A stretch of 38,954 bases of DNA, taken from contig JAQBQQ010000024.1 in NCBI GenBank assembly GCA_028286915.1, forward strand, positions 1-38,954, given 5' to 3'. Both the position numbers and the translations under genes were made by a program. The stretch comes from Candidatus Peribacteria bacterium (GTDB lineage Bacteria; Patescibacteriota; Gracilibacteria; Peribacterales; Peribacteraceae). Under the pieces are notes generated by a model, which did not search any database, was not told the DNA's origin, and saw nothing but the letters and a program-made list of their open reading frames with translations. This document shows positions 1 through 38,954 of this stretch, piece by piece; position 1 is the first letter of the stretch; each line of letters opens with the position of its first letter.

Positions 1-422
1 TATCCAATGAAGCAGATGCCTGCCACTTTGCCGGTGTAGCCTTTAAGAAGGCCCCACAGGGCAAAGGTGCCGCCCTCGCCCTTGTTGTCGGCCCGCATGA
101 CCAGCAGGTCATACTTGACTGTCAGGAAGATGAGCGCCCAGAGAATGAGGCTGAATCCTCCGAGGGTTTCGTGAACAGCAAGGAAATTGCCGCCGTTCTT
201 CAAAAAATCTGTGAGCCCCTCTTCACCGCCTTTAACATCGTACTTGAGCCTGATGGTCTCCCTCGTGATCTCCATGACGGTGTACAGGACCGAAGTCCCG
301 ATATCCCCGTACACGGTGCCGGTTGCTTCACGCATGCGCGTGAAGAGACCACCTCCATGGACGTGGCCGTGAGAAGTGTGTTCATTCTTGACCGGAACAA
401 TGTGACCGTTCGACGCAGACAT
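1..422 (-). CDS. kup: KUP-family potassium uptake protein, N-terminal fragment (runs off the window edge)
   Basis: Manual minus-strand translation from ATG at 422: MSASNGHIVPVKNEHTSHGHVHGGGLFTRMREATGTVYGDIGTSVLYTVMEITRETI...GGFSLILWALIFLTVKYDLLVMRADNKGEGGTFALWGLL; KUP hallmarks GDIGTS.LY and VMRADN.GEGG. Not in the ORF track. Confidence 0.93.
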   Translation of the reverse strand, partial: MSASNGHIVPVKNEHTSHGHVHGGGLFTRMREATGTVYGDIGTSVLYTVMEITRETIRLKYDVKGGEEGLTDFLKNGGNFLAVHETLGGFSLILWALIFLTVKYDLLVMRADNKGEGGTFALWGLLKGYTGKVAGICFIG

Positions 423-700
423 GGAAGAGAGTCCTTGATCCTGAACCTGGTGCACTTTCGCCGGCGACAAGCCGGTGAATCACTGTTTCCAAAAACCAAC
501 GAGGTTTCCGGACATGTTTGCCATGCATTATTAAGAATTTCCAATAATGCATGTAGCCACGAAAACGGACTGCGGATTCGAGGGAATCCTCCTCCATTTC
601 ATGGGTCTGTCTGGTCTCGTGGCTGCATGCATATCCAACCTTTCAAAGATCAACCCCAAAGGGGTTCTCCCCTGACAAGTTTCCTTTTCAGGGGGCCACA
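423..700 (-). promoter_or_regulatory. Structured 5' leader of kup, candidate cis-regulatory RNA
   Basis: Several perfect or near-perfect helices: 669-675/688-694, 652-657/661-666, 617-632/547-562 (16 nt, one mismatch), 574-579/584-589, 523-532/543-552. Confidence 0.5.
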
Positions 701-883
701 CATTATGCCTAATTTTTAAACAGTCAAATGAACCACTGCAAAATAGAAACGGCATCTAAGAGCCATTTTGTTTATTTCAGCGATTCGATGATTTTTATGG
801 TTCGCTATAGCTTTTTTGAGACATTTCAGTAGGCACAAAAATGCAAGAAACGCTATTCTGAATACATCATTATCCAAACGCCT

Positions 884-1690
884 ATGAGCCTTTCTAAAGA
901 ATCCGAAAAAGACCTTGCCTGGGAACTTGCCTGGGAACATCCATTCTTTGCAAAAGGACCGGATATATGGCTAAAAGAAGTAAAACGAACCAATGTAGCC
1001 GCGGCATTCGGCATGAAAGGCGGCATTCTCATGTGCATAGATGAAGGCGTGGAACCGGAGCCGGGCAAAAACGGCGTGTATCTGGCTGGTTCCGGCATTT
1101 TGTACAGAAAAAACAGCATTGCGGATCCACAGGACCGCCGGCGGCAACTGGCCGAGGATTTGCGCGATAAGAAAATAACCGGTGTCATGAGCCATTCAGA
1201 CTGCGGTGCCTGTGCAATTTTTTGCCATGAAACAGGATCTGATGAACCGGACATAGTTGCCAGAGAATGGGCATTACAACTGGCTGATGATTTACATGTG
1301 CCATACATGGGACATATTGAACGTCCCAACAGACCTGCGTTTCATCATGCACTCATTGCTTACTACGATGGCACTGCCAGCCTGAGAGACCCATCACTCG
1401 GCGGTCTACCACCCGGCTTTACCATTAGTCGGGGCATTATTGATGACACAGAACATGCTTTGTATGAACTCAATCTGGCATGCCAGATTGCCTTTGGCGA
1501 CCATGGCTTTGGTGACCGTTTTACAGCCGAGCGGCCATTCCATATTGTCGTTATTGTGGATACTACGGATACACAGTTAACAGAAGACAAGCTGGTATCC
1601 GAAGTACGACCGGTGCTGGAAAAAGACTCACGATTAAAATTGGTAGTGATGCACAAACCGACAGACGAGAGTCAAAATTCCAAGCACTAA
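884..1690 (+). CDS. Divergent beta-carbonic-anhydrase-like protein
   Basis: ORF 268 aa; 'LMCIDEGV' (CxD) and 'MSHSDCGAC' (HxxC) match the spacing of beta-CA zinc ligands. Confidence 0.6.
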   Translation: MSLSKESEKDLAWELAWEHPFFAKGPDIWLKEVKRTNVAAAFGMKGGILMCIDEGVEPEPGKNGVYLAGSGILYRKNSIADPQDRRRQLAEDLRDKKITGVMSHSDCGACAIFCHETGSDEPDIVAREWALQLADDLHVPYMGHIERPNRPAFHHALIAYYDGTASLRDPSLGGLPPGFTISRGIIDDTEHALYELNLACQIAFGDHGFGDRFTAERPFHIVVIVDTTDTQLTEDKLVSEVRPVLEKDSRLKLVVMHKPTDESQNSKH

Positions 1691-1795
1691 ATTCCAGATT
1701 CCAAAAAAGTTGAAGTTCCAAATAACAAACTAACTATACAAAGTGCCAATCAAAAAATAATTCTCAACTATACATTATCAATTTTTCATTCTCCA

Positions 1796-4354
1796 TTACA
1801 TGCTGTACGTATGCTTTTTATAAAACCAGCGCTTGGCCATTTCGGTGACAGCCAGATAACACACGACAATGCCCGCAAGCATACCAAGAATAGAGGGCGG
1901 CAATGGAACCATTTGCAGGTAACCGGCAATGGGCGAATAGGGCAGAAGCCAGCCAATGCCGACAATAGCAACGGTGGACAGCAGCAGGCGCTTGCTGGGG
2001 CGGCTGTCGACGAACGGCATGTGCTGCGTACGGATAATGTGAATTACCAGTGTCTGCGTTGCCAGGGATTCCAGGAACCAGCCTGTGCGGAACGCGGCGG
2101 GCGCGGCGGGGAAAGCGGTATACAGCACGTAGAATGTAAGAAAATCAAACGCCGAACTTACCGGGCCGAACGTGAACATGAAATTACGGATAAACCGAAT
2201 GTCCCACTTGCGCGGCCGGCTGATGTAATCCGGGTCTACGGAATCCGACGGAATAGTAATCTGCGACAGATCATACAGAAAATTATTGAGCAGAATCTGC
2301 ACCGGCAGCATGGGCAGATACGGCAGAAAAAGCACGGCACCCAGCACGCTGAACATGTTTCCGAAATTGGAAGAAATACCCATCATGACGTACTTCATGG
2401 TGTTGCCGAACGTCTTGCGGCCTTCCATAACACCATCCACCAGTTCACGCAGGCCTTTATGCGTTAACACCATGTCGGCGGATTCCTTGGCCACGTCCAC
2501 GCCGTTGCTCACGGAAATGCCCACGTCGGCGGCCTTAAGCGACGGCGCATCGTTAATGCCATCGCCCATGTAACCCACCACATGACCGTTTAAACGCAGG
2601 GCATTAATGATGCGGTTTTTTTCATCCGGCGAGAAGCGGGCGAAAATAGTGGTGCGCTCCACTACAATCCGCAGCGCATCATCGGTAAGGGCGTCAATGT
2701 CCTGCCCCAGCAGTACACCCTTAATGGGAAGCCCCACTTCCTCGCAAATTTTTCGCGTGACGAATTCGTTGTCGCCGGTAATGATTTTAATATCAATACC
2801 CAGCTGCTCCAGCTGTTGCAGTACTTTAGAAACATCTTTCTTGGCCGGGTCCAGAAACGCCACAAAGCCGACCAGCTGCAAATCCGTTTCATCGGCTTTG
2901 GAATATTTCTTCTGATGCTCCGGCATTTCTTTGGTGGCAATGGCCAGCACGCGGAAACCCTGCCTGCTCAATTCATGATAATGATCGGACAATTCCTGCA
3001 GTACTTTTTTATCCATTGCAATGCACGCATTCTCTTTGCAATAACAACTGCAGGACTTGAATACTTCTTCCGGCGCGCCTTTGGTAATAAGGACGTGCCT
3101 GCCGTTCTGCTCCACCACTACGCTCATTTTCTTGCGGAAAAAATCAAACGGGATTTCATCCACTTTGGTATAGGCGGAAATATCCACGGGGCGGAAACCG
3201 ATAACGGCATCGTCCAATGGATTCCGGATTCCGGTTTGATGACTGCTGTTCAAGTATGCATGTAACAGTACGTCATCGGACATGCGGCCCGCCGTATCTT
3301 CGTATTTAATGAGTGTGATTTTATCCTCGGTAAGCGTACCGGTTTTATCGGTACATAAAATATCCATGCTGCCGAAAGATGGAATAGCCGTAAGCTTCTT
3401 TACAATGACGCCGTGCTTCGCCATTTTAATGGAACCGCTGGCCATGGTGATGGACATAATCATCGGCAGCAGCTCCGGCGTTAAGCCGACTGCCACGGCA
3501 ACGGCGAACAGGAATGACTGGAGAATATCTTTCTTATCCAGCGCATTAAAAAGGAAAATGAACAACACGAAGCAAATGGTGGTGCGCAAAATAAGGACAC
3601 TGAAATGTTTGATGCCTTTGGTGAAATCGTTATCCGGGCTTTCGCCTACCAGCTTTTTGGCAATCTTGCCGAACTCGGTATGCGAACCGGTCTTCAGCAC
3701 AACGGCCATGGCCGAACCGCTGATGACGTTTGTCCCCAGAAAGACAATATTATGCAGCGCCGTAATTTCTTCGGCTTTTTCCACCGGATCAGCTGATTTT
3801 TCGGCTGGAAAAGATTCGCCGGTAAGCGACGACTGATTCACAAAAAAATCTTTTGATTCCAGCACGCGCATATCGGCCGGAGCCAGGTCGCCGGCACTCA
3901 GCAGTACAATATCGCCGGGTACCAGATCCAGAATGGGCAGTTCCACCTTCTTTCCGTCTCGGAGGACTGTTGCCGTCGTTGCAACGCGGGCCTTGAGTTT
4001 TTCCGCCGCCTTATTGGCACGGTGCTCCTGGAAAAAATTGAGCGACACGCTCATGAAGACAATGCCCAGCACCAGGCTGGCATCCACATATTGTCCGGCA
4101 CCGAATGAAAGCAGGGATGCAAACAGCAGCACGATGACGAGCGGATTTTTAAAATTGGAAAGCAGTTCAAACAGCCAACCGGCTTTGCGCTCCCTGGCCA
4201 GCGTATTGGGACCGAACAATTGTATTCTCCGGTCCGCCTCATTTTTGGTTAATCCTTTTCGGGAACTTTCCCAGGCCGTTACCACGCTTTCAGCAGACTG
4301 GCTGGCAAACATAGCAAGAGTTTGCAACTGTTGCGCTTGTAAGGCGGCCGGCAT
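1796..4354 (-). CDS. mgtA: P-type ATPase, Mg2+-importing (MgtA/MgtB type)
   Basis: DKTGTLTEDKI, SLTGESFPAEK, GDGINDAPSLKAADVGISV and the C-terminal LYDLSQITIPSDSVD block typical of MgtA. Start trimmed to MPAALQAQ at 4354. Confidence 0.9.
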   Translation of the reverse strand: MPAALQAQQLQTLAMFASQSAESVVTAWESSRKGLTKNEADRRIQLFGPNTLARERKAGWLFELLSNFKNPLVIVLLFASLLSFGAGQYVDASLVLGIVFMSVSLNFFQEHRANKAAEKLKARVATTATVLRDGKKVELPILDLVPGDIVLLSAGDLAPADMRVLESKDFFVNQSSLTGESFPAEKSADPVEKAEEITALHNIVFLGTNVISGSAMAVVLKTGSHTEFGKIAKKLVGESPDNDFTKGIKHFSVLILRTTICFVLFIFLFNALDKKDILQSFLFAVAVAVGLTPELLPMIMSITMASGSIKMAKHGVIVKKLTAIPSFGSMDILCTDKTGTLTEDKITLIKYEDTAGRMSDDVLLHAYLNSSHQTGIRNPLDDAVIGFRPVDISAYTKVDEIPFDFFRKKMSVVVEQNGRHVLITKGAPEEVFKSCSCYCKENACIAMDKKVLQELSDHYHELSRQGFRVLAIATKEMPEHQKKYSKADETDLQLVGFVAFLDPAKKDVSKVLQQLEQLGIDIKIITGDNEFVTRKICEEVGLPIKGVLLGQDIDALTDDALRIVVERTTIFARFSPDEKNRIINALRLNGHVVGYMGDGINDAPSLKAADVGISVSNGVDVAKESADMVLTHKGLRELVDGVMEGRKTFGNTMKYVMMGISSNFGNMFSVLGAVLFLPYLPMLPVQILLNNFLYDLSQITIPSDSVDPDYISRPRKWDIRFIRNFMFTFGPVSSAFDFLTFYVLYTAFPAAPAAFRTGWFLESLATQTLVIHIIRTQHMPFVDSRPSKRLLLSTVAIVGIGWLLPYSPIAGYLQMVPLPPSILGMLAGIVVCYLAVTEMAKRWFYKKHTYSM

Positions 4355-4390
4355 GTCAGGTTTTGGTGTAAGTATGATGAAGAATATATT

Positions 4391-4411
4391 CCAGATATTA
4401 TAGCAGAAATA
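4391..4411 (-). promoter_or_regulatory. Putative extended -10 promoter of mgtA (TTTCTGCTATAATATCTGGA)
   Basis: TGC-TATAAT on the minus strand, about 40 nt upstream of the mgtA ATG. Confidence 0.5.
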
Positions 4412-4655
4412 CCGCCCATGAACGAGAGGAAGAATCAGCCAGGTTTTATAATCCCGCTTATGCTTTTGATTGGCGCTATAAATAGCTCCAGACACTATAT
4501 GCATGTATTTGCTTCTCACGCCATTATATGTTCCGTTCACCTGATTACGTATTGAACGGCAGTGTCATTGAGTATGTGCCTGTCACCGATTGAACCGTAC
4601 GAAAATATTGTAACTGCTAAAATGAATGTCTGAAATTGCTGGAATTTCATGCACG

Positions 4656-5366
4656 TTAGCGGATATCTACATATTCATCCGTCACCTGCTTATGAAACAA
4701 CACTTCTGATAAATAGTTCATAGCGTACAGAATACCCGTTTTTATCATTCCCTGTCCCTGTAAACGACGAGCCGAAGAATATGTATAGAAACGCGTACTG
4801 AATTTTACATCGCCAATGGCGTACAAGCGCCGGCCGAGGTTGGTATCATCACCGTAGAATGCAATCTTGGTATCGAAACCGTCAATAGCCTCCAGAGCTG
4901 TCTTACGGGTGGCAAAGTTGCCGCCAAGAACCGTATAACCGGCCATGGCATGGGCCGGAAGAGCCAGTGTCATCCACCAGTAATACAGAAACACGCTCTG
5001 CCATGTGGGAAGATCAAAAAACCAATACGGTCCGCTTAAGCAAACCAGATTGGGTTTTGTAAATTCACGTTCAATGGTTTCGAACCAGCCTTCCATTACG
5101 CGTGTGTCGGCATCCAGATAGGCAAGAATATTGCCTGTCGCCATACGAAAACCTGCGTCACGGGCAAAGCCAGTTCCCTTGCGGGTTTCCTGAATAACAA
5201 TGATGCCGGGGTAACTACGGGCTATGTCTGCCGTGCGGTCGGTGCTGGCATTATCGACGACAATAATTTCTGTCACGCGGTGGGACTTAAAGCGGATAAC
5301 GCTGTCCAGGCATGCGCCAATGTATTTTTCCTCGTTGTAAGCGGGGATGACTACGCTGATCGTCAT
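4656..5366 (-). CDS. Glycosyltransferase family 2
   Basis: MTISVVIPAYNEEKYIGACLDSVI...EIIVVDNASTDRT...LAYLDADTRV. Confidence 0.9.
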   Translation of the reverse strand: MTISVVIPAYNEEKYIGACLDSVIRFKSHRVTEIIVVDNASTDRTADIARSYPGIIVIQETRKGTGFARDAGFRMATGNILAYLDADTRVMEGWFETIEREFTKPNLVCLSGPYWFFDLPTWQSVFLYYWWMTLALPAHAMAGYTVLGGNFATRKTALEAIDGFDTKIAFYGDDTNLGRRLYAIGDVKFSTRFYTYSSARRLQGQGMIKTGILYAMNYLSEVLFHKQVTDEYVDIR

Positions 5367-5500
5367 AAGTCTGGCGAAGGTACACCATTAGTATCTCTGT
5401 ATGACGCATACTATAGCGGCCTCTTGCAGAAATAAGAAGCTCAAGGAGAACGTAAATGCTGTTTGAATCGCTCTTATAAATAATGATAACAATTGATTCA

Positions 5501-5614
5501 CTATAAGACGTTACTCTTATTTTTTCCCTGTAAAAATTCGGCGCCGTCACCCCGGGTGCAATCCGCTATGTATTTTTCCTCATTATGGGCCGGAATAATG
5601 ATGCTGATAGTCAT
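5501..5614 (-). pseudogene. Remnant of a second GT2 gene (N-terminal stub)
   Basis: Manual translation MTISIIIPAHNEEKYIADCTRGDGAEFLQGKNKSNVL*; start matches the downstream GT2 MTISVVIPAYNEEKYIGAC. Confidence 0.7.
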
Positions 5615-5969
5615 AGACAAAGGAGAAATTTACCAATTATTAAAGCAAAGTAAAATTACGATGATCTATCACAAGCCATACACCGCATATATCGGTATTC
5701 ATACGTTTCACAAATAACAGCTACCATACCGGTTAGTGTCCGGAAAATAAGTTTCTGGTACGTATACCGTTCATACTCACATTCATACACGACAGACCCG
5801 TCTGCCTGCACACGCATACTCCGGCGATACCGCCAGTGACAGTATTCCACCACGCATAAAACCACCGAGCCGTTTCCGGCTGAATGTTCTGGGTGCGTCG
5901 TGGCAGAGCGCTGGCGCTCGATACGAGCATGTTAATGAGAACTTTTGTACATACAAGAAAAAGGTGAGG

Positions 5970-6041
5970 AAAATTCTAAATCCTAATTTCTAAGCACTAA
6001 ACATCCTTCATTTAGAATTTAGGATTTAGAGCTTAGGATTT
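5970..6041. repeat. Inverted pair of CTAAATCCTAAATTCTAA-type filler
   Basis: CTAAATCCTAATTTCTAAGC on one arm; the reverse complement of 6010-6041 reads AAAATCCTAAGCTCTAAATCCTAAATTCTAAA. Confidence 0.7.
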
Positions 6042-6067
6042 TGGTATCTCACGGCTATCATTCCCCC

Positions 6068-6841
6068 ATGTACCCTCTCCACGCGCTCATCCTCGGTATT
6101 ATTGAAGGCATTTCTGAATTTCTGCCCATTTCCTCCACCGGGCACCTTATTCTTGCATCAAAATTATTAAATCTGCCGGAAACGGAATTCCTGAAAAGCT
6201 TTGAAATTATCATTCAATTGGGTGCCATATTGGCTGTCGTAGTTCTTTATGGAAAATCATTGATCACATCCAAAGAAGTCCTTCTTAAAGTGCTGGCTGC
6301 TTTTATACCGACAGCTGTTATCGGCTTTGTGCTGCATCATTTTCTCAAATCATACCTGCTCGGAAACGTGCAAGTTGTACTGTGGGCACTGGGTATTGGC
6401 GGGGCATTCCTTATTCTGTTCGAACATTTCCACACCGAAAAACCCGATGCCACCGAAAACGCAGCGGACATCAGCTACAAACAGGCAATTATTATCGGAC
6501 TGTTTCAGTCCATTGCCATTATTCCGGGCGTCTCACGTTCGGCATCCACTATTGTAGGCGGCTTGCTGCTGGGCCTTAAGCGCAAAACCATCGTAGACTT
6601 CTCCTTTCTGCTCGCCATTCCCACCATGGGTGCCGCCACGGCATTGGACTTGTTCAAATCGGCTCACGCATTTTCCTCCGGTGATTTTCATCTGCTTGCC
6701 ATCGGCTTTGTCACGTCATTCGTTGTCGCCCTCTTCGCCATCCGGTGGCTGCTCAAATTTATTAAAAATCATTCATTCACCGGTTTTGGCGCGTATCGCA
6801 TTGTTATCGCTGTTCTGTTCTGGATTTTTCTGATGCGCTAA
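6068..6841 (+). CDS. uppP: Undecaprenyl-diphosphatase
   Basis: EGISEFLPISSTGHLIL and PGVSRSASTIVGG motifs; start trimmed to MYPLHALILGIIEG. Confidence 0.95.
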   Translation: MYPLHALILGIIEGISEFLPISSTGHLILASKLLNLPETEFLKSFEIIIQLGAILAVVVLYGKSLITSKEVLLKVLAAFIPTAVIGFVLHHFLKSYLLGNVQVVLWALGIGGAFLILFEHFHTEKPDATENAADISYKQAIIIGLFQSIAIIPGVSRSASTIVGGLLLGLKRKTIVDFSFLLAIPTMGAATALDLFKSAHAFSSGDFHLLAIGFVTSFVVALFAIRWLLKFIKNHSFTGFGAYRIVIAVLFWIFLMR

Positions 6842-6873
6842 AAACACGGACGCAAAAGAAACCCTGGTCCAAT

Positions 6874-7587
6874 TCATGCAAACAGCGAAGCCTGCGCACC
6901 CGGAGTACCAGTCCCAACCCGCATGGCATTCACATACAAATGCGCCAATCGGGTTGGTTCCGGCAATTTGTAGCCACGCGCACAGGCAATAACCAGCTCC
7001 ACGGCTGATGCCATATTGATATGATTGCCCGGTGAGACCAGTACCGGTTGTACATTGTCTTTCAGTCTCAGTGCCACGCCAATCTGCTCATCGGCATCCA
7101 AAAGCGGACTGATACTGCCCGCCTTGACACCCGGTTCTGCAAATATGCCAGTCAGGCGGCTCTTAGCCACGCCGACAGTCGGCACATCCACCAGTAAGCC
7201 CAAATGCGCGGCAATACCCAACCGGCGCGGATGGGCAATGCCATGGCCGTCCACCAGAATGGCATGCGGCACAGTTTGCAAGTGACTAATGGCATTCGTC
7301 AGCACCGGAATTTCCCGAAACGAAAGAAGGCCGGGTGTGTAGGGAAATGTTGATTTTTCCTGAACGAACGATTGGTCCACCACCTGGCCCGTCCGCCTGT
7401 CCCACACAATAATGCCGGCCGTCAGAACAGGATCAAATTTATTTGATGATACATCCACACCCGCAACAAGCCTGCACCCAGCCACATCAACCGCGTTCAA
7501 TACATTAATGGATGCCGCCAATGTTTTCTGCAACGCAACAGCCTCGCGCGGCGGCAGATTCCATTCATGCAGAGTGCGGATATTCAT
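6874..7587 (-). CDS. nfi: Endonuclease V (deoxyinosine 3' endonuclease)
   Basis: VAGVDVS, ILVDGHGIAHPRRLGIAAHLGLLVDVPTVGVAKS. Confidence 0.93.
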   Translation of the reverse strand: MNIRTLHEWNLPPREAVALQKTLAASINVLNAVDVAGCRLVAGVDVSSNKFDPVLTAGIIVWDRRTGQVVDQSFVQEKSTFPYTPGLLSFREIPVLTNAISHLQTVPHAILVDGHGIAHPRRLGIAAHLGLLVDVPTVGVAKSRLTGIFAEPGVKAGSISPLLDADEQIGVALRLKDNVQPVLVSPGNHINMASAVELVIACARGYKLPEPTRLAHLYVNAMRVGTGTPGAQASLFA

Positions 7588-7614
7588 ACGACTGATGACG
7601 AATGAACAGGAAGA

Positions 7615-9516
7615 TTATGAGCCTGCTCTCTCCTTCATCTGCCGCATCGCTTCTGCCGCCTCCGCATTGGACGGCTCCAGCTCCAGAATGGCACGAAACT
7701 GTTTTTCCGCGCCGGCTTCATCATTCAGGGTGTACAGCAGTAAGCCCAGGTTAAGCCGCGCCGGTATGAACCATGGCTGCAGATTAATGGCCTGCCGGTA
7801 CGTATCACGCGCTTTTTCCCTGTCGCCGGTCTGCTCGTACAGCACGGCCAGGTTGTAATACGCCTGCATAAGGGCCGGCTCGGCTTCTATGGCCTTCCGC
7901 AGTTCCTCCTGCGCTCTTGGCATATTGCCCCGCTTTTCCCAGATGACAGCGCTATTTACGTATGCCAGTGCGTAGTTTGACCGAATACGGACCGCGTCTG
8001 CATACGCCTTGAGCGCCTCATCATCTTTTCCTTCCGCAGCAAGCAGAATGCCCAGGCCAAAGTAGGAGTCCGGCTTGTCCGGCTCATTGGCAATGGCCTG
8101 CTCAAATATTTTGTGCGCCTCTTCATAGCGGCCCTGCTTGGTATAGACCGCCCCAAGGTTGCTGAGTATTTTTGCCATCGGCTTAATAGCCACCGCTGCC
8201 TTTAACTCTGTTTCTGCTTGAGGCAACAGATTCTGTCGACGATAGGCATTGCCCAGGTTATTGTGTGCGGTATAAGAATGCGGATAGATACTAATGACAT
8301 GCCGGAAGAGGGTTTCTGTGCTTTTCCACGTAAGCGACTGCCAGTGCGACAGAATGGCAAGCAGAGACAGACAGCCAAGCGGAACAGCCCACGCAAGTGT
8401 CTCCTTCCTTTTCCGTGGCTGCTTGCGGATCCAGGCATCCAGCAGCATGGCCGCCAGAAAAATGAGGCCGAATGACGGCAAATACGCATACCGGTCCGAT
8501 GCCAGGGTAGGCTCGCCTTTAATGAGATTGGTGAATGTAGGCGCAACGGTGATGATATAAAAGCCAACGGCAAAAAAATAGAGCCGCGTGCGCCGGCGAA
8601 GCCAGACAGCTACACCAAGTACAAGAATAACCGCAAGCAACGACAATGCAATATTCGGTGTCGTCAGCCGGATGGCGTCTTCGTACGGATAACTAATGGA
8701 ATAGTGCGCCGGCCAGACGAGCTGCTGAATATAAAACATGCTGCTGCGGATACCAAGCAACACCGCCTCAAACGGCGACACCGCACTTAACAGCTGACGC
8801 TTTCCGAATAAGGCAATAATGCCGAACACTACACTCAAGCCAAAGAACGGAATTTTATCCGCCAGCATTTTGCGGCTCCATGGCCGGCTCTGGAAATCAT
8901 CAATCAATAATAAAACGACTGGCAATGTGAGAACCATTACTTTGGCCAGCAATCCCAGAATAAAAAGGATGATACTGATGACGTACCACTTGCGGCTGTT
9001 GTCGGAGCGGTAGTACAGATAACCAATGCATGATGCGAAGAAGAAAAAGGTGGAAAGCACATCCTTGCGGCCGGCCGCCCAGGAAACCGCTTCGGTATTC
9101 AGCGGATGCAGCGCAAACAACAACCCGGCAACAACGGCAATCCACCGGCGGCGGCTGAGCAGATACGCCAGCCATGCAATGAGCAATGCATTCAGCGTAT
9201 GCCAGAAAAGATTCTGCACATGGTAGATAGTCGCCGTTATATGCCCGATCTGGTAATCCAGCTGGTACGTAAGAAACGTGAGCGGAATGTAGAGTTCCGG
9301 GTCGTAGGTGGTGAAGATGGTTTTGAGCGTGGTGAAATTGACATGCTGAACAGCCTGATTTTCAAAAATGAGCAGACCGTCATCCAGCCGGACAAAATCA
9401 TTGGTCAGCGACGAACCGTAAACCAAAAGGCCAGCCGCGAAGAAGCCGAGTATAATCCCTATTCTGGCCCCCCATGACGGCAACTCCGGCACGGCAAATA
9501 CGTCTTTCTCATGCAT
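7615..9516 (-). CDS. Polytopic membrane protein with C-terminal TPR repeats (PMT/TMTC-like glycosyltransferase candidate)
   Basis: Hydrophobic N-terminal half (LNTEAVSWAAGRKDVLSTFFF, EPTLASDRYAYLP) followed by TPR units such as AYYNLAVLYEQTGDREKARDTYRQAINLQP. Confidence 0.8.
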   Translation of the reverse strand: MHEKDVFAVPELPSWGARIGIILGFFAAGLLVYGSSLTNDFVRLDDGLLIFENQAVQHVNFTTLKTIFTTYDPELYIPLTFLTYQLDYQIGHITATIYHVQNLFWHTLNALLIAWLAYLLSRRRWIAVVAGLLFALHPLNTEAVSWAAGRKDVLSTFFFFASCIGYLYYRSDNSRKWYVISIILFILGLLAKVMVLTLPVVLLLIDDFQSRPWSRKMLADKIPFFGLSVVFGIIALFGKRQLLSAVSPFEAVLLGIRSSMFYIQQLVWPAHYSISYPYEDAIRLTTPNIALSLLAVILVLGVAVWLRRRTRLYFFAVGFYIITVAPTFTNLIKGEPTLASDRYAYLPSFGLIFLAAMLLDAWIRKQPRKRKETLAWAVPLGCLSLLAILSHWQSLTWKSTETLFRHVISIYPHSYTAHNNLGNAYRRQNLLPQAETELKAAVAIKPMAKILSNLGAVYTKQGRYEEAHKIFEQAIANEPDKPDSYFGLGILLAAEGKDDEALKAYADAVRIRSNYALAYVNSAVIWEKRGNMPRAQEELRKAIEAEPALMQAYYNLAVLYEQTGDREKARDTYRQAINLQPWFIPARLNLGLLLYTLNDEAGAEKQFRAILELEPSNAEAAEAMRQMKERAGS

Positions 9517-9613
9517 AACACTTACATACTACCCAAAGACCGGCGAAACGAATATATAATTAGAAACACAGGTTAGGTATCTGACAAGGCCATGCCCCTT
9601 CACCGGTAAGCCA

Positions 9614-9633
9614 TTTTCTGCTATTATATCCGG
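9614..9633 (+). promoter_or_regulatory. Putative extended -10 promoter (TTTCTGCTATTATATCCGGA)
   Basis: About 18/20 identical to the putative mgtA promoter core. Confidence 0.4.
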
Positions 9634-9703
9634 ATCCTTGGAATAAAACGGGATTGGAAATATAAACATTCCCGCTACATACCACACATACACCAACACA
9701 CAC

Positions 9704-10063
9704 ATGACCATAGATGCCTGCATTGCCCATGCCATTCACACCGACCTTGATATTATTGAGGCGCTGCCGCATGTGCATGATATTCCGTTTGAAGAACTGG
9801 AAACGTATGTCGAAAAATTCGTCCTGCGCGTTCAGGAATCCATGTATAACGTGATTATCGATAAGGGCGACCGCTACCTGCGCTCCAGGGACGCTGCAGG
9901 GCTCTGTGCCACCTGCCTGGAGGCAGGAGTGTCACTACCGCCGCACATGCTCCTCAAGATGTGCCAGACCATCATGCAGCTGGCCGAAATGGATGCGAAG
10001 TTCATTCTGGATACCGAAGATGGCAAGACGCTCTATTATGTGAAAATGACGCTGACTGTCTAA
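9704..10063 (+). CDS. Hypothetical protein, 119 aa
   Basis: Complete ORF downstream of a promoter-like element; protein-like composition. Confidence 0.65.
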   Translation: MTIDACIAHAIHTDLDIIEALPHVHDIPFEELETYVEKFVLRVQESMYNVIIDKGDRYLRSRDAAGLCATCLEAGVSLPPHMLLKMCQTIMQLAEMDAKFILDTEDGKTLYYVKMTLTV

Positions 10064-10082
10064 AAATTCCAAATACCAAATT

Positions 10083-10379
10083 CTAAGCTCCAAAGAGCCG
10101 TGGATTATTCTTGATAATATTTTCCACACTCACCGTTCGAATGTCAGCAGTTTCTTTATCGAATGTCTTGGCAACCAGCACGCAACCGAGCTTATCTGTG
10201 TTTTTTATCAATGCATAACCGTGTTCCAGGCTCTTCTTGTCTGCCGAATGACTTATTTCAATGGAAACCAATGTATTGAATGGTACGACCGTATCACCGA
10301 GTATAACCGGCGGATGTTCGGCAAAGTGTTCCTGTGCAGCCTTAGATGGGCCTCTGTGTGACAGTTCGGGAGAAGTCAT
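10083..10379 (-). CDS. Hypothetical protein, 98 aa
   Basis: Complete ORF MTSPELSHRGPSKAAQEHF...IIKNNPRLFGA*, convergent with 9704-10063. Confidence 0.6.
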   Translation of the reverse strand: MTSPELSHRGPSKAAQEHFAEHPPVILGDTVVPFNTLVSIEISHSADKKSLEHGYALIKNTDKLGCVLVAKTFDKETADIRTVSVENIIKNNPRLFGA

Positions 10380-10493
10380 GCATATGATCTTAAAGATGGC
10401 AAAACCAGAATGCCAGCCTTCGAAACGGTGATAAATAGCGCCATATGGTAGTAAAAAATTCCCAATACTACTTACAGTATTTAATAAAATTTT

Positions 10494-10649
10494 TTAATCA
10501 TCGTTTTCACCAACTATTTCGTAGGCTAACTCAGGAACAACAAAAGGACGTCGTTTCAAAACAAGTTCTGTATAAGCAAAATATGCAGAAAAAAACGCGA
10601 TCAAAACTAATATCACATTTGCATATTCGTTATTAATAGTCCTAAGCAA
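10494..10649 (-). CDS. Small single-TM membrane protein, 51 aa (TTG start proposed)
   Basis: Manual translation (M/L)LRTINNEYANVILVLIAFFSAYFAYTELVLKRRPFVVPELAYEIVGENDD*. Confidence 0.5.
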   Translation of the reverse strand: MLRTINNEYANVILVLIAFFSAYFAYTELVLKRRPFVVPELAYEIVGENDD

Positions 10650-10693
10650 CGAACTTATGCTAGTTAATAAGCGTATAATATAAAACTGAAATA

Positions 10694-11104
10694 TTAACGC
10701 TTCGAGAACTGTGGTGCGCGGCGTGCTCTCTTGAGACCCGGCTTCTTACGTTCCTTAATGCGGCTGTCGCGGCGGAGGAAGCCGATACGCTTAAGATCGC
10801 TGCGGAGTTCGGGGTTAATGAGGAGCAATGCGCGGGAAATACCCAGACGCACGGCATCGGACTGAGCGGACTTACCGCCGCCTTCCACCATGGCTTCTAT
10901 ATCGAAACCGGACTTCTTACCAATGATAACAAGCGGTGAAACGGCATTTTCGATCTGGATACCGGCGAAGTAATCCTTGAGTTTCATACCGTTTACCATG
11001 GCCTGTCCGGAACCGTCTTCAAACAATTTCACGCGTGCAATGGCGTTCTTACGCTTGCCGGCGGAATAGAAGTAGGAGCGGGAGGTTTCGGTAGAGGTGG
11101 CCAT
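10694..11104 (-). CDS. rpsI: Ribosomal protein uS9
   Basis: YFYSAGKRKNAIARVKLFEDGSG...DSRIKERKKPGLKRARRAPQFSKR. Confidence 0.97.
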   Translation of the reverse strand: MATSTETSRSYFYSAGKRKNAIARVKLFEDGSGQAMVNGMKLKDYFAGIQIENAVSPLVIIGKKSGFDIEAMVEGGGKSAQSDAVRLGISRALLLINPELRSDLKRIGFLRRDSRIKERKKPGLKRARRAPQFSKR

Positions 11105-11137
11105 AACAAGTGAATTGAGAATTGAAAAGTGAGTGCG

Positions 11138-11560
11138 TTAAATCTTTAATTCCGTTGGCTTCTGGGGAGCGTACTTATGCTCGGTACCACGGATAATATG
11201 CAAACGCTTAAGCATATCCGGGCGCAGACGGTTGCGTGGCAACATACCTTTTACGGCACGTTCCATTACCTCCTCCGGGCGATCCATCATCAGTTTACCC
11301 AATGTGCGGGCAGAAAAACCACCCGGGCGACCGGTGTGATCGTAATACATCTTCTTGAGCGCCTTGTTTGGCGATACTTCCAGTTTTTCAATGTTCAGCA
11401 AGATAATGTGATCTCCACACAGCTGGTGCGGTGAAAACGTTGGCTTATGCTTACCACGGAGCATGTGAGCAATCTTGGCGGCAAGACGACCGATGGTCTG
11501 GCCATCGGCATCAACAGTGTGCCAGGCAGGGGCCGATACGGGGATAACAGACGTTTTCAT
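11138..11560 (-). CDS. rplM: Ribosomal protein uL13
   Basis: WHTVDADGQTIGRLAAKIAHMLRGKHKPTFSPHQLCGDHIILLN. Confidence 0.97.
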   Translation of the reverse strand: MKTSVIPVSAPAWHTVDADGQTIGRLAAKIAHMLRGKHKPTFSPHQLCGDHIILLNIEKLEVSPNKALKKMYYDHTGRPGGFSARTLGKLMMDRPEEVMERAVKGMLPRNRLRPDMLKRLHIIRGTEHKYAPQKPTELKI

Positions 11561-11577
11561 GATTAAGATGCGTCTAC

Positions 11578-12084
11578 CTACGCTTCTGAGGAAGCTTCGG
11601 CGGACAGGGAGGAAACAGTAGATGTAGAAATATTTTTCTTTGCAGCAGCCGGCTTCTTGGCGGCCTTGGGGGCAGCAACCTTCTTTTCTTTCTTGGGGGC
11701 TGCTTCCGGGCTGCTAATGGATAAGTCGGCATCTATAAAGCTGAGTGTAACCAGATCTGCACCATCTCCAATACGGGAGCCAAGCGGAGTCATGCGGGTA
11801 AAACCGGACGTGCGTGCGGCGTAGCGCTGCTTGAACACTTCCATGGTCTTGCGGCTGGCATTGACGTGCGTAAGTACCTGGTTGAGCGCACGGATGGCGT
11901 TCATAGGATCTTTGGTCTTGGCAACGGTAATGAGGCGGTCAACCATTGGCTGGATTACTTCGGCACGCTTCTTGGTGGTACGAATGGATTCGTACAGGAA
12001 GAGTGACGTAAGCAGATTACGCTGGAGGAGCCTGCTGTGAGCAGGTTTCTGACGGAGCCGATTGCGGGAAACACGGTGGCGCAT
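11578..12084 (-). CDS. rplQ: Ribosomal protein bL17 with Ala/Lys/Pro-rich C-terminal tail
   Basis: MRHRVSRNRLRQKPAHSRLLQRNLLTSLFLYESIRTTKKRAEVIQPMVDRLI; tail AAPKKEKKVAAPKAAKKPAAAKK. Confidence 0.97.
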   Translation of the reverse strand: MRHRVSRNRLRQKPAHSRLLQRNLLTSLFLYESIRTTKKRAEVIQPMVDRLITVAKTKDPMNAIRALNQVLTHVNASRKTMEVFKQRYAARTSGFTRMTPLGSRIGDGADLVTLSFIDADLSISSPEAAPKKEKKVAAPKAAKKPAAAKKNISTSTVSSLSAEASSEA

Positions 12085-12231
12085 GAACGAAGTGAATAAT
12101 TGATAATTGAAAATCTATAATGACTATCTACGATGGGAGGGGATTCTAGACAGAAAGGAGAAGGATGGAAAGGTAATCTGAGAAGATAATTCTCGCCCGG
12201 TGTCGACCGGGGAGCAAAATCGGCTTATTTC

Positions 12232-13227
12232 TTACATATCCACCGAATCCGAGGCCAGCTTGAGGCCGCGCTCACCCAGAGTGGCCTTCACTTCATCCAG
12301 CGCCTTGGCACCAAAGCCGCGGAAGTTGGCGAGTGTCGGCTCCGTACACTTGGTCAGCTGCTCAATACTACCGACACCGGCATTTATGAGAGCGTTCAAG
12401 GTGCGTGGGCTGAAGTTCAGGATTTCGATTGGCGTGTAGCTCTCTTTAACCGGAGCAAGACCGCCGTCTTCAATGTGTGGCGATGCGGCGCGGGAGAAAT
12501 CAGCAATGAATTCCGGTTCAATGATCTTCTTGTCGGATGCAAAGTAACCGTAATAGCTCTGCAGCAACTGGCTGGCGAATTGCACAGCCTCTTCGGCTGT
12601 CAGTGCGCCGTTGGTCTGTACATCCATGGTGAGCTTCTCCAAATCCGTACGCTGACCCACACGGGCAGGATCGACATCAAAGCGGACCTTCATAACCGGC
12701 GAGTAAATGGCATCAATGTAAATGAGACCAGGCTCGTTCTGCTTCTTGTTGCGCTCCGATGCGGAAACGTAACCGACACCCTTTTCTACGGTAATCTGCA
12801 TTTCTACCGTGGCGCCCTTATCGAGCGTGAGAAGTTCCAAATCCGGGTTAAGCACTTCAATATCGGAGCTCATCTTCAGATCCTTAGCCGTAATAACGCC
12901 CGGGCCTTTGGCTTCCAGCGTAATCACCTCCGCCTCCTTGCGTGGCTTTTTGAGTTTAATTTCCTTCAAGTTCAGCGTGATATCCAGAATAGACTCGCTG
13001 ACACCCTTGATAGTGGTGTATTCATGCTGCACGCCGGCAATGCGGACAGAAGTAACAGCCGTACCGGGAAGACTTCCCAGGAGAACCCGACGAAGACCGT
13101 TTCCGAGTGTCATACCGTAACCGGTAGGAAGCGGGGAAATAGTGAAAATAACATGATTATCATCGCCCTTTTTGACAGGAGCTGCCGCAAATGTCGGGAG
13201 GCCGATTTCTTCCTGAATGATATGCAT
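12232..13227 (-). CDS. rpoA: DNA-directed RNA polymerase subunit alpha
   Basis: GYGMTLGNGLRRVLLGSLPGTAVTSVRI and a C-terminal helix-hairpin-helix domain; start trimmed to MHIIQEEIG. Confidence 0.97.
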   Translation of the reverse strand: MHIIQEEIGLPTFAAAPVKKGDDNHVIFTISPLPTGYGMTLGNGLRRVLLGSLPGTAVTSVRIAGVQHEYTTIKGVSESILDITLNLKEIKLKKPRKEAEVITLEAKGPGVITAKDLKMSSDIEVLNPDLELLTLDKGATVEMQITVEKGVGYVSASERNKKQNEPGLIYIDAIYSPVMKVRFDVDPARVGQRTDLEKLTMDVQTNGALTAEEAVQFASQLLQSYYGYFASDKKIIEPEFIADFSRAASPHIEDGGLAPVKESYTPIEILNFSPRTLNALINAGVGSIEQLTKCTEPTLANFRGFGAKALDEVKATLGERGLKLASDSVDM

Positions 13228-13270
13228 AAGAGAGAGAAGAGAAGGAAGTGCGGAAGAAAAGAGTCCCGGA

Positions 13271-13885
13271 TTAACGGGAGTAGAACTCAATAATCTGACG
13301 GGTGTCTATGGCCTGCTCAGCCGCTTCCGGCTCGGGCAGATTCACCACTTCCACTTTCATACCGGAGCTGTCCATCTTGAGCCATGCCGGCAGCGTGTAC
13401 TTCTTATGCGCATCCTGGATAGGACCGAAGACAGCGGAGTTCTTGCTGCGTGGGCGGATACTAATAACCATGCCCGGCTTTACCTGGAAAGACGGCGTTG
13501 TGACGCGTACATCATCGACCAGGAACAAGCCGTGGCCTACGAACTGGCGTGACTGCAAACGCGTCATAGCCAAACCGCTGCGGTAAATGACGTTGTCCAG
13601 ACGACGCTCCAGAAGCTGCTTCAATGCATTACCCGTCTGGCCCTTCACTTTGGTTGCCTGCTCGTACAAACGGCGGAACTGACTCTCGGACAAACCGTAC
13701 ATGTCGCGGGCTTTCTGCTTCTCCTTCAACTGCTGACCGAATTCGGACAGCTTTGGAACCTGGCTCTTGGGATTTCTACCAGGGCCTGATGGCTTCCTTT
13801 GCAGAATTTTGTCGTACTTGTCGGTGCCGTAGAGGTTCATGCCCTGGCGGCGACATCGCTTCGCTTTGGGTCCGTTATACTTCAT
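13271..13885 (-). CDS. rpsD: Ribosomal protein uS4
   Basis: MKYNGPKAKRCRRQGMNLYG...LLERRLDNVIYRSGLAMTRLQSRQFVGHGLFLVDD. Confidence 0.97.
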   Translation of the reverse strand: MKYNGPKAKRCRRQGMNLYGTDKYDKILQRKPSGPGRNPKSQVPKLSEFGQQLKEKQKARDMYGLSESQFRRLYEQATKVKGQTGNALKQLLERRLDNVIYRSGLAMTRLQSRQFVGHGLFLVDDVRVTTPSFQVKPGMVISIRPRSKNSAVFGPIQDAHKKYTLPAWLKMDSSGMKVEVVNLPEPEAAEQAIDTRQIIEFYSR

Positions 13886-14018
13886 GGGAATAAGAGAGGA
13901 ATAGAATGGATTGATTACAGGGAAGGATACGTTAGTTTGCTCATTCGTTCATTGTTTGCCGGACTATTTGAGTTGACGGAGACTTTCGATAAACGAGAAA
14001 CGAATAAACACAGAACGA

Positions 14019-14465
14019 TTAGACGCGTCTTCGTCCCTTCGGACGACAGCCGCCATGTGGAATAGGTGTCGTGTCAACAATGGCATCCAGGTTTAAGCCG
14101 CCGCTCTGCAGGCCGCGAAGAGCCTGTTCACGCCCCGGCCCGAGGCCTTTCACCTCCACTTCTACGGATTCAATCCCAAACGGCTTTACTTTTAAGGTAG
14201 CTGTTTCGGCAGCCACTTTGGCGGCATACGGCGTGGACTTGCGCGTACCCTTGAAACCGGCTGAACCGCTGCTGCTCCAGGCAAGAACGTTGCCGTCCAA
14301 ATCGGTGAATGTAACAATCGTATTATTCTCACCGGCCTTAATGCACACGCGTGCCTTTGGCAGTGAGCGCTTCACCTTTTTCTTGGCACCCTTGCGGGGA
14401 GTCGTGGCTACGGGAGCCTGTACGTCAGAACCAAGTGCAGCTTCGAGGATGGAATTATCAGCCAT
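14019..14465 (-). CDS. rpsK: Ribosomal protein uS11
   Basis: NNTIVTFTDLDGNVLAWSSSGSAGFKGTRKSTPYAA...IVDTTPIPHGGCRPKGRRRV; start trimmed to MADNSILEAAL. Confidence 0.97.
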   Translation of the reverse strand: MADNSILEAALGSDVQAPVATTPRKGAKKKVKRSLPKARVCIKAGENNTIVTFTDLDGNVLAWSSSGSAGFKGTRKSTPYAAKVAAETATLKVKPFGIESVEVEVKGLGPGREQALRGLQSGGLNLDAIVDTTPIPHGGCRPKGRRRV

Positions 14466-14484
14466 GAGTTGTGGGGATAGAGAC

Positions 14485-14500
14485 GTCCGCCGCGGCGGAC
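14485..14500. repeat. Perfect 16-nt palindrome GTCCGCCGCGGCGGAC
   Basis: Read directly; in the rpsM-rpsK gap, preceded by AGAGAC. Confidence 0.8.
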
Positions 14501-14525
14501 ACGTAGACAAAAACAAAAGGAAATA

Positions 14526-14906
14526 TTACGTCTTGGTAAGCACTGTGCGGCCGGAACCACCTGTCTTCTTCTTACCGCGCTTGGTGCGGGCATTGCGGCG
14601 GGATGTCTGGCCGCGAACCGGCAACTTGCGGCGATGCCGCATACCGCGCCACGTTCCAATATCCTGCAAACGCTTCACATCCAATGATACCTTGCGGCCA
14701 AGCTCCCCCTCCGTAAGTTCCTGCTCCACGCGGGCGCGAATTCTGGCCTGATCGCTATCTGCCACACTATCAGTCTTCGTATCGAGAGGAATTTTTAACT
14801 CATCCAGAATACGATGACTCAACGGGTGGCCAATACCCTTAATAGCCGTGAGTGCAATAACGAGACGCTTGTTGCCAGGGAGAACGACACCGGAGATACG
14901 TAACAT
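14526..14906 (-). CDS. rpsM: Ribosomal protein uS13
   Basis: MLRISGVVLPGNKRLVIALTAIKGIG...RGQTSRRNARTKRGKKKT. Confidence 0.97.
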   Translation of the reverse strand: MLRISGVVLPGNKRLVIALTAIKGIGHPLSHRILDELKIPLDTKTDSVADSDQARIRARVEQELTEGELGRKVSLDVKRLQDIGTWRGMRHRRKLPVRGQTSRRNARTKRGKKKTGGSGRTVLTKT

Positions 14907-15019
14907 AGTATGGGTAGAGAAGTCTAGATAAAGTGGAGGGAATCGCAGATCCGTTTATCGCTGGATCGTTGATGAGTCAATGGAAATGGGAGATCAAAAA
15001 CGAAATTACATACACTGTC

Positions 15020-15151
15020 TTACCCCTGGCGCTGCTTGTGCTTGGGGTTGGTACTACAGACATTACGGACCACCATGACGCCTTTACCGTTGCGGCGGCG
15101 GATGATATGGCAATCTTTGCAGATAACTTTGCAGGAAGCACGGACTTTCAT
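15020..15151 (-). CDS. rpmJ: Ribosomal protein bL36
   Basis: Manual translation [43 protein letters not shown]; not in the ORF track. Confidence 0.96.
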
Positions 15152-15441
15152 GATGACGGGGGAGTAACGGGAGGAGTCTGAGAAGAGCTTGTTGGAGCAT
15201 TCGGATTCTGATTGGCAAGGAAACGGTAGATGATGCGTCCTTTATTAAGGTCATACGGCGTCATTTCCAATTTTACCTTGTCTCCAGGCAGGATGCGCAC
15301 TCTGTTCACGCGCATTCTTCCGGCGAGATGACAAAGCAACTCATGATCCTTGGCTTGTTCGCTGGTCACTTTGACACGAAATGTAGCGTTGGGATAACTC
15401 TCTACAACAACGCCGACGAGTTCGATAACATCTTTGGACAC
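15148..15441 (-). CDS. infA: Translation initiation factor IF-1
   Basis: [25 protein letters not shown]...[30 protein letters not shown] overlaps the rpmJ ATG. Confidence 0.96.
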
Positions 15442-15488
15442 AGAGAAATTGCGGGGTCAAAAAGCCGAGAGATCCTACAGAGAGAATT

Positions 15489-15503
15489 GTCTTGACTCAA
15501 GAC
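15489..15503. promoter_or_regulatory. Palindrome GTCTTGACTCAAGAC upstream of infA, overlapping a putative -35
   Basis: Minus strand: TTGAGT, 17 nt, TAGGAT. Confidence 0.4.
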
Positions 15504-15565
15504 AGATGTCGACTTTTTTTGTCATAGAAGGTAAAACCAACTTGCAAAATTCCATTTATATTTCA

Positions 15566-16312
15566 TTATGTCAAAATTTCGTAGCCGTTTTTCACAAATA
15601 ACACGGTGTGCTCAAAATGGGCAGTAAGCGAACCGTCATCACTCAAGAGCGTCCAGTGATCATCGGCTTCGCGGATATCCCGCGTGCCCATGGAAGTAAT
15701 CGGTTCGATAGCCAAAATAGTGCCGACAGGAACAACCGGACCGGTACCCGCTTTACCGACATTCGGCACATCCGGAAACTGATGCAGCGTATTGCCAAGC
15801 CCGTGGCCGGTGAGCGCCCGCAGACAATGGTACCCGGCCTTCTCTACCACAGTCTGTACCGTATGCGAAATATCTCCCACACGAATACCCGGCTTCATCA
15901 TGCGGCAGGCTTCGTCCAATGCCTGTTTGGTACTATTCAGAAATTTTTGCGTTGCGGGAGAAATAGTTCCCACGCCTACCGTTATGCAGGCATCCGTAAT
16001 CAGTCCGTCAAAAACCACGCCGCCATCCAGCGACACGATATCGCCATCCTTCAGCAGCCGCGGGCCTGGAATACCATGCACACATTCATCGTTTACCGAA
16101 ATACACAGTGATCCCGGAAAGCCGCGATAGCCCTTAAATGCCGGTGATGCACCATGCGACCGAATATAGGCTTCGGCTATAAGATCGAGCTCCCCGGTGC
16201 TGATGCCTGGCCGCACATGCCTGGCCGTTTCCTGCAGGCAATCATGTAAAATCTTTCCGCCCTTGCGGAGACTTTCTATTTCTGCCGGTGTGAATATCTG
16301 GAAAGAAGGCAT
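15566..16312 (-). CDS. map: Methionine aminopeptidase
   Basis: SLCISVNDECVHGIPGPRLLKDGDIVSLDGGV...GHGLGNTLHQFPDVPN...ILAIEPI. Confidence 0.96.
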   Translation of the reverse strand: MPSFQIFTPAEIESLRKGGKILHDCLQETARHVRPGISTGELDLIAEAYIRSHGASPAFKGYRGFPGSLCISVNDECVHGIPGPRLLKDGDIVSLDGGVVFDGLITDACITVGVGTISPATQKFLNSTKQALDEACRMMKPGIRVGDISHTVQTVVEKAGYHCLRALTGHGLGNTLHQFPDVPNVGKAGTGPVVPVGTILAIEPITSMGTRDIREADDHWTLLSDDGSLTAHFEHTVLFVKNGYEILT

Positions 16313-16345
16313 ATGTGGATATCAATTATGATAGTACTTGATAAA

Positions 16346-16416
16346 AATCCAAACTCTAAATTCCAGATTCCAGACATGCTCATTCCTGGTGCTTAGAGTC
16401 TGGAGTTTGGAATTTA
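16346..16416. repeat. Inverted pair of AAATTCCAAACTC-type filler
   Basis: AAATCCAAACTCTAAATTCCAGATTCC versus the reverse complement AAATTCCAAACTCCAGACTCTAAGC. Confidence 0.7.
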
Positions 16417-16980
16417 CGTAAGTTCCAGTACTTTCTTCAATTCTTCATACACATCTTCTATGGAATGGTCGGCATCAATATCCGTCACTTTTCCCTGATG
16501 ACGGTATTCCTCCACAACGGGCATGGTTTTCTGGATGGTCCAGGCCATGCGGCGGCGGATAATATCTTCATTCGCGTCATCGGCGCGGCCTTCCACTTTG
16601 GCACGCTCCAGCACGCGGCGCATTCCCAGTTCGTGATCCAGCGTAAAGTTGACACACACAAAATTGCGGCCGGCTTCATGCATGATCATATCGAACGCTT
16701 CCATTTGATCATGATCACGCGGAATGCCATCGAATAAAATCTTCTGATCTTTTGGACGGCTGGAAACCGCAGCTTTCACCACGGCTACAATAATTTCGTG
16801 CGGCACCAGGTGTCCCTGATCAATAAATGACTTTACCGTTTTTCCAAGTTCGGTATCCGTTGCGGCAATTTTGCGCAACTCCGCACCGGCTTCAAAAATA
16901 TCATATTCAAACTCGGCCGCTATTTTCTTGGCTTGCGTGCCTTTACCACTACCTTGAATACCAAAAAATACAATATCCAT
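16414..16980 (-). CDS. adk: Adenylate kinase
   Basis: MDIVFFGIQGSGKGTQAKKIA; ILFDGIPRDHDQMEAF. Confidence 0.94.
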   Translation of the reverse strand: MDIVFFGIQGSGKGTQAKKIAAEFEYDIFEAGAELRKIAATDTELGKTVKSFIDQGHLVPHEIIVAVVKAAVSSRPKDQKILFDGIPRDHDQMEAFDMIMHEAGRNFVCVNFTLDHELGMRRVLERAKVEGRADDANEDIIRRRMAWTIQKTMPVVEEYRHQGKVTDIDADHSIEDVYEELKKVLELT

Positions 16981-16982
16981 AA

Positions 16983-17060
16983 TTAAGAAAAGGAAGGGAG
17001 ACCTGCTTGCCAGCCGTAGCTTAGAGCGGAGGTTGGAATTCCAAAGAAGACAATGTTCAT
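16983..17060 (-). pseudogene. Vestigial N-terminal stub resembling adk
   Basis: Manual translation MNIVFFGIPTSALSYGWQAGLPSFS*; first 8 residues match adk MDIVFFGI at 7/8. Confidence 0.5.
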
Positions 17061-17079
17061 AAGAATAGAATGGCGATTA

Positions 17080-17376
17080 TTAAAGTTTGCTAAAAACAAG
17101 GGCCATTACAAGAAGTGTTAACCAATTTATAATGGCAAGAAGAATCGGATAAAATATTATTTCATCAAATTTTTTAGAGTTTACGATTTGATGTATTGCA
17201 AACCATCCAGAAATTAAAAGATATACTGAATAAACAATCATCAACATGCCCGACTTAATATCATTTGGCGGCTTCATAAAGGCAAACATTACTACGAAAG
17301 ACATTAGCACAAGGAGAGCAGCGGAAACTGCGATTACCTTAGAGCCAATCATTGCATTATCTTTAAATCCTGACAT
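17080..17376 (-). CDS. Small membrane protein, 98 aa
   Basis: ORF with about three hydrophobic segments. Confidence 0.65.
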   Translation of the reverse strand: MSGFKDNAMIGSKVIAVSAALLVLMSFVVMFAFMKPPNDIKSGMLMIVYSVYLLISGWFAIHQIVNSKKFDEIIFYPILLAIINWLTLLVMALVFSKL

Positions 17377-17434
17377 GCTTAGATAAGAAAACTATGTTTA
17401 TATTGCCGACTTTTGGTTTATTATCAGTCATAAA

Positions 17435-17695
17435 CTACGAAACAGAGAAACCGGCATGCTGTTCCAGGCGAACCAATCGATCATCGTGCTGAGAAAATTT
17501 ATCATTTTGTGTATCTACCACATCGTGCCGAAGCTGTTCCATTGCCAACAGCATCCGGGATTCACTTCCATCTATTTTCACATCCACCTTTGTCATTATT
17601 CGCTCTTCCATATCCTGCATAGCCGACAAAATAGTACTCACCACATACTCTAAATCTTTGTGAGTTATGGCCGAAGATTCATCAGATGATGCCAT
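17435..17695 (-). CDS. Small hydrophilic, probably coiled-coil protein, 86 aa
   Basis: MASSDESSAITHKDLEYVVSTILSAMQDMEERIMTKVDVKIDGSESRMLLAMEQLRHDVVDTQNDKFSQHDDRLVRLEQH. Confidence 0.6.
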   Translation of the reverse strand: MASSDESSAITHKDLEYVVSTILSAMQDMEERIMTKVDVKIDGSESRMLLAMEQLRHDVVDTQNDKFSQHDDRLVRLEQHAGFSVS

Positions 17696-17725
17696 GACAG
17701 TAAAGAAGCAATAGAACCTTAACTC

Positions 17726-19009
17726 TTACACCAATTTTTCGTAATCATGAGCCAGAAGCTGTGCGTTAATATTGCGGATAAGTTCCATAACCACGCCCAC
17801 AATAATGATAAGTCCAGAGCCGGAGATAATAAGGTCGTTAGCGGTTAAGTCGCTATAACGCGTAAAGATAAGCGGCACAATAGCTACGACGCCAAGGAAC
17901 AAGCCACCCCATAAGTTCAGGCGATTACTGATTTTTGCCAGCATGCTGGCTGTCTGCTGACCAGGACGGAGCCCCGGAATAAAACCGCCGCGCTTCTGGA
18001 TACTGTCAGCCAGGTCATCCGGCTTAAAGGTAACCGACACGTAGAAGTACGTGAAGGCCATAACCAACAGGAAGTAGAAAACAATATAGAAAATAGTCGG
18101 CTGCTGTGAATTAAGATTGACGTTAATGAAACTCACAATCTGCTGAATGAACGGCCGATCAGCTGTTTTAAGAAGCTGCGCAATAATGGTAGGAAAGGCA
18201 ATGAGCGAAATGGCGAAGATAACCGGCACCATACCCGCCTGGTTCAGACGAATAGGAATATTGGCCTGCACGCCGCGGCCTGCACCCTGGTTGGCGTATG
18301 TAATAGGGACAATACGGTGAGCATCGGTAAAGAGCACCACTGCCAGAAGCAGAATGATGGATACAAAGGCAAACAACCAAAAAGCAGTCATTTTACCCTG
18401 CCCGGCCACAAACAGCGCACTGATATTTTGTGGAATATCAGCCACGATACCGGTAAAGATAATAAGAGAGATTCCGTTACCAATACCTTTTTCCGTAATA
18501 ATCTCACCCAGCCACATAAGGAAAAGCGAGCCGGCTGTCACGAACAGCATCGGTGCCAGAACAAACGGGAAGGAAACATCGACGATTTTAACGCCCGTGC
18601 TGGAAAGCAGGAGCAGGAAACCGTAACTCTGTAAAAATGCGAGCGGGAAAGCGAACCAGCGCGTGTAGCGATTAATTTCCTGTTGGCCCTGTACACCTTC
18701 TTTACTAAGAGCTTCCAGCTTGGGGAAAATGACCGTACAAAGCTGGATAATAATAGAAGCGTTAATATACGGCGACAAGCCAAGCAGCAACACGGAAAAG
18801 CGATTCAACGCACCACCCGTAAGGGCGGCAAAAACTCCCAGTGCGCCAGCGGCATTACGCTGTCCCAAAAACTGACGAAGAGCGATAGGATCCGAACCCG
18901 GAACCGGAATGTGGGCTACCAGACGATAGACCAGTAAAAGAAAGACTGTGACCAGGATGCGCTTACGCAGATCATCGCTGCGCCAGATTTGCTTGAGGTA
19001 GGTGATCAT
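17726..19009 (-). CDS. secY: Protein translocase subunit SecY
   Basis: SPYINASIIIQL, GIGNGISLIIFTGIVA, RPGQQTASMLAKI. Confidence 0.97.
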   Translation of the reverse strand: MITYLKQIWRSDDLRKRILVTVFLLLVYRLVAHIPVPGSDPIALRQFLGQRNAAGALGVFAALTGGALNRFSVLLLGLSPYINASIIIQLCTVIFPKLEALSKEGVQGQQEINRYTRWFAFPLAFLQSYGFLLLLSSTGVKIVDVSFPFVLAPMLFVTAGSLFLMWLGEIITEKGIGNGISLIIFTGIVADIPQNISALFVAGQGKMTAFWLFAFVSIILLLAVVLFTDAHRIVPITYANQGAGRGVQANIPIRLNQAGMVPVIFAISLIAFPTIIAQLLKTADRPFIQQIVSFINVNLNSQQPTIFYIVFYFLLVMAFTYFYVSVTFKPDDLADSIQKRGGFIPGLRPGQQTASMLAKISNRLNLWGGLFLGVVAIVPLIFTRYSDLTANDLIISGSGLIIIVGVVMELIRNINAQLLAHDYEKLV

Positions 19010-19059
19010 GGGTCGAGGGAGAGAGTCGGATCAAGGCTGCCGGATACAAGCCTAAGGAA

Positions 19060-19143
19060 ACGTTCGTTCGTTGGTTCGTTTATCGTTATTCGATTATTGA
19101 TACAGGCTGGAAGCGAAAAACGAACCAACCATAAACGAGCAAA
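19060..19143. repeat. GTTC/GTTG filler forming an inverted repeat
   Basis: GTTGGTTCGTTT (19070-19081) and AAACGAACCAAC (19118-19129), perfect 12-nt arms. Confidence 0.75.
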
Positions 19144-19146
19144 CGG

Positions 19147-19590
19147 TTACTTTACAATAGTAAGCGATCCCCCTGCCTTTTGCACTGCCTCTTTCGCGCT
19201 CTTGGACGTGGCATTCAATGTCAGCTGAAATTTCTTTGACAAAGTGCCTTTCCCCAAAAGCTTGACCGGATTTTTGGTGCGGATGATACGCATGACACGC
19301 AATGCATCAACATCGTAGCTGCCTGCTTCCAGTCTCTCTTCCAGAGTTTCCAGGTTCAGTGGCTCAAAAGTCACCCTGCGCGGACGGTTAAAACCACCCA
19401 TTTTTGGCTGACGACGAAGCAATGGCACCTGTCCACCTTCCGATGTCTTGGTACGCTTTCCCTTACCCGCACGGGCATCCTGTCCTTTTGTTCCTTTACC
19501 GGCAGTGGTACCGCCGCCGCCGCTGTTACCGCGGGCAACGCGTTTGCGCTTTTTGGTACTGCCGTGAGCTGGCTTTAATTGATGCAACAT
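19147..19590 (-). CDS. rplO: Ribosomal protein uL15
   Basis: LKPAHGSTKKRKRVARGNSGGGGTTAGKGTKGQDARAGKG. Confidence 0.96.
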   Translation of the reverse strand: MLHQLKPAHGSTKKRKRVARGNSGGGGTTAGKGTKGQDARAGKGKRTKTSEGGQVPLLRRQPKMGGFNRPRRVTFEPLNLETLEERLEAGSYDVDALRVMRIIRTKNPVKLLGKGTLSKKFQLTLNATSKSAKEAVQKAGGSLTIVK

Positions 19591-19722
19591 GGAGTAGATT
19601 GGAAATTCTGAATCGTCCTCAATGACACTTCCACGGTACTATGACCCGGAAGAGACATGGGGCGCTATGGTAAGGGGTTTAAGGGTAGAGGTAAAGGGGA
19701 TTTTGCTTTGAAAACCATCTTT

Positions 19723-20238
19723 TTAAGACATTGTCGCAAAGCTCGTCCCAAACTCCTCGGCGCTGTCCGGCCCATCGGCAGTAATAATTATTCCATCTAT
19801 GACCACTGGCTGATCCACATAAAAAGCGCCTAAGCTTTCCAGGTAGCCACTTTGGTAACTATCTTCATTCCACACCGTTGCCTTTTTTCCATTTAAAATA
19901 CCCGCTGATGCCAAAATAGTGGGCGCAATGCAAATGGCTCCCAATGGTTTTCCGGCTTCCACTACCGCATGTGCCACCCTGTGCGCCTCGGAATCGTCAG
20001 TCAATTCACGCGCACCCGGCCCACCAATAAAGGCTACACGATCATAATCCGCAGTATTCACATCCCGGAGTGCCACTGCCGATTCCTCCGTTCCGCCCAA
20101 TTTTCCCGTACACACCCCTGCTTCTTTACTGGCCAAAACAATAGTAAAACCGGCTGCCATCAATCCATCTCTTGTCCCTTTAAGCTCAAGATCCTGATAC
20201 CCGTTTTGCGCGATAATAATAAGGGCGCGTTTAGCCAT
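19723..20238 (-). CDS. DJ-1/PfpI family protein
   Basis: MAKRALIIIAQNGYQDLELKGTRDGLMAAGF...VAFIGGPGARELTDD...LGAICIAPTILASAGILNGKKATVW. Confidence 0.93.
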   Translation of the reverse strand: MAKRALIIIAQNGYQDLELKGTRDGLMAAGFTIVLASKEAGVCTGKLGGTEESAVALRDVNTADYDRVAFIGGPGARELTDDSEAHRVAHAVVEAGKPLGAICIAPTILASAGILNGKKATVWNEDSYQSGYLESLGAFYVDQPVVIDGIIITADGPDSAEEFGTSFATMS

Positions 20239-20240
20239 GG

Positions 20241-20276
20241 AACTATAGTACTCTGCAGAAAATACTTGATTCAAGA
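20241..20276 (-). promoter_or_regulatory. Putative promoter of the PfpI gene with palindrome CTTGATTCAAG (20265-20275)
   Basis: Minus strand: TTGAAT, 18 nt, TACTAT, close upstream of the ATG at 20238. Confidence 0.45.
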
Positions 20277-20329
20277 ACTATATGGTGATTTATTCATCTA
20301 TCGGGAGAGTTCCACGCTGCATACACAAA

Positions 20330-20356
20330 CAAAAATCGACACCTTTCGGCATCGAT
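20330..20356 (-). terminator. Candidate intrinsic terminator downstream of rpsE
   Basis: Minus strand: ATCGATGCC-GAAA-GGTGTCGAT then TTTTTGTTTG; 9-bp stem with two G.U pairs. Confidence 0.6.
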
Positions 20357-20384
20357 CTTTCAACATTCAAGATTCTGGACTCAC

Positions 20385-21059
20385 TTACTTATCCTGTCCC
20401 GTAATATCTCCTTTGGTGGTGAAACTCTTCTCTACATCGCCTTTTTTCATTTCGGTAATCTCTACACCACCCGTGCGAATATCGTCCGTTTCTGTCTTAA
20501 GGCCGATATCTTTCTCTATCTTCACTTCTTTCTCTTCTTCTACCTTCACGGTTGTGCGGAAAAGCTCAAGCGCCTGCATGGTTGCCTGTGCATTAACCAG
20601 CTTATTGCGGGAACCGTAACGCTTGGACAACACGTTCTTGACGCCGGCGTGGTCCAAAATAACACGGAGAGCTCCACCGGCAATAATTCCTGTTCCTTCT
20701 TTTGCCGGAATAAGACGCAGACGGGCAGCCTTAAACTTGTGCTCCACCTGGTGTGGAATAGTTCCGTTTAAAATGGGAATGCGGATCATGGAGCGCTTGG
20801 CATCGGCAATTGCTTTCTTTACGGCTGCCTGCACCTCGGTCGCTTTTCCTGTTCCGAGACCCACTTTTCCTTTGCGGTTACCCACAACCACTACGGCGCG
20901 GAAACGCATGCGGCGTCCTCCTTTTACCACGCGTGTTACTCGGTCGATGGACAAAGTAGCTTCGCTGAACTCACTGGGAGCGCGCTCATTGCGGCCACCT
21001 CTTCGGTCACCTTTACGGTCTGAACCTTTGCGCTCCGGTTGGGAAGTCTTTGCAGTCAT
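20385..21059 (-). CDS. rpsE: Ribosomal protein uS5
   Basis: RVTRVVKGGRRMRFRAVVVVGNRKGKVGLGTGKATEV. Confidence 0.97.
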   Translation of the reverse strand: MTAKTSQPERKGSDRKGDRRGGRNERAPSEFSEATLSIDRVTRVVKGGRRMRFRAVVVVGNRKGKVGLGTGKATEVQAAVKKAIADAKRSMIRIPILNGTIPHQVEHKFKAARLRLIPAKEGTGIIAGGALRVILDHAGVKNVLSKRYGSRNKLVNAQATMQALELFRTTVKVEEEKEVKIEKDIGLKTETDDIRTGGVEITEMKKGDVEKSFTTKGDITGQDK

Positions 21060-21086
21060 AAAAGTAAATTCGTTAGAAGTGTGAGA

Positions 21087-21431
21087 TTAAAATTGAAGAC
21101 CTCCGGCGCGGGCTGCATCAGCCAATTCCTTTACGCGGCCGTGATACTTATAACCGCCGCGGTCAAATACAACAGAACTGATTTTCTTTTCCTGTGCCTT
21201 TTTGGCAACCGCTTCACCCAACTTCTTGGCGCCTTCTTTTGTCAGACCGGCCTTGAGCTCCAGAGTGGTCGCGTACACGAGCGTCTTTCCTTCGGCGTCA
21301 TCAATAAGCTGAGCTGTCATAGCCTTAAGGCTGCGATAGACAGACAAGCGTGGACGTGCGGCCGTGCCCTGCACCTTGGAACGGATGCGGCGGCGGCGGG
21401 CGGTGCGGTGCTGGGATTTAGAGGGGGTCAT
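21087..21431 (-). CDS. rplR: Ribosomal protein uL18
   Basis: [32 protein letters not shown]...[28 protein letters not shown]. Confidence 0.97.
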
Positions 21432-21497
21432 GATTCTTAATGGATAACGTGAGTTGGAGTGAGAATGGAGACGTCATGCTATGGCGTCTATACAGGA

Positions 21498-22049
21498 CTA
21501 CTTGCCGCCGGATGCGGCCTTACCTGCCTTGCGGCGTACCTTCTCGCCACCGTAACGAACGCCCTTGCCCTTATATGGCTCAGGTGGACGGTAGCTGCGG
21601 ATATCGGCGGCTACCTGACCGACAAGCTGCTTGTCGATACCGCGGATAAAGAGGAGGTTCTTGTTTTTCTCGTCCTGCGTAATATCAATACCGGCAGGAA
21701 TGGTGAAATCAATAGGATGGCTGTGACCGAGGTTCAACACCAGTGTCTTTCCTTTAATGGCGGCCTTGTAACCCACGCCGATAATTTCGAGCGACTTTTC
21801 AAAACCGGTACTCACGCCGATTGCCATGTTATGCAAAAGCATGCGGGTGAGTCCATGACGGGCGCGGGCTGTATCGGAATCGTCTTTACGAGCCACGCGA
21901 AGTTCACTGCCTTCCACTGTAATGCTTACTTCCGGCAGCAGAACAAGCTGCAGTTCACCCTTTGGACCTTTTACAAGGACATTGGACTCCTTTGCCTCAA
22001 TAGAGACGCCGGATGGAATGGCCACTGGTTTGTTACCGATACGAGACAT
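21498..22049 (-). CDS. rplF: Ribosomal protein uL6
   Basis: MSRIGNKPVAIPSGV...VKGPKGELQ...IRSYRPPEPYKGKGVRYGGEKVRRKAGKAA. Confidence 0.97.
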   Translation of the reverse strand: MSRIGNKPVAIPSGVSIEAKESNVLVKGPKGELQLVLLPEVSITVEGSELRVARKDDSDTARARHGLTRMLLHNMAIGVSTGFEKSLEIIGVGYKAAIKGKTLVLNLGHSHPIDFTIPAGIDITQDEKNKNLLFIRGIDKQLVGQVAADIRSYRPPEPYKGKGVRYGGEKVRRKAGKAASGGK

Positions 22050-22051
22050 AA

Positions 22052-22441
22052 TTAAGCTATGGTAAAGAGAATTTCACCGCCAACGTTCTTCTTTTTGGCC
22101 TGCCTGTCGGTCATGAGTCCCTGGCTGGTGGTAAGAACGGCCATACCGAACCCGTGCAAGACAGGCTTCATGACTTTGGCTCCGGTATAGTGACGCTTGC
22201 CCGGCTTGCTCATGCGCTTCAGTTCCAATGCTGGCTTATCTTTGGAAAATGTGACTTCCAGTTGCTGCTTTGGAGCCTCGCCAATGACCTGCACATCCTC
22301 AATCCAGCCTTCTTTCTTTAACAATTCGCACGCCTGCAACTTAATCCTGGAAAGTGGCGCGCGACACGTTTCACGGCGGGCATGCTGAGCATTCCGGAGC
22401 CGGGTGACGAGATCGCCGATGGGATCTGTAATGAGAGACAT
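22052..22441 (-). CDS. rpsH: Ribosomal protein uS8
   Basis: MSLITDPIGDLVTRLRNAQHA...VLTTSQGLMTDRQAKKKNVGGEILFTIA; start trimmed. Confidence 0.96.
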   Translation of the reverse strand: MSLITDPIGDLVTRLRNAQHARRETCRAPLSRIKLQACELLKKEGWIEDVQVIGEAPKQQLEVTFSKDKPALELKRMSKPGKRHYTGAKVMKPVLHGFGMAVLTTSQGLMTDRQAKKKNVGGEILFTIA

Positions 22442-22475
22442 GATTAAGAATTGAATGAAGAATGGAAGTAGTTGA

Positions 22476-22700
22476 TTACCAGGAAGACTTTGTAACACCC
22501 GGGATTTCTCCGTTGGTAGCAAGTTCACGGAAGCAGATGCGGCAGATTCCGAAGAATCTCATATAACCGTGACGACGTCCGCAGAGACCGCAACGATGGT
22601 ACACGCGCGTAGGAAGCACAGGCTTGCGCCCTTCTTTTATGGCTGCTACGTAAGCATCCATATGTTTCTTCTGCTTCAATTTAAGGGCGAGACGGGCCAT
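22476..22700 (-). CDS. rpsN: Ribosomal protein uS14 (zinc-binding type)
   Basis: [38 protein letters not shown]. Confidence 0.96.
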
Positions 22701-22714
22701 GGAAAGAAAAAAAG

Positions 22715-23326
22715 TTAATTAAGAGGTGGTGAGGCAGTATCGCTGAGGTTTTCGGATTGATCAACCGACTTTGCTTCTTTTTTACGAACAAACGGCATTC
22801 CTACTTCACGGAGCAGAGCACGTGACTTCTCATCGTCTCCTCCTTTAATAGTAAGCTGAATCTGCAATCCGAAGGTCTTGCTGGTCTCGGCTGGCGGCAC
22901 TTCCGGGAAAATAGAATGATCCTTTAGGCCGATGGCATAGTTACCATGGCCATCAAGCTTCGTTGAAAGACCACGGAAGTCGCGAATACGGGGGAAAACG
23001 TAGCTGACGAGTCTGTCCAAAAATGCTTCCATTTTCTGTCCGCGAAGCGTGACAACCGCACCAACAACGCTACCTTCACGCGTCTTAAAGTTGGAAATGG
23101 CTTTGCGTGTCTCGCGGAAGACCGGCTTCTGGCCTGTAATCAGCTTGAGAGTTTCAGCAATGAATTCATGCATTTCCTTGCTATCCATCTTCGTCTTATT
23201 AATACCGACGTTGACAGTAATCTTGTCCAAACGTGGCAGAGCATGAAGGTTATCAATCTTGAGTTCCTTCTTAAGCTTCTCGGCAATGGGGCCGCGCAGC
23301 CGGTGGTGGAGAGTATCGTAGGTCAT
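22715..23326 (-). CDS. rplE: Ribosomal protein uL5
   Basis: [13 protein letters not shown]...[33 protein letters not shown]. Confidence 0.97.
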
Positions 23327-23332
23327 AAGTGC

Positions 23333-23893
23333 TTAGGAACCGCGGGAGCCGGAACGAACATGCTTTACTTCGTTGGGAATAGTCTGATCCTGTGTCATGC
23401 GGCTGCCTTCATCCACCTCGGCTGCCTCAATGGCTGCGGAACCGAACTTCATTTTCTTCCAGAATGGCTGCTTATTCTCGGCTGTCAGTTCATTCTGTTC
23501 ATTTTTCTCGGCAGTTACTTTCTTCTTCTGCTTGTCTTTGGCCGTTTCAACAGTGGTATCTTTCTTGGCGGCCTTAGGCGCCTTCACCTTTACTACTTCC
23601 TCGCCGCTTCGCAGTGCCACGCGCTTCTTGCCTTTCTCGGTTACCTTGTAACCGATACGGGATGCTTTCTTGGTCTTCGGATCCAAAATCATAACATTGG
23701 ATGCATGCAGACTGGCTTCAAATACAAGCTTCTGTCCGGCCTGCTGATGCGTCTTTTTCACATGCTTGGTGCGCATATTGATACCCGTCACAATCAGACG
23801 AGCCTGAGTCTTGAGCACGCGGAGCACTGTGCCCGTCTTACCCTTGTCCTTGCCGGCGATGACGATAACGGTATCACCCGTACGGATTTTCAT
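23333..23893 (-). CDS. rplX: Ribosomal protein uL24 with C-terminal extension
   Basis: MKIRTGDTVIVIAGKDKGKTGTVLRV. Confidence 0.96.
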   Translation of the reverse strand: MKIRTGDTVIVIAGKDKGKTGTVLRVLKTQARLIVTGINMRTKHVKKTHQQAGQKLVFEASLHASNVMILDPKTKKASRIGYKVTEKGKKRVALRSGEEVVKVKAPKAAKKDTTVETAKDKQKKKVTAEKNEQNELTAENKQPFWKKMKFGSAAIEAAEVDEGSRMTQDQTIPNEVKHVRSGSRGS

Positions 23894-23898
23894 AACTT

Positions 23899-24267
23899 TT
23901 AGAGAACGTCAGGAGCTTGAGATATAATTTTCTGATAGCCGCGGCCGCGCAATTCGCGGGCCACAGGACCGAATACGCGGGTCCCTTTTGGCATACCGTC
24001 TTTCTGAATGATGACACAGGCATTGTCGTCGAAGCGGATACCGGATCCGTCCTTACGACGCGTAACCGCACGCGTGCGGACAATAACAGCACGCTCCACA
24101 GCCTTCTTCTTTACCGTACCACGGGGAGTTGCCTCCTTTACGGCCACAATAACCACATCACCTACGTGCGCGTAGCGACGGCGGGTGCCGCCGAGTACAC
24201 GAATGCACATAACGGACTTTGCGCCGGTGTTATCGGCAACGCCGAGAATGGTTTGAGGCTGGATCAT
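23899..24267 (-). CDS. rplN: Ribosomal protein uL14
   Basis: [27 protein letters not shown]. Confidence 0.97.
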
Positions 24268-24641
24268 GACTGGGAATTAGAAGGATGAGACGTCTTTGAC
24301 GATGGTGAAGGTGACTTTTCTTTTACCTCTTCCTGTTCGGTTACTTCCTTTTTATGGTTCAATGCAGCGGTGACATGCTCCTCTTCTTTCAACTTGCTCA
24401 GACGAGGTGCGGACTTCACGATTTCCGTTACGCGGAAGTGCTTGTTTTTACTCATCGGGCGGCATTCGCTAATGATGACCATATCGCCTTCCGCCAGGTC
24501 GTAGCCTTTGGCATCAGCTAAAAATTTCTTGCTGGTGCGGTACCTCTTCTTGTAGATGGGGTGGAAGACCGAGCGATGGACAGTCACCGTTACAGTGTCA
24601 GTCATCTTTGCCGATGTGATGATACCTTGCTTGGTTCTCAT
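24264..24641 (-). CDS. rpsQ: Ribosomal protein uS17 with C-terminal extension
   Basis: [66 protein letters not shown]. Confidence 0.95.
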
Positions 24642-24922
24642 GATTTCTTGGGGGCACGAACTGTACGTGTCTTTGCCTTAGGCTTCAATACTTCTTTTGC
24701 GGCAGGGGCGGAAATTTCTTTGTTCGTCATCTTCTCTGCGTATATGGTCTTTAAGCGGGCAACGTAGCGGCGCTCGAAACGGTACAATGCGGAATTCTTC
24801 TCCTTTTTAAGTTCAATATGCAGTCTGCGCTGAGCCGTTGTGGCTTCGTGGGCGCGGATATCGCGTAACAGATCCTGGAGATCCATGTTGCGCAGCTCGG
24901 CAGTGGAAGAGTAAGTGGCCAT
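24638..24922 (-). CDS. rpmC: Ribosomal protein uL29
   Basis: Position between rplP and rpsQ; ELRNMDLQDLLRDIRAHEATTAQRRLHIELKKEKNSALYRFERRYVARLKTI. Confidence 0.9.
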   Translation of the reverse strand: MATYSSTAELRNMDLQDLLRDIRAHEATTAQRRLHIELKKEKNSALYRFERRYVARLKTIYAEKMTNKEISAPAAKEVLKPKAKTRTVRAPKKS

Positions 24923-24924
24923 AA

Positions 24925-25350
24925 TTACGCAGCGTAGGAAAGAGTGGTAACAATCTTCGTTTTAAAGGGCAATTTGTGGCTGGCAAGCGTAAGTGCCTTC
25001 CGGGCAATCTCCTCGGACAGACCTCCCATTTCAAAGAGGATAAGTCCCGGACGTACGACGAGGGCGTAGTACTCCACCGATCCTTTTCCCGATCCCATCG
25101 GTACTTCTGCCGCCTTCTTGGTAACAGGGTTATGAGGGAACACGCGAATCCAGATTTTACCTCCGCGCTGGACACTGTGCGTCATGGCGCGACGGGCAGC
25201 TTCTATCTGACGCGCTGTAAGCTCACCGCCATCCATAGCCTTAAGGCCAATAGAACCGAAAGCAAGTTCCGCACCTCTCCAGGACTTGCCACCGAAGGCA
25301 CCGCGATTGCGATGTTGACGCCGGTATTTGATCTTCTTGGGTTCTAACAT
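24925..25350 (-). CDS. rplP: Ribosomal protein uL16
   Basis: [21 protein letters not shown]...[28 protein letters not shown]. Confidence 0.97.
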
Positions 25351-25361
25351 GAGAGAGAGGC

Positions 25362-26033
25362 TTACGCGGCCTGGGTATTAAGAGTAGAAGACTGAGCCTG
25401 CTGTACTTTTTTGAATACCATTCCTTTATTGACCCACACCTGAATTCCAATCGTTCCGAACTTGGTCATGGCAAACGTTTTGGAATGCTGAATGTTGGCA
25501 CGGAGCATCTGCAAAGGAATAGTACCTTGCTTGAATAATTCATCGCGGGCAATTTCCGCACCGTTCAAACGACCGGCAACTGTGATTTTAATACCGACGG
25601 CACCAGACTGAAGCGCCTTCTCCATGGCCATTTTTACGGCGCGGCGGTAAGGCATGCGGCGCTGGATCTGGCCCTGAATAGTCTCGGCGATAATATCCGG
25701 GTTACTGTCCGGATTACGTACCTCCTGCACCTCAACCATAAAACTTGTCCCGAATTGTATCTCCAGCTCCTTGCGCAGATCATCAATAGCTGCACCCTGC
25801 TTGCCGATAAGTACGCCGGGCTTGCTGGTGTGAATCGTGACAATCACTTTTTTGCCGCGCTCAATGAAGATATCGCTGAGACCGGACTCCTTAAACTTCA
25901 CGCGCAGATACCGCTTAATCTGTACATCCTGAATGAGCAGGTCCTTGAACTTGGAACCGCTGGCAAACCAGGTGCTCGGCCACGTATGCGTGTGTCCGAT
26001 GCGGAGGCCGTTGGCGTTCACTTTCTGTCCCAT
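25362..26033 (-). CDS. rpsC: Ribosomal protein uS3
   Basis: [24 protein letters not shown]...[18 protein letters not shown]. Confidence 0.97.
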
Positions 26034-26054
26034 GTAGCGGGGGGGGTTGAGAGA

Positions 26055-26612
26055 TTAAGAGTGTGAATCAGAGGAAATTTCCTGCGCTTTCTCTTTGGAA
26101 GAGGAATCAGCAGAAACTTTTGCGTCATTTTTGGGAGCTGTGTCAGCCTTCTTTAATGAGCTGGAAGTTTTTACCTTATTCTTCGCTGCTTGTGAAGCGG
26201 CTTTTGGCGTTTTTTTGGTAGAAACGTCTTTCGTGGAGGCCGGCTTTACCGTTGCCGCCTTCCTGGGAGCCGGCATAGGAATATCACCGGGGAACCCGAG
26301 CGTGATGGTAATGTGGCTCTGGAACTTGCGCATCGGGCGCATTTGACCGCGAGCCTTCGGCACACCGCGGTGGTAGGCCTGTCCCTGGTTGACGACGATT
26401 GTCTTCACCACCATACCCTGTGGATTCTGCTTATCATTATGAGAAGCATTGGCAATGGCGGAGCGGAGAAGTTCCTCCACAATACGAGCGCCTTTCTTGT
26501 GCGTGCGGCGCAATGCCTCCATGGCATCGGGCACCGGCATACCTCGCACCAACTTCGCGATGAGGTTGGCTTTCTTAGGGGCGATGCGGACGGATTCGAG
26601 ATGCGCTTTCAT
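26055..26612 (-). CDS. rplV: Ribosomal protein uL22 with long low-complexity tail
   Basis: VRIAPKKANLIAKLVRGMPVPDAMEAL...KARGQMRPMRKFQSHITI; Lys/Ala/Ser-rich tail. Confidence 0.96.
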   Translation of the reverse strand: MKAHLESVRIAPKKANLIAKLVRGMPVPDAMEALRRTHKKGARIVEELLRSAIANASHNDKQNPQGMVVKTIVVNQGQAYHRGVPKARGQMRPMRKFQSHITITLGFPGDIPMPAPRKAATVKPASTKDVSTKKTPKAASQAAKNKVKTSSSLKKADTAPKNDAKVSADSSSKEKAQEISSDSHS

Positions 26613-26679
26613 GGGTGAGTGGGATGTAGAGGGAGACTGACGCGTTCGCCGCGACGGGCGTCTTTACAGTAGAGGTAGA

Positions 26680-26997
26680 TTACTTTTTGGGAGGGCCTTT
26701 CGGAGCGGCACTGGGGGCCGAGGGGACGGACGTTGCGGCCTTTCCGCCGTGTCCCTTGAACTTGGTAGTCCAGGAGAATTCGCCGAGCTTGTGGCCAACC
26801 ATCTGTTCTGTTACGTAGACCGGGGGGAACTCCTTGCCGTTATGAACCGCGAACGTGAACCCGACAAACTCCGGTGGAATATCGCAGTCGCGTGCCCAGG
26901 TGGTGATGATCTTCTTTTCACCAGCCTGCACCATCTTCATCACTTTTTTGAAAAGCTTTGGATCAACGTGAGGGCCTTTGCTGAGAGAACGAGACAT
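26680..26997 (-). CDS. rpsS: Ribosomal protein uS19
   Basis: [19 protein letters not shown]...[27 protein letters not shown]; start trimmed. Confidence 0.97.
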
Positions 26998-27046
26998 GGA
27001 GGTGGAATGTAGAAGGAAAAATTGAAAATGTATACTGAAAACCGGC

Positions 27047-27892
27047 TTACTTCTTCTTTTTCTTGTGAACGCGTCGGCGGACAATCAAGTCACTCTTCTT
27101 GCGGGCATTGCGGGTCTTTACACCCAGTGCCTTCTTACCCCATGGCGTTTTTGGCGCCTTCAAACCAATCGGGCTGTGTCCTTCACCACCACCATGCGGG
27201 TGATCCACGGCGTTCATGGACTTACCAAGAACAGTCGGGCGACGACCCATCCAGCGCATACGGCCGGCCTTTCCAATAGTGATAAGGTTATGTTCAGGGT
27301 TAGACACCGTACCGATAGTGGCAAAACATTCACGGCGCACCTTGCGGATTTCGGAAGATGGCATCTGAATGATGGCGTAGTCGTTATCAAACCCAACCAG
27401 CGTGGCAGACGTACCGGCACTGCGGACAATCTGACCGCCCCTGCCTATCTGCATTTCCAAGTTAAACACGCGGTAACCAACGGGAATGTGCTGGAGCTGC
27501 ATGCGGTTGCCCAGCTTTACCTTGGTTCGTTCGCCGGCAACAACGCTATCCCCTACTTTTAAGCCTTCCGGTGCCAACAAATAACTCTTCTGTCCATCTA
27601 CATAGTGCACCAGTGCAATACGGGCTGTGCGGCCCGGGTCGTACTCCAGTGCAACGACTGTTGCCGGAATATTCAGCTTGGTGGTCTGCTTAAAGTCTAC
27701 ATCACGGAGCAGGCGCTTATGCCCGCCGCCACGGTGGCGAACTGCCACTCTTCCCCTGCTGTCACGACCGGCATTCTGCTTTTTGCCACGGACAAGGCTC
27801 TTCTCCGGGCGCTTCTTTGTGAGGCCAGAGAAGTCGGCGATCGTCATTTGACGTCGTGCCGGGGTCGTTGGTTTAGGCTTCTTGATGGCCAT
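27047..27892 (-). CDS. rplB: Ribosomal protein uL2
   Basis: [34 protein letters not shown]...[18 protein letters not shown]; start trimmed. Confidence 0.98.
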
Positions 27893-27916
27893 GGTAGGGT
27901 TAGGGTTCCAGCCGTC

Positions 27917-27937
27917 GTCCTTCGTCAAGCTCAGGAC
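27917..27937. repeat. CCTTCG[AT]CAAGCTCAGG-type repeat, copy 2
   Basis: GTCCTTCGTCAAGCTCAGGAC between rplW and rplB. Confidence 0.7.
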
Positions 27938-27958
27938 TATGGCCGGCAGGGGGTAAAA

Positions 27959-28264
27959 TTAATCTACTCTGAATGATGAGAGATCGAGCGTCTTGCTGCC
28001 TTTCTTGAGCGTTACAAACATCTTCTTCATGCGGTGGCGCTTCTCCATGGTTCCTTTGCCAACGGCGCGGGTCTTCGGGCGGGTATTCAATACACGGGCG
28101 CTCACGACATCTACATCATAGAAACGCTTGAGTGCATTCTTTACATCCACTTTGGTAGCCTTAGGCGATACGCGCAGCGTATAGGTACGGTGCGTGTCGG
28201 ATGCCTTAAGGATTTCCGCCTTCTCCGTAACGATAGGGCCCATGATGACGCGAGTGAGATCCAT
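27959..28264 (-). CDS. rplW: Ribosomal protein uL23
   Basis: GPIVTEKAEILKASDTHRTYTLRVSPKATKVDVKNALKRFYDVDV. Confidence 0.96.
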   Translation of the reverse strand: MDLTRVIMGPIVTEKAEILKASDTHRTYTLRVSPKATKVDVKNALKRFYDVDVVSARVLNTRPKTRAVGKGTMEKRHRMKKMFVTLKKGSKTLDLSSFRVD

Positions 28265-28266
28265 AG

Positions 28267-29031
28267 TTAAGAGGCTGAGGAATCAGAAGATTTCTTGGCT
28301 GTTGCAGATTTCTTTGCGGCTGGCTTTTTGGCTCGCGGAGCCTTCTTCTCCTTTGATTCTTTTACATCCTCTGGATCTTTCACTTTAGCCTTTACACGAA
28401 CCGTCTTGGTTCCAAATACCTGCTCCGCTTTCTCCACGGCATTGCCGACAAAGATAAGGTGGCGGGAATTGAGGACGTCTTCCGGGTTTAAGTAGGAGGC
28501 GGTAATAATCTTCACGCCAGGGATATTGCGCGCAGAGCGGGCAAATGCTTCCTGCTTCTCGGGGAGAACAAAGAGGATGCGGCGACCGATATCAACCGGC
28601 ATCTTTGTAAGCAAGCCGGCCATTTCTTTGGTCTTGGCTCCGCCAAAGTCTTCCAGGCCAACGATGGCACCCTGCTTGGCCTTGTAGGACAACGTGGAAA
28701 ACAAAGCGGCGCGGCGCATAGCCTTTGGCATTTCTTTCGTAAAGTTAGAGTCCGAACGTGGTCCGAACGCCTTTCCACCACCACGCAGCAGCGGGCTGCG
28801 GATAGATCCGCGGCGTGCGCGACCGGTTCCCTTTTGTGCGTACAGCTTGCGGGTGGAACCTGCCACTTCCCCTCTGTTCTTGGCATGTGCCGTTCCAACG
28901 CGGCGGTTACTCTGCTGGAGCACAATCGCCTGATGCATGAGACCATGGTTGATGCGGGCGCCAAACAGGGCTGCCGGCAGATCCAGTGTGCCGTTTTTCG
29001 AACCCGTTGCTGTGTATACGTCGATTGTCAT
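28267..29031 (-). CDS. rplD: Ribosomal protein uL4 with C-terminal tail
   Basis: GTAHAKNRGEVAGSTRKLYAQKGTGRARRGSIRSPLLRGGGKAFGP; start trimmed to MTIDVYTATG. Confidence 0.97.
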   Translation of the reverse strand: MTIDVYTATGSKNGTLDLPAALFGARINHGLMHQAIVLQQSNRRVGTAHAKNRGEVAGSTRKLYAQKGTGRARRGSIRSPLLRGGGKAFGPRSDSNFTKEMPKAMRRAALFSTLSYKAKQGAIVGLEDFGGAKTKEMAGLLTKMPVDIGRRILFVLPEKQEAFARSARNIPGVKIITASYLNPEDVLNSRHLIFVGNAVEKAEQVFGTKTVRVKAKVKDPEDVKESKEKKAPRAKKPAAKKSATAKKSSDSSAS

Positions 29032-29045
29032 TGGAGAGATGGGTA

Positions 29046-29074
29046 GTAGAGACGCCATGATATGGCGTCTTTAC
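29046..29074. repeat. GTAGAGACG...CGTCTTTAC hairpin element
   Basis: GTAGAGACGCCAT-GAT-ATGGCGTCTTTAC, 13-nt arms, one mismatch; directly abuts the rplC stop codon. Confidence 0.8.
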
Positions 29075-29680
29075 TTAGGAGGGGGAGGATTCTTTGGTAA
29101 GGAAGACTGTACAGCCGTTTGGTCCTGGAATTGGTCCTTTAATGGCGATAACACCTTTGGCTGCATCCACCACCATAACGGAGCGGTGCTGGAGTGTGAC
29201 TGTCTCCTGTCCCATGTGTCCGGCCATCGGGTGACCCTTTAACACGCGACCTGGCTTATTACGCATACCAATGGAACCCGGCTCACGCTTAAAGTGCGAA
29301 CCATGCGATGCAGGACCTCCGGCAAAGCCGTGGCGGCGTACCACACCCTGGAAACCCTTACCCTTGCTTACGCCGGTAACCGTTACGAGCGTGTCCGTAT
29401 CAAACAAATCAACTTTCAGCTGGGTACCGGGGTCGAGGCCGTCGAGGGACTCCACTTTCCACTCCTTCTGATGCGCATAGCGCGTATTTTCTTTACCCTT
29501 GCGGCTCCTCCACATTTTAGAACCAATTCCCAGCACCACGGCGTTGTAGCCGTCTTTCTGCTCATTTTTGGTCCGCACGACAACGTTCGGCTCAATAGAG
29601 AGATAGGTTACGGGCACAGCCTCCCCGTTTTGCAGGAAGACTCTGGACATGCCGACTTTTTTGGCGATAAGGCCTGACAT
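29075..29680 (-). CDS. rplC: Ribosomal protein uL3
   Basis: MSGLIAKKVGMSRVF...GFAGGPASHGSHFKREPGSIGMRNKPGRVLKGHPMAGHMG. Confidence 0.97.
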   Translation of the reverse strand: MSGLIAKKVGMSRVFLQNGEAVPVTYLSIEPNVVVRTKNEQKDGYNAVVLGIGSKMWRSRKGKENTRYAHQKEWKVESLDGLDPGTQLKVDLFDTDTLVTVTGVSKGKGFQGVVRRHGFAGGPASHGSHFKREPGSIGMRNKPGRVLKGHPMAGHMGQETVTLQHRSVMVVDAAKGVIAIKGPIPGPNGCTVFLTKESSPS

Positions 29681-29733
29681 AATAACAAAGTGAAGCGTTG
29701 GGGTGCTTGGCGGTTCTTGAAGTCTGATTAGTT

Positions 29734-29757
29734 CCCTTCGACAAGCTCAGGGTGACA
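29734..29757. repeat. CCTTCG[AT]CAAGCTCAGG-type repeat, copy 1
   Basis: CCCTTCGACAAGCTCAGGGTGACA upstream of rplC. Confidence 0.7.
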
Positions 29758-29866
29758 TCAAACATGAACATAAGCCAACCTCAACTAGTTGGAACGCTTT
29801 TGAGGGCGAAGTGCGGGGAGTGTAGAGACGGGGCTAGTAGTACGTCAATGCTTTTTTACATCAATT

Positions 29867-30901
29867 TTATAAACGCAATGATGCAATCACTTGTAACCAC
29901 ACATCACTTGTAGGATCCGGGGAAATAAACTCCAGTATTCCAGTTCCAAACGGAATCAGTATTCTATTAATCCCAAAGCCAGAATCCTCCTCATATGTAA
30001 CTTCACGCCCAACATATCCGCCGACTGTTATCACTTTACTGTGCCCGTCTGAATGATCAGCAATAATATTTTTTTCTGCCATCCCTACCGTCATATTTTC
30101 AAAGACAGATATAAGCGGACTGAATTGCTCCGAAGGAACAGTAAAACTTACGGTGTAATTACCAAAGTCATTATTAGAACCCACCGAAGCCTCCGCCTGC
30201 CAATCTGCCGGATATTCAACACTGAAATTATATTTTTTATCCTTGTACTGTGCCAAGGCAGATGCCTGAACCAATTCATCATACGTCCGGCTCGGCTTAT
30301 CTATCTTCTGCGCCTTTAACCGATACACCATCTCCGCCATTTCGCCGCGGGTAATCTGCTGGTCTAAACTTGCAATAGACAAGGGAATAGCGCGTCTTTG
30401 CTCGAGATACTGAACGTAAACCTGGAACCATGGTTTGGTGGCTGTAGGTTTTTCCACCAAAATTCCCCGGTCATCCAGATGATTGGCGCCGTACAGCATC
30501 TTCGCAGCCTCTACAAAATTAATATTCGCAGACGGACGGAATGTTTTATCCGGATAACCGCCAATAATTCCGCGTCCTTTCTGCATACACACGTACATCC
30601 AGAACCATTCATCATGAACATCCGAAAAGCCTGTGAAGTCTTCCGACACCATTGGACAAAGACCCACACCATTGGGCGCGTCAGGAATAGATTCTTCCAA
30701 AATTTTCGCAAACTCCGCCCTATTAATAGTTGCATCCGGCTTATACGTTCCATCCGCGTACCCTTCTACAATTCCTTCCTGCTGCACATAATTAATGGCA
30801 TCGTAATTTGGATGTGTGGCGGGAACATCAGAAAAAGAGGCGAAGGCTGATGCCGGAACGAGAGCCAGAAAACCTATAACAGAGAGATGGTGGAGGCGCA
30901 T
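29867..30901 (-). CDS. Secreted SLH-domain protein with PsbP-like C-terminal region
   Basis: Signal peptide; FSDVPATHPNYDAINYVQQEGIVEGYADGTYKPDATINRAEFAKIL; KYNFSVEYPADW. Confidence 0.88.
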   Translation of the reverse strand: MRLHHLSVIGFLALVPASAFASFSDVPATHPNYDAINYVQQEGIVEGYADGTYKPDATINRAEFAKILEESIPDAPNGVGLCPMVSEDFTGFSDVHDEWFWMYVCMQKGRGIIGGYPDKTFRPSANINFVEAAKMLYGANHLDDRGILVEKPTATKPWFQVYVQYLEQRRAIPLSIASLDQQITRGEMAEMVYRLKAQKIDKPSRTYDELVQASALAQYKDKKYNFSVEYPADWQAEASVGSNNDFGNYTVSFTVPSEQFSPLISVFENMTVGMAEKNIIADHSDGHSKVITVGGYVGREVTYEEDSGFGINRILIPFGTGILEFISPDPTSDVWLQVIASLRL

Positions 30902-30927
30902 GGAGGAAATGAGAGAAGAGGAAAATG

Positions 30928-32505
30928 CTACTTATCGGTAAACTGGAATGAGCTGATTGTGGCTTCAAACTGCTTGGTAAGTTTTGCCTTGTCTGCAGCC
31001 TGAGCAGCCGCCACCTGCTTTGGATTATCAAACGCGCCGGGGCCGGGGAAAGACATGACCGTCTGTATATAGACACAGGGTGAAGCCGATGTCATCTGTA
31101 CATACTTTGCGCCTTCATATATTGTCCCGGCCGCTCCATCGGACCAGGTAGTTCCAGTGAATGTCATTCCAAGTATGCCCAGCGCAAACTGTGTCTCGCC
31201 TTTTGCAGGCATAACTTTTGGACATGTAGCGGCGACAGCAATGAACAGAGCAGGAGTGTCACTGCCGGCAGCATGAATGAGCGTGCCTTTGGTGCCGTCA
31301 TCCAGTTCGACAAACGTTGTGTTCTCCTTTACGAGCCAATCAGATGGATAGTCAATCCGGTACCCCCACTGCGCATTTTTATAACGTGCGACAGTGGATA
31401 ATTGCAGGCTTCCTTCAATGGTATTAAAAATAGCTTTCTGCTCGGCATCGGTACTGTCACCGCCGCAATCCCATGCCAAACGGACGGCAGATGACGGGCC
31501 AAGAATAAATGCATCCTTATTGCCGCACATACCGCCTTCCACATACACAATGTGGGTCTGATTATGCTGAATAGTGGAACCAAGCACTTTTACTATGCTG
31601 TTGCCTTGCAACTTTGAAAGCAACTGCTGTTCATCCTTTACTTTAAAGCCATCAATATGCCAATTATATTCTTGGCATTCACCACTTTTACAGGGCGTCT
31701 TGGGCCCAAGCTCTATACGCCACAACGGTGAATCCGTCGCCTCTCCGCCCTGGCTATACACATTCTCCATCTGCACAACAGGCTCCGGCCAGGCAAGCGG
31801 AATATTCAGACTTACGCCCAATTGTTCATTTATATACTGACGCACAGCTGTCTTTGCGACAGGCTTTGCGACTCCCATTAGGTCATCATATGTCGGGCTC
31901 GGCTTATTCGTCACTTTCGCCTTTAAGCGGTACACCATTTCGGCCATTTCGCCACGCGTAATAAACGGATCAAAGCGGGTGATGGAAATCGGGATGGCTT
32001 TGTGCTGGTCCAAAATACGAATATAGCGTGCATACCATGGATCGTTCGGATCAGCCGCAGGGACTTCCGCGGTCTGGTCGCCATTTCTGAAATACGTCAG
32101 AATAGCCAGTATTTTGGCTGATTCGGCAAAATTGATTTTACTGTCCGGCTGGAAAGTCCCGTTTGGATATCCGCCGATAATTTTTGACTGAGCCGCGACA
32201 CATAAATATGGAATGTACCAAGCGGTCTTGGGCGTATCTGTGAACGGAACCATAAAATTTGGATCACAGGTTTCCAGCGCCTTCGGCGTAAAGTTCGCGC
32301 CAACAACAATCTTTGCAAATTCTGCACGGTTGATGAACTGATTGGGGCGGAATGTTCCGTCACTGTAGCCAGAAACAATGCCCTGTTCTTGTACATAATT
32401 AACGGCATCGTAATTATGATGATCCGAAGAAATATCAGAAAATGATGCGAAGGCTGCAGCCGGCATCAGAACAAATGCACCGGCGGTAAGGAGGAAATAG
32501 CGCAT
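30928..32505 (-). CDS. Secreted SLH-domain protein
   Basis: Signal peptide; FSDISSDHHNYDAVNYVQEQGIVSGYSDGTFRPNQFINRAEFAKIVV; start trimmed to MRYFLLTAGAF. Confidence 0.88.
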   Translation of the reverse strand: MRYFLLTAGAFVLMPAAAFASFSDISSDHHNYDAVNYVQEQGIVSGYSDGTFRPNQFINRAEFAKIVVGANFTPKALETCDPNFMVPFTDTPKTAWYIPYLCVAAQSKIIGGYPNGTFQPDSKINFAESAKILAILTYFRNGDQTAEVPAADPNDPWYARYIRILDQHKAIPISITRFDPFITRGEMAEMVYRLKAKVTNKPSPTYDDLMGVAKPVAKTAVRQYINEQLGVSLNIPLAWPEPVVQMENVYSQGGEATDSPLWRIELGPKTPCKSGECQEYNWHIDGFKVKDEQQLLSKLQGNSIVKVLGSTIQHNQTHIVYVEGGMCGNKDAFILGPSSAVRLAWDCGGDSTDAEQKAIFNTIEGSLQLSTVARYKNAQWGYRIDYPSDWLVKENTTFVELDDGTKGTLIHAAGSDTPALFIAVAATCPKVMPAKGETQFALGILGMTFTGTTWSDGAAGTIYEGAKYVQMTSASPCVYIQTVMSFPGPGAFDNPKQVAAAQAADKAKLTKQFEATISSFQFTDK

Positions 32506-32568
32506 AAACAAAAAAAGGGAGGGAATTACCCGCCAGCATACCTGAATATTCATCCAATAACAGAAAGG

Positions 32569-33729
32569 CTACTTTCCAACTGTCAACAAACGGTCTGTCA
32601 TTGTTCCATCCGCACCCATAACGCGATACCGGACAGTGAAGTTATCAACCCACAGCAAATCACTAAAGCTGATGCTGGCAGACAGGGATTCGCCTGTACC
32701 CAGCTGTACAATTTTCCCCGCCGTATCACCGGTAAGGTTGCCCATCCACAAACTGGATGGAGCATTGTGCCCTGTACGGAACCAGATGATGCGGCGCTCA
32801 TCCGGAGACACGACTGGTGCTGCCATACGATCCGCCAGGAGACCGTTCATAGTCATGTACGTAAAACGGTGATTAACCGGATCATGCTGGTACAATGCGT
32901 AGTCATCCGGATCTTTTGCAGTCACGGCAATAATGGCGGTATTGAATCCGGCCGGTAACGCGAATGTCCGGAGCAGCAAAGAGCCCGAACGTGCTTTCAG
33001 CAATGTACCGGATAATTGTGTGGCGGAAATCGAACTACCGGCCACTGAAGAACTTGCTGCCGGTGCATAATAGCCTGACAAAGAATTCTGCTGTGCATCC
33101 TCTTCCGTGTTCTTCTGGATTTCATCATAGGTTTTTGTTGGAAGTGAGCGTATATCCGCGCGTAACCGGTAGAGCATTTCTGCCATTTCGGCGCGCGTGA
33201 CGGCACGGCTAAAGCTGCGGATGCCCGGCGGAATAACGCCGCGCTCGGCAAGCGCGTCCACATAGGCTTTATACCAGGTATCCGGACTGTCCTGGAGCGA
33301 AGAATCCACAAAAGCGCGGGCTAGTATTTTAGCGGCTTCGGAAAACGTAATGTCGTTGGCCGGCCGGAAAAGCCCGTCCGGGTACCCGTCCACCATACCG
33401 GCGCCCGACGCTTTGCAGACAAACGCGGCAAACCACTGGTTCGCCGGAACATCCGGAAACACACCGGCATTGTCCGTACACACGGCCGCCGTGGAAATGG
33501 AGCCTACAACCATTTTGGTGAATTCCGCCCGGTTTACGTTGGCGTCCGGCCGGAAAAGGCCATCGGGGTAGCCGTCTATAATTCCCTCCGACTGCAAGTA
33601 GCTCACTGCGGCAGATGCCGGGTGCGACGCGGAGACATCCGGAAAGACGGCGGCGGAAGAATGGCTTACCGAAAGAAAAAGAATGGCGATTCCGACAACA
33701 CACCCGGGCAGCATTTTCATCGTTTTCAT
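32569..33729 (-). CDS. Secreted SLH-domain protein
   Basis: Signal peptide; FPDVSASHPASAAVSYLQSEGIIDGYPDGLFRPDANVNRAEFTKMVV. Confidence 0.88.
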   Translation of the reverse strand: MKTMKMLPGCVVGIAILFLSVSHSSAAVFPDVSASHPASAAVSYLQSEGIIDGYPDGLFRPDANVNRAEFTKMVVGSISTAAVCTDNAGVFPDVPANQWFAAFVCKASGAGMVDGYPDGLFRPANDITFSEAAKILARAFVDSSLQDSPDTWYKAYVDALAERGVIPPGIRSFSRAVTRAEMAEMLYRLRADIRSLPTKTYDEIQKNTEEDAQQNSLSGYYAPAASSSVAGSSISATQLSGTLLKARSGSLLLRTFALPAGFNTAIIAVTAKDPDDYALYQHDPVNHRFTYMTMNGLLADRMAAPVVSPDERRIIWFRTGHNAPSSLWMGNLTGDTAGKIVQLGTGESLSASISFSDLLWVDNFTVRYRVMGADGTMTDRLLTVGK

Positions 33730-33841
33730 GTGGCCGGGATGCTAGCACAGGGCCGGCACAAAGAAAGTATGGAAACCATGACATACCATGCCTTCTGTTC
33801 TTGCAATTCCCTCAAGGAGAAATCTGCGTTATGCTTTTTCC

Positions 33842-36034
33842 ATGCACTTCGACCCCTTCCGCCTTGAAAAAGCCCAAAAAATCCGTGATGCCGGCAAGCA
33901 GCCGTACGCGTCTTCCTTTGAACGAACGCATACGCTGCTGGAAACAAAGACACTGACTGACGGCATGCACGCCCATACGGCCGGCAGAGTGATGCTCATG
34001 CGGGACATGGGGAAACTAACCTTCGCCACCCTGCAAGACCACACCGAGCGGCTGCAAATTCTGTTCCGCGAAGATGTTCTGGGCAAAGAAGGGTATGCGG
34101 AAATACTGGAACTCATTGATCGCGGCGATTTTATCGGCGTGAACGGCGAGCGATTCAAGACGAATAAAGGCGAGCCGACACTCATGGTAAAAGAATGGGT
34201 GATGCTGTCCAAGGCACTAAGCCAGCCGCCGGAAAAGTGGCACGGCATTGCCGACCAGGAGACAGCCTGGCGCCAACGCTATCTGGATATGATGAGCAAC
34301 CAGGACACACTCAAACGCTTTCAATTCCGAAGCCTTTTTGTTCGTCTCATGCGCGAGTTTTACTGGAAGCATGATTTTACGGAGGTGGAAACGCCGGTTT
34401 TGGTGAATGCCGCCTCGGGCGCGCTGGCCGCACCATTTAAAACGCATCACGAAGCGTATGACCTGGATGTCTTTCTGCGCATTGCGCCGGAAACATTTCT
34501 GAAGGAGTGCCTTGTCGGTGGCTTTGACCGCGTATTTGAAGTAGCCAGAGTATTCCGCAACGAAGGCGTGGACCCAAGCCACTTACAGGACTTCACCATG
34601 GTGGAGCACTATGCGGCTTACTGGGACTACAAGAAGAATATGGATTTTACCGAGCAGATGCTTTCAACGTTGCTGGAAAAAATGACCGGAACAACCAAAA
34701 TTTCTATCCCGGACCGCGACGGCAAACTGGTGGAAGTGGACTTTGCGCCACCATGGCCGCGGCTCTCTATCCGGGAAGCCATCCTGGAAAAATGCGGCAT
34801 TGATTTTATGAAAGAAAATTCACAGGCAGCCCTGTTAAAAGCCATAAAGTCCAAAGGTATCAAGCTGGAAGTAGACGTGGAAAAACTCGGTTTCGGTAAC
34901 CTGATTGATCAGCTCTACAAGAAAGTGGCGCGGCCGGACATTGTCCAGCCGACGTTCATTATGGAGCACCCGATTGAACTCTCCCCGCTTGCCCGGCGCA
35001 ACGACCATCACCCCGGTATTACCGACCGCTTCCAGCTGGTAGTCGGCGGCTGGGAAATTGTAAATGCCTATAGCGAGCTGGTGGACCCGGTGGATCAGCA
35101 GGAACGGTTTGATGCCCAGGCCTCCGCCCATGCCGGCGGCGACAGCGACGCTCATGAGAAAGATGATGACTACGTCAAAGCGCTCAGCTACGGTTGCCCG
35201 CCGTGTTCCGGTTGGGGCATGGGAGTGGACAGAATTGTGGCGCTGATAACACAGCAAACGAATTTACGAGACGTGGTGCTGTTTCCACTTATGAAGCCGG
35301 ATGAAGGAAGGGAAACAAGGGGTACAAGCGAAGCAGGGGGAACAGAGATAACTGAGCCAATTCTACCAATCAACCAATCAACTAATCCACCAAACAACCA
35401 ACCGAAAACGATACACGAACCAACGAGCCAACTATCGAACAAACCCGCGCTTCTCCAGCACGCCGAGTACGGCCACCTGCTCCCGCAAGCGCACATGCTT
35501 CTGGAAGAACATGCCGTCCAAACCAAGCCGCATCTAATTGCAACCGGTGCGGCCATGGAAGCGCTCGCCAAAAAATTCGGCGGTGACGTACAGACGTGGA
35601 AAGTTGCCGGCACGCTGCATGACCTGGACTGGGACAAGCTGGCGAAGGATTATGAAGAGCATTGTGGTACTACGCTGGAACAGATGCTCGCGACAATTTC
35701 GGCTCCCAGTGAGCTTTTGGGCGATATTCGTGCACATTACGCGACCAAGTACGGTGCCGAGTATCCGCTGGATAGTATGCTCCGCAAGTCTCTCTACTGT
35801 GTGGATGAACTCACCGGTTTTATTATTGCCGTCACCATGGTCCGGCCAAGCAGAAAAATTGCCGATGTGGAAGTGATCAGCGTGAAGAAGAAGCTGAAAG
35901 ATAAAAGCTTCGCCGCACAAGTGGATCGCGAGCAGATTAAAAAGTGCGAAGAGCTGCTGGGCATTCCCCTGGATGAAATGATTGGCATGGTGTTGGATGC
36001 AATGAAAAGCGTGGCGGGGGAACTGGGGCTGTAA
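33842..36034 (+). CDS. lysS: Lysyl-tRNA synthetase (class II) fused to C-terminal HD-domain hydrolase
   Basis: Class II LysRS through GWGMGVDRIVALITQQTNLRDVVLFPLMKP; then a low-complexity linker and GTLHDLDWDKL...SLYCVDELTGFIIAVTMVRPSRKIADVEVISVKKKLKDKSFAAQVDRE. Confidence 0.93.
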   Translation: MHFDPFRLEKAQKIRDAGKQPYASSFERTHTLLETKTLTDGMHAHTAGRVMLMRDMGKLTFATLQDHTERLQILFREDVLGKEGYAEILELIDRGDFIGVNGERFKTNKGEPTLMVKEWVMLSKALSQPPEKWHGIADQETAWRQRYLDMMSNQDTLKRFQFRSLFVRLMREFYWKHDFTEVETPVLVNAASGALAAPFKTHHEAYDLDVFLRIAPETFLKECLVGGFDRVFEVARVFRNEGVDPSHLQDFTMVEHYAAYWDYKKNMDFTEQMLSTLLEKMTGTTKISIPDRDGKLVEVDFAPPWPRLSIREAILEKCGIDFMKENSQAALLKAIKSKGIKLEVDVEKLGFGNLIDQLYKKVARPDIVQPTFIMEHPIELSPLARRNDHHPGITDRFQLVVGGWEIVNAYSELVDPVDQQERFDAQASAHAGGDSDAHEKDDDYVKALSYGCPPCSGWGMGVDRIVALITQQTNLRDVVLFPLMKPDEGRETRGTSEAGGTEITEPILPINQSTNPPNNQPKTIHEPTSQLSNKPALLQHAEYGHLLPQAHMLLEEHAVQTKPHLIATGAAMEALAKKFGGDVQTWKVAGTLHDLDWDKLAKDYEEHCGTTLEQMLATISAPSELLGDIRAHYATKYGAEYPLDSMLRKSLYCVDELTGFIIAVTMVRPSRKIADVEVISVKKKLKDKSFAAQVDREQIKKCEELLGIPLDEMIGMVLDAMKSVAGELGL

Positions 36035-36072
36035 ATTACAAAATACGGCACGAAACATATGCTCACGCGTCA

Positions 36073-36142
36073 CGTTAGCCGGAGGCTCAAGCCCCGGTTA
36101 ACGACGAAAGCGGGCAGTCCGGGAATGCATTCCCGGACTGCC
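36073..36142. repeat. Two hairpins between convergent genes; candidate bidirectional terminator or palindromic element
   Basis: CGTTAGCCGG-AGGCTCAAGCC-CCGGTTAACG (36073-36103) and perfect 30-nt palindrome GGCAGTCCGGGAATGCATTCCCGGACTGCC (36113-36142). Confidence 0.7.
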
Positions 36143-36169
36143 ATTTATCAAAAGAATTTTATACATTTT

Positions 36170-37570
36170 TTACACCTCCACCGCCTGCTCCTTTGCCGGC
36201 ATAACCACTTCCAGCCCGGAATTCACATTTTTGAGGCGGGCGGCAAACGGCTCCATTTGCTCCACTTCGCCGTGAACCAGGATTACCTTTTTTAGGCCTT
36301 CAACAGCCAGTACATAGGAATCCAGATCCGCCATATCGCCGTGGCCGGAGTAGGCATCCACCTGGACTATCTCCGCTTTCTTCTCGCGCAGCTCGTCAAA
36401 TATTTTCACCTCATGCACGGTAGGATCCACAATTTTACGACCGAGCGTATTCTCCGCCATATAACCGACGGCCAGAATGGTGTTTTTCGGGTTCTCCAGT
36501 TCGTTCATTAAGTGATGCCGGATACGTCCGGCTTCACACATACCGGATGCGGCCATAATAATCATGGATCCTGCCGCATGATTCAACGCCTTACTTTCAT
36601 CCACGCTTTCCGTGTAACGAACCAGGCTGAACTGAAACGGATTGTGCTGACGGCTGAGGAATTTCTCAAAGATTTCGGTATCATAACATTCCGGGTGCTT
36701 CATAAAGACATCCGTTACGCTGGATGCCAGCGGCGAATCGATAATAATCGGGATAGCCGGAATCTCCTTGGCGTCCCACAGCTTATGCAAGTCGTACACA
36801 ATCTCCTGCGTGCGCTCCAGCGAGAAGGCGGGGATGATCACTTTTCCACCGCGCTGGGCCGTGCGGATAATGACATCTTTTAACTGAGTCATCGCCGTAT
36901 TGATATCTTCATGCTTGCGGTTTCCATACGTGGATTCACAAATGAGCATTTCTACCGGCGGCATGGCGGACGGATCGCGGATAATAGGCAATGTGCTGCG
37001 GCCCAGATCTCCGCTAAAACCGATGCGGCGCGTGACGCCATTCTCTGTAATTTCCAGCACCACCATGGCGGCACCTACAATATGACCCGAATCCAGAAAC
37101 TGCGCCCGGATACCGGGAACCACATCAAACCAATCCAGATAATTCTTTCCCTCAAAAATCTTCACGCAATCAATGGCATCCTGCTGGGTATAGAGCGGAC
37201 CGTCGCATGGCATCATGGACTTGGCCAGGTGCTTGCAGAAAAATTCCTCGTCTTTCTCCTGAATAAAGCCGCCGTCTTTCATCATTACTTCAGCCAGATC
37301 TTTCGTGGCGTACGTGCACATTACTTTACCGCGGAAACCCTTTTTATACAGCAAAGGAATACGACCGACGTGATCCATATGCGCGTGGGTAAGGACCACG
37401 GCATCAATATCTTTGGACGGATCAAAATTAAACGTCTGATTTTTAACCGCCGCCTCTTCGCGGTGGCCCTGGAATAAACCGCAATCCAGCAAAATACGTT
37501 TTCCGTTGGCCTGAATTTCATGGCATGTACCGGTTACTTCGCGTGCGGCGCCGTGGGGAATGATTTTCAT
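36170..37570 (-). CDS. MBL-fold/beta-CASP ribonuclease-like metallohydrolase
   Basis: HAHMDHVGRIP, LDSGHIVGAAMVVLE, VKIFDELREKKAEIVQVDAYSGHGDMADLDSYV. Confidence 0.92.
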   Translation of the reverse strand: MKIIPHGAAREVTGTCHEIQANGKRILLDCGLFQGHREEAAVKNQTFNFDPSKDIDAVVLTHAHMDHVGRIPLLYKKGFRGKVMCTYATKDLAEVMMKDGGFIQEKDEEFFCKHLAKSMMPCDGPLYTQQDAIDCVKIFEGKNYLDWFDVVPGIRAQFLDSGHIVGAAMVVLEITENGVTRRIGFSGDLGRSTLPIIRDPSAMPPVEMLICESTYGNRKHEDINTAMTQLKDVIIRTAQRGGKVIIPAFSLERTQEIVYDLHKLWDAKEIPAIPIIIDSPLASSVTDVFMKHPECYDTEIFEKFLSRQHNPFQFSLVRYTESVDESKALNHAAGSMIIMAASGMCEAGRIRHHLMNELENPKNTILAVGYMAENTLGRKIVDPTVHEVKIFDELREKKAEIVQVDAYSGHGDMADLDSYVLAVEGLKKVILVHGEVEQMEPFAARLKNVNSGLEVVMPAKEQAVEV

Positions 37571-37586
37571 AAAGTAAAAAGAAGTA

Positions 37587-37605
37587 GATGTACTATATGT
37601 ACATC
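37587..37605. promoter_or_regulatory. Inverted repeat GATGTAC-TATAT-GTACATC upstream of the MBL gene
   Basis: Perfect 7-nt arms; the minus-strand center reads ATATAGT (-10-like). Confidence 0.5.
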
Positions 37606-37697
37606 AGAATACTTGGCCGTAGCGTTCTGCCTATGCGCATTCGCAAAAGCCATTTGCCAATACTATTTTATATTTCCCTGCATACGTTACGTATCTA

Positions 37698-38513
37698 TTA
37701 CGCAGCTGGCTGATCTTTTTCCGGGTCCAGATCGACCGATTTCAAGAGCGCCTTCCGCTCGCCATCGCTGAGCTCACGTATAAAGCCGGCTTTCAAGCGG
37801 TTGTCTTCCAGCGTCATAATACGGACACGCTTAAGTTCTTTCACCGTATAGCCCACGTTCTGGCACATGCGACGGATCTGACGGTTACGGCCTTCGGTAA
37901 GAATCATGCGGATAATAGCGGGACCTACTTTCCATGCCTTGAGCGGCTTGGTCATGGACCCATCGAGTATAAAACCTTCTTCCAGCTTCTTGAGCGCAAG
38001 CGGCTCAATGGGCTTGCCGAGCACGACTTCATATTCTTTCTCGTGCGTGAATGTAGGGTGCGTAAGACGGTAGGCCAGCACGCCGTCATTCGTAAAAAGA
38101 AGCAGGCCACCCGAGTCTTTATCCAGTCTGCCCACCGGGTAGATTTTCCCTACCAGCTGGGCTGAAAGTAAATCGCGCACCGTACGCACTTCATTGGGCG
38201 GCGCATTCTTGGGCGGCTGCAAGTGCTTGGGAATCGGCTTACCGGCGGCGGCTTTTTTCTGCACAATAGTCTTGGTATCCACATTGGATGTCTCCACACC
38301 CACCGGCTTATTCATAACATAGTACATCATCTCCTTGCGCTCCTGCAGCACCTTGCCATCGACTTCAATTTTATCCACATCGGCATCGGCTTTCTGGCCA
38401 AGCGTGGCCACCTTGCCATTTACTTTTACCAGTCCCTGCTCAATATATTCCTCCGCCTTCCGGCGTGAAGCGACCCCGCGGCCGGAGAGTATTTTCTGTA
38501 TACGTTCTTGCAT
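37698..38513 (-). CDS. RsuA/RluB-family rRNA pseudouridine synthase
   Basis: S4 domain MQERIQKILSGRGVASRRKAEEYIEQGLVKVNGKVA; YPVGRLDKDSGGLLLFTNDG; start trimmed. Confidence 0.93.
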   Translation of the reverse strand: MQERIQKILSGRGVASRRKAEEYIEQGLVKVNGKVATLGQKADADVDKIEVDGKVLQERKEMMYYVMNKPVGVETSNVDTKTIVQKKAAAGKPIPKHLQPPKNAPPNEVRTVRDLLSAQLVGKIYPVGRLDKDSGGLLLFTNDGVLAYRLTHPTFTHEKEYEVVLGKPIEPLALKKLEEGFILDGSMTKPLKAWKVGPAIIRMILTEGRNRQIRRMCQNVGYTVKELKRVRIMTLEDNRLKAGFIRELSDGERKALLKSVDLDPEKDQPAA

Positions 38514-38867
38514 GGATGAGGGTGAGAAAGTCACGGCAAGACTGACGCATCGTTCTTCATTTGTTCTTGCTGGCGCCATTGTACAGTATTTGCCATACAT
38601 GAGTATATGGTCTGGATTATTTAATAGATAACGACCAAATAAGCTCACAGGTACAGTATTTTCCATCCATAACCCATCTTTTGACCCGTATTTCCGCAAT
38701 AATAAGGCGAATTCCCCGCACATGTCCCCGGAAATAACCCTCACCGGCAATGTACTCCTGGCCGGGTTCTTTTTAGCCAGGCGCTCGCGAAAGAACAAAT
38801 GGATAGCGATCAAGGAGGGGTAGATTGCATCAATATATCGCACAAAAAATATAGCTTTGACTTGCGA

Positions 38868-38891
38868 AAGTGTCACACTTTTGATACACTT
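38868..38891 (+). promoter_or_regulatory. Candidate operator: AAGTGT-C-ACACTT plus a further ACACTT
   Basis: Three ACACTT half-sites; the two direct copies are 11 nt apart; overlaps the region before TGCTATATT. Confidence 0.45.
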
Positions 38892-38912
38892 GCTATATTC
38901 CTCTAAATTTCT

Positions 38913-38954
38913 ATGCCAACGACTAAGAAGCGCATTAACGTTACACTCGAGAAA
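38913..38954 (+). CDS. Start of a probable ribbon-helix-helix (CopG/Arc-like) protein, truncated by window end
   Basis: MPTTKKRINVTLEK...; the KRINVTLEK strand is typical of RHH N-termini. Confidence 0.5.
   Translation, partial: MPTTKKRINVTLEK

Follow-up and report, generated by a model that had tools for sequence, protein, structure and literature searches.

Can lysyl-tRNA synthetase (LysRS) be joined in one protein to a hydrolase of the HD superfamily, and what would such a hydrolase do there? The question is raised by an uninterrupted open reading frame (33842-36034, plus strand, 730 aa, no internal stops) in a contig of a Candidatus Peribacteria bacterium. The whole contig of 38,954 nucleotides is referred to as the window; it belongs to a MAG with a genome of 1.43 Mb. 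ATG at 33842 is the start of the frame; a second in-frame ATG is located further upstream, at 33788. The initial annotation had proposed that LysRS is fused here to an HD-superfamily protein, and this is confirmed. The fusion is genuine and in frame, LysRS models are passed by its first part, HD ligands are kept in its last part, and all HD motifs quoted in the initial annotation are found in the tail. The features are listed in Table 1; LysRS, linker and HD domain correspond to residues 1-486, 487-536 and 537-730, respectively.

Table 1. Features of the fused gene, with their positions in the window
Feature	Coordinates	Strand	Evidence
Class II lysyl-tRNA synthetase (OB-fold anticodon-binding domain and class II core), 486 aa	33842..35299	+	NF001756, TIGR00499, PF00152, PF01336
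Disordered low-complexity linker, ~50 aa, T/N/Q/P/S/E-rich, with 8-bp tandem repeat	35300..35449	+	pLDDT, identity, start-codon scan
HD-superfamily domain, six-ligand H..HD..H..H..D type, with invariant KKxKxKxFAxxVxR-like segment	35450..36031	+	Ligands, AF2 model, TIGR00277
TAA stop of the fused gene	36032..36034	+	ORF reading

Judged by its sequence, the first part, which ends with ...LRDVVLFPLMKP at 35299, is a complete class II LysRS with its catalytic motifs kept. It scores 565 bits against NF001756 (cut-off 468) and 488 bits against TIGR00499 (cut-off 428), and matches PF00152 and PF01336. Among the fused relatives, the residues of class II motifs 2 (FRNEG) and 3 do not vary. The protein thus resembles bacterial class II LysRS (LysS) over its full length and above curated cut-offs, and differs from it by the added C-terminal flexible linker and HD domain. 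Another natural LysRS fusion is LysX (MprF-LysRS, NF002821). LysX carries an N-terminal lysyl-phosphatidylglycerol synthase part, which the window protein lacks; its score against NF002821 is 490 bits, below the cut-off of 742. Domains appended to synthetases are not new as such: GlyRS beta has an HD domain, and LysX a lysylphosphatidylglycerol synthase part. No LysRS-HD fusion or pairing was found in the open-access literature searched.

We wondered if the fusion might result from an assembly error or from chance read-through. Both are ruled out by 72 relatives with the same fusion, and stops are present in both other frames across the linker. The linkers of the relatives vary in sequence and length, but the frame is open in every case and both flanking domains are conserved. 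Within Peribacteria, mean identity to relatives is 9% in the linker, 70% in LysRS and 76% in the HD domain. Since no in-frame ATG, GTG or TTG occurs from the LysRS end to 35495, a position inside the first helix of the HD domain, an intact HD domain can be produced only within the fusion, given usual start codons. In the full-length structural model (pTM 0.63), pLDDT is below 50 at residues 484-535, which is consistent with a flexible tether. The linker also contains an 8-bp tandem repeat, ACCAATCA, in 4.6 copies (35365-35401). Were one repeat unit gained or lost, the reading frame would change and the HD domain would no longer be translated.

Assignment of the tail to the HD family rests largely on its relatives. 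A Pfam search of the C-terminal part, which the initial annotation had suggested, supports HD membership of the family; the window tail alone stays below the PF01966 cut-off (16.3 against 22 bits) and also below that of TIGR00277 (19.6 against 27.6 bits). Relatives carrying the same domain pass PF01966 with 22.4-44 bits. The HDIG model TIGR00277 is matched by all 68 aligned members, and Pfam HD at E<=0.01 by 64 of them. A weak Pfam match to "Goodbye" was treated as chance. The family presumably corresponds to COG2316; to our knowledge no activity has been assigned to it, which counts against a catalytic reading.

All metal ligands are conserved. In domain numbering of P0002, all 109 family members share H30, H59, D60, H73 and H98 as well as D62 close by, and position 121 is D in 103 and E in six. 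The H...HD...D pattern of the superfamily is therefore present. Two further histidines between the HD doublet and the last Asp (H73 and H98), expected of a dinuclear site, are found in all 109 sequences. Six such conserved ligands are diagnostic of a dinuclear HD site (PMC8177086). Loss of ligands on alignment, which the initial annotation had named as fatal to its proposal, is thus not observed; all six are retained. Other residues invariant in the 109 sequences are K149, K150, K152, F156, A157 and R162. The predicted structure of the HD domain (AF2) has pLDDT 95 and pTM 0.91. As estimated from close pairs, with dS near saturation, purifying selection on HD is as strong as on LysRS (dN/dS ~0.02-0.08 for both). 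For the HD domain, the role of a dinuclear metallophosphohydrolase is probable; it would act on something that LysRS makes, be it tRNA-Lys or a nucleotide (e.g. Ap4A).

To place the domain among known HD proteins, sequence profiles and predicted fold were compared with solved structures. By sequence profile, YqeK Ap4A hydrolases are closest (E 7e-5 to 0.03). By fold (Foldseek), the HD domain of E. coli GlyRS beta (7eiv, E 0.02) comes first, followed by PgpH (4s1b, E 0.03) and, lower, by YqeK, with E-values that are all weak. YqeK (COG1713, TIGR00488), an HD-domain Ap4A hydrolase, shares the HD fold and the extended H..HD..H..H..D ligand set. It differs in how far the His after the HD doublet lies from it, 32 residues in YqeK (numbers from PMC8177086) against 13 in the family studied here, which is moreover fused to LysRS. 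TIGR00488 is not among the matches of the window domain at E<=1 and is weakly matched by three of the 68 relatives. An Arg shortly before the first His is conserved in HD phosphatases including YqeK (PMC8177086); no conserved Arg occurs in the three positions preceding H30, where the best column has R in 25 and K in 23 of 68 sequences. Membership in YqeK is hence unsupported. The HD domain of PgpH, a c-di-AMP phosphodiesterase, has a similar predicted fold and six ligands, but shares just ~13% identity and occurs in another context. A ppGpp hydrolase was also rejected, as structures of alarmone hydrolases appear just far down the fold list.

Heterotetrameric GlyRS beta likewise has an HD domain within a tRNA synthetase. 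Its catalytic doublet is lost, and models place the domain close to the acceptor arm of tRNA (PMC8464048). It is therefore conceivable that the HD domain of LysRS is a non-catalytic appendage as well, binding tRNA or sensing nucleotides for regulation; the top fold match and the conserved Lys/Arg motif agree with this. We regard it as unlikely. In the family of the window protein, which is fused to LysRS, the doublet and the other metal ligands are kept throughout the 109 sequences, unlike the degenerate doublet of GlyRS beta with its heterotetramer. A long and variable linker and the occurrence of the domain alone in many phyla also speak against a mere appendage.

We then asked how widespread the association is. 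Recurrence in related genomes, anticipated in the initial annotation as a check, is evident. Loci fetched comprise 71 other class II fusions, two class I fusions, 11 HD genes adjacent to lysS and 16 adjacent to lysK; 33 further HD loci have no LysRS in view, some of them ending at contig edges. One locus tallied as adjacent (G077) proved fused on inspection and was added to the fused set. In family f1, the HD protein occurs in 53 of 68 genomes, mostly fused in frame to lysS. HD accompanies class II lysS in each of the 40 f1 genomes that possess this synthetase gene, and the 15 HD-less genomes all lack class II lysS (p 8e-8, a figure that ignores kinship). Among Gracilibacteria, fused genes are seen in families f1, f6, f9, f11, f23, f24, f28 and f34; those of f10 and f21 become apparent with genetic code 25, in which TGA encodes an amino acid. 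In a phylum-wide draw outside Gracilibacteria, 23 of 23 long frames are LysRS-HD, and six of the 17 stand-alone HD genes examined there are preceded by a co-oriented lysS at a distance of 5-1264 bases. Not every genome has HD: it is missing from several lysK genomes and many Gracilibacteria, and many LysRS of Patescibacteria carry no HD.

In other phyla (Gemmatimonadota, Kryptoniota, Bacillota, Chloroflexota and others) members of the HD family are stand-alone proteins, and neither a LysRS neighbour nor another constant partner was found there. The tie to LysRS is thus a feature of Patescibacteria, as far as sampled, and the lack of conserved neighbours elsewhere means that other phyla give no clue to function. 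No other aminoacyl-tRNA synthetase fused to this HD family was found. Five genomes estimated to be 96-99% complete (G007, G020, G036, G043 and G058) have neither LysRS class over cut-off, which reflects either assembly gaps at the locus or something unusual.

Class I and class II LysRS are two unrelated enzymes for lysylation. Many Peribacteria have no class II LysRS and possess a class I enzyme instead (PF01921 over cut-off; matches under it were ignored and taken as other class I synthetases). In these lysK genomes, the HD gene is usually next or close downstream. The 16 stand-alone HD genes beside class I lysK come mostly from genomes without class II lysS. In two f9 genomes (G347 and G348), class I LysRS and HD are even joined in one open frame, of 740 aa in the former and 737 aa in the latter, with both Pfam domains over their cut-offs. 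Since HD adjoins or is fused to the unrelated class I enzyme too, it appears to follow lysylation activity rather than one synthetase protein, and to serve lysyl-tRNA production itself.

At one locus (G031, L129:2309-2406), a lysS start codon with ~32 following codons stands directly before the ATG of lysK, and HD follows lysK. In two congeneric genomes (G059 and G066), the lysS-HD fusion is intact. The locus is best read as in-place replacement of class II by the unrelated class I LysRS with HD retained; such loci offer clear snapshots of one synthetase class displacing the other. In another genome (G002, L127), a small gene pair resembling, by eye, a Phd-type antitoxin and PIN toxin lies between lysK and HD, flanked by a duplicate of the first ~30 HD codons and by the complete HD gene.

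These loci bear on a further explanation, namely that an old lysS-HD pair came together by chance and was repeatedly read through into a fusion, so that the tie is one of co-expression only. Pairs and fusions do interchange on the HD tree (127 rows), which requires at least nine changes of class context and at least 15 between linked and alone, many branches being weakly supported. A neighbour would likewise be kept if lysK took over the place of lysS. We nonetheless consider such an origin quite improbable, because HD is linked and fused to both LysRS classes and persists across the phylum, and class II lysS without HD is entirely absent from f1. The suggestion in the initial annotation that the gene may simply co-express two enzymes is therefore unlikely to be the whole story, as HD remains with a non-homologous LysRS after the swap of classes.

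The HD domain is not the only addition to LysRS in this phylum. LysRS-DUF2000 with a separate downstream HD occurs in G035 and G049, LysRS-DUF2000-HD in G325, G326 and G651, and LysRS-HD-DUF2000 in G563. B3/4 of PheRS type is attached to class I LysRS in L180 (G092) and L227 (G108), and LysRS-B3/4-HD is found in G389. The most decorated LysRS seen (G609, L261:2405-5728) combines LysRS, HD, B3/4 and DUF2000 in one frame of 1107 aa. B3/4 is the editing domain of PheRS, and DUF2000 is presumably similar to peptidyl-tRNA hydrolase 2. Of the DUF2000 matches in relatives, 27 in all, ten belong to a LysRS fusion or lie next to a LysRS gene. No papers on COG2316 or DUF2000 were found in the open-access literature searched.

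Since other LysRS of the phylum carry domains of tRNA-editing type, instead of HD or in addition to it, a role on tRNA is equally indicated. HD might then belong to a quality-control module, together with B3/4 and DUF2000, and act on tRNA-Lys or misacylated Lys-tRNA, e.g. by removal of end or cyclic phosphates. The archaeal Trm56-HD NCBIfam model, matched by 23 of 68 members, and the best fold match, GlyRS beta HD with its position at the acceptor arm (PMC8464048), point in this direction. On the contrary, HD enzymes usually cleave phosphoesters rather than aminoacyl esters, and the fold match is weak and concerns a protein devoid of the HD residues that are invariant here. We consider this reading a serious candidate, though a somewhat doubtful one.

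The reading we prefer, tentatively and with somewhat less than even confidence, is that of a tethered bifunctional enzyme. Its first 486 aa would charge tRNA-Lys, and its last ~190 aa would form an HD metalloenzyme capable of catalysis, its site being of the dinuclear type with six ligands. The flexible linker would hold HD so that a product of lysine activation could be removed where it is made. The putative substrate is a phosphorylated product or by-product of LysRS, in the first place Ap4A-type dinucleoside polyphosphates or lysyl-AMP, with phosphate on tRNA-Lys as a close second. Hydrolysis of Ap4A-like nucleotides may occur, YqeK Ap4A hydrolases being the closest solved structures by profile. 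LysRS is the classical source of Ap4A (PMC10148737), and in 59 relatives (Peribacteria and close relatives) neither YqeK nor ApaH was found over cut-off in a search that covered these two families. Several points count against the preferred reading: the Arg of HD phosphatases is not conserved, GlyRS beta and PgpH outrank YqeK by fold, HD occurs apart from LysRS in other phyla, many LysRS of Patescibacteria have no HD, and the literature searched does not establish that class I LysRS makes Ap4A. We place the nucleotide reading slightly ahead of tRNA-Lys quality control.

An accessory domain that stays with both unrelated LysRS in all likelihood assists the reaction rather than a particular protein, and its substrate should then be a common product: Lys-AMP, Ap4A-type nucleotides, pyrophosphate or charged tRNA-Lys. 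It is well conceivable, if just short of probable in our estimate, that a phylum-wide hydrolase module dedicated to LysRS (HD, sometimes with B3/4 and DUF2000) has been attached separately to both enzymes and performs an undescribed clean-up or proofreading of lysyl-tRNA synthesis. No report of a conserved, ligand-intact HD linked phylum-wide to both LysRS classes was found in the open-access literature searched. The function of a widespread uncharacterised HD family becomes directly testable in this way, and a lysine-specific quality-control or alarmone step could be revealed in Patescibacteria, organisms with very small genomes.

In the window, three consecutive genes for S-layer-homology-like repeat proteins, apparently paralogues, are located on the minus strand (29867-33729), positioned between ribosomal protein genes and lysS-HD.
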